Source: an uncultured Bacilli bacterium (lineage in GTDB: Bacteria > Bacillota_I > Bacilli_A > RF39 > UBA660). From it: a DNA stretch of 44,167 nt. A model generated the notes under the pieces. The model made no database searches and had not been told where the DNA came from. It saw only the letters and a list, made by a program, of their open reading frames with translations. The number at the start of each line of letters is the position of its first letter. Position 1 is the stretch's first letter. Shown here in pieces: positions 1-44,167 of this stretch. The stretch covers positions 1 through 44,167 of the forward strand of contig CANQZD010000045.1 in NCBI GenBank assembly GCA_947628275.1, read 5' to 3'. The translations under genes and the position numbers were made by a program.

Positions 1-144
1 ATCAACTTATTTTAATGTCTTCATTGACAAGACACTTTTTTGCGTGTCTAAAATTTATATTTTTATTTTCAACCTTATACCCTCTTTCTGCAATTAATTT
101 TAATATAAACAAATGTTCGTGTCAAACTATTTTTGCAGATAAGT

Positions 145-162
145 GTCAAACATGTGTTTGAC
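145..162. promoter_or_regulatory. Probable LexA operator (autoregulatory)
   Basis: GTCAAACATGTGTTTGAC: perfect 8-bp inverted repeat with 2-nt centre. Core CAAAC-N4-GTTTG has the spacing of the Gram-positive LexA box CGAAC-N4-GTTCG and overlaps the lexA -35. Confidence 0.7.
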
Positions 163-186
163 AAATAAATAGGTGTATGCTATATT
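158..186 (+). promoter_or_regulatory. lexA sigma-A promoter
   Basis: TTGACA (158-163), 17-nt spacer, TATATT (181-186). Confidence 0.8.
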
Positions 187-209
187 AATCATGGAGAGTG
201 AAATTATTT

Positions 210-839
210 ATGAAAACTAAAAATAAAAAATTAACCCCCAAACAAGAAGAAGTATTCAATTTTATAAAAAAATATAGTGCTGAACATGGGTTTCCCCCTT
301 CAGTAAGAGAAATATGTGCTAACTTAGGATTAAGAAGTCCAGCCACAGTTCAAGCCCATATCAATCATTTAAAAGAAGCAGGGGTAATAAAAAATTCTTC
401 TAATAAATTTAGAACTATTGAAATACTTACCGAAAATGAATATTTAACTAAAAATGAGGATGTCATTAAAGTACCTCTACTTGGTAAAGTAACTGCAGGA
501 AATCCCATTGAAGCCATTGAAAAACCCGATGAATATTTTGATATTCCTCAAAGCCTAGTTCCCATCGGTAAAAATATATTTACCTTAGAAGTAAGTGGTG
601 AATCCATGATTAACAAAGGTATCTTTGATGGAGACTACGTTATTATTGAAAAACAAAACACGGCTAATAACGGTGATGTCGTTGTTGCTATGACTGAAGA
701 TAATGAAGTAACACTAAAAACCTTTTATAAAGAAAAAGACCATATTAGACTTCAACCTGAAAATGATACAATGGCCCCATTTATTTTCAAAAACATTACG
801 ATTTTAGGTAAAGCAATTGGTTTATTTAGAAGATTTTAA
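210..839 (+). CDS. lexA: LexA repressor
   Basis: Winged HTH N-terminus (TPKQEEVFNFIKKYSAEHGFPPSVREI), LGKVTAGNPIEA cleavage region, S24 motif GESMINKGIFDGDYVII. Start at 210 preferred over GTG 198 because GGAGAG lies at 193-198. Confidence 0.96.
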   Translation: MKTKNKKLTPKQEEVFNFIKKYSAEHGFPPSVREICANLGLRSPATVQAHINHLKEAGVIKNSSNKFRTIEILTENEYLTKNEDVIKVPLLGKVTAGNPIEAIEKPDEYFDIPQSLVPIGKNIFTLEVSGESMINKGIFDGDYVIIEKQNTANNGDVVVAMTEDNEVTLKTFYKEKDHIRLQPENDTMAPFIFKNITILGKAIGLFRRF

Positions 840-872
840 AAAGATATTCTAGTTTCCTAAAATATCTTTTTT
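838..872. terminator. Bidirectional intrinsic terminator lexA / rhomboid
   Basis: AAAAAGATATT (838-848) pairs with AATATCTTTTT (861-871); the stop codons sit at the two stem edges. Confidence 0.8.
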
Positions 873-2017
873 TATCTGAAAAAGACAATATAAGCTAAAA
901 ACAATAAATAAATAACCGTCGTAATAGCTCCATTAATCATATCATTTTTAGAACTCTTGCCTCTTACTCCTAAAGCCATTGTAGCTAAATATCCGCCAAC
1001 TAAACCACCAATATGAGCAGCATTATCTATTCCTGGAATAATAAATCCTAAAATTAAATTAAGAACAATAATAGGAATAATTTGATTTTTTAAAACACTA
1101 CCTAAATATAATCGATAATGATAACCAAAATAAACTAAACTACCCAATAATCCAAAAATTGCTCCTGACGCTCCCGCACTAACAACATTAGGATTAAATA
1201 TACAACTCATTAAAACTCCCGAAATTGCACTTACTAAATAAATAGCCAAAAACTTATACTTTCCAATATATGTTTCTACCTGTGTTCCAATAATATACAA
1301 AGAATACATATTAACCAACAAATGCACAATTCCAACATGTAAAAATGCAGCTGTTATTAAACGCCATAATTCTCCACTTTTAATTAAAGGGGCAAATGAA
1401 GCTCCAAATCTTACTAAAGCAGCAGATGACAAATTAGCATTAGCTAAAACATAAGTCACCATAAAAATTACAACATTAATAAAAATCAAAGCATTAGTAA
1501 AGACAATCTTTTTCTTTTTAAAAGTTTTTTCATACAATTTATTATCTTCTTCAGTTTTATTATTAATATCATTTGTAACATTAACAATTAAATCTAACCC
1601 ATTCATATCAAGCATTAATTTATTTTTTATATCAGGAAACATTTTAATTAAATTAGGCTCTTTTATATCATTTAAATTTTTTATTACAATTGAATTAATA
1701 TTTTTTGAATCAGCCATCTTAATATTATCATTAACATCTAATAATATATTTAAAGCATTCATTGTTAAAGAAACCGTTTTACGTTTAACTTGATGCATAA
1801 CATTATTTAATTTTAATAAATCAAAATCCATCTGTTCATTATTATGAATATAATTAGCATTTATTCTAATAATTTTATATGGTCCATCTTGATTTTGTAA
1901 CCAAATTTCATCCTTAACACCATTAACTATAATCGGAGCATAATTTTGTTCCGTTATAAAGTAATGAGCTAAACGCATAATAATTTCATCTTTTTTATTT
2001 ATCATTATTGAAGGCAT
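872..2017 (-). CDS. Rhomboid family intramembrane serine protease with N-terminal extension
   Basis: GASGAIFG catalytic serine motif, AAHIGGLVGG histidine motif, several TM helices. Confidence 0.92.
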   Translation of the reverse strand: MPSIMINKKDEIIMRLAHYFITEQNYAPIIVNGVKDEIWLQNQDGPYKIIRINANYIHNNEQMDFDLLKLNNVMHQVKRKTVSLTMNALNILLDVNDNIKMADSKNINSIVIKNLNDIKEPNLIKMFPDIKNKLMLDMNGLDLIVNVTNDINNKTEEDNKLYEKTFKKKKIVFTNALIFINVVIFMVTYVLANANLSSAALVRFGASFAPLIKSGELWRLITAAFLHVGIVHLLVNMYSLYIIGTQVETYIGKYKFLAIYLVSAISGVLMSCIFNPNVVSAGASGAIFGLLGSLVYFGYHYRLYLGSVLKNQIIPIIVLNLILGFIIPGIDNAAHIGGLVGGYLATMALGVRGKSSKNDMINGAITTVIYLLFLAYIVFFR

Positions 2018-2071
2018 ATCATCACTCCACGACTACTATTTTATAACAGATAAGCAAAATAGTAAAGAATA

Positions 2072-2962
2072 CTAATCAAGCGTATCTAAAAAATCTTGAA
2101 AATCTTTAGGCAACGGTACTTTAAAATGAAGATTCTCTTTAGTTATTGGTTCAACAAAAGTTATTTCACTAGAATGTAAAAATTGTCCAAAATCACTAGT
2201 TTTATCTTTTTGATAAACCGGATCATTATAAATTGGATGACCAATATAAGCTAAATGAACCCTAATTTGATGAGTCCTTCCCGTTTCCAATTCACATTCA
2301 ATTAAAGTATATTTCTTAAATCTTTTTAAAACTGTCACATGTGTAATGGCATCTTTACTATTAACATCTGTAACTGCCATTTTCTTTCTCTCAATTTTAT
2401 CTCTACCTATCGGAGCATCAATAGTAATATGATTATAATCAAGAATTCCTTTAACTAACGCAATATATTTTCGCTTAACCTTTTTGTTTTTAAAATCCTC
2501 AGCTAATATTTCATGAGCTTTATTATTTTTAGCTACCAAAATTAATCCCGAAGTATCTTTATCAATCCGATGTACAATTCCTGGTCTTAAAGTATCACTT
2601 CCTAAACTTAAATTTTTAGTATGAAAAAGTAAAGCATTAACTAAAGTATGATTAGAATTACCATTTCCTGGATGAACAACCATTCCACTTGGTTTATTTA
2701 CTAAAATAACATTTTCATCTTCAAAAACAATATCTAAAGGAATATCTTCAGGTACTAAATCAATATCTTCCGTGTATTCTTTAATAATTTTTATTTCATC
2801 ATTTTCCTTAACTTTATATGAAGCTTTAACAACATTATCATTAACTAAAATACATTCCTCTTTAAGCATTTTTAAAATTAAAGACCTTGAATAATCAGTA
2901 ATATCACTTAAATATTTATCAATTCTTTCATTTACCGGTTCACTAACAATAATCTTTTGCAT
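2072..2962 (-). CDS. rluD: RluA/RluD-family 23S rRNA pseudouridine synthase
   Basis: S4 domain plus PGIVHRIDKDTSGLILVAKN and GRTHQIRVHLAYIGHPI. Start at internal Met (2962) preferred over 2989. Confidence 0.9.
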   Translation of the reverse strand: MQKIIVSEPVNERIDKYLSDITDYSRSLILKMLKEECILVNDNVVKASYKVKENDEIKIIKEYTEDIDLVPEDIPLDIVFEDENVILVNKPSGMVVHPGNGNSNHTLVNALLFHTKNLSLGSDTLRPGIVHRIDKDTSGLILVAKNNKAHEILAEDFKNKKVKRKYIALVKGILDYNHITIDAPIGRDKIERKKMAVTDVNSKDAITHVTVLKRFKKYTLIECELETGRTHQIRVHLAYIGHPIYNDPVYQKDKTSDFGQFLHSSEITFVEPITKENLHFKVPLPKDFQDFLDTLD

Positions 2963-3410
2963 GTTTATCACTCTTTCTAAAAAGTTCAATAATTAATAAA
3001 ATCATTCCACATACAATAGCTATATCAGCTACATTAAAAGTTGGAAAATGATAATCAAAAAACTTAAAATCCAAAAAATCTCTTACAGAATAAAAAAATA
3101 CCCGATCAAATAAATTACCAACTATTCCCCCATATAATAATGAAAAAATAAATGTTTTAAAAATACTTGGTTTTACTTCCCTAGCAATTTTAATTAATAC
3201 AAATAAACAGACAATAGTTGCCAAAATAAGTACCACTATTTGATTATTTAAAATAGAAAAAGCTCCCCCTTTATTATAAGTAAAATCAATATTAAATAAA
3301 TTAGGAATAACTACTAATACTTTATTTTTAAAAAAATGTTCAATTAAAAATTTAGATGCTTGGTCCATTATAAAAATAATACTGCTACCAATAATGATTT
3401 CTTTTTTCAT
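2943..3410 (-). CDS. lspA: Lipoprotein signal peptidase
   Basis: DQASKFLIE, GGIVGNLFDRV and FNVADIAI motifs; TM helices. Confidence 0.93.
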   Translation of the reverse strand: MKKEIIIGSSIIFIMDQASKFLIEHFFKNKVLVVIPNLFNIDFTYNKGGAFSILNNQIVVLILATIVCLFVLIKIAREVKPSIFKTFIFSLLYGGIVGNLFDRVFFYSVRDFLDFKFFDYHFPTFNVADIAIVCGMILLIIELFRKSDKHAKDYC

Positions 3411-3483
3411 CTTAATCCCTTCTTAAAAACTATTATAACGTATAAAAATAAAATTCACAACAATACTAATAAAGTGATGAAAT

Positions 3484-4779
3484 ATGAAAAAAGAAATATT
3501 TACAAATGATTTATTAAATTTTATCAAAGATGGTTCTTGTGCTTTTACTGTTGTCGATAAAATTAAAGAAATTTTACTTAGTAATGGTTTTAGTGAATTA
3601 GAAGAAACCGATATTTGGGATTTAAGTGCTGGTAATTATTTTACAACGAGAAATGATGCAACTTTAATAGCTTTTTCAATTCCTAAAAAATTTGAAGAAC
3701 GTTATGCTATTTGTAGTACGCACTGTGACACACCGGCATTAACTTTAAAAGCAAATGGCGAATATTTTAAAAACGATTATATGAAATTTAATAGTATGCC
3801 TTATGGAGGATTATTAAATTATGGATGGCTTGATAGACCTTTATCGGTAGCTGGAAGAATTATTATTGAAAAAAATCATGAATTAGAAAAAAAGATAATA
3901 GATTATAAAGAACCGATTGCTATTATTCCTAGTTTAGCAATTCATCAAAATGATAAAGCTAATACTAATCTTGATTTAAATATGCAAACTGATTTACAAC
4001 CAATAATTACTTTAAAAAATGATAATTCTAAGGATACATTTTTAGATTATTTAAAGAATAGTTTACAAATTAAAGGGGAAATAAAAGATTATGATTTATT
4101 TTTCTATAACTGTGAAGAACCTCAAATAATTGGCTTTGATAAAAATCTTTTGTTATCACCAAGAATTGATAATTTAACGAGTACTTTTGCTTGTTTACAA
4201 GGTTTTTTAGATAATAATAGTAATTCTATTAATGTTTATGTAACTTTTAATAATGAAGAGATTGGTTCTTTAACTAAAGAAGGTGCTGAAAGTAGTTTTC
4301 TTTTAGATATTTTAAAGCGAATTGCAACAAGTCTAAAATTAGATTTAGCTAAAACTTTAGCCAATAGTTTTATTATTAGTTCTGATAATACTCATGCGAT
4401 TCATCCTAATCATGACGAATTAATGGATGATACTGGTAATTTAAAATTAAATGAAGGAATAGCTATTATTAAAGAAATTAGTTCCACAACAGATGGTTAT
4501 TTTTCAAGTATTTTAAAAAAGATTTGTGATGAAATAGGCGCTAAGTACCAAGACTCAACTTTTAAAAATGATTTAAGTTCGGGCTCTACTCTATCAGGAT
4601 TAAGTTTAAGGCATGTAAGTGTATCTTCAATTGATATTGGTATACCTCAACTTGCCATGCACTCATCATTTGAAGTTTGTGGCTTAAAAGATGTTTATGA
4701 TTTATATTTAACTTTAAGTAAATTTTATCAAACTGATATTATTATAAATAAAGAAAAGACAAAACTTATTTTTCACTAG
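3484..4779 (+). CDS. M18 family aminopeptidase
   Basis: STHCDTPALTLKANGEY, GGLLNYGWLDRPLSVAGRI, NNEEIGSLTKEGA, H-P motif ISSDNTHAIHPNH. Confidence 0.92.
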   Translation: MKKEIFTNDLLNFIKDGSCAFTVVDKIKEILLSNGFSELEETDIWDLSAGNYFTTRNDATLIAFSIPKKFEERYAICSTHCDTPALTLKANGEYFKNDYMKFNSMPYGGLLNYGWLDRPLSVAGRIIIEKNHELEKKIIDYKEPIAIIPSLAIHQNDKANTNLDLNMQTDLQPIITLKNDNSKDTFLDYLKNSLQIKGEIKDYDLFFYNCEEPQIIGFDKNLLLSPRIDNLTSTFACLQGFLDNNSNSINVYVTFNNEEIGSLTKEGAESSFLLDILKRIATSLKLDLAKTLANSFIISSDNTHAIHPNHDELMDDTGNLKLNEGIAIIKEISSTTDGYFSSILKKICDEIGAKYQDSTFKNDLSSGSTLSGLSLRHVSVSSIDIGIPQLAMHSSFEVCGLKDVYDLYLTLSKFYQTDIIINKEKTKLIFH

Positions 4780-4791
4780 GTTTTGTCTTTT
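4754..4791. terminator. Bidirectional terminator with both convergent stop codons in its loop
   Basis: AAAAGACAAAAC (4754-4765) / GTTTTGTCTTTT (4780-4791): perfect 12-bp stem, 14-nt loop. Confidence 0.85.
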
Positions 4792-5485
4792 TAGTAGTTG
4801 TTTTCTTTTTAGTTGGTGTTTTTTTCTTAGGAGATTTTTTTACTTCTTCTTTTTCTTTAACTTCAATTATTTCTTGTTTGGCTTCAATTTCCTTTTCATC
4901 TTTGACAATGGTATTAGCAAGAATATCATGTAAGCCTCGACCATCAGTTCTAACTAACATAAAGAATAATGTAATATACATAATAATATAACTTACTAAA
5001 TTAACATTTTGGTAAACATTATAGTAATTTTCCGAACTCATTGTAAAGACAATAATTAATTCAATTATTGGAATTAATATATTATATAAAATGATTGCTC
5101 TTACCAAATAATTAACCATACTTAACGGTTTATCATTTGCACTTGCTAATTTTAATTTAAATATTTTCTTACCAATAGTTTGTCCTTTATATAAAAATTG
5201 AAAGATAACAAAATAGCCAATAAAACAAATTGTTGATACAATAACATAACTACCATTTAAACGGTATAAATCATAAGCAATAGGAATTAAAGCTTCATTA
5301 AATTCTTCACTACTTATTTCATTATTTTGAAATTGTTCATTTACTCTTACTACTTCATTATATTTAGTATTATATTCTTCTTTATGTGGATTTACAAAAG
5401 GAAGTAACATAACACCATAAATAATAACTGTTACAACTAAATAATCAATTAAATACGCTCCTAAACGTTTTAATAAGGTTTTCAA
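4766..5485 (-). CDS. RDD family membrane protein with Lys-rich C-terminal tail
   Basis: LLKRLGAYLIDYLVV, GQTIGKKIFKLKL, DGRGLHDILANTIV; tail KKSPKKKTPTKKKTTTKKTK. Confidence 0.85.
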   Translation of the reverse strand: MKTLLKRLGAYLIDYLVVTVIIYGVMLLPFVNPHKEEYNTKYNEVVRVNEQFQNNEISSEEFNEALIPIAYDLYRLNGSYVIVSTICFIGYFVIFQFLYKGQTIGKKIFKLKLASANDKPLSMVNYLVRAIILYNILIPIIELIIVFTMSSENYYNVYQNVNLVSYIIMYITLFFMLVRTDGRGLHDILANTIVKDEKEIEAKQEIIEVKEKEEVKKSPKKKTPTKKKTTTKKTKPSEK

Positions 5486-5749
5486 ATAAAAACATCCCTT
5501 TCTTGTTTAAAGATTATATCATGATGAATACTAAAATTCAATTTATTTATAGTTTTGAAGCTCTTTGTTCTCTACCTTTTCATGTTAAAGTTCAAGTAAA
5601 TCTTCTGCTTGCATTTTTTTTACTATTTGTAAAATCCAAAAAATATTTATTAACCATATTTGTATATTATTTTTTAAATGAATTTGGGACCACCAACCAT
5701 TGATTTTAAGCCAATACAATTCTTCTATTGCCACTCATTACTTATTATC

Positions 5750-6208
5750 TTAAGCTTTATCAGTTGAACCAAAGCCACCTTTTCTTGTTCCTTCAGCTAT
5801 GTCATGGTCAACCGTTAAAAATTTTAAAAACATTACTTGTCCAATAACATCCCCTTTATGAACTTCTAATGGTTCTTTATTAAAATTAAAATATTGAAAA
5901 TAAAAATGACCATCATTACCTTCATTACCATAATAATCAGCATCTACTAAGCCAATACTATTAGCCATTATAAAACCCTTTTTAGGTCCTGAACTTCTGT
6001 TTAATAAAATATAACATTCATCATCTTGACAATATGCTTTTAAACCCGTTGGAATAAGAGTTGGCTTAATTCCAAATTCATATGGTGGGATTGTAATATC
6101 TTCTGCTGCTTCAACATCATAAGCTGCACTTTTTTTAGTTTTTCTAATTGGTAAATGAATATCCTTATCTTCATATCCTTTAACTACTTCAAATCCTCTT
6201 TCTTTCAT
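5750..6208 (-). CDS. dut: dUTPase family protein
   Basis: SAAYDVEAAEDI, RSSGPKKGFIMANSIGLVDADYYGNEG, IGQVMF, RKGGFGSTDK motifs. Confidence 0.88.
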   Translation of the reverse strand: MKERGFEVVKGYEDKDIHLPIRKTKKSAAYDVEAAEDITIPPYEFGIKPTLIPTGLKAYCQDDECYILLNRSSGPKKGFIMANSIGLVDADYYGNEGNDGHFYFQYFNFNKEPLEVHKGDVIGQVMFLKFLTVDHDIAEGTRKGGFGSTDKA

Positions 6209-6244
6209 TCTAATCACATCCTTAAAATAATTATAACTAATATT

Positions 6245-6880
6245 TTAATATTTGTCATATAAAAGTGTTATTTTATGTTTTTTTATTTCAATAAAACCTT
6301 CTTCTTTTAAATATTTTAATTCTCTTGACATTGCACTTCTATCAATTGCTAAATAATCAGCTAAATTAGTAAAACTAAATGGTAAATTTAATACTCTAGT
6401 TTTTGTTTTTCGAGTTTCAATATTAAAATATTCCAATAATTTATTTCTAATCGTTTTTTTAGTTAAAATTTCAATTCGATTATTTTTTTCTTCAATTTTT
6501 AAAAGAACTATTTCTAATAAATTTTTAATAAATTGACTATAATATTTTTTATTTTCTAATTCTAAAGCTTTAATTTCATCATAATCAATTATATAAACAA
6601 CACTTTCTTCTTTAGTGACAATTTCATATTCATTAGAAAGTGGTGTAATATCGGTCCCAAAAACGTCATCTTCTTCTAATTCTTCAATAATTGTTCTGGT
6701 CCCATCATAATCATTTTTAATAATTTGCATCATCCCTTTAACTACAATTCCAATAATATTTCCCCGGTTTATATTAGATAAAATTGATTGATTTTTTGGA
6801 AATGTTAATCGGCTTGACTCTAAAGTGTAAAGCAATTTTTCACGATTTTTAAGGCTAATATTTTGAAAAGGACTAATCAT
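6245..6880 (-). CDS. Crp/Fnr family transcriptional regulator (no cysteines)
   Basis: cNMP-binding-like N domain and HTH_Crp (FTNLADYLAIDRSAMSRELKYLKEEGFIEI). The ORF start at 7111 overlaps nrdD; ATG at 6880 has AGGAGG at 6888-6893. Confidence 0.85.
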   Translation of the reverse strand: MISPFQNISLKNREKLLYTLESSRLTFPKNQSILSNINRGNIIGIVVKGMMQIIKNDYDGTRTIIEELEEDDVFGTDITPLSNEYEIVTKEESVVYIIDYDEIKALELENKKYYSQFIKNLLEIVLLKIEEKNNRIEILTKKTIRNKLLEYFNIETRKTKTRVLNLPFSFTNLADYLAIDRSAMSRELKYLKEEGFIEIKKHKITLLYDKY

Positions 6881-6918
6881 TTTACAACCTCCTAAAAAAA
6901 TCATAACATAATTTGTAA

Positions 6919-6938
6919 AATGTTGCAATTGCAACATT
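6919..6938. promoter_or_regulatory. Perfect 20-bp palindrome, candidate Crp/Fnr-family operator
   Basis: AATGTTGCAATTGCAACATT in the divergent intergenic region. Confidence 0.75.
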
Positions 6939-6994
6939 AAACTTTTTTGATATGGTGCTATACTTGGTGTGGTTAAAGGAAGGTAGGCAGTATT

Positions 6995-9148
6995 ATGAAA
7001 ATAATTAAACGTGATGGACACATGGTAGATTATTGTCCTGAAAAAATTGAAAATGCTATTATGAAAGCAAATAAAGAAGTTGAAGAAGAAGAACAAGCAA
7101 GCGCAACTCAAATAAAAAATATTATTAAATATATTGAAAAATTAGGTAAAAAAAGAATGCTTGTTGAAGACATCCAAGATATCATTGAAGAAAAATTAAT
7201 GAGTATTGGCAAATATGCTCTAGCCAAAAAATATATAACTTATCGTTATACTAGAGAGCTAGTTAGAAAAAGTAACACTACAGATTTAGCAATTAAAGAA
7301 TTAATTGATGGTGAAAGTGAATATTGGAATACTGAAAATTCTAATAAAAATGCCAAAATAATTACTACCCAAAGAGATTATCTAGCTGGTATTACTAGCA
7401 CTGATATCACCAGAAGATTTTTACTTCCTGAAGATATTGTTAAAGCTCATGATGAAGGTATTATTCACTTCCATGATGCCGATTACTTTGCTCAAAATGC
7501 CATGCATAACTGTGACTTAATAAACTTAGAAGACATGTTACAAAATGGTACGAATATCAATGGTGTAATGATTGAAAAACCTCATAAATTTTTAACAGCT
7601 ATGACCATTGCAACTCAACTTATTACTGCAGTTAATTCAAGTCAATATGGTGGAGTTACAATTACTCTTACTCACTTAGCACCTTTTGTCAGAGACAGTT
7701 ATAATCGTTATTTAGATAAATATAAAGCTAGAAAATTTAGCAAAGCTGATTGTGAAAAATATGCTAAAGAAGATTTAGCAAGAGAAATTAAAGACGGAGT
7801 TCAAACATTCCAATATCAAATTAACTCAATGACAACTACTAACGGTCAAGCTCCATTCTTAAGTGTTTGTATGTATTTAGGTGAAACAGAAGAATACAAA
7901 GAAGAATTAGCAATGATTATTGAAGAAGTCTTAAAACAACGAATTGAAGGCATGAAAAATGATAAAGGTGTATGGGTTACTCCAGCCTTTCCTAAACTTT
8001 TATATGTTTTAGAAGAAGACAATATTCATGAAGATAGCAAATATTGGTATTTAACTAAACTTGCAGCTGAATGTACAGCTAAAAGAATGGTTCCAGATTA
8101 TATCTCTGAAAAAATTATGAAACAATTAAAAATTGATAAAAATGGTGATGGTCAATGTTATCCTTGTATGGGATGTCGTTCTTTCCTTACTCCATATGTA
8201 GATGAATCTGGCAAACCTAAATATTATGGAAGATTTAATCAAGGAGTTGTAACAATTAACTTAGTTGATGTTGCCCTAAGTTCTGATAAAGATGAAGAAG
8301 AATTCTGGAAGATTATGGACGATCGTCTAGAATTATGTCATCGTGCTTTACAAATTCGTCATAAAAGACTTAGCAAAGCTACTAGTGACGTTGCTCCAAT
8401 ATTATGGCAACATGGTGCTCTAGCAAGATTAAAACCAGGTGAATCAATTCATGATTTATTACATAATGGCTACTCTACTATTTCTTTAGGATATGCCGGA
8501 CTATATGAATGTACTAAATATATGACTGGTCATTCTCATACTGATAATGGCAAAGGTAAAGAATTTGCTTTAAGCGTTATGAGAAAATTAAATGAAGCTT
8601 GTAAAAAATGGAAAGAAACTGAAAATATTGACTACAGTGTTTATGGAACTCCTATCGAATCAACAACTTATAAATTTGCCAAAGCTTTAAGAGAAAGATT
8701 TGGAGTTGTCAAAGGTATTACAGACCGTGATTATATAACTAATTCTTATCATGTTCCTGTATTTGAAGAAATTGATGCTTTTGATAAATTAAAATTAGAA
8801 AGTGAATTCCAAGCTCTAAGTCCTGGTGGAGCAATATCATATATTGAAACTCCTAATTTATCTAATAATTTAGACGCAGTTATTGAAGTAATTAAATTTA
8901 TTTATGATACTATCATGTATGCTGAATTAAACACTAAATTAGATTATTGTCACGAATGTGGATATACTGGTGAGATTTTAATTGATGATAACCTTGAATG
9001 GTATTGTCCAGAATGTGGTAATCGTGACCACGCTAAATTAAATGTTGCTAGACGTACTTGTGGTTACATTGGTTCTAACTTCTGGAATAAGGGTCGTACT
9101 CAAGAAATTAAAGAAAGAGTTATTCACTTAGATAATAAGGATGCTTAA
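6995..9148 (+). CDS. nrdD: Anaerobic ribonucleoside-triphosphate reductase (ATP cone + glycyl radical)
   Basis: N-terminal ATP-cone, CHECG...CPECG zinc motif, C-terminal RRTCGYIGSNFWNKGRTQEI glycyl radical site. Confidence 0.97.
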   Translation: MKIIKRDGHMVDYCPEKIENAIMKANKEVEEEEQASATQIKNIIKYIEKLGKKRMLVEDIQDIIEEKLMSIGKYALAKKYITYRYTRELVRKSNTTDLAIKELIDGESEYWNTENSNKNAKIITTQRDYLAGITSTDITRRFLLPEDIVKAHDEGIIHFHDADYFAQNAMHNCDLINLEDMLQNGTNINGVMIEKPHKFLTAMTIATQLITAVNSSQYGGVTITLTHLAPFVRDSYNRYLDKYKARKFSKADCEKYAKEDLAREIKDGVQTFQYQINSMTTTNGQAPFLSVCMYLGETEEYKEELAMIIEEVLKQRIEGMKNDKGVWVTPAFPKLLYVLEEDNIHEDSKYWYLTKLAAECTAKRMVPDYISEKIMKQLKIDKNGDGQCYPCMGCRSFLTPYVDESGKPKYYGRFNQGVVTINLVDVALSSDKDEEEFWKIMDDRLELCHRALQIRHKRLSKATSDVAPILWQHGALARLKPGESIHDLLHNGYSTISLGYAGLYECTKYMTGHSHTDNGKGKEFALSVMRKLNEACKKWKETENIDYSVYGTPIESTTYKFAKALRERFGVVKGITDRDYITNSYHVPVFEEIDAFDKLKLESEFQALSPGGAISYIETPNLSNNLDAVIEVIKFIYDTIMYAELNTKLDYCHECGYTGEILIDDNLEWYCPECGNRDHAKLNVARRTCGYIGSNFWNKGRTQEIKERVIHLDNKDA

Positions 9149-9150
9149 TT

Positions 9151-9645
9151 ATGAGATACAATAAAATAAGAAAAATGGACATCTCCAATGGACCCGGTGT
9201 AAGAGTAGCAATATTCTTACAAGGTTGTTCATTTAATTGTAAAAATTGTTTTAATCCTGAAACCCATGATTTTAATGGAGGTTCAGAATTTAATGAAGAA
9301 GTAATTAATAAAGTTTTACAATTAGCTGATAAAGACCACATTGCTGGTCTTTCCATCTTAGGCGGTGAACCAATGCATCCTAAAAATATTGAAGCAACTA
9401 AAAAGCTTGCTAAAGCATTTAAAGAAAAATATCCAGATAAAACAGTTTGGGTATGGTCTGGTTTTCTATTTGAAAATTTAAAAGATAAAGATGTTTTAAA
9501 TTATATTGATGTTTTAGTAGATGGTCAATTTGTTGATGAATTAAGAGACCCTACTTTGCATTGGAAAGGTTCATCAAACCAAAGAGTTATTGATGTCAAA
9601 AAAACTTTAAAAAATAATAAAATTACTATCTTAGAAGAAAAATAA
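9151..9645 (+). CDS. nrdG: Anaerobic RNR-activating radical SAM protein
   Basis: GCSFNCKNCFNPETHDF (CxxxCxxC), immediately follows nrdD. Confidence 0.96.
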   Translation: MRYNKIRKMDISNGPGVRVAIFLQGCSFNCKNCFNPETHDFNGGSEFNEEVINKVLQLADKDHIAGLSILGGEPMHPKNIEATKKLAKAFKEKYPDKTVWVWSGFLFENLKDKDVLNYIDVLVDGQFVDELRDPTLHWKGSSNQRVIDVKKTLKNNKITILEEK

Positions 9646-9672
9646 AATAAGAATCACTCTTATTTTATTTTT
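9638..9672. terminator. Bidirectional terminator with both stop codons in the stem
   Basis: AAAAATAAAATAAGA (9638-9652) / TCTTATTTTATTTTT (9658-9672), 5-nt loop. Confidence 0.85.
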
Positions 9673-10127
9673 TTTCTAACTATATAACACTTAATCATTG
9701 CTATTGTAAAAACTAGACCAAGAACAGCACCTAAAATATCATTTCCAATCTGCCAAGTATTCCGAAAATTAGTTGGCACATTAGGATCGATATATATCTT
9801 CGTTTTACTATTAATTTTAGGATAAAACATAATCATATGTAATAATTTTTGACAATGATATGTCTTTCCGTTATACTCATATTGCAAAACTGCATAATGA
9901 TCAACAGAATCACCTTCAGTAATATTTGGAACATGTTCATAACCAATATCTATAACTGTTGCTTCAACTTTAACATAATCTTTAGTATCAATATATATCG
10001 ACACTACATCAATACTAAACATTATAAAAAATAGAAACGAAAATAACATTAAAATTAAAAATATCCATGGTTTTATATTTTTATCTACTTCCATTTTACC
10101 CATTTTAATTTTCATCATTTTTATCAC
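9660..10127 (-). CDS. DUF3592-like membrane protein
   Basis: Two TM segments flanking a domain with VEATVIDIGYE, YEYNGKTYHCQ, IYIDPNVPTNFRN. Confidence 0.6.
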   Translation of the reverse strand: MIKMMKIKMGKMEVDKNIKPWIFLILMLFSFLFFIMFSIDVVSIYIDTKDYVKVEATVIDIGYEHVPNITEGDSVDHYAVLQYEYNGKTYHCQKLLHMIMFYPKINSKTKIYIDPNVPTNFRNTWQIGNDILGAVLGLVFTIAMIKCYIVRKKIK

Positions 10128-10205
10128 CTTTAAAATTCACTATTATATTATCATAAAACATCTATAAAAAAATAGTATTAAACTGAAATTTTAAATCAAC
10201 ATAAA

Positions 10206-10282
10206 TGGTGTCCCAGATAGGGCTTGAACCTACAACCTTTAGCTCCGGAGGCTAACGCTCTATCCAATTGAGCTACTGGGAC
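10206..10282 (-). tRNA. tRNA-Arg (anticodon CCG), CCA encoded
   Basis: Reverse complement GTCCCAGTAGCTCAATTGGATAGAGCGTTAGCCTCCGGAGCTAAAGGTTGTAGGTTCAAGCCCTATCTGGGACACCA; stem TTAGC/GCTAA with loop CTCCGGA. Confidence 0.95.
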
Positions 10283-10296
10283 ATAAAGATATTACA

Positions 10297-11343
10297 TTAA
10301 AATAAATGTAATATATCTTGAATGGTAATATAAACCATTAACAACATTAATAAAGCAAAACCTATCAAATTACAAATATTTTCAAATTTGACATTAACTG
10401 GACTTCCCTTAATCTTTTCAACAATCATAAAGAAAATATGACCGCCATCGAAAGCTGGGAAAGGCAAAATATTAATAAACCCGACATTAATACATAAAAA
10501 TGCTGTTATATATAATAATTGAGCAATTCCATATTGAACAGAATCATCAATTACTTTATAAATACCTACTGGCCCAGACAAATTATTTACTGATAACTGA
10601 CCGGTAATTAACCCTCCAATTGTTATGGCCATACTATGAATAATATTGCCGAATTTTGTAAAAGTATATTTAAGACTTCCCCATAAGCCCTTTTCCTCTG
10701 TTGTACTTAAATTAATTCCAAAAACATTCTGCTCCTTACCATCAACAACTTGTTTTTCTGGAACAACTTTGATATTTTCAATATTACCATCTTCATGTCT
10801 AACTTCAAAATCATAAGTATTATTATCAACTTTATAATATAAATAAATTTGACCAACATCCCAATTGGAAATCTTATGACCATTAACAGCTAATATTTTA
10901 TCATTATCTCTTAAGCCAGACCGAGAAGCTGCTGAATTAGGTTCAACCTTTAATATTGTATTAGTAGCTACTTTACTACCCCAAATTAAAGATACAATAA
11001 ATAATAAAATCAATGCTAGTAAAAAATTATTAATAACTCCAGCTGATAAAATAAGCAATCTTTGATACCAAGGCCTATTGCATAAAAATTTTTCTTTAGG
11101 AATTTTACTATCATCTTCATAAACTTCCCCAGCCATTTGTACAAAACCACCTATTGGCAAAGCTCTAATATTATAAAATATTCCATCTTTTCCTTTATGA
11201 GAAAATATAACAGGACCCATTCCTATTGAAAATTCATAAATAAATACTCCTGATTTTTTAGCTGTAATAAAATGACCAAATTCATGAACCAAAATAATAA
11301 TTCCTAAAATAAATATAAATAATAGTAAACTAACAATCCACAT
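10297..11343 (-). CDS. rseP: Site-2 family zinc metalloprotease (RseP/RasP) with PDZ domain
   Basis: LVHEFGHF (HExxH), PDZ VEPNSAASRSGLRDNDKILAVNG, NILPFPAFDGGH. Confidence 0.95.
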   Translation of the reverse strand: MWIVSLLLFIFILGIIILVHEFGHFITAKKSGVFIYEFSIGMGPVIFSHKGKDGIFYNIRALPIGGFVQMAGEVYEDDSKIPKEKFLCNRPWYQRLLILSAGVINNFLLALILLFIVSLIWGSKVATNTILKVEPNSAASRSGLRDNDKILAVNGHKISNWDVGQIYLYYKVDNNTYDFEVRHEDGNIENIKVVPEKQVVDGKEQNVFGINLSTTEEKGLWGSLKYTFTKFGNIIHSMAITIGGLITGQLSVNNLSGPVGIYKVIDDSVQYGIAQLLYITAFLCINVGFINILPFPAFDGGHIFFMIVEKIKGSPVNVKFENICNLIGFALLMLLMVYITIQDILHLF

Positions 11344-11354
11344 ATTTTATCCTC

Positions 11355-12149
11355 CTATATAACTTTTAAAAATACATAATATATTAAAATAACAAAAATA
11401 AAACTATCAATTCTATCTAATATTCCCCCATGTCCAGGTATTAATTTCGAATAATCTTTAATTTCATTTTCTCTTTTAATTTTACTAAATATTAAATCTC
11501 CTAATTGTCCCATTATTGATAAAATTAAGCTCATTATAACAATTATTATCATATTACTGCTACCAATAAAAATATAATAGTAACAACTTCCTAACACCAT
11601 TGCCACAAAACTGCCACTTATAAAACCTGCAACCGTTTTAGAAGGACTAATAACTGGAGCAATTTTTCTTTTACCAATTAACGAGCCAACTATAAATGCC
11701 GTTGTATCAGTAATAATTGGAATTAAAAGTAAATAACCAAATAAATAAATATTTAAAGTTCTAACTATTATCATTGAATGAAAAGCTATTCCCAAAAATA
11801 TTACTACGGCAAATAAATAAAAAGCATCCTTTGTTTCATATTTATTCTTACTAATAAATAAAGTTGGCAACAAATAACAAATTAAAATTAAAATCAATAA
11901 TCGATTACTTATACTATATGAGAACTCTCCACCTCGATATTCATAAAAAACGACCCATATCAAAGCTAATACACTAAACAAAGCCAAAGCACTTGGTACT
12001 TTATTATGACTTTTTTTTAAATCAAGAATTTCTTTTAAGGTAAGAACTGATAAAACTGCTATTCCCAATAAAAATACTTCTTTACCAGCTAAAATAATTG
12101 GGACTGCAATTAGTAACATAATTATTGAACTTAATATTCTTTTTTTCAT
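11355..12149 (-). CDS. cdsA: Phosphatidate cytidylyltransferase
   Basis: Polytopic; C-terminal signature SKIKRENEIKDYSKLIPGHGGILDRIDS. Start 12149 follows GTAGGTGAGG. Confidence 0.94.
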   Translation of the reverse strand: MKKRILSSIIMLLIAVPIILAGKEVFLLGIAVLSVLTLKEILDLKKSHNKVPSALALFSVLALIWVVFYEYRGGEFSYSISNRLLILILICYLLPTLFISKNKYETKDAFYLFAVVIFLGIAFHSMIIVRTLNIYLFGYLLLIPIITDTTAFIVGSLIGKRKIAPVISPSKTVAGFISGSFVAMVLGSCYYYIFIGSSNMIIIVIMSLILSIMGQLGDLIFSKIKRENEIKDYSKLIPGHGGILDRIDSFIFVILIYYVFLKVI

Positions 12150-12174
12150 TGCCTCACCTACGTCTTTCAATTAA

Positions 12175-12203
12175 AGTATACTCTTTATCTTTAATTTATG
12201 CAA
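12175..12203 (-). promoter_or_regulatory. Putative cdsA promoter
   Basis: Minus strand TTGCAT - 17 nt - TATACT. Confidence 0.55.
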
Positions 12204-12230
12204 TCTTTTAAAATAAAATTTGACAAAAGA

Positions 12231-12254
12231 AAAAACATGAAAATTAACTTCATG
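12231..12254 (-). terminator. khpA terminator with embedded stop codon
   Basis: CATGAA/TTCATG stem followed by U-tract on minus strand; TGA stop (12250-12252) lies in the stem. Confidence 0.7.
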
Positions 12255-12498
12255 CTATTGAATTAAAATTAATCTTTACTTTGCCTAAATTATTTAAATA
12301 TGCAAAAGCAATTAATAATGTTCTAATACTTGATGCCATTTTACCAGATTTACCAATAACTGCACCCATATCATTTTCACTAACAAAAATATCTACAATG
12401 TTAACTTCATCTTCAATTTTACATTCGACATTAACACTATCAACATCTTTGCAAATACTTTTTACTAAAAACAAAGCATATTGCACTAATTTTTCCAT
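12250..12498 (-). CDS. khpA: KH-domain RNA-binding protein
   Basis: SENDMGAVIGKSGKMASSIRTLL KH GxxG motif; follows rpsP with TAATG overlap. Confidence 0.88.
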   Translation of the reverse strand: MEKLVQYALFLVKSICKDVDSVNVECKIEDEVNIVDIFVSENDMGAVIGKSGKMASSIRTLLIAFAYLNNLGKVKINFNSIA

Positions 12499-12779
12499 TA
12501 TTTCACACTCTTCTTAGCTTTAGAATCAGCAAATTTTTTCATAATTCCTTGTTTACTTAAAATATTCCGAACTGTTTCAGTTGGTTGGGCACCTTTACTT
12601 AACCAATATAAAGCTTTTTCTTCATTAACTGTTACTTTAGAAGCATCTTTAATTGGATCATATGTTCCAACAACTTCTAAGAAACGACCATCTCTAGGAC
12701 TTCTCGAATCAGCAGCAACAATTCGATAAAAAGGTTTTGCTTTAGCACCCATTCTTTTTAATCTTAATTTAACGGCCAT
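12498..12779 (-). CDS. rpsP: 30S ribosomal protein S16
   Basis: [42 protein letters not shown]. Confidence 0.97.
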
Positions 12780-12805
12780 ATATGTCCCTCCTTTTTCATG
12801 AATTT

Positions 12806-12834
12806 AATATAACAAAATTTTTTTTAGGTGTCAA
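12806..12834 (-). promoter_or_regulatory. rpsP sigma-A promoter
   Basis: Minus strand TTGACA (12829-12834), 17 nt, TATATT (12806-12811). Confidence 0.8.
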
Positions 12835-12864
12835 TATTTTTTAGTTGACAGTATTTTTTTGCTT

Positions 12865-14136
12865 TTAACTCCAATCTTTTAAATAGGTAACAATCGTATG
12901 AGCTTTAATTGTATCTTTAACTACCTTATCTTTGATAACTAAATTTATTTCTTTATCTACATCTGTTGAGTTTAAAATTATGATACTTGTCTTTAAATCA
13001 TTTGTAGCAACCACCCCATATAAAGAATTATCATATAAACTAATTTGATTAATAATATCCCCTTCTTTAATAAATTTAGAAATATGTCCAAAATAATAAT
13101 ATATAGGCGTTTTAATAAAATCTTTTTCATCTTCACTTAAAATAATAGGACTTTTACAAAAATTATTTTGATGATTAGGCCCGCCGTGATAATCTAGTAA
13201 TATATTCCAATCAAGATAAATATTCATTCCATTATTTAAGTCACTTATTAAATCCACAAGTAACATTTCGGCATCATTTACCCATTCTCTTTCATTATAG
13301 ACAGAAAAACAACAACAACCTTCTGAGTGCATAAGTAATAAATCAGGATATTTTTCATGAATTAATCTTAAATTAGTTGCATGAATACCAGTATACCAAT
13401 GATATGCAACTCCCATTATTTTTTCATTTTGCCTATAAAGTTCATTCACGAGATTATATAAATCTTCTTTATTATGGTCCCATAAAAATACTGAAACATT
13501 ATCTAACCTAGGCAATAAATAATTGTAAATAAAATCTTTTTGTTCAGCTAAGGTAAAACAACATGATTCCCAACTTTGCCTAGCCATTGGCTCATTTTGC
13601 ATCGTAAGATATTTTATATCAATTCCCTTTTCTTTAAAAGTTTTAATAAAATTAAGTAAATAATTTACATAATCATCATAATATTTTTTTAATAACTTGC
13701 CTCCATTTTTTAAACTCTTATTATCCTTCATCTTAGCTGGTGGTGACCATGGAGTTGCTAAAAAATTTAAATCTTTAACAGCCAAAATATCTTTAACAAA
13801 AGGTATTATATAAACTTTTTCATGACTAAAATCAGTAGTTTCATAAGAATTAAGACAAAAATCATTACTACCTATTGCTAATCTAGCCCATGAATAATCT
13901 AGTCCATCTCTACTATAATAAGCCTCTATAAATTCTTGTTTTTTCAAATCACTTAATTTATTATAATTAATTGCGCTTGCTTCAGTCAAAGCTCCACCAA
14001 AGCCTTTAAACACTTGCTCTTTAATATCCGGATATCCTCTAATAATATTAAATTCTTCATTACAATTTTCTTCTTCCCTAATTACCGATTTTTCCCAATA
14101 TTTATTTAAAGCTATATTTGTCTCATATTTAAGCAT
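12865..14136 (-). CDS. Glycoside hydrolase family 30-like enzyme, no signal peptide
   Basis: FKGFGGALTEASA, ATPWSPPAKMK, TMQNEPMARQSWESC (acid/base), LLLMHSEG (nucleophile). Confidence 0.85.
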   Translation of the reverse strand: MLKYETNIALNKYWEKSVIREEENCNEEFNIIRGYPDIKEQVFKGFGGALTEASAINYNKLSDLKKQEFIEAYYSRDGLDYSWARLAIGSNDFCLNSYETTDFSHEKVYIIPFVKDILAVKDLNFLATPWSPPAKMKDNKSLKNGGKLLKKYYDDYVNYLLNFIKTFKEKGIDIKYLTMQNEPMARQSWESCCFTLAEQKDFIYNYLLPRLDNVSVFLWDHNKEDLYNLVNELYRQNEKIMGVAYHWYTGIHATNLRLIHEKYPDLLLMHSEGCCCFSVYNEREWVNDAEMLLVDLISDLNNGMNIYLDWNILLDYHGGPNHQNNFCKSPIILSEDEKDFIKTPIYYYFGHISKFIKEGDIINQISLYDNSLYGVVATNDLKTSIIILNSTDVDKEINLVIKDKVVKDTIKAHTIVTYLKDWS

Positions 14137-14180
14137 TATCTAAATCACCTATAAATAATATACTTTAAAATCTTAAAAAA

Positions 14181-14198
14181 AAGAAGTCTAAACTTCTT
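14181..14198 (-). terminator. cotE terminator with stop codon in loop
   Basis: AAGAAGT / ACTTCTT stem, 4-nt loop holding TAG, then U-tract on minus strand. Confidence 0.75.
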
Positions 14199-14727
14199 CT
14201 GTTGGATTTTCTAAATAATTATCATTTACTTCATCAATACTATCTATTTCATCTTCACTTATCATTTCTTCATAATCATCTTCCATATCTTCAATTGGAA
14301 CTTTAATTTTTGTATCGCCAACAATTTCTACCCCAAGTTCTTTATCAACATCTAAAATAATATTACCATTTTCAATATTAACATTACTAACTGCAGGTTG
14401 TTTTAAACTTCTAACCATTATCTCTGATGAATTTGTTAAAGCTTGATTACTCTTAAGAGGAACCTGATATAATTCATGGTAACTAAATCTTTTAGAATTA
14501 ACCTTAGTTTTAGTATCATTATCATAACTATACCAAACATTAACATCAAAAGTTCCATCAACTCCTACCTTACCAGCTTGATTCATTCCTTTAAAATTAT
14601 GGTTAATTACCCAGCAACCTAAAACTGTATTAATATTTTCATCAGGGGTTAAAGATAAATGAAGTGTATTAGCCTTTTTAGCCTTTCCAACTACTGCTTT
14701 CGTTACAATTTCCTTATAATTTGCCAT
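14188..14727 (-). CDS. cotE: Outer spore coat morphogenetic protein CotE
   Basis: N-terminus ANYKEIVTKAVVGKAKK; TVLGCWVINHNFKG; DGTFDVNVWYSYDNDTKTKV; VEIVGDTKIKV; acidic C-terminal tail. Same layout as remembered B. subtilis CotE. Confidence 0.9.
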   Translation of the reverse strand: MANYKEIVTKAVVGKAKKANTLHLSLTPDENINTVLGCWVINHNFKGMNQAGKVGVDGTFDVNVWYSYDNDTKTKVNSKRFSYHELYQVPLKSNQALTNSSEIMVRSLKQPAVSNVNIENGNIILDVDKELGVEIVGDTKIKVPIEDMEDDYEEMISEDEIDSIDEVNDNYLENPTEEV

Positions 14728-14745
14728 AAATATTCACCTCTAGTT

Positions 14746-14773
14746 TAATCTATGCCAAATGTCCCAAAATTGT
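14746..14773 (-). promoter_or_regulatory. Candidate sigma-K-type promoter for cotE
   Basis: Minus strand AC (14772-14773), 17 nt, CATAGATTA (14746-14754): matches AC-N17-CATANNNTA. Confidence 0.5.
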
Positions 14774-14823
14774 GCTTTAATTAACTAAAATTTAATGTTA
14801 AAATAAAACTAGGAGGAGTATAA

Positions 14824-15186
14824 ATGGATTGTTTATTTTGTAAAATTCTTAATAAAGAAGTACCAAGTAATATTTTATATGAAGATGATTTAGTCTTAGT
14901 TTTCTTAGACATTAATCAAAGTAATGTTGGTCATACTCTAGTTATTCCTAAAAAACACATCGTTGATATCAAAGAAGTAGATGACTATACTTTAACTCAC
15001 ATGATGAAAGTTGCTATTAATATTAGCGAAAAAATAATGTCTAAACTTAAAGCTAGTGGTATGACTTACAGTATTAACTATAAAGACGCCCAAGAAATTA
15101 AGCATCTTCATTTACATATTTGTCCTTATTACAATAATAAGCCTCAAAAATTAAGCGCTGCAGAAATTTACCAAATTTTAAAGTAG
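14824..15186 (+). CDS. HIT family protein
   Basis: CLFCKILNKEVPSNILYEDD, GHTLVIPKKHI, HLHLHICP (HxHxH). Confidence 0.93.
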   Translation: MDCLFCKILNKEVPSNILYEDDLVLVFLDINQSNVGHTLVIPKKHIVDIKEVDDYTLTHMMKVAINISEKIMSKLKASGMTYSINYKDAQEIKHLHLHICPYYNNKPQKLSAAEIYQILK

Positions 15187-15194
15187 CGTTTTTT

Positions 15195-15968
15195 TTATTT
15201 TATCTGTAAAGCATCAATCTCACGACCATAAATCCCAGCATAACCATTAGCTGTATCATCAACTTTATTAACCCAAGAAAGCCACGAACCACCTTTTAAA
15301 TGAACCCGATAAGTAACATCTCTTATTTGTACGCCATCTATTGCATTACCTAATATTCCTGCATAATCATTTCGATTTTTAACCCAAGGAAGCCATCTAT
15401 TTAATACTTTATCATGAACTCTTAAATCATAAGTATCTAAATATATTCCACCCATTGAATTTCCATAATTTCCAGCGTACTGATTAGTTCCAATAACTAC
15501 ATTCGGTAACCATATTTTTTTCTTATTATCATAAGATTGATAAGTTATCACTCTATCATCATTTGGCAAATTATGGTCTAAGTAATAAGTTGGATTAATA
15601 ACCTGATTATTAGGATTTCTAACCTCGAAATGCAAATGAGCTCCATAAGCATTGCCACTGTCACCCATATAACCTATCTTATCGCCTTCATTAACCCTCA
15701 TACCATTTCTAACATAGACATCTTTCAAATGAGCATATAAAGTATAATAACCATTATCATGCTTTATTTTAACATAATTACCATAACTTCTAACTCCTGT
15801 TGCTCCCTTTTCATTTTTCATACCCGTCTGTGTCAAAATAACAATTCCCCCGCTATGAGCAATGATTGTATCTAACTGATTATATTTTTTAACAACATCA
15901 ACCCCAGTATGATTATTACCAAAAGCATTTGTTATTTGATTTTCGGCTTTTAATAAAACTCTACTCAT
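15195..15968 (-). CDS. M23 (LytM-type) peptidase with three C-terminal ChW-like repeats, no signal peptide
   Basis: HTGVD and HLHFEVRNP zinc motifs; repeats WLPNV..YAGNYGN.., WLPWV..YAGILGN.., YRVHLKGGSWLSWV..YAGIYGREIDALQIK (approx. 15195-15554). Confidence 0.88.
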   Translation of the reverse strand: MSRVLLKAENQITNAFGNNHTGVDVVKKYNQLDTIIAHSGGIVILTQTGMKNEKGATGVRSYGNYVKIKHDNGYYTLYAHLKDVYVRNGMRVNEGDKIGYMGDSGNAYGAHLHFEVRNPNNQVINPTYYLDHNLPNDDRVITYQSYDNKKKIWLPNVVIGTNQYAGNYGNSMGGIYLDTYDLRVHDKVLNRWLPWVKNRNDYAGILGNAIDGVQIRDVTYRVHLKGGSWLSWVNKVDDTANGYAGIYGREIDALQIK

Positions 15969-15984
15969 ATAAAAAACCTTCTTT

Positions 15985-16009
15985 CTAAAAGTATTTTATG
16001 AACTTTTAG
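15985..16009. repeat. Inverted repeat upstream of M23 gene
   Basis: CTAAAAGT (15985-15992) / ACTTTTAG (16002-16009), 9-nt spacer. Confidence 0.55.
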
Positions 16010-16062
16010 TAAAAAAGGCCGTTTATTTATCACAAAATAAATAATTTTGCATATAAAAAAAC

Positions 16063-16275
16063 TTATTTATGTTCTTTTACTTCAATAAGTCCCTTTTCTA
16101 ATTCTTCCAATGCCCTTCCAATTGTCCGCTTATTCACATACTCATTTTCATTTAACTGATAATGATCTTTTTCTAACATTTGCTTACTTCTAATTGATGC
16201 TACATGAACTAATTTGTATTTAGAATCAACAATATTAAGAAGTTTATCAATTGAAGGATATAACATATCAACCAC
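16063..16275 (-). CDS. rpoZ: DNA-directed RNA polymerase omega subunit
   Basis: MLYPSIDKLLNIVDSKYKLVHVASIRSKQM ... KRTIGRALEELEKGLI. Confidence 0.88.
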   Translation of the reverse strand: MVDMLYPSIDKLLNIVDSKYKLVHVASIRSKQMLEKDHYQLNENEYVNKRTIGRALEELEKGLIEVKEHK

Positions 16276-16313
16276 TTCCTTACATTAATATCATACTAAA
16301 TAATCTTACTTTT

Positions 16314-16328
16314 AGACAATCATTGTCT
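16314..16328. promoter_or_regulatory. 7-1-7 palindrome upstream of rpoZ
   Basis: AGACAAT-C-ATTGTCT; one arm supplies a possible -35 (TTGTCT) 18 nt from TATGAT on minus strand. Confidence 0.55.
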
Positions 16329-16375
16329 TAAAATTTTGACAATTTATTGACATATAAATTAAAAAGATGAATTAA

Positions 16376-16765
16376 TCATCTTCTTATCATAACCTCATAA
16401 GGCTGCAAAAATTCAAAACCTGGAATATTTCTTAAAATTCCATAAACCATAAATATGCCTATTAAAATATACCAAATATTTGGTTCAAATCTTTCTAAAA
16501 AAGGATTTTTCTTTCTTTTAGACGCGATAATAACATCTAAAAAATACCAAACAACAAACGGAATTAAAATAAATAACAAAGGATTATAACGAAAAGCTTG
16601 ATAAAAATTACCCTTTACTAAACTAATTATCATCCTTGTAATCCCACAACCAGGACAATATAAATGAGTTAATTCATATATTGGACATTTTAAATAAAAA
16701 TTAAAATAATGACCTACTAAAAAATACCCAGCAACTAATCCTATTCCAGCTAAATTTTTTTTCAT
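16376..16765 (-). CDS. DUF2752-like membrane protein
   Basis: CPIYELTHLYCPGCGITRMIISLVKGNFYQAFRYNPL. Confidence 0.8.
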   Translation of the reverse strand: MKKNLAGIGLVAGYFLVGHYFNFYLKCPIYELTHLYCPGCGITRMIISLVKGNFYQAFRYNPLLFILIPFVVWYFLDVIIASKRKKNPFLERFEPNIWYILIGIFMVYGILRNIPGFEFLQPYEVMIRR

Positions 16766-16767
16766 TT

Positions 16768-17121
16768 TTAAACAGTTTTCTTAAGAGCAATTGTATTAAT
16801 GTCATTTTGCATTATACAATAATTAACAAGTCCTAAACCAAAAATTTGTAAAATAATATAAAGTAAAGAATTATCATCAGCTGGAAGACCATTATCAGCT
16901 TTAGCTTTTAAAAGAGCCTTTCCCATTAAATATGCCCAATAATAACCATATATTCCACAAGTTATTAAAGTTAGTAAAAATGCTTTTCCTCCTGATAATC
17001 TTTCATCATTACTTAGTACTCTTGTATCATCAGTTAAACTTATAAACCAAAAAATAGCATAAATTCCACAAGTAAAAATACTAAGTAAAATACAAGTAAC
17101 AATATTTCTTTTAACAACCAT
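16768..17121 (-). CDS. DUF4234-like membrane protein
   Basis: RNIVTCILLSIFTCGIYAIFWFISLTDD and second ITCGIYGYYWAY repeat. Confidence 0.75.
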   Translation of the reverse strand: MVVKRNIVTCILLSIFTCGIYAIFWFISLTDDTRVLSNDERLSGGKAFLLTLITCGIYGYYWAYLMGKALLKAKADNGLPADDNSLLYIILQIFGLGLVNYCIMQNDINTIALKKTV

Positions 17122-17180
17122 CTTCTATAAACTCCTTTCTCACTAATAATATATCATATTTTTCTTATCTTGCAAGAAAA

Positions 17181-17198
17181 AAGAACCTTAAAGTTCTT
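17181..17198 (-). terminator. S1 protein terminator with stop codon in loop
   Basis: AAGAAC / GTTCTT stem; loop CTTAAA contains TAA (minus strand). Confidence 0.65.
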
Positions 17199-17538
17199 TC
17201 AATTTTTCTTCCATCCATATTGGTAGTTGCTTTTTTAAAGGAGCAAAACCATGGTCAATCAAAATTTCTTTATCCATTGCATATTCAGTATTTTTAATAC
17301 TACACTTCATTTGCTTCAAATTTTCATCAATTTCTAATATAACACATGGAATTACGTCCCCTAATTGGGCATAATCTCCAACATTTTTTACAAAATGCTC
17401 ACTTAGCTCAGAAATATGAATTAAGCCTGTATAACCATCATCAAAAGTAACAAAAATTCCATAATTTTCTAAACCAGTAACGGACCCGTATGCAACATTC
17501 CCAATTTGATACGTTTCCATCTTGCTCACCGACAACAT
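17188..17538 (-). CDS. S1 RNA-binding domain protein (YugI/CvfD-like)
   Basis: YGSVTGLENYGIFVTFDDGYTGLIHISELSEHFVKNVGDYAQLGD S1 fold signature. Confidence 0.85.
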   Translation of the reverse strand: MLSVSKMETYQIGNVAYGSVTGLENYGIFVTFDDGYTGLIHISELSEHFVKNVGDYAQLGDVIPCVILEIDENLKQMKCSIKNTEYAMDKEILIDHGFAPLKKQLPIWMEEKLKEL

Positions 17539-17604
17539 TATATCACGATTTTTCCTTTACAACAAATAAAATAACTTTTATAATGTCTATGAGGTGACTA
17601 CTGT

Positions 17605-17838
17605 ATGGATAAAACAATTAATAAAATCAAAGACCTATTAGATGATATCCGCCCTTTTCTTAATATGGAAGGTGGCGATTTAGAATTTTTAAAATATGAA
17701 GATAATTATGTTTATATTAAACTTTCTGGCGCATGTGCTAACTGTGACTATCAAGATGTAACTATTAAAGAAAATATTGAAAGTTATTTAAAAGAAGAAA
17801 TCCCCGAAATCATCGGAGTCATCAGTGTTAATTTGTAA
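17605..17838 (+). CDS. NifU C-terminal (Nfu-type) Fe-S scaffold protein
   Basis: IRPFLNMEGGDLEFL and GACANCDYQDVTIKENIESYLKEEIPEI. Confidence 0.92.
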   Translation: MDKTINKIKDLLDDIRPFLNMEGGDLEFLKYEDNYVYIKLSGACANCDYQDVTIKENIESYLKEEIPEIIGVISVNL

Positions 17839-18745
17839 GCCAATCAATTTTTTCAATTTGCCCATAAAAAGCTATTATTTCATAACTTTTCTTTAAAAAT
17901 TCCTCAATTTGGGGAATTTTTTCCATTATCGTAATTAAACAATCTTCACTAACATCATAATTCATCACATTTTCATATAAATCAAAATAATAACTTGGAT
18001 AAATTAATCTTGCATATAACAAACTTAAAGAATATAAATCTAACTTTCGAATCTTTAAATATGTTTGTAAATCTATCAAAGCATCATCAACCGAAACCAA
18101 AGCTTCATTTTTTAAATATTCAGCAATATCTCTAACTTCCCAATCAAAAATTAAATTTAACGGATTATCATAATTCAAATGTTTATTAGGATAATAAACC
18201 CGTTTGTGGCATAAAACTAATTTATTATTAATCGGTTTTAAAGTAGCATTAACTTTATTAACATAACTTATAGCATTTTCTCCAAGACCTGCAAAATAGC
18301 CAAAAGTATTAATAACAACTTTTTTATCTTTTCCTAATTCACCAATTTGATATTCAAAATAATCAATTTTAATACTCCAGAGCCTACCCCAATCTGGTCT
18401 TTCCAAAGATTTATTTTGCAAATTAATAGGTAACATATCCCATATTTTTAACATATCTAATATTGAATATTCCTCAAAAGGATTAGTTAAAGAAAGTAAC
18501 ATATAAGGTTCATTATTATCTAAAATCGTTAATGATTGAAAAACAGTTGGAATAATTTGATGAACAGGATAATTTTTATTAACCAACTCTTGATAAAGCT
18601 TCATTAAATCATTTAATTCAACTAAATTTCTCTTAACCTTAGTTAAATAAAAAAACTGATTATCAATTTTAAAAGAATAATAATTTATTCCTTCCTTAAG
18701 TTCTTCAACATTAATTTTATATTCATATTCAATTTTCTCTTTCAT
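17828..18745 (-). CDS. YutH/CotS-type spore-coat-associated kinase-fold protein (probable)
   Basis: WGRLWSIKIDYFEYQIGELGK, YFAGLGENAISYVN, LVLCHKRV, LIFDWEVRDIAEYLKNEA; close to yutD and yunB. Confidence 0.6.
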   Translation of the reverse strand: MKEKIEYEYKINVEELKEGINYYSFKIDNQFFYLTKVKRNLVELNDLMKLYQELVNKNYPVHQIIPTVFQSLTILDNNEPYMLLSLTNPFEEYSILDMLKIWDMLPINLQNKSLERPDWGRLWSIKIDYFEYQIGELGKDKKVVINTFGYFAGLGENAISYVNKVNATLKPINNKLVLCHKRVYYPNKHLNYDNPLNLIFDWEVRDIAEYLKNEALVSVDDALIDLQTYLKIRKLDLYSLSLLYARLIYPSYYFDLYENVMNYDVSEDCLITIMEKIPQIEEFLKKSYEIIAFYGQIEKIDWLTN

Positions 18746-18761
18746 ATTAAATTATATGAAA
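18740..18761. repeat. 22-bp inverted repeat over start codon of YutH-like gene (copy A)
   Basis: TTTCATAT-TAAATT-ATATGAAA; start codon at 18743-18745. Confidence 0.85.
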
Positions 18762-18783
18762 AAAATCTAAGAAAAATCTTAGA

Positions 18784-19728
18784 TTAAGCAACTTTCTGTA
18801 ACTCTAAACTGGGAGTTGACGATGTCACACCAACTGAATTTTGATAAGCCATTGTTGCAATTTGTTCAGCAGCTTGAGCATTTTTTAAATGATCATTAGC
18901 TTGTTCTTTTAAACTATTAGCTTCTTTAATGGTATCAACTATTTTTTTTTTATAAGTATCAATAATTTTTTCAACTTTTTCTTGATATTCTTTAGTAGCT
19001 GCCGCAATTTCTTGTTGCATCTTATCAAAATCATTTTCTTTTTCTACCGGAATAATTTCTGGACCACTAGTTACTTCATTAACTACAGGACTTTCAATTA
19101 CTGGTGGTGGATTAATAACGCTTTCAATTGCTGGAGCATTACTAGCAAACGGAGTAATTACCTCTTCTTGAGGTTCATTATTAGTAATACTTTCTGGGAA
19201 AGAAAATACTGGTGGAGCCTCCTCAGTTACTACCGGAGTATCAGTAACTACAGGATTAGTAACTTCTGGAGCAAGAGTATCTACAACTGGCATTGAAACT
19301 TCTGAAACAGGTTCAACCAAAGTTTCTTCCTTAGCTGGAATACTATCCTTAACCAAATTTTTAAAATTAGCAATTAAAGGGTCCGTTTGAGCAACCGTAA
19401 GTCCTAAACTACGACCTGGTCCAATATCTGCTTTTACATTTTCAGCACTTATATAATTAATATTCTTAGCATTGTTTTTAATAATATCAACTACTACTGA
19501 TTTAACTTCTGACCAAGCATTTTCATCATTTATTGCCTGATAGACACCATCTTTTTCCCACATAAATTCTAAAACATTATTTCCATTATTCATCTCTTTT
19601 TTATCTAAAATTAAGATTGGAATATTTTTAATATTTGGACGATTATCATCAGCAATTGTAAAATGCGCTACTACTTTTCTTTCTTCAACTTCCCCACTTG
19701 GTCTATTTAATACAACTTTTTCTTTCAT
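18784..19728 (-). CDS. Orphan protein: N-terminal domain, Val/Pro-rich linker, C-terminal coiled coil
   Basis: Intact ORF with GAGAGAGGG upstream; VTNPVVTDTPVVTEEAPPVFSFP... linker then KMQQEIAAATKEYQEKVEKIIDTYKKKIVDTIKEAN. Confidence 0.8.
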   Translation of the reverse strand: MKEKVVLNRPSGEVEERKVVAHFTIADDNRPNIKNIPILILDKKEMNNGNNVLEFMWEKDGVYQAINDENAWSEVKSVVVDIIKNNAKNINYISAENVKADIGPGRSLGLTVAQTDPLIANFKNLVKDSIPAKEETLVEPVSEVSMPVVDTLAPEVTNPVVTDTPVVTEEAPPVFSFPESITNNEPQEEVITPFASNAPAIESVINPPPVIESPVVNEVTSGPEIIPVEKENDFDKMQQEIAAATKEYQEKVEKIIDTYKKKIVDTIKEANSLKEQANDHLKNAQAAEQIATMAYQNSVGVTSSTPSLELQKVA

Positions 19729-19776
19729 ACTTGGAACCCTCTCTCCATTCTAAACATCATTATAGCAAAAAAAGAT

Positions 19777-20064
19777 TTACTCTGCAATATCTTCTTTAGC
19801 TAAAATAAAATATTTGCAACCATATGCACAATAATTATTTAAATAATCATCAACTTTATCAATATCATTTATTTCTTTAAAATTAGGATTACGTCGACTA
19901 TTAAAACCTTTTAATCTTAATTTACCATACGACCAATCACCTAAAATATAATCAAAATCTAAAAAATAATCAGTAATTATCTTTTCAACTTCTTCTAAAA
20001 TAAAACCATCATTAAAATTTCTAAATAAAGTATATACTTGATTCAATAACTCTATCTTTTCCAT
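19777..20064 (-). CDS. yutD: YutD family protein
   Basis: FDYILGDWSYGKLRLKGFNSRRN...LNNYCAYGCKYFILAKE. Confidence 0.85.
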   Translation of the reverse strand: MEKIELLNQVYTLFRNFNDGFILEEVEKIITDYFLDFDYILGDWSYGKLRLKGFNSRRNPNFKEINDIDKVDDYLNNYCAYGCKYFILAKEDIAE

Positions 20065-20074
20065 TATCCACCTC

Positions 20075-20905
20075 TTATGAAATTCTTATTGCTACAATAA
20101 ATAAAGTCAAAACAATCGTTACTACAACACTTACTAATAATAATAAATCTACGTAACCATTACCACTACTAAGACGATTACCATACTTTTTATAATAATT
20201 AACTGCATCTATTAATAAATCACGTTTATTTTTATCATTTTCATCAATCTTAAAGAAAGCATAAACTTTATGATTAGCTTCCTCTAATTCTTCAGAATTC
20301 ATTTTAGAAATCTCTTCAACTGTATAACCTAAAAGTAAATAAGCATCAATAAACAATGTTGTTTTTTTTATTGGTGACAAATCAAAAGTATGTTCACTTA
20401 TATAATTTTGTCTAGCATAATAATAATCTAAGCATGCCTTATCTTGTAAATAATAATTTGTATAATCACTTAAATATTCATTAGTACTTAAACATAATAA
20501 CTTTTTAAAATTGTTTTCTTCATCATCTTTTAAACCTAACTTTTTTTTCTTTAAAAAGAACATATCAATTAAATATTGTTCAATTTTTACTAAAAAAATA
20601 TTAGGTCTTTGTTTAGATGTATACCAAAAAGAATTAAAACATTTTTTAAAATCTTCTAATTTTTCTTTACTAAAACCATATTTCATAATATTATCATCAA
20701 AACCATTTTGACCGCTTATATTTTTATTTAAATATGGATTAATAATCTCTAATTCGCCATATATTTCAACTAACGTTCGAATAACAATCACAGGAAAAGA
20801 TAATGAACTAGAAAGATTTTGTTCTTTAGTTGCTAAAAAATTTTCAATAGCCATGGTAAATTCTTTACTTATAAACTCTTCATTTCCCATATTCTTATTC
20901 ACCAT
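20075..20905 (-). CDS. Orphan protein with C-terminal TM anchor
   Basis: Intact ORF; C-terminal VDLLLLVSVVVTIVLTLFIVAI. True start may be Met at 20890 (GGTGA upstream). Confidence 0.75.
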   Translation of the reverse strand: MVNKNMGNEEFISKEFTMAIENFLATKEQNLSSSLSFPVIVIRTLVEIYGELEIINPYLNKNISGQNGFDDNIMKYGFSKEKLEDFKKCFNSFWYTSKQRPNIFLVKIEQYLIDMFFLKKKKLGLKDDEENNFKKLLCLSTNEYLSDYTNYYLQDKACLDYYYARQNYISEHTFDLSPIKKTTLFIDAYLLLGYTVEEISKMNSEELEEANHKVYAFFKIDENDKNKRDLLIDAVNYYKKYGNRLSSGNGYVDLLLLVSVVVTIVLTLFIVAIRIS

Positions 20906-20910
20906 TATAA

Positions 20911-21627
20911 TTATACCATATAAAAATCATTTTTGATACTACTACTTTTAGTAATTAATTCATTTCCATACCAATTAGGCACAGTCCCATTAATTACTTT
21001 GGCCCCCAACATAATCGTAAAATTTAAATCATGATCTTGATAATCAACCGGAGTAATTAATTCATAATTTATTGATATTTCTAAAAACACTTCAACCAAA
21101 GCATTATTAATTCCATAATTAGTCATCTTTGTTTTAACATTAGTAAAAACCGAATTAACAAAATGAAACAATACCGGAATTCGCGGGCCAAGATTATTAA
21201 AAAAAACATAATCACTAACTATTCCCATTGGTAACATTAATAAAACCGTATTTTCTTCAGAAAAATTATTTTTACCTAAATATTTAAAATAATTATTTTG
21301 TTTAGCTTTATTTACATTACTTAACAACTCTTTAGTAACCGTATCCGCTAAATGATATATCTCTGTCATTTTATAATCAACCGTTAAAATTTCTTGCTTA
21401 TCATTTAAATTAACCACAAATAAATCATCAATTTCAACATTTAATAAAGACTGATATTCACTAGCAATAGCATTAATCGTTTTAGTAAACTCTAAATTAG
21501 CAACATGACTTAATTTAGGACTTACCTTTTTATTAAAACCATTTAAAAAAAAGCCAGTTAATATCCCAATTCCTAACATATATCCAAATATTGATAATTT
21601 TACTAAAGTTTTATGTTTTATTTTCAT
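20911..21627 (-). CDS. yunB: Sporulation protein YunB
   Basis: N-terminal TM; LMLPMGIVSDYVFFNNLGPRIPVLFHFVNSVFTNVKTKMTNYGINNALVEVFLEISINYELITP; INGTVPNWY. Confidence 0.85.
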   Translation of the reverse strand: MKIKHKTLVKLSIFGYMLGIGILTGFFLNGFNKKVSPKLSHVANLEFTKTINAIASEYQSLLNVEIDDLFVVNLNDKQEILTVDYKMTEIYHLADTVTKELLSNVNKAKQNNYFKYLGKNNFSEENTVLLMLPMGIVSDYVFFNNLGPRIPVLFHFVNSVFTNVKTKMTNYGINNALVEVFLEISINYELITPVDYQDHDLNFTIMLGAKVINGTVPNWYGNELITKSSSIKNDFYMV

Positions 21628-21643
21628 ATTAAATCATATGAAA
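21622..21643. repeat. 22-bp inverted repeat over start codon of yunB (copy B)
   Basis: TTTCATAT-TAAATC-ATATGAAA; differs from copy A at one spacer base; start codon at 21625-21627. Confidence 0.85.
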
Positions 21644-21648
21644 AAAAA

Positions 21649-21660
21649 GGTTTTAAAACC
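21649..21660 (-). terminator. Terminator of preceding gene centred on its stop codon
   Basis: GGTTTTAAAACC palindrome then T8 on minus strand; TAA at 21653-21655. Confidence 0.65.
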
Positions 21661-22537
21661 AACCTAATTTCAAAAAATCATTTAAGAATAATACTATTCC
21701 GGTAATAATTGCTAAGAAAATTATTACAATCAAAACTTTAACAACTATTCCCCCAATTTTACTTGACGAATCAACATCTTCAAAAGTATCAAAATCACTT
21801 TTATCAAAAGTCATACTATTAGTATAAAAGCTTTTATCAATCTTTCCTGTTTTATCTTTATCTTCTTCATTATCTTCAATTATAACCGTTAATTCTGTTT
21901 TAGGAATTTCTAATTTTTTTTCATCTTTATTATCAATTTGCATTTGTTGAGTAAACTCTTGAGCACCAACTACAACAGTATCATCATCACCCTTTAAATC
22001 ACTTAATATTTCTAAAGGATCTGAACCATCTTGCTCAATTTGCTTTTTTTGATTTTCATTTAATTTAATGGTATTAATTAATTCTAATAGTTCATCTTTT
22101 GTTTTCTTACTACTAGCCTTATCTTTATCTTCATCTAAATCAAGATTTTTCAAAATATCATACTGTGTATCACGAACCTTTTTTAAACGTTCTTCTTGAT
22201 AGTCAACCTCTTTTGCTTCTCTAGCCTTTTCCAAAATAGCATTTATATCATATTCTCGAGTTTTTTCTAATTCATATTGGTCTAAAGATTCTTCTTCTTT
22301 AACCATTTCTACACTTCTTCTTTTAGGAATATCTTGATAATTCTTTTCTAAAATTTCTTTAATTTTATCAATATCCATTTGATTAGAATTATCGCCAATT
22401 ACTTTAGCATTTAAACCTATTGATAGATTTTCTAACTCACTATCTTTAATTTCTCTATATAATTGTTCATTCTTTCTTGTTCTTTTCGGTACAAAATCTA
22501 CGTTATCATCATTATATTTTTCAACTCTTGTTTTCAT
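21653..22537 (-). CDS. Orphan tail-anchored protein with long charged/coiled-coil N-terminal region
   Basis: Intact ORF; charged and low-complexity, C-terminal IGGIVVKVLIVIIFLAIITGIVLFL; AAAGGATAGG upstream. Confidence 0.8.
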   Translation of the reverse strand: MKTRVEKYNDDNVDFVPKRTRKNEQLYREIKDSELENLSIGLNAKVIGDNSNQMDIDKIKEILEKNYQDIPKRRSVEMVKEEESLDQYELEKTREYDINAILEKAREAKEVDYQEERLKKVRDTQYDILKNLDLDEDKDKASSKKTKDELLELINTIKLNENQKKQIEQDGSDPLEILSDLKGDDDTVVVGAQEFTQQMQIDNKDEKKLEIPKTELTVIIEDNEEDKDKTGKIDKSFYTNSMTFDKSDFDTFEDVDSSSKIGGIVVKVLIVIIFLAIITGIVLFLNDFLKLGWF

Positions 22538-22699
22538 GATAACCTATCCTTTCATCATAAATATATCATATTTTGTCAAATTTGAACATGGTTATTTATT
22601 GATTTTTTAGAAATTAAAATTTATAATTACTATTAGAAAAGAAAAAATTAATAAAAATAATCACATTTTTTCAATTCAATAAAGAAAGGAATCATAATT

Positions 22700-22924
22700 A
22701 TGAAAAAAATTAAAGTTCAAACTGAAAATTGCATTGGATGTGGAGCTTGTGTAGGAATTGATCCAGAACACTTTACTTTTAATGAAGAAGGATACTCTAT
22801 TCCTAAAAGTAATGAAAACTTAGATTCAGAAGCTTTAATGAACGCGATTGAATCATGTCCAGTAGGCATAATTTCTTTTGAAGAAACAACTGATAATAAC
22901 GAAGATGAAAACGAAAACCTTTAA
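22700..22924 (+). CDS. Ferredoxin
   Basis: CIGCGACVGIDPEHF...SCPVGIISF; AAAGGAA upstream. Confidence 0.92.
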   Translation: MKKIKVQTENCIGCGACVGIDPEHFTFNEEGYSIPKSNENLDSEALMNAIESCPVGIISFEETTDNNEDENENL

Positions 22925-22931
22925 TGGTTTT
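22914..22931. terminator. Ferredoxin terminator with stop codon in loop
   Basis: AAAACC (22914-22919) / GGTTTT (22926-22931); loop TTTAAT holds TAA. Confidence 0.65.
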
Positions 22932-22932
22932 T

Positions 22933-23646
22933 TTATTTTAATGAATATAATTTTTTAACTTCCTTAACCGTTAATTTTCGATACTCTCCAACCTTTAATC
23001 CTTTTAAATCTAAAAACGCATAAGAATCTCTTTTTAATTTAAGTACTTCATGATTAATTTGCGAAAATAATTTTTTGACAATATGATTTCTTCCCTCAAC
23101 AATCCCAATTGTAATAGTTGTAGTATTTGTATCAATATTTTGCTTTCTTATTTTTAAATAAGTAGTTTTAACTATTCGATTATCAACTTCTATTCCTTTT
23201 TTAATTTGCATAAACTCTAAAGGCGTGATAAGCCCTTTAACTTTAGCTGTATAAATTTTTTCTACTTCATTTTTAGGATGACTTAAAAGATTAGTTAATT
23301 CTCCATCATTAGTTAATAAAAGAAGACCTGTTGTATCATAATCTAACCGCCCAATAGGATAAATTCGAGCTTGAGTTGCAATCAAATCCACCACTGTTTG
23401 CCGATTTTTTTCATCTTTAACCGAAGAAATAGTTTTAGCCGGTTTATAAAGTAAATAATATTCTTTATCTTCTTTAGAGTTGATAACTTCATTATTAACT
23501 ACTATTTCATCTTCATAGCTTACTTTCGTTCCTAATTCAGTTACAACTTTATTATTAACTTTAACTTTACCATTTAAAATAAATTCTTCAGCTTTTCTTC
23601 TAGAACAATAACCAGAAGACGCAATAACTTTTTGTAATCTTTCCAT
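22933..23646 (-). CDS. rluB: RsuA/RluB-family pseudouridine synthase
   Basis: S4 domain MERLQKVIASSGYCSRRKAEEFI; YPIGRLDYDTTGLLLLTNDGELTN; EGRNHIVKKLF. Confidence 0.93.
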   Translation of the reverse strand: MERLQKVIASSGYCSRRKAEEFILNGKVKVNNKVVTELGTKVSYEDEIVVNNEVINSKEDKEYYLLYKPAKTISSVKDEKNRQTVVDLIATQARIYPIGRLDYDTTGLLLLTNDGELTNLLSHPKNEVEKIYTAKVKGLITPLEFMQIKKGIEVDNRIVKTTYLKIRKQNIDTNTTTITIGIVEGRNHIVKKLFSQINHEVLKLKRDSYAFLDLKGLKVGEYRKLTVKEVKKLYSLK

Positions 23647-23654
23647 AACTTCTC

Positions 23655-24314
23655 CTAATCTAATTTAAACATTAACTTAAATTCCTTGGGTATCTTACTT
23701 TGAATAATAACAGGTTTACCATTAATCATTAATTCTATAGAACTAGCATGAAGTCCCAAACGATTAATCGGATTTTTTTCACTATCATATTTTTTATCAC
23801 CAACAATTGGATGATTAATATTACTTAAACTTACCCGAATTTGATTTTTCTTACCAGTTAAAATCTTAACTTTTAATAATGAATAACTTTTATTTTTTTC
23901 TAATACTTCATACTTAGTAATTGCAAGTTCACCATCTAAACTTACATGAACTTTAAAATTTTTATCTTCTTTTAAATAATTTTTTAAAGTATCTTGGCTT
24001 TTTAAAACTTTTCCTTCCACAATAGCCAAATATTCTCTATTAAGAGCATAATCTTGCCAATTATTTTGATATTCTAATTTAGTCTTTTCATTTTTAGCAA
24101 AGACAACTATTCCTGATGTATCTTTATCTAGACGATTTACAATAAAAATTTTATTTTTAGGATATTGTTTTTTAACATATTCACTTACTTCATGATATAA
24201 AGTATGTTCTTTTTCTTTAGCTGTTGCAATTGTTAATAACTTAGGTGGTTTATCAACAATCAATAAATTTTTATCTTCATATAAAATAGTTAATTTCTTT
24301 TTCTTAGTCATCAC
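23655..24314 (-). CDS. RluA-family pseudouridine synthase (no S4 domain)
   Basis: IFIVNRLDKDTSGIVVFAKNEKTK; GKKNQIRVSLSNINHPIVGDKKY. Confidence 0.9.
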   Translation of the reverse strand: MMTKKKKLTILYEDKNLLIVDKPPKLLTIATAKEKEHTLYHEVSEYVKKQYPKNKIFIVNRLDKDTSGIVVFAKNEKTKLEYQNNWQDYALNREYLAIVEGKVLKSQDTLKNYLKEDKNFKVHVSLDGELAITKYEVLEKNKSYSLLKVKILTGKKNQIRVSLSNINHPIVGDKKYDSEKNPINRLGLHASSIELMINGKPVIIQSKIPKEFKLMFKLD

Positions 24315-25557
24315 TAATCAACCTATCTATGGCTTTTAAAATACCAATTTTACCGGTATCATAAGTAAGTCCCCCTTGAAGATATGCAATATATGGTTCT
24401 CTTATGGGGCCATCACAAGAAAGTTCAATACTAGAACCTTGGACAAACGTTCCCGCTGCCATAATAACTTTGTCAGTATATCCAGGTGTACTAACAGGAA
24501 CTGGACTAACATAACTATCAATTGGTGAACCACTTTGAATACCTTTGCAAAAATCAATTAAAGCTTTTTCATTACCAAAACCAATAGTTAAAACAATATC
24601 AACCTTTTCTTCATTATATAAAGGACTTACCATATATCCTAATTCTTCTAACATTGCACTAGCTAAAACACTCGTTTTAAGCGCATTAGCAACAATCGTT
24701 GGAGCCATAAAAATACCTTGTAAAAACAATTTATTCGCCCCAAGACTTGGACCAACATCTGCGCCTTCACCTGGTAAAGTAAGTGATTCACCAACTAAAT
24801 CAATAAGTTCTTTACTGCCAACAACATAACCCCCATTATTAGCAAGACCTCCACCTAAATTTTTAATCAAAGAGCCAACAACAATATCAGCCCCAACTTC
24901 AATTGGTTCTTTCTCACTTACAAATTCACAATAACAATTATCAACCATAATAATTGTTTCAGGAGATATTTGTTTAATTAACTTACATACTTTTTCTAAT
25001 TTTACAATACTAAGACTTTTCCTTGTTGAATATCCCTTACTTCTTTGAATTTCAATAACTTTTACTTGATGTTTTTTTACATAATCTGCAATTTTATCAT
25101 AATCAAAATCATCATTTACCAAAGCAATTTCATCATAATTAATTCCAAATGACTTTAAAGAACTAGGATTAGATTTAATACCAATTACTTCATGTAAAGT
25201 ATCATACGGCGTTCCAGTAATACTTAAAAGTAAGTCATTAGGTCGTAAAAGAGCAAAGAAAGTTTTACAAAGCGTATGACTTCCTGACACAAATTGAGTT
25301 CGGACAAGTGCTTTTTCAGCCCGAAAAATATGCGCAAACACTTCTTCAACAACATCTCTTCCTAAATCATTGTAACCATAACCAGTCGTCATATTAAAGT
25401 GTGTTTCACTAACATGACAATCAAAAAAAGCATTCATCATCTTGGCATTATTATATTCACAAATATTATCAATCTGCTTAAATTCTTCACTAATTTTTGG
25501 CAAAACCTTTTCATATATTTCATAAGTTTTAGAACTAATTCCAATTAAATCTTTCAT
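24304..25557 (-). CDS. YnbB / aluminium-resistance family PLP-dependent enzyme
   Basis: TGYGYNDLGRDVVEEVFAHIF, ADIVVGSLIKNLGGGLANNGGYVVGS, YVSPVPVSTPGYTDKVIMAAGTFVQGSSIELSCDGPIREPY. Confidence 0.9.
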   Translation of the reverse strand: MKDLIGISSKTYEIYEKVLPKISEEFKQIDNICEYNNAKMMNAFFDCHVSETHFNMTTGYGYNDLGRDVVEEVFAHIFRAEKALVRTQFVSGSHTLCKTFFALLRPNDLLLSITGTPYDTLHEVIGIKSNPSSLKSFGINYDEIALVNDDFDYDKIADYVKKHQVKVIEIQRSKGYSTRKSLSIVKLEKVCKLIKQISPETIIMVDNCYCEFVSEKEPIEVGADIVVGSLIKNLGGGLANNGGYVVGSKELIDLVGESLTLPGEGADVGPSLGANKLFLQGIFMAPTIVANALKTSVLASAMLEELGYMVSPLYNEEKVDIVLTIGFGNEKALIDFCKGIQSGSPIDSYVSPVPVSTPGYTDKVIMAAGTFVQGSSIELSCDGPIREPYIAYLQGGLTYDTGKIGILKAIDRLISDD

Positions 25558-26225
25558 CTAATAACCTCCACATTTCCACTATCCATCAAATCAACTTGTT
25601 TTAAAACTAATTTAGCAACCTCACTAGTAGAAACAAAACTAAATTCGCATTTTACTTCATCTGGAATATCATTCATTGAAGTATCCATCCACCCTGGAGC
25701 AATTGTATGAATTTTCACCTTTTTAAAATACTTAGCATAATCTTTTGCTAACATGAGTAAACCATATTTTGCAACATCATATTCTAAAGTCACATAATCA
25801 TTTTTATCAATTATATTATCAGAACTAATATAAATAATTGTTCCATGACCAATCTTTTCCATTTCTAAACCAAACTTTTGAGTTAATAAAAAATTAGCTA
25901 TTAAATTAACCTCAATCACTCTTTTAAAAGATTCATAAGTTTTATCAGTAATCTCACAAACATTATCAATACCAGCATTACAAACTAATACATCTAATCC
26001 ATCTATTTTAAAATTATCGACAACTTCTTTTTTAGAAATATCCCCTTTTAATAAATTAACCTTACTATGATATTCATTAACAAGACTATCTTTCGTTTTA
26101 AATGCTTCATCATCATTACTAACATAATTTAAATAAAGTTCATAACCATTTTTAGCAAATATTTTAGCTATTTCTTTACCTAAGCCTCTTGTTCCCCCAG
26201 TAATTAAAACCTTCTTCATAACCAT
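25554..26225 (-). CDS. Short-chain dehydrogenase/reductase (FabG-like)
   Basis: ITGGTRGLGKEIA; VCNAGID; YISSDN...YDVAKYGLLML; APGWMDTSM. Confidence 0.88.
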   Translation of the reverse strand: MVMKKVLITGGTRGLGKEIAKIFAKNGYELYLNYVSNDDEAFKTKDSLVNEYHSKVNLLKGDISKKEVVDNFKIDGLDVLVCNAGIDNVCEITDKTYESFKRVIEVNLIANFLLTQKFGLEMEKIGHGTIIYISSDNIIDKNDYVTLEYDVAKYGLLMLAKDYAKYFKKVKIHTIAPGWMDTSMNDIPDEVKCEFSFVSTSEVAKLVLKQVDLMDSGNVEVIR

Positions 26226-26303
26226 AACTTCCTTTACCCGTATTGTATCATAAAAATTATTAAATTAACCAATATTTTAAGACTAATAAAAAAATAAGCA
26301 ATT

Positions 26304-27182
26304 TTATTTACTTACTTTAACATTTTTATTTTCTAAACTTTGTGCTTCTAGCATTTCAAGTGATTTTTTATATTTTTCTCTTATCTTTTGCAATGTATCT
26401 TCACTTAAACATCTTTCAAAATTATTATTTAAAATAACTTCTTTATTAGAAACATCATAACACCCAATAATAAATTTGGAATCTAAACTATCTACTACTT
26501 TATCATCTATTATAATTTCTTTAGAAAAAACCTTAAACACTTCTTTATTTTCTAACAAATTCACATATTTAATTGGCAATCGAATTAAATATATTTTTTT
26601 AGCTTCATGCAAATTTTCTACTAAATTAATTGAATCAAGTTTTATAATTCTAGACTCATCTTCTATTAATAAACCATTTTTAAATACATTTTGAACAATA
26701 TCATTTTCACTTTCTAATTTTAGCATTTCATAACCTATATATTCATATTCTTTTTCAAAAAGAATATTTTCTAAAGGAACCGTCTCACAACGTTGATAAT
26801 ATAAATTTTTCATATAATCTATTTGATTAAGATATTTATTTTGCTTCTCATCAAAAAGCCATATTCCCTTTAAATCTTCTAAAGAAATTGCCCCAAGTTG
26901 ACCATCTTTTATTTTACTTTGTTCAACTTCTAATACAGGTCTTTTATCATAATAAAAAGTATTCTCGCCACCTTTAGTCCAAAATATTTCATTTGTATGA
27001 CCCCCAGCTAATTTACCATTTTTAGGTCTTACATATCCACAAAGCAAAATATCTTCAATTTGATCTAAACCAGTAACTCTATAAACGGAAGAAGATGATG
27101 TTGCCATAGCATATAAAATATTTTTACCAAATGCCAAATCATTTTTAAAAACCCGATTTTTTGACTCTTTTATTCTATCCAT
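26304..27182 (-). CDS. Orphan protein of unknown family
   Basis: Intact ORF; YRVTGLDQIEDILLCGYVRPKNGKLAGGHTNEIFWTKGGENTFYYDKRPVLEVE block. Confidence 0.8.
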   Translation of the reverse strand: MDRIKESKNRVFKNDLAFGKNILYAMATSSSSVYRVTGLDQIEDILLCGYVRPKNGKLAGGHTNEIFWTKGGENTFYYDKRPVLEVEQSKIKDGQLGAISLEDLKGIWLFDEKQNKYLNQIDYMKNLYYQRCETVPLENILFEKEYEYIGYEMLKLESENDIVQNVFKNGLLIEDESRIIKLDSINLVENLHEAKKIYLIRLPIKYVNLLENKEVFKVFSKEIIIDDKVVDSLDSKFIIGCYDVSNKEVILNNNFERCLSEDTLQKIREKYKKSLEMLEAQSLENKNVKVSK

Positions 27183-27191
27183 GGTTTCTCC

Positions 27192-27593
27192 TTAATTATC
27201 ACTTTTAGTATTAATACTCATTGGGATACTAATATTCCCGTTAGCGTCTTTTATCCACACATAATATTTTTTATACTGATAAATAGAAATAGTTGCAACA
27301 TTATTATCTACTTTCTTCCAACATAAAGAATTAGTGCTAGGATTACTTTTAGTTGATTTAACACAATACGAAACCGTATCACCAGACATCGTAATTTTTA
27401 ACTTATTATTTTCAATATCTAAAGACTCAATTTTAGCATTCATATCATCTTCTAATTTAACAAAATATGAATCACTTTCATTATTTATAGGTAACAGACT
27501 ACTTGCGCAAATAAACGAAAACACACACAATATTATTACCCCCACAACAATTATAAATGTAATTTGATTATCATCTTTATTTATCTTTTTCAT
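27192..27593 (-). CDS. Small membrane-anchored extracytoplasmic protein, unknown
   Basis: N-terminal TM followed by beta-rich domain; 4-nt ATGA overlap with the P-ATPase gene. Confidence 0.7.
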   Translation of the reverse strand: MKKINKDDNQITFIIVVGVIILCVFSFICASSLLPINNESDSYFVKLEDDMNAKIESLDIENNKLKITMSGDTVSYCVKSTKSNPSTNSLCWKKVDNNVATISIYQYKKYYVWIKDANGNISIPMSINTKSDN

Positions 27594-30205
27594 CTCTTAA
27601 CCTCCGTATAATCTTTAAAAAATTTATTATATAACGGTTTTACTAATTCCTCTAAAACAAAAACCCCAAAACAGATTCCTAACATTACTAATACACTTTT
27701 AAATTTTAAACCGCTAACAATAAAGAACTTAGATAATCCTGTTGTTAAAACTAAAATTTGAATTATTATAAGTCCTACTAAACTTATTATTAAACGTTTA
27801 TTTTCCAAAAATTTTTTATTAAACACTGGTTTTTTTAAATTCTTACAAGATAATGAATACAATAATTCATTTGCTATTAAATAAATAAACATTAAAGACC
27901 CAGCATAACTTGCATCATAATTATTAGCATAATATAAGAATAATATTATCATAATTGCTGATTTAAAAAGAGCACTTATAATAATTTTAGCATTTAAAAA
28001 CGGAGTAAAAAAACTAGAATTAGATCTATTACATGGCATATCTTCCATTATATCATCATCAGATTTTTCAAAAGCCAACATGATGGCTGGAATAGAATCT
28101 GTTACTAAATTAATCCATAAAAGTTGTAACGTCGTAAACATTTCCATATTTAAAAGCATTGATACAAACACTAAAATTACTTCAACTATATTCCCTGCTA
28201 ATAAGTACAAAATAACTTTTTTGATATTTGCCGTTATTCTTCTTCCTTCTTCAACTCCATCAACAATAGTTGAAAAACTATCATCAACCAAAATACAATC
28301 AGCGACTTTTTTAACAACTTCCGTTCCCGTTATTCCCATGCCTATTCCAATATCAGCTTTTTGAATTGCTGGGGCATCATTTACTCCATCACCAGTCATT
28401 GCTACTACATATCCTTGCTGTTGTAAAGCTTCAACAATTCTTAACTTAGTATTTGGACTAATTCTAGCATAAACTTGATAATACTTTACGGCTTCAACAA
28501 GCTCATCATCAGTCATTTTATCAACAAATTTTCCTTCTATTGCCATATCATCACTATCAATAATATTGACTGATTTTGCAATAGCAATAGCTGTATTAAT
28601 ACTATCGCCAGTTATCATCACTGGTTTTAAACCTGCCTTATGACAAATTGCAATTGCATTTAAAACACTATCTCTTGGTGGATCCATCATTCCAATTAAA
28701 CCAATAAAAATCATATCATGTTCTGGATTATTAACATTCTCATCTTTATAAGCAAAAGCCAGTAATCTTAAAGATTGAGCAGATTGCTCTTTTTCTATAT
28801 CAAATATCTTTTGCCGATATTCTTTAGTCATCACCAATTTTTTACCATTTATTATATAATGTGAACAATTATTAATAACCGAATCTAAACTACCTTTAGT
28901 AAATGAATAAACTTTATCTTCTAATTGATTTACGGTACTCATCATTTTTCGGTCAGAATCAAAAGGATATTCTTTTATTCTTTTATACTTATTAACAACG
29001 TTATTATTAATTTTCTCTAAATACTTATATATTGAAACTTCAGTTTCATCGCCAATATATATATCATTATTTTTAGTAACATTTTGACAATTACAAGCAC
29101 AATTGCTAAGTAATTGTAAATTAGGAATATCATCAGTATCAGTATACAGCTTATCATTAACATATATTCTTTTAACTACCATTTTATTTTGGGTGATTGT
29201 CCCTGTTTTATCTGAGCAAATAATATCAGTTGAACCCAATGTCTCAACCGAAGCCATTTTTCTAATAATAACATTCTTTTTAGCCATTGCTGTCATACCT
29301 AAAGATAAAATAATCGTAATTATCGAAGACAATCCTTCTGGAATAGCCGCTACAGCTAAAGATATTGACAACATTAAAATATCAAAAAAATCATTTTTCT
29401 TAATTAAACCAATTATTAACATCACCACAATAATCGCTAATATTATATAAGTTAGTACTTTACTAATTTGATTAATCTTCTTTTGTAAAGGAGTTAAATC
29501 ACTTTTCTTATCAATTAGACTAGTTGCTATTTTACCAAGTTCAGTTTTCATACCCGTAGAAGTAACTACTACAAAAGCATGACCATTTGTCACATTACAA
29601 CCAGCAAAGACCATATTTTTCCTGTCATATAACTCTTTTTCTTCATTAATATTCTTGTTATCTTTCTTTATAGATTTCGATTCACCAGTAAGTGTCGATT
29701 CATTTACCTCTAAACTTTCTGAAGTAATTACTCTAGCATCAGCCGAAACATAGTCTCCCGCTTCTAACTCTAAAATATCACCAACAACAACATTTCGTAC
29801 ATCAATTGACTTTTTTAGGCCATTTCTTATAACATAATTATTAGTAACAAACATTTTATTCAATTCTTGAATAGCCACATCAGCTTTTTTTTCTTGAATA
29901 AAACTTAATATGGCATTTATTATAACAATTACAATTATAATAATTGAATCAATATAAGACTCATTTCGAACATAAGAAACAAAACTTGAAAATAAAGAAG
30001 CACAAATTAATAAAATAATCATAAAATCATTAAATTGATTAAAAAATAATACCAAGTTAGATTTTTTCTTTTTCTCTGCTAATTTATTTTCTCCATCTTT
30101 TAATAACCTTTTTTCAGCTTCTGCATCTGTTAAACCTTTTTCACTTGTTCCTAATCTTTTATAAAGTTCTTCAACTTTTTCATTATATACATTTTCTTTT
30201 TTCAT
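27590..30205 (-). CDS. P-type Ca2+-transporting-like ATPase (P2 type)
   Basis: CSDKTGTITQNKM, TGESKSIKKD, MTGDGVNDAPAIQKADIGIGMG, PEGLSSI. Confidence 0.94.
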   Translation of the reverse strand: MKKENVYNEKVEELYKRLGTSEKGLTDAEAEKRLLKDGENKLAEKKKKSNLVLFFNQFNDFMIILLICASLFSSFVSYVRNESYIDSIIIIVIVIINAILSFIQEKKADVAIQELNKMFVTNNYVIRNGLKKSIDVRNVVVGDILELEAGDYVSADARVITSESLEVNESTLTGESKSIKKDNKNINEEKELYDRKNMVFAGCNVTNGHAFVVVTSTGMKTELGKIATSLIDKKSDLTPLQKKINQISKVLTYIILAIIVVMLIIGLIKKNDFFDILMLSISLAVAAIPEGLSSIITIILSLGMTAMAKKNVIIRKMASVETLGSTDIICSDKTGTITQNKMVVKRIYVNDKLYTDTDDIPNLQLLSNCACNCQNVTKNNDIYIGDETEVSIYKYLEKINNNVVNKYKRIKEYPFDSDRKMMSTVNQLEDKVYSFTKGSLDSVINNCSHYIINGKKLVMTKEYRQKIFDIEKEQSAQSLRLLAFAYKDENVNNPEHDMIFIGLIGMMDPPRDSVLNAIAICHKAGLKPVMITGDSINTAIAIAKSVNIIDSDDMAIEGKFVDKMTDDELVEAVKYYQVYARISPNTKLRIVEALQQQGYVVAMTGDGVNDAPAIQKADIGIGMGITGTEVVKKVADCILVDDSFSTIVDGVEEGRRITANIKKVILYLLAGNIVEVILVFVSMLLNMEMFTTLQLLWINLVTDSIPAIMLAFEKSDDDIMEDMPCNRSNSSFFTPFLNAKIIISALFKSAIMIILFLYYANNYDASYAGSLMFIYLIANELLYSLSCKNLKKPVFNKKFLENKRLIISLVGLIIIQILVLTTGLSKFFIVSGLKFKSVLVMLGICFGVFVLEELVKPLYNKFFKDYTEVKR

Positions 30206-30223
30206 ACTTTTCCCTCTTTACTT

Positions 30224-30412
30224 TTAATGAATAAAATAAGATGCAATAAATAAAATAATTACAAATAGTAAAATAAATATGGCAATTATTGTTCCAATAT
30301 TTATAAAAATATAATATTTATGACTCCTCATCAATAAACCACAATTCCGGCAAAAAACATCGCCTTCTCGATTTAAAGATTTACAATTATAACAATTTTT
30401 CATACTCATCAC
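30224..30412 (-). CDS. Small zinc-ribbon membrane protein
   Basis: CYNCKSLNREGDVFCRNCG (two CxxC) followed by one TM helix. Confidence 0.8.
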   Translation of the reverse strand: MMSMKNCYNCKSLNREGDVFCRNCGLLMRSHKYYIFINIGTIIAIFILLFVIILFIASYFIH

Positions 30413-31513
30413 TCACAATCTTGCCTTTATTAGTTCAATTATTTCTTTACTGCTTTGCAAACAATTATTATCATGTAAATAAAAATCATGAATTGCTTCA
30501 GCAATTGTCTCATCAGCTATTAGCACATCATTTTCATCTTTAACCCCAGCATATTTAGAAATTGTTAAAGCAAATTCATCAAGATTTAAATTAGTCATAT
30601 ATTTACTATTATAATTATTTAAAGCTTGAGTAACAATTTTCCTAGAAAAATCCCCCGTTTCATAATTTTTTACTACTTCATTAATTTTATCTTCATTTTC
30701 TTTAGTAACAAAAGTAATATTTTCTAAACCATTTTCTCTTAAAAAAATTACAAAAGTTATATAATGACCTAATTCATGAGAAATAGCTGATTCCCAAGTT
30801 GCATCCTTAACATACCAATCTTCTCCAACAACCCTTTCCAAAGAATTATTCATAATTTCTTCATTTAAAAAATAATAACTATTTAATAATATCTGAGTTT
30901 TATTTACTTTATTATATTTTGTTATATCTTCACTCGGATTTACAAATTGATACATTGGTTGAAAATAAGCAATATATTCTGATTTAGTTTTAGCATTAGT
31001 AATAGAAATATTAGTTAATGCTCCCTTTATATTAGGAAACAAATTATACATTTTATCAATAACCATTTTTATTTTTTCTGCTTCATTATAACTTATATCA
31101 CAAAAACTAACATCCGCTATTAAATAAGAACTTTCAAGTTCATTTTCTAGACTTAAAGTTTCAAGATCATTAGAGCACTTAAAATTTTGATGTTTTAAAT
31201 CATCTCTTATAATTTTAGTCGCGTCTTCTAAACTATTTATCTTTTTTTTATTATAAATATTATCATTTTTAATAATTGCTGTATTATATCCATAAACATA
31301 ACTATCAATCTGTCTTTTAACATAATATAGAGGTTTAAATATATCATCTTTTCTAACTATTCCTACTAATATAAATGAAATACCAGCCAATAAAACCAAA
31401 GTTATCATTATCGAAAATCGAGCATTTTTTTTTACTCCAGCTCCCTTTAAAATATTTTCAACATTTTCTTTATCTTTTAAAAATTTATACCCTTGGCTGT
31501 CCAATATCCACAT
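30413..31513 (-). CDS. Membrane-anchored HELGH protein (putative zincin-like metallopeptidase); 5' end probably frameshifted
   Basis: TM segment near N-terminus, WESAISHELGHYITF (HExxH at about 30764-30778). Annotated start MWILDSQ has no SD; see zinc-ribbon ORF 31477-31578. Confidence 0.65.
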   Translation of the reverse strand: MWILDSQGYKFLKDKENVENILKGAGVKKNARFSIMITLVLLAGISFILVGIVRKDDIFKPLYYVKRQIDSYVYGYNTAIIKNDNIYNKKKINSLEDATKIIRDDLKHQNFKCSNDLETLSLENELESSYLIADVSFCDISYNEAEKIKMVIDKMYNLFPNIKGALTNISITNAKTKSEYIAYFQPMYQFVNPSEDITKYNKVNKTQILLNSYYFLNEEIMNNSLERVVGEDWYVKDATWESAISHELGHYITFVIFLRENGLENITFVTKENEDKINEVVKNYETGDFSRKIVTQALNNYNSKYMTNLNLDEFALTISKYAGVKDENDVLIADETIAEAIHDFYLHDNNCLQSSKEIIELIKARL

Positions 31514-31578
31514 TTATAACAAAAATTATCATCATTTTCTATCTCTGTTGCATTACAATTTTTATTTAAGCATTTCAT
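31477..31578 (-). CDS. Zinc-ribbon fragment, apparent N-terminus of the HELGH protein in another frame
   Basis: MKCLNKNCNATEIENDDNFCYKCGYWTAKGINF*, AGGTGG SD and promoter-like TATAAT upstream. Confidence 0.65.
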   Translation of the reverse strand: MKCLNKNCNATEIENDDNFCYKCGYWTAKGINF

Positions 31579-31704
31579 TTAAACCACCTATTATAAAACA
31601 ATTATAACACTAGTTTCACACAGGAAGTCAATAACAAATTAAAAACACCCAAAGTCCTTTACTAATTATTATAAAAAAAGATAGACTTATCAACTATAAA
31701 TTAT

Positions 31705-34700
31705 CTATTCATTTTCATAAGTTAATAAGTCTCTAATATCTTTTTCAGTTAAATTTTTAATAAATGAGCCATCATCTGTACCATCTTCAATTAATTTATC
31801 ACTTAATATTTTCTTTCTTTCTTGTAAATCTAAAATTCTTTCTTCAATTGTATTTTTACAAATAATTTTAATCACATCAACCACTTTAGTTTGACCAATC
31901 CGATGTGTCCGATCAGTAGCTTGATTTTCTACTTGAGGATTCCACCATAAATCTAGATGAATAACTACATCAGCACTCGTTAAATTAAGACCAGTTCCAC
32001 CACTTTTTAACATAATTAAAAATACATTAGTATCATCATGATTAAAAGCCTTAACTAATTCTAATCTCGTTTTACTTTTTACATCACCAGCAATTGTATA
32101 ACTTGTAATTCCATTTTTATCAAACTCTTTTTTAACAATTTCTAAGGCTGTTTTAAAACTAGTAAATAACAATATTTTATGACCATTTAAAATACATTCT
32201 TTAACAACTTTAATTAATTCCTCAATCTTACTAGAATTCTTTTCATAATCTGGAAAAAGAATAGCTGGGGTTATACAAATCTGTCTTAACTTCGTAAGTA
32301 AGCTTAAAATAATCATTTTATTTTTAATAAATCCCCCATTTTCAATAGCCTTATTCATTAACAAATTAGCTTCAGCAACAGCAGCTGCATAAATTTTCTT
32401 TTGTTCTTCTTCCAAATCAACTATAATAGTATTTTCAATTTTATCAGGTAATTCCTTAGCCACATCACTCTTTTTTCTTCTAAGTAAAAAAGGTTTAATT
32501 TGTTTTTTTAAATTACCTAACAACTCTTTTACTTCATCATCAAAATCTTCTTTCATTTTATACTTTTGACTAAAATTAGTAATATTTCCTAAAAAACCTG
32601 GCATAATAAAATCAAAAATATTCCATAATTCAATAACTGAATTTTCAATTGGTGTTCCCGTTAAAGCGATTTTAGTAACAGCATTAATTTTCTTAACCGT
32701 TTTAGAAATATCAGTCATCGGATTTTTAATTGCTCCAGCTTCATCAATTATCATAGCTTTAAAATCTAAAGCTTGATAAAAATCATAATCTTCTTTTAAT
32801 AATCCATAACTAGTAATATAAATATTACCATCATACTTTTTTAAAGCTTCTAATCGTTGATTTTTAATCCCAGCAAAAACCTGATACTTCATTTCTGGTC
32901 CAAACTTATTAAATTCTTCTTCCCAATTATAAACTAATGAAGTCGGGACAACAATTAAAACTTTATCATCTTTTTCTAATATTTTTCTTAAAAAGACAAT
33001 CGTTTGAAAAGATTTCCCTAAGCCCATTTCATCTGCTAAAATACCCCCAAAACCACATTTATATATTGTATAAAGCCATTTTACACCCTCAACTTGATAA
33101 TCTCTTAACCGCTCTTTTTCATCTTTAGTAAACTCTACTTTACAATTTTTATATTCTTTAAAATTATTAATAAAAAGATTAAAAGAATCATCAGTTTCAA
33201 TAATATTAGATTTAGCTTTTATACTATCTAAATAAAGAGCTCTAAATTTAGGAATTTTCCCATCTAATTCATCAGTTAATTGTAATTCTTCTTTTAAATT
33301 TTCTAATTCTTTTATCTCATCACTACCAATATCAATAATATCTCCACTTTTTAACCGATAATATTTTTTCTTTTGTTTTAAAGAAGCAAAAATATTTATT
33401 AATTCATTTTCTTCTACACCTTCTAAAGCTAAATGATAATTTAAAATCTGATTCATGCCTAAATGAAAAGTTGAAGATACTTTAGGCTTTCTAATAATAT
33501 CAGTTTCCTTTAACTTTTCTGAAGTATAAACTGGATATTTACTACTAAGTTCTTCTAAACCAACTTCTAAAAATAAAACCATATCATCAATATCTTCTAA
33601 TATAATATTATCTTTTTGCAATTTAAAACCGTATTTTAATATTTCCTCAAAACAACTATTTTCAAATTCTCTATCTCGTAAAATTACTTCATCATCTTTA
33701 AGCTTCGTATATAAAACTTCATATTCATCATAAAGAAAAACTATTTTAGCTGAAATATAATCACTTTCTAAATCAAAATAATAACTTACTTTAGGCTCTT
33801 TAGATATAACTAAATTAGTTACTGAAGAATCAATTTTAATTTGTTTTTTTAAAAACGGTAGCAAATAATTTTTAAAATTTAAAAACTGTTGTTCATCAAA
33901 CAATAACTCATTTAAATTATTATTTTTTAATTCACTATATAATTTTCTTTCTTTATAATTCAAATGATAAATATTATTTTGATACCATATATATTCAAAA
34001 TCTCTTGTTAATAAATAAGCATCATTATAATTACATTGCAAATTTAAACGATAATACTTATCTTCTTTAGTAAGCAATGCGTCGAAGAAAAAACCATTTT
34101 TAATTTTAACTTTTTTATTTAGATTATCAATTTCAATTTCTTCTTCTTTTTCTAAATATTGCTTTAAAATATTATCATCCATTTTAAAATCTCTTAAATT
34201 AGCATAATTAAAAGTTCTTTCTAAATAACGCAGAAAATCCTCATCTTTTTTAGAAAAATAATACTTATCAGGATCATAAGTAAAAGATATTCCAAAACTA
34301 TATTTTTCTTCATTATAATAAGCCTGTAAAAAATCCCAAAACTTTTTATTTAAAACATACAATTTATCATCACCAATTTTAACCTTCAAATTGGTTTCAA
34401 TTCTATTACCCCGATAACTAGAATAAAAATTTAAATTTAACGATGCTCTTAATTGTAATTGTTTTTTTACTCCCAAAGATTTAGAATTATAATTATTTTT
34501 TAAACGATTCAAAAACAATTTACTTTTTTCTTCTAATTTAAACTTAGTTGTTCCTGTTTCAAATATTTCATTACTATAACTAATTAAACATGCCGCTAAA
34601 TGTTCACAAGAATGAAAATGATAAAATTTTGAACAATCACAAAAAAAACGAAAACGATTTTGATTTTTTAAAATATGAACATTATAATCTACCCGATAAT

Positions 34701-34842
34701 TATATACTACAAAAATAAAATGCTTTCCACTATTATTAGTATATGGTTCATCCATATAAATATTATCTTCATCATATTCTAAGCCTAATTCATAATCGTC
34801 TTTATTAACAATTTGTAATATTAACTTTTCAATGTTATTCAA
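31705..34842 (-). CDS. SNF2-family helicase with N-terminal SWIM zinc finger
   Basis: FFCDCSKFYHFHSCEHLAA (CxC..CxH); ILADEMGLGKSFQTI; DEAGAIKN; HRIGQTKVVDVIKII. Confidence 0.94.
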   Translation of the reverse strand: MNNIEKLILQIVNKDDYELGLEYDEDNIYMDEPYTNNSGKHFIFVVYNYRVDYNVHILKNQNRFRFFCDCSKFYHFHSCEHLAACLISYSNEIFETGTTKFKLEEKSKLFLNRLKNNYNSKSLGVKKQLQLRASLNLNFYSSYRGNRIETNLKVKIGDDKLYVLNKKFWDFLQAYYNEEKYSFGISFTYDPDKYYFSKKDEDFLRYLERTFNYANLRDFKMDDNILKQYLEKEEEIEIDNLNKKVKIKNGFFFDALLTKEDKYYRLNLQCNYNDAYLLTRDFEYIWYQNNIYHLNYKERKLYSELKNNNLNELLFDEQQFLNFKNYLLPFLKKQIKIDSSVTNLVISKEPKVSYYFDLESDYISAKIVFLYDEYEVLYTKLKDDEVILRDREFENSCFEEILKYGFKLQKDNIILEDIDDMVLFLEVGLEELSSKYPVYTSEKLKETDIIRKPKVSSTFHLGMNQILNYHLALEGVEENELINIFASLKQKKKYYRLKSGDIIDIGSDEIKELENLKEELQLTDELDGKIPKFRALYLDSIKAKSNIIETDDSFNLFINNFKEYKNCKVEFTKDEKERLRDYQVEGVKWLYTIYKCGFGGILADEMGLGKSFQTIVFLRKILEKDDKVLIVVPTSLVYNWEEEFNKFGPEMKYQVFAGIKNQRLEALKKYDGNIYITSYGLLKEDYDFYQALDFKAMIIDEAGAIKNPMTDISKTVKKINAVTKIALTGTPIENSVIELWNIFDFIMPGFLGNITNFSQKYKMKEDFDDEVKELLGNLKKQIKPFLLRRKKSDVAKELPDKIENTIIVDLEEEQKKIYAAAVAEANLLMNKAIENGGFIKNKMIILSLLTKLRQICITPAILFPDYEKNSSKIEELIKVVKECILNGHKILLFTSFKTALEIVKKEFDKNGITSYTIAGDVKSKTRLELVKAFNHDDTNVFLIMLKSGGTGLNLTSADVVIHLDLWWNPQVENQATDRTHRIGQTKVVDVIKIICKNTIEERILDLQERKKILSDKLIEDGTDDGSFIKNLTEKDIRDLLTYENE

Positions 34843-34857
34843 AAATTTACCTCCCTT

Positions 34858-35517
34858 TTATTTTTTCTTTCTAGCTAATATTTGATACTCACTTTTTAAT
34901 TTTTCTAAATCACTATTTTCTTTCTCATCAGCTAATATTATTATTCCCAAAAAAATCCCATTTAAAAGCAAATAAGTTATAGTGTCTAAAATAGCGTCTC
35001 CTCTACTTTCTAATTCATTTTGATATATAGCTTTTTCTTTATTTAAAATTTGAATATTATAAGTTGGATAATTATTTGCTTCATCAATTGTCTCACTATA
35101 AACTGGAAATTCTGATTCTTTAGTTAAATATTCATTCAAAAGTTTTGGATTACTTACAATATCTTTAATATCTTCTTCTTTAATATTTTGATAAGAATAA
35201 ACACAACGCATCTGACGATATAATCCCTCACTTGTTTTTTCCCAAGCCGTATTATATAAAACTAATAACTTTACATCTTTATAACCATTTAAAGTCTTTT
35301 TTTCTATATCTAACATTGGTTTAGTTTTTTCATCATCTTCATTAACATTTTCAATAGCTGGAACATAATACCTTAACATATCCTCAGTAAAAGGAGTCAT
35401 ATGATTGCTTTTAAAAAGTAAATAAGTTGCTGCAACTAAGCCAATTTTAGAACAACCAGATATCTTTTTTAATTTTTCACGATATTTAATTTCCTTTTTC
35501 ATTTCATCTAAAGTCAT
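34858..35517 (-). CDS. Uncharacterised protein with predicted C-terminal TM segment
   Basis: Intact ORF; Met at 35517 has GAAGG upstream and is preferred to 35535. Confidence 0.7.
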   Translation of the reverse strand: MTLDEMKKEIKYREKLKKISGCSKIGLVAATYLLFKSNHMTPFTEDMLRYYVPAIENVNEDDEKTKPMLDIEKKTLNGYKDVKLLVLYNTAWEKTSEGLYRQMRCVYSYQNIKEEDIKDIVSNPKLLNEYLTKESEFPVYSETIDEANNYPTYNIQILNKEKAIYQNELESRGDAILDTITYLLLNGIFLGIIILADEKENSDLEKLKSEYQILARKKK

Positions 35518-35560
35518 TATCGAGCCTTCTTTCATAATTTTTTATTATATTAAATTAAAC

Positions 35561-38500
35561 TTAAATGTCAAGTAAATTAAAGCTCTCAAGAATTATAGAA
35601 TACAAATATGTTTTAACCGGCTTTTTAAAGGTTTTGACAATATATTCTTTATAACCCTTTAATTGGGTTAAATACTCTTTACTAGAAACATTTTGTAATT
35701 TATAATCAATTATTAAAATTTCATTTTCTTTAACAATTAATAAATCAATTATTCCATGCAATAATTCATCTTCATTAGAACTTATAAATTCATATTCATG
35801 AAATATTTTATCACTTAAACTATTTTTAATAATTTCACTATCCAAAAATACTTTTATCTTATTTCTAATAAAATTATCAGAAATTAAATCTAACCGCGGC
35901 TTATTAAAATCTAAATATTGTAAAGTTTCATGAAACTTCGTTCCTAATTTCATATTTTCCAGTTCTTGTAACGTATTCAATTCATTTGTTTTTTTAGAAA
36001 AAGTTTTTTGTTCTTCTCTATTATTATCTTTTTCTAATTCCATAACCATTAACTTAGAAGCTTCAACCTTTTTTATTTCTTTTGTTTTAGGAGTCAAATA
36101 TGCTTTTGATACTTTAATATCATCTACTTGTTTAATATATGGTTGATAATATTTTTTTAATAAAGCCAAAAAGTCAGCAAAAGACCGAGCTTTTAATTTT
36201 ATATTATCCGTTATTTTACTATTTAAAACCAATTTATCATTATTTGGAAGTAAAAAAATCATTTTTTCTTTACTTCTAGTTAAAGCTACATAAAATAATC
36301 TAATCTTTTCAGATATTTCTTCCATATAAAAATTATTTTTAACTAATTCTTTAACAAAAGTTGTATAAATACCTTCTTTATCTATAGAACTTACTAATCC
36401 ATACTTTTTAGAATATAAAAAATGTTCTTTAATATCCGCTAAATTAAATTTTTTATATAATCCTGAATAATAACACACGGGAAACTCTAAACCTTTAGAA
36501 GCATGAATAGTCATTAATTTTACACAATTATCATTTTTCTTTTCAAAACGATACTTTAATTCTAATTTATAATCAACCAAATTATTTAAATAATTAGTAA
36601 AGTCCTCATAAGTATAACCAAATCTACTACACTCAATAACAAAATTTTTAAAATAATCAACTAATACCATTCCATCATTTATATTACCAATACTAATCAT
36701 TTTCTCATAATAATTAGTTACTTCTAAAATTTCATCTAAAATTATTCTTAAAGGCTTAGCATCTATTCCTAAAAGAACAGGTTTAAAAGTTTTTATAACT
36801 TCTGAATCATAATATAAATTATTTGTAACTATCTGATATATCTCTTCATCAGTTAAATTAAATAAAAAACCTCTAGCTAAAGTAACAAATGCCATTTTAA
36901 AGTCTTCATCTTTTTCTTTATCAGCCATTTTATTAATTAATAAAAAAGCATTTTTTAAAGTTTGGAAATGAATATTACTTTTAATTTGTTCATCATAATA
37001 AGCATGAATAGGAATACCTAAATAATTAAAAATTTTTTGATAAAGTAAAAAGTCACTACCCCGATCCATTAAAATACAAAAATCTTCATATTTAATTTCT
37101 CTTAAAGTTTTATTACTAACTACTTTTTCTTTATTTAAAATCCGTTTTTTAATATCATTAGCAATATAAAAAGCTTCCAATTCTTCTTTTAAATATTCTT
37201 TAGAAGGTTCATAACTAATAATTTCCATATTATAGTCACAATTATCTTTAATCTCTTCATAACTTTTATTACCAAAAACCATTTGATGCTCTAAAAAGTA
37301 ATTAGCGCCACCTAAAGCATCACTCATTAAAGGATTAAAAAGCAAATTAATATTAGTTAATACTTCTTTCCTAGAGCGAAAATTATCTATCAAATCAATT
37401 TTATAACCATTCTTTTCATCTTTGTATAACTCATATTTTTCTTTAAATAAATTCGGATTAGCATTTCGAAACCGATAAATACTTTGTTTTATATCCCCAA
37501 CCATATAAATATTATCTTGACCAATTAAATTAATAAAAGCTTCTTCTAAATCATTGGTATCTTGATATTCATCTACCATAATTTCTTTAAATTGTTCTTT
37601 TAACTCTCCTAAAATATGAGGATGAATTTTCACTAAATAATAGGCAATTTTAAAAATAGTTGTAAAATCAAAATAACCAAGTAAAGTCTTTTTTTCTTCA
37701 TAAAGTTGAAAATAATCTTTTAAAATATTAATTAATACTGACGTATTATCTTTTGTTTTAAAATAATCTTCTTTCAAATCATCTTTAAAACCAAATTTTA
37801 CTAAATTTTTTAATTCTTTTAAAGTAGCTGATATATCATCTTTAACCATTTTAAGTTCTAAAGACGCATCTTTTGATAATCTTGGTAAAACAATCCCACT
37901 TAAAAGCTTTACATCAGAATAACCTTGAGCCTTAAACAAATTTTGTAAAGCATCATTTAATTTATCACAATAATTTTTATCTATATAAGATACCTCTTCT
38001 ACAATATTTTCAATTTCTTGCACTTTATTTAAAACAATTTGTTCATATTCATTAAACAATTTTTCAAAATATTCATCATTATAATAATTAATTAAATAAT
38101 TATCTAAATATTCTTGAACATCTAATTTTAGTTCTAATTTCTTAGCAATATTTAAAAATTCATTTAATAAATTATCATCATCTTTAACACAAAAAGACTC
38201 AATAAGTTTAAAAAAATTAACATCTTCTTTTGTATAATAACTATCAAATACTTCCCTCATACATTCTTTTTGTAAAATATCAATTAAAGTATTATCACTT
38301 ATTTTAGGGTTACTTGGTAAATTTAACAAACAATGATATTTTTTTACTAAAAACAAGGCAAAAGAATCAAATGTACAAATAAATGATTCATCTAATTTAA
38401 GTAATTCATCTTGTAAATCGTCTTCTTTACTAATTGCCTGTCTAATTCGTTCTTTCATTTCTTGAGCAGCAGCATTCGTAAAAGTTAAAATTAATAATTC

Positions 38501-38644
38501 ATCAATATGCCGACCATTTTTTAATAAATTAATAACTCTTGCAGTTAAAACACTTGTTTTACCAGAACCAGCCCCCGCACTTACTAAAATATTCTTACCT
38601 GTTTTTTTAATTGCTTGCCACTGCATCGCTGAGTAGTTCATCAT
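35561..38644 (-). CDS. addA: ATP-dependent helicase/nuclease subunit A
   Basis: ILVSAGAGSGKTSVL, MVDEYQDTND, MTIHASKGLEFPV, C-terminal nuclease ILIIDYKLQ. Confidence 0.95.
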   Translation of the reverse strand: MMNYSAMQWQAIKKTGKNILVSAGAGSGKTSVLTARVINLLKNGRHIDELLILTFTNAAAQEMKERIRQAISKEDDLQDELLKLDESFICTFDSFALFLVKKYHCLLNLPSNPKISDNTLIDILQKECMREVFDSYYTKEDVNFFKLIESFCVKDDDNLLNEFLNIAKKLELKLDVQEYLDNYLINYYNDEYFEKLFNEYEQIVLNKVQEIENIVEEVSYIDKNYCDKLNDALQNLFKAQGYSDVKLLSGIVLPRLSKDASLELKMVKDDISATLKELKNLVKFGFKDDLKEDYFKTKDNTSVLINILKDYFQLYEEKKTLLGYFDFTTIFKIAYYLVKIHPHILGELKEQFKEIMVDEYQDTNDLEEAFINLIGQDNIYMVGDIKQSIYRFRNANPNLFKEKYELYKDEKNGYKIDLIDNFRSRKEVLTNINLLFNPLMSDALGGANYFLEHQMVFGNKSYEEIKDNCDYNMEIISYEPSKEYLKEELEAFYIANDIKKRILNKEKVVSNKTLREIKYEDFCILMDRGSDFLLYQKIFNYLGIPIHAYYDEQIKSNIHFQTLKNAFLLINKMADKEKDEDFKMAFVTLARGFLFNLTDEEIYQIVTNNLYYDSEVIKTFKPVLLGIDAKPLRIILDEILEVTNYYEKMISIGNINDGMVLVDYFKNFVIECSRFGYTYEDFTNYLNNLVDYKLELKYRFEKKNDNCVKLMTIHASKGLEFPVCYYSGLYKKFNLADIKEHFLYSKKYGLVSSIDKEGIYTTFVKELVKNNFYMEEISEKIRLFYVALTRSKEKMIFLLPNNDKLVLNSKITDNIKLKARSFADFLALLKKYYQPYIKQVDDIKVSKAYLTPKTKEIKKVEASKLMVMELEKDNNREEQKTFSKKTNELNTLQELENMKLGTKFHETLQYLDFNKPRLDLISDNFIRNKIKVFLDSEIIKNSLSDKIFHEYEFISSNEDELLHGIIDLLIVKENEILIIDYKLQNVSSKEYLTQLKGYKEYIVKTFKKPVKTYLYSIILESFNLLDI

Positions 38645-40946
38645 CTTCACCTCCTATAAAATCTGGTTTAACTATTTTTTCATAAACAATATCTAGTCCA
38701 TCATAATTACAAATAGCTTCATAAGGACAAAATTCACAACCAACATTTTTATTACCAATATTTTTAGGCGCAATTTTAAAATTGCCATTAAAAATTTCTT
38801 CAACTGTTTCTTTTATCTTTTGTTCAGTAAATAAATTCATTTTAGCTAACTCATCTTTGCTCATTACTTTGGCATATTTATAAAAACCTTTCGCTGACTT
38901 TTTTAAACCCTTAATTACTTTACTATCAAAATAACTACTATCAAATTTGCTCAAAGCTTCTTCATCACTAATACTATAACCTTCCAAATAATACTCTTTT
39001 TCTTCTAATTCTTTTCTTTGATGTTTTAAATCAGCACTAACTAAAGAAGGAATTACTTTTTGCAAATAAAAACCCACTAATTCATAATCTTTAAATTGTG
39101 ATTTACTAAGTAAATAAGCATAAATAGGCAATTGCATCCCAATTCCATAATTAATTAAATTAAAATCAATTTTAGGACTACCCGTTTTATAATCAATTAC
39201 ACTTATTCGCTGTTCATCATAATAAAATTTATCAATAAAACCTTTAAAAATAATATCATGATTTAATAAAACTTCAATTTTAACTTCACATAACACATTT
39301 TTAAGACTTGAATATGCTTCTTGTCTTTTAATTTCCTCAATAACTCTTCTTAAATTATTTGCTAATTTATTAAAGAAAAATTCTTCTTTCTTTGAATTAC
39401 TAAAATTATTCTTTTCTTCTAAAACCAATTTTTCAAAATCAAAATCTAGTTCATAAAATTGTTCTAAAACATGATGATAAAAATTCCCAACACTTTGAAA
39501 AAAAGTAGGATTAGATTTATTTATTTTTAAAACATTATTTAAATAAAAACGAAAAGGACAACGATTATATAAATCTAAACTAGAATATGATAATGTATTA
39601 ATTGGCTTAATTATATTAAATTTTTTAAATTGATGATTAAAACTTTTATAAGAACAATCTTTATAAGCCGGATATAATTGTTCTAAAGAAGAATCCCACA
39701 CTCCATATTCATAATAAAGATCCATATTTGCCGCAAAAGTAAGTTTATTAAATAAATGAGAATTTTCATAATTAGGTTTAATATCAATTTCTTTTAAATA
39801 ATTTTCTTTTATAACTGGAGCTAAATAAAATTTACCATCATCCAAAGCACTTAAAGAAATAGTTAAATTAGAATAATAGTTTAATCTTTTTATCGTATCT
39901 TGCAAAATATTTTGATTTTCCTCTAAAATACTTAATAAATTTAAATTACTTCTTTCTTTATCCGTTAAATATTCATAATTCTTAACTAAATTAGGAAAAC
40001 AAGATTCTCGAGCATTTACTAAAAATATATAAGCATCCCTATCAACTTCACCCGTCAAAAAATCAAAATCTCTAATACAGTTTTTAGGAATATCAATTTT
40101 AATAGTTAAACTTTTCAAAGAGTCTAAAACATAATTATAAAATTCCGTATTTACTTCTAAAGCTAAATATTTATTAGCAAAATTAATCAAAGCATTATAT
40201 ACTTTTTCTTCAAAATGATTCTTTAAATTTTTTTTTAATTCAGCAAAAATACTTTGCCAATCTTCCTTAATATGTTTAACAAAATATTTTACAATTTTAG
40301 TTGAATATACATTTAAAGTCATCGTAAAAGAAAAATTCAAATTAAAGAAATGACCATAAGTTAAAAATAAATTACGATATTCCTCATCAACATTAGTTAA
40401 ATATATTTTTTCATAAGGAACACCTTTTTTAATTAAATCTACTATTAGATTACAAATATTACTTACTTCTTCTCTTTTTTTTAATGTTTTAAAATAAACC
40501 AAAGAATTACTCTCTAGTTCTATATTTTCTTCCCAAACTTTAGTTAATAAAGAACACTTTAAATATAAAATATTAACAATATTAGTTTTTACTAAATGAT
40601 AAAAACATAATTCATAATTTTTTAACCATTCTTTAAATAAAGGATTAACTACAAGCAAATTGTTTTCTTCTAATTCTTTTTTTAAATTTGCTAAAAAAAT
40701 AACTTTATCATTATCATAATTATTATCATTAACATAATAGATATTTTCTAAATAAATTTTAGCTATTTCTTTAGAGATATGATACTTACTAACAAGATAA
40801 AATAATGTCTCTTCTGTATAATCAAAAATAAGTTGTTTTTTTAATTCACTTATAGACATTACTAAAGAATCTAAATCATTATTACCTCTTAATTTATTTA
40901 ATAAATATAGTTTATTATTATCACTTGTTATATATATTTTCTGCAT
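38607..40946 (-). CDS. addB: ATP-dependent helicase/nuclease subunit B
   Basis: C-terminal nuclease SVIDYKTG plus cysteines YNRCPFRFYL and GCEFCPYEAIC; overlaps addA start. Confidence 0.92.
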   Translation of the reverse strand: MQKIYITSDNNKLYLLNKLRGNNDLDSLVMSISELKKQLIFDYTEETLFYLVSKYHISKEIAKIYLENIYYVNDNNYDNDKVIFLANLKKELEENNLLVVNPLFKEWLKNYELCFYHLVKTNIVNILYLKCSLLTKVWEENIELESNSLVYFKTLKKREEVSNICNLIVDLIKKGVPYEKIYLTNVDEEYRNLFLTYGHFFNLNFSFTMTLNVYSTKIVKYFVKHIKEDWQSIFAELKKNLKNHFEEKVYNALINFANKYLALEVNTEFYNYVLDSLKSLTIKIDIPKNCIRDFDFLTGEVDRDAYIFLVNARESCFPNLVKNYEYLTDKERSNLNLLSILEENQNILQDTIKRLNYYSNLTISLSALDDGKFYLAPVIKENYLKEIDIKPNYENSHLFNKLTFAANMDLYYEYGVWDSSLEQLYPAYKDCSYKSFNHQFKKFNIIKPINTLSYSSLDLYNRCPFRFYLNNVLKINKSNPTFFQSVGNFYHHVLEQFYELDFDFEKLVLEEKNNFSNSKKEEFFFNKLANNLRRVIEEIKRQEAYSSLKNVLCEVKIEVLLNHDIIFKGFIDKFYYDEQRISVIDYKTGSPKIDFNLINYGIGMQLPIYAYLLSKSQFKDYELVGFYLQKVIPSLVSADLKHQRKELEEKEYYLEGYSISDEEALSKFDSSYFDSKVIKGLKKSAKGFYKYAKVMSKDELAKMNLFTEQKIKETVEEIFNGNFKIAPKNIGNKNVGCEFCPYEAICNYDGLDIVYEKIVKPDFIGGEDDELLSDAVASN

Positions 40947-40983
40947 ATCCTCACCAAAAATATTGTATCACAAAAAAAGAAGT

Positions 40984-41982
40984 TTACCTAACAAATTGCT
41001 TGCACTTTTCTAACCACAATAAATATTCATCAAGACAATTCATTATTTCTTCTTCACTTTGACATAAACAAATTTTTTGTTTCATTTCTTTACTATTTGG
41101 CATTCCTTTTAAATAAAACAAAATATTTGATCTAATTTCTAATAAAGCAGCTTTTAAAGATTTATCATTTTTTAATAAATTAAAATGTTTTTTCATCATT
41201 GCCACTTTTTCTTCATTTGTCGGAGCAGCTATTACTATACCTTTATCTAAATATTCTACACATTCTTTAATTAACCACGGATTACCTAAAACTCCTCTTC
41301 CAATCATCACCGCATCACAACCAGTTTCATCTAACATTTTCTTGGCCAAAATGGGACTTGTAACATCACCATTACCAATAACAGGAATTCTTACATTTTC
41401 TTTAACTTCTTTAATAATTTGCCAGTTAGCTTTACCACTATAACCCTGACTTCTAGTTCTAGCATGAACACAGATTGCACTAGCCCCAGCTTCTTCACAT
41501 TTTCGAGCTACTAAAACCGCATTAATTGAAGAATCATCCCAACCACTTCTAATTTTAACTGTTACCGGAACATTAACAGCTTCTACAACATTTTTAACAA
41601 TTTCATATATTTTATCCGGATTTTTAAGTAAAGCACTCCCAGCTTGAGCTCCTACCGCTACTTTCGGAACTGGACAACCCATATTAATATCAATAATATC
41701 AGGATGCATCTTTTCTTCAACAATTCTTGCTGCTTCAACAAAAGATGAAACATCACTTCCAAATATCTGCTGAGCAATTGGTCTTTCTTCATCACTCATT
41801 TTTAAAAGTTTTAATGTTTTCTCATTTTGATAAACTAAAGCTTTATCACTTACCATTTCCGCATAAATAAGCCCAGCACCCATTTGCTTAATTATTTTTC
41901 TAAAACTAGTATTAGAATAACCAGCCATCGGAGCCAAGACAATCTGATTCTTAATTTTTACATTTCCAATCTTCCATTCCAT
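40984..41982 (-). CDS. dusB: tRNA-dihydrouridine synthase
   Basis: LAPMAGYSNTSFR; DINMGCPVPKVA; ICVHARTRSQGYSGKANW; VMIGRGVLGNPWL. Confidence 0.95.
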   Translation of the reverse strand: MEWKIGNVKIKNQIVLAPMAGYSNTSFRKIIKQMGAGLIYAEMVSDKALVYQNEKTLKLLKMSDEERPIAQQIFGSDVSSFVEAARIVEEKMHPDIIDINMGCPVPKVAVGAQAGSALLKNPDKIYEIVKNVVEAVNVPVTVKIRSGWDDSSINAVLVARKCEEAGASAICVHARTRSQGYSGKANWQIIKEVKENVRIPVIGNGDVTSPILAKKMLDETGCDAVMIGRGVLGNPWLIKECVEYLDKGIVIAAPTNEEKVAMMKKHFNLLKNDKSLKAALLEIRSNILFYLKGMPNSKEMKQKICLCQSEEEIMNCLDEYLLWLEKCKQFVR

Positions 41983-41985
41983 AAT

Positions 41986-42543
41986 CTAAAACCTAATTTC
42001 TACTTCATCACCATTTTTAAGTAAAAAAGCATTAGCTTCATCACGGTCAATATGTAAATCCATAACCCCATTATCTTTTACCTTAACAAATGCTTTAATA
42101 ATTCCTTTACGTTCCTTATCAATTACCACATCAATCATTTGATCATCAACTAAATTTAATTTTCTAGCTTCACTAGGATTTAAATGTAAATGAGCTTTAG
42201 CTAAAATACAACAACTATTAAGTAATACTTTTTTTCCATTAGCTTCAACATAAACACTTTCACTATTAGCCAAATCCCCACTTTTTCTAACCGGAGGATT
42301 TATTCCTAAAACATAAGCATCACTTGCTGATATTTCTACTTGATTATAAGAACGACAAGGCCCCATAACTCTTACATGAGCAATCTCTCCAGAATTTGTT
42401 TTTAAAGTAACATAATCAGTAGAAGCATACTCATTATTTTGACTTATCATAAAATCTTTAACCATTTCTTTATTAAATAATTTATCATATACATCTTTAG
42501 TTAAATGAACATGACGATTACTAATACTAACTTTTATTTTCAC
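41986..42543 (-). CDS. pduL: PduL-type phosphate propanoyltransferase/phosphotransacylase
   Basis: SISNRHVHLTKD; RVMGPCRSYNQVEIS; AKAHLHLNPSEA; MDLHIDRDEAN. GTG at 42543 with AGGTGA preferred to 42552. Confidence 0.9.
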   Translation of the reverse strand: MKIKVSISNRHVHLTKDVYDKLFNKEMVKDFMISQNNEYASTDYVTLKTNSGEIAHVRVMGPCRSYNQVEISASDAYVLGINPPVRKSGDLANSESVYVEANGKKVLLNSCCILAKAHLHLNPSEARKLNLVDDQMIDVVIDKERKGIIKAFVKVKDNGVMDLHIDRDEANAFLLKNGDEVEIRF

Positions 42544-42573
42544 AAAAATCACCTATCAAAATTATACAATATT

Positions 42574-42606
42574 AAAAAAAAATACGCACTTATAAATACG
42601 TATTTT
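42574..42606 (-). terminator. Intrinsic terminator downstream of sortase gene
   Basis: Minus strand AAATACG...CGTATTT followed by a T-run. Confidence 0.65.
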
Positions 42607-42615
42607 GACATTATA

Positions 42616-43374
42616 TTAATTAATTTTTTTAGCAACAACAACCATTCGTCCATTCTCCTGTGAATACTCACAAGTAATTAAAGTTATTAATTGTTCCCCA
42701 AAATGAGCATCAACACCAGTTGAATAAAGTTCCAAAGCTTTACTATTATCAATAAATTCATTATACTTTTTTTCATCACTCAAATCATTATAATAATAAT
42801 ATCTAAAAACATCTTGTTCATCTTGATAAAACACCCTTGATTTAAAAACCGTTACTATTTCATACTTTCTTGCTTCATTATTAGTATATATTTCAATTAT
42901 ATTATGACTATCATAATATTCTTTATTAACATAATTTAATAAATTTTGAAACATCTCTTGATCTTTCATACTATGCCCATAAATTATCACATTAGAATTA
43001 ACATCATTTAAATTAGAATTATTATCAATAAATATCGAACCATAACTACTATATTCCTTTTGATAATTATGATTTAAATAATAATCATTATCACTTCCCT
43101 GTAATAATGGATAATTAATTTTAGTGTCATTAATTTTAATCCATCCCTTAACATCTTCATTTTCTTTTTGTAAATCTATAACTGTATTAAAAATGGTTTG
43201 ATTTACATCTTCTTCACTAGAATTAATTTCTATATTAAAAATATTTTCTTGCAATTCTTGATTTATTTTTTTATCTCTAAAATTGATAAAAACAAAATAA
43301 GATAAACAACCAATTAATATTACTAAAATAATACTAAGCCCCATAATTTTATATTTTTTCTTAATTTTCATCAA
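42616..43374 (-). CDS. Sortase, class B-like
   Basis: N-terminal TM; VKGWIKINDTKINYPLLQGSDNDYYLNH; NVIIYGHSM; LITCEYSQENGRMVVVAKKI (Cys, Arg). Confidence 0.9.
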   Translation of the reverse strand: MMKIKKKYKIMGLSIILVILIGCLSYFVFINFRDKKINQELQENIFNIEINSSEEDVNQTIFNTVIDLQKENEDVKGWIKINDTKINYPLLQGSDNDYYLNHNYQKEYSSYGSIFIDNNSNLNDVNSNVIIYGHSMKDQEMFQNLLNYVNKEYYDSHNIIEIYTNNEARKYEIVTVFKSRVFYQDEQDVFRYYYYNDLSDEKKYNEFIDNSKALELYSTGVDAHFGEQLITLITCEYSQENGRMVVVAKKIN

Positions 43375-43391
43375 CTATACCTTCTTACAAA

Positions 43392-43412
43392 AAAAAGGTG
43401 AAATATTCACCC
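43392..43412 (-). terminator. Terminator between surface protein and sortase genes
   Basis: Minus strand GGTGAA-TAT-TTCACC followed by T8. Confidence 0.75.
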
Positions 43413-43416
43413 TTTA

Positions 43417-44167
43417 TTAATCCTTAATTTTAATAACTAAAGTTAATAAACTTAAAGTCATAAGTGTTAAGATACTTAATACCATCATTATATTATTATT
43501 TCCTGTTTTTGGAACATCGTCTAAAACTCTATTTTCATCTTTAATGGCTACTAAGAATGGTGAAAGTTCATTTACATTAATATCAATTTTACCATCAACA
43601 ATTTCTTTTTGAACTTCTTGATAAGTACCATCTTTCTTTAAATGTAAAACTAAAGCTTGTTTACCATTATACTCTTTACCAACTGTAAATACAATGTTAA
43701 TGCCATTTTTAATTTCGCCTTTTACTACATGTAATTCATAAGTATTTAAAATATTACCATATCCTTTTTTCTTAGCTGTTTCAACAATATTTAAATAATC
43801 TTTACTAGTATCATCAAGTGCTTCTGCAGCAATAGCAACATCAGTATCTTTAGAAGTATCAACAGTAACATTACTAATTACTTCATTTACATAAGAAGTT
43901 GTATCCTCATTACCATAAATATGAATATGGAAATTTTTAGCAGCATATACAATATCATTTTTTATGAAATATAAAGTGCTTCGATTATAATATTCATCTA
44001 CCTCACCACTACCTTTATGAGTTCCAATTACAATTTTTACGCCTAAATCATTAGCCATTTTAGCAGCGCGTCCTTCAATAGATAAATTATAACGCATTTG
44101 AGCATCATTAATATTAAAAGTAGATGTTGTATCTTCTAAAGCAACTTTAGATAGATAATCTTCAATT
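43417..44167 (-). CDS. Cell-wall-anchored (LPXTG-like, VPKTG) surface protein, 5' end outside window
   Basis: C-terminal VPKTG + hydrophobic helix + KIKD; frame stays open upstream of the annotated Met to the edge (IEDYLSKVALEDTTSTFNINDAQMRYNL...). Confidence 0.8.
   Translation of the reverse strand, partial: IEDYLSKVALEDTTSTFNINDAQMRYNLSIEGRAAKMANDLGVKIVIGTHKGSGEVDEYYNRSTLYFIKNDIVYAAKNFHIHIYGNEDTTSYVNEVISNVTVDTSKDTDVAIAAEALDDTSKDYLNIVETAKKKGYGNILNTYELHVVKGEIKNGINIVFTVGKEYNGKQALVLHLKKDGTYQEVQKEIVDGKIDINVNELSPFLVAIKDENRVLDDVPKTGNNNIMMVLSILTLMTLSLLTLVIKIKD

Follow-up and report, generated by a model that had tools for sequence, protein, structure and literature searches.

Leaderless genes preceded by a TANNNT box are known from Actinobacteria, Deinococcus-Thermus, Lactobacillales and Mycoplasma (PMC3160421, PMC12340547). 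In the main survey, published in 2011, the Firmicutes examples came chiefly from Lactobacillales and Mycoplasma, and detection was stated to be limited to sigma-70-like promoters (PMC3160421). Because such surveys sought housekeeping -10 boxes, leaderless genes that depend on alternative sigma factors would escape them. TSS maps have recorded 15 leaderless mRNAs in C. difficile (PMC7438776) and 28 in B. amyloliquefaciens FZB42 (PMC4634765). As for sporulation, the sigma-E promoter of C. difficile spoIIID has been mapped as ATA-N16-CATATATA, and YunB (CD0782) and YlbJ (CD1168) are among the genes lowered in a C. difficile sigE mutant (PMC3789822). RF39 has been predicted to be spore-forming with a reduced gene set, in a study that says nothing of promoters, yunB or yutH (PMC10868615). 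In a limited set of open-access papers, we found no report that links leaderless transcripts with sigma-E or with any conserved spore gene.

The window, i.e., the whole stretch of 44,167 nt that was analysed, comes from an uncultured gut bacterium that probably belongs in or close to the GTDB order RF39. It contains two 22-mers that differ at a single spacer base (Table 1). An earlier note on this DNA had described each of them as a perfect 8-6-8 inverted repeat including the ATG and first AAA codon of a minus-strand gene, and this description was correct for both copies. The gene at 17828-18745 matches the YutH family with an E-value of 4.8e-25 (88 bits, under the curated cut-off), and that at 20911-21627 is above the cut-off of PF09560 YunB and below that of TIGR02832 (E 2.6e-25, 89 bits). 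Orthologues agree on the start codon of both genes. A Shine-Dalgarno (SD) motif is absent before both ATGs, as had been claimed, whereas most ORFs in a sample of the same genome have one.

Table 1. Features at the yutH and yunB starts, in window coordinates.
Feature	Position	Strand	Remarks
yutH-like gene (spore coat putative kinase), 305 aa	17828..18745	-	TIGR02905
yutH ATG	18743..18745	-	Leaderless and SD-leadered orthologues start at this ATG
22-bp inverted repeat, yutH start	18740..18761	-	T-tract end + CATAT + AATTTA + ATATGAAA
Predicted sigma-E-type -10 CATATAAT, yutH	18751..18758	-	CATA at -13 in same-genus yutH orthologues
Intrinsic terminator of ORF 18784-19728	18759..18785	-	Stem AATCTAAGA/TCTTAGATT + T-tract; overlaps yutH promoter spacer
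Expected -35, yutH: ATT	18775..18777	-	Relatives favour ATA
yunB, sporulation protein YunB, 238 aa	20911..21627	-	PF09560, TIGR02832
yunB ATG	21625..21627	-	Orthologue alignment
22-bp inverted repeat, yunB start	21622..21643	-	T-tract end + CATAT + GATTTA + ATATGAAA
Predicted sigma-E-type -10 CATATGAT, yunB	21633..21640	-	CATA at -13 in 50/70 yunB orthologues
Short terminator-like hairpin + T-tract, end of ORF 21653-22537	21641..21665	-	Weak, 5-bp stem
Expected -35, yunB: GTT	21657..21659	-	Relatives favour ATA

No third match with fewer than three mismatches was found in the window, and matches with up to three mismatches were at chance level (6 found vs. 5.0 expected). In the draft genome (947,542 bases), only these two sites match with at most one mismatch, and matches with two mismatches are as frequent as those of a reversed control pattern; the 22-mer is thus not scattered across the genome. 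Two near-identical copies within one 3-kb stretch could also point to a small repetitive or mobile element, or to coincidence. However, the genome has no further copies, the similarity is accounted for by a shared promoter consensus, and the motif recurs in many species before these same two genes, a conservation that contradicts this explanation. We regard this explanation as extremely unlikely.

The -10-like element within each repeat is conserved at a fixed distance from the start codon. CATATAAT and CATATGAT both have the CATAnnnT form of a sigma-E -10, and the gap between the -10 and the ATG is 5 nt in both genes. In genomes of the same genus, the regions upstream of the yutH and yunB orthologues align on the ATG; the yutH layout is a hairpin, 6-8 T, CATATAWT, 4 nt, a T and the ATG, with CATA at -13 in most of these orthologues. 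With 80 named relatives and more loci added to the same-genus genomes, the set comprises 102 distinct upstream regions for yutH and 70 for yunB; CATA is placed exactly 13 nt before the ATG in 29 and 50 of these, respectively. Both counts lean upward, since a start codon with CATA at -13 was chosen wherever several were possible. When all candidate ATGs were scanned identically for every ORF of the genome-contig loci, CATA...T at -13 was found in 24/34 yunB and 11/79 yutH genes vs. 3/676 other ORFs. Among all loci gathered, which are enriched for these two genes, an ATG opens a long ORF 13 nt after CATA...T in 109 cases, compared with 0-4 at 9-12 nt, and a second, broad group of starts lies at 22-28 nt. 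The long-ORF starts at 13 nt comprise 112 ATG, 1 GTG and 2 TTG codons (n = 115). A T precedes the ATG in 79/79 selected promoters, with A predominant at -3. All these raw counts overstate independence because the sequences are related and were partly chosen for CATA at -13. CATAnnnT-TTAnT-ATG is retained among orthologues across many species. The conservation of CATAnnnT exactly 13 nt before the ATG, together with the same element before other sporulation genes, supports both suggestions of the earlier note, a leaderless promoter and a resemblance to a sigma-E -10.

The absence of a convincing -35 had also been noticed, and it holds for the window copies: a strict sigma-E -35, defined as ATA some 14-16 nt before the -10, was sought at both and not found. 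In relatives, ATA is enriched 18-19 nt before the C of CATA; it reaches 26-37% in yutH and 39% at the best offset in spoIVA, whereas the enrichment in yunB is weaker (15%). The window copies have ATT and GTT there. A weak ATA at this place, 15-16 nt ahead of the -10, fits a sigma-E promoter such as the ATA-N16-CATATATA of C. difficile spoIIID (PMC3789822). The genome itself encodes a SigE-like protein (C24:6415-7095), its best spore_sigmaE match (292 bits, E 7.5e-88), which lies under the curated family cut-off, as it likewise does in all 37 genomes of the genus; a separate SigK-like match is found at C8:11515-12192. The yutH copy could alternatively be read by the housekeeping sigma-A, since CATATAAT contains a perfect TATAAT, and leaderless genes with sigma-70 promoters have been reported in Lactobacillales and Mycoplasma (PMC3160421). 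However, TTGACA is absent, no TG precedes the -10, and the yunB orthologues keep CATAnnnT rather than TATAAT (the bases after CATA being about 55% T and about 55% A). Furthermore, the other genes in a 395-kb sample of the genome show no comparable TATAAT peak at the leaderless distance, and the genes bearing the element are sporulation genes. We consider sigma-A an unlikely reader of these promoters.

Each repeat had been said to follow directly on the terminator U-tract of the preceding gene. The T-tract is present before both, but the terminator hairpin is good only at yutH, where it has a 9-bp stem; that at yunB is short (5 bp) and includes the stop codon of the preceding ORF 21653-22537. 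Of 71 yutH promoters whose -10 directly follows a T-tract, 97% show a good hairpin (score of at least 16) ending at the T-tract, compared with 5% of shuffled sequences, and the stems have many different sequences. For yunB, the proportion at the same score is 46% (13/28). These hairpins indicate that the promoter spacer coincides with the terminator of the preceding gene, mainly at yutH; the T-tract would then serve as the spacer, and the -35 would lie inside the hairpin. The upstream genes share the strand and the terminator on the yunB side is weak, which would suit readthrough or a promoter farther upstream as the source of transcription, the CATA motif then being incidental. Against this, neither gene has the SD motif expected of a leadered mRNA, the motif stays at -13 while the upstream sequence diverges, and yutH is preceded by strong hairpins throughout. 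Readthrough or such a promoter is a very improbable source of transcription for these genes.

The earlier note had also proposed that the repeat may be a spore-regulon operator, and the perfect 8-6-8 symmetry of both copies would suit a dimeric regulator of spore genes binding over the start codons. This proposal did not stand, because the symmetry is not conserved in orthologues. Among the orthologues with CATA at -13, the full repeat is kept in just 13/29 yutH and 3/50 yunB promoters. Of the eight arm pairs, -9/-2 is the single free one, and it varies, the others being fixed by the ATG-AAA, the -10 and the T at -1; the remaining bases of the right arm are set by ATG-AAA. This pair is complementary in 16/29 yutH (shuffle mean 13.2, p 0.11) and 21/50 yunB promoters (16.2, p 0.054), so that complementarity over both genes is slightly, but not significantly, above expectation (37 vs. 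about 29), and -2 is A in only about half. In many yunB promoters, CATAA, CATAG or CATAC stands in place of the CATAT arm and the T-tract is missing, so that the repeat is absent, yet the -10 and its spacing are retained. An operator is quite improbable. The repeat arises where a T-tract and CATAT meet AT-ATG-AAA: the T-tract with the -10 (TTTCATAT) would by chance mirror ATATGAAA, i.e., the last two spacer bases, the ATG and the Lys codon. The likeness of the two window copies is due to a shared promoter consensus, roughly CATAnAT-TTAnT, which also occurs behind the -10 of spoIVA, cwlD and leadered yutH genes.

Within its own genome, the leaderless placement is rare. In a sample of 395 kb (about 40% of the genome, with 346 ORFs no shorter than 80 aa), SD motifs are the rule, with a peak between -8 and -14 from the start, and CATAnnnT at -13 was found only at yutH and yunB. 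The identical type of -10 lies 23-27 nt before the genes for SigK, SpoVE, YqfC, GerXA-like, GPR-like and CotE proteins and a D-Ala-D-Ala carboxypeptidase, which suggests leaders of 10-14 nt, most of them with an SD motif. The leaderless placement is therefore specific to the gene rather than a rule of the regulon. Four further candidates (L166, L176, L178 and the window ORF at 20905) were rejected as leaderless because a GGAGG, GGAAGG or GGTGA motif resembling an SD follows the first ATG, and their true start is probably downstream.

When 117 genomes of the order were searched for the pattern CATANNATTTANTATGA, 40 of them yielded a total of 49 matches, compared with about 15-20 for a reversed control. 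Among the 30 matches listed, about ten were yunB and about eight resembled chance; others listed open ylbJ, YlmC/YmxH, SpoVE/FtsW, YlxY and SpoVB genes, a recurrent unknown membrane protein of 125-126 aa, and putative DUF368-like and ZIP-like proteins. By the CATA motif, 7/30 cwlD and 3/30 ylbJ genes are leaderless. The gene spoIVA was discarded as a further example, since 0/30 were leaderless and most had an SD motif. The differing rates in cwlD, ylbJ and spoIVA again point to a placement specific to gene and lineage. One may speculate, with considerable doubt, that in this order of uncultured gut Bacilli sigma-E promoters deliberately give leaderless mRNAs for one branch of the mother-cell regulon. 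Translation of this branch would then bypass the SD route and could be controlled by the state of ribosomes or initiation factors during sporulation. Its chief member would be yunB, joined in some lineages by yutH, cwlD, ylbJ and others.

For yutH, the placement has changed repeatedly. In a tree of 88 YutH proteins, about 10 changes in leaderless state were counted, at least 9 of them forced by well-supported branches; the leaderless labels come from a simple distance rule, and the number of changes is therefore approximate. The upstream regions of relatives make it clear that yutH interconverts among predicted leaderless, approximately 4-nt and SD-leadered forms. This series is natural material for studying the origin and the cost of leaderless genes.

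The fixed and conserved spacing, its rarity elsewhere, the -10 at other sporulation genes and the terminator overlap at yutH are all visible in the DNA itself, and the comparative evidence for sigma-E-type promoters fused to start codons is strong. Each 22-mer is probably a mother-cell sigma-E promoter that abuts its gene and gives a leaderless mRNA. From the comparison of sequences, we infer the reading of the promoters by SigE, the exact start site and the leaderless translation. With the -10 CATATRAT followed by the conserved TTAAT and the ATG, sigma-E RNA polymerase would start at the A of the ATG, predicted at 18745 for yutH and 21627 for yunB, and the resulting mRNA, having no SD motif, would be translated from its 5'-terminal AUG. 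For a large uncultured group of spore formers, this provides a usable sigma-E motif and improved start sites.

Like the sigma-E promoters of B. subtilis and C. difficile, the element has a CATAnnnT -10 and sporulation genes downstream, and in relatives an ATA, as a putative -35, tends to lie at 15-16 nt. Unlike in those promoters, only 5 nt separate the -10 from the ATG, with no SD motif and, as predicted, no leader, and the -35s of the two window copies are degenerate. A -10 roughly 12 nt from the start codon and the absence of an SD motif are shared with the TANNNT leaderless genes (PMC3160421, PMC12340547), but those have sigma-70 Pribnow boxes and are many, whereas here a sporulation-type -10 precedes a few spore genes in a genome that uses SD motifs. 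With a few predicted leaderless transcripts amid SD-using genes, this genome would resemble C. difficile and FZB42, which have few leaderless or nearly leaderless ones. The parts thus appear to be ordinary and their arrangement unusual, namely sigma-E-type promoters fused to start codons.

A conserved TTAAATGA-like stretch comes after the -10 element of the spoIVA promoter (loci L305-L334), which suggests that the sigma-E promoters of this group have an extended downstream element.

Genome G028 carries a leaderless yutH and, on contig C12, a second, distant YutH-like gene (L067, 33% identity), whose upstream region is of the Shine-Dalgarno type. At L222, a locus from the order-wide pattern search, the frame behind the leaderless motif ends after 12 codons; the yunB there may be broken, or the assembly may be wrong at this point. 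The apparent usual yunB neighbour precedes the motif at the start of this match. In the window, an ORF whose first ATG follows a TATAAT has a GGTGA downstream of that ATG; translation probably begins at another ATG, which lies 15 nt downstream of the first.

The leaderless motif also precedes the gene of a small unknown membrane protein of 125-126 aa in five genomes. For the one member tested, NCBIfam gave no match, and none from Pfam exceeded the cut-off. This protein could possibly be the product of an unrecognised sporulation gene.

Location of the ORF and of the membrane protein loci
Feature	Location	Position and context
ORF	window 20075-20905	first ATG directly after TATAAT
125-126-aa membrane protein	L216, L217, L227, L228, L241 (pattern-search loci)	about position 1513, matched orientation
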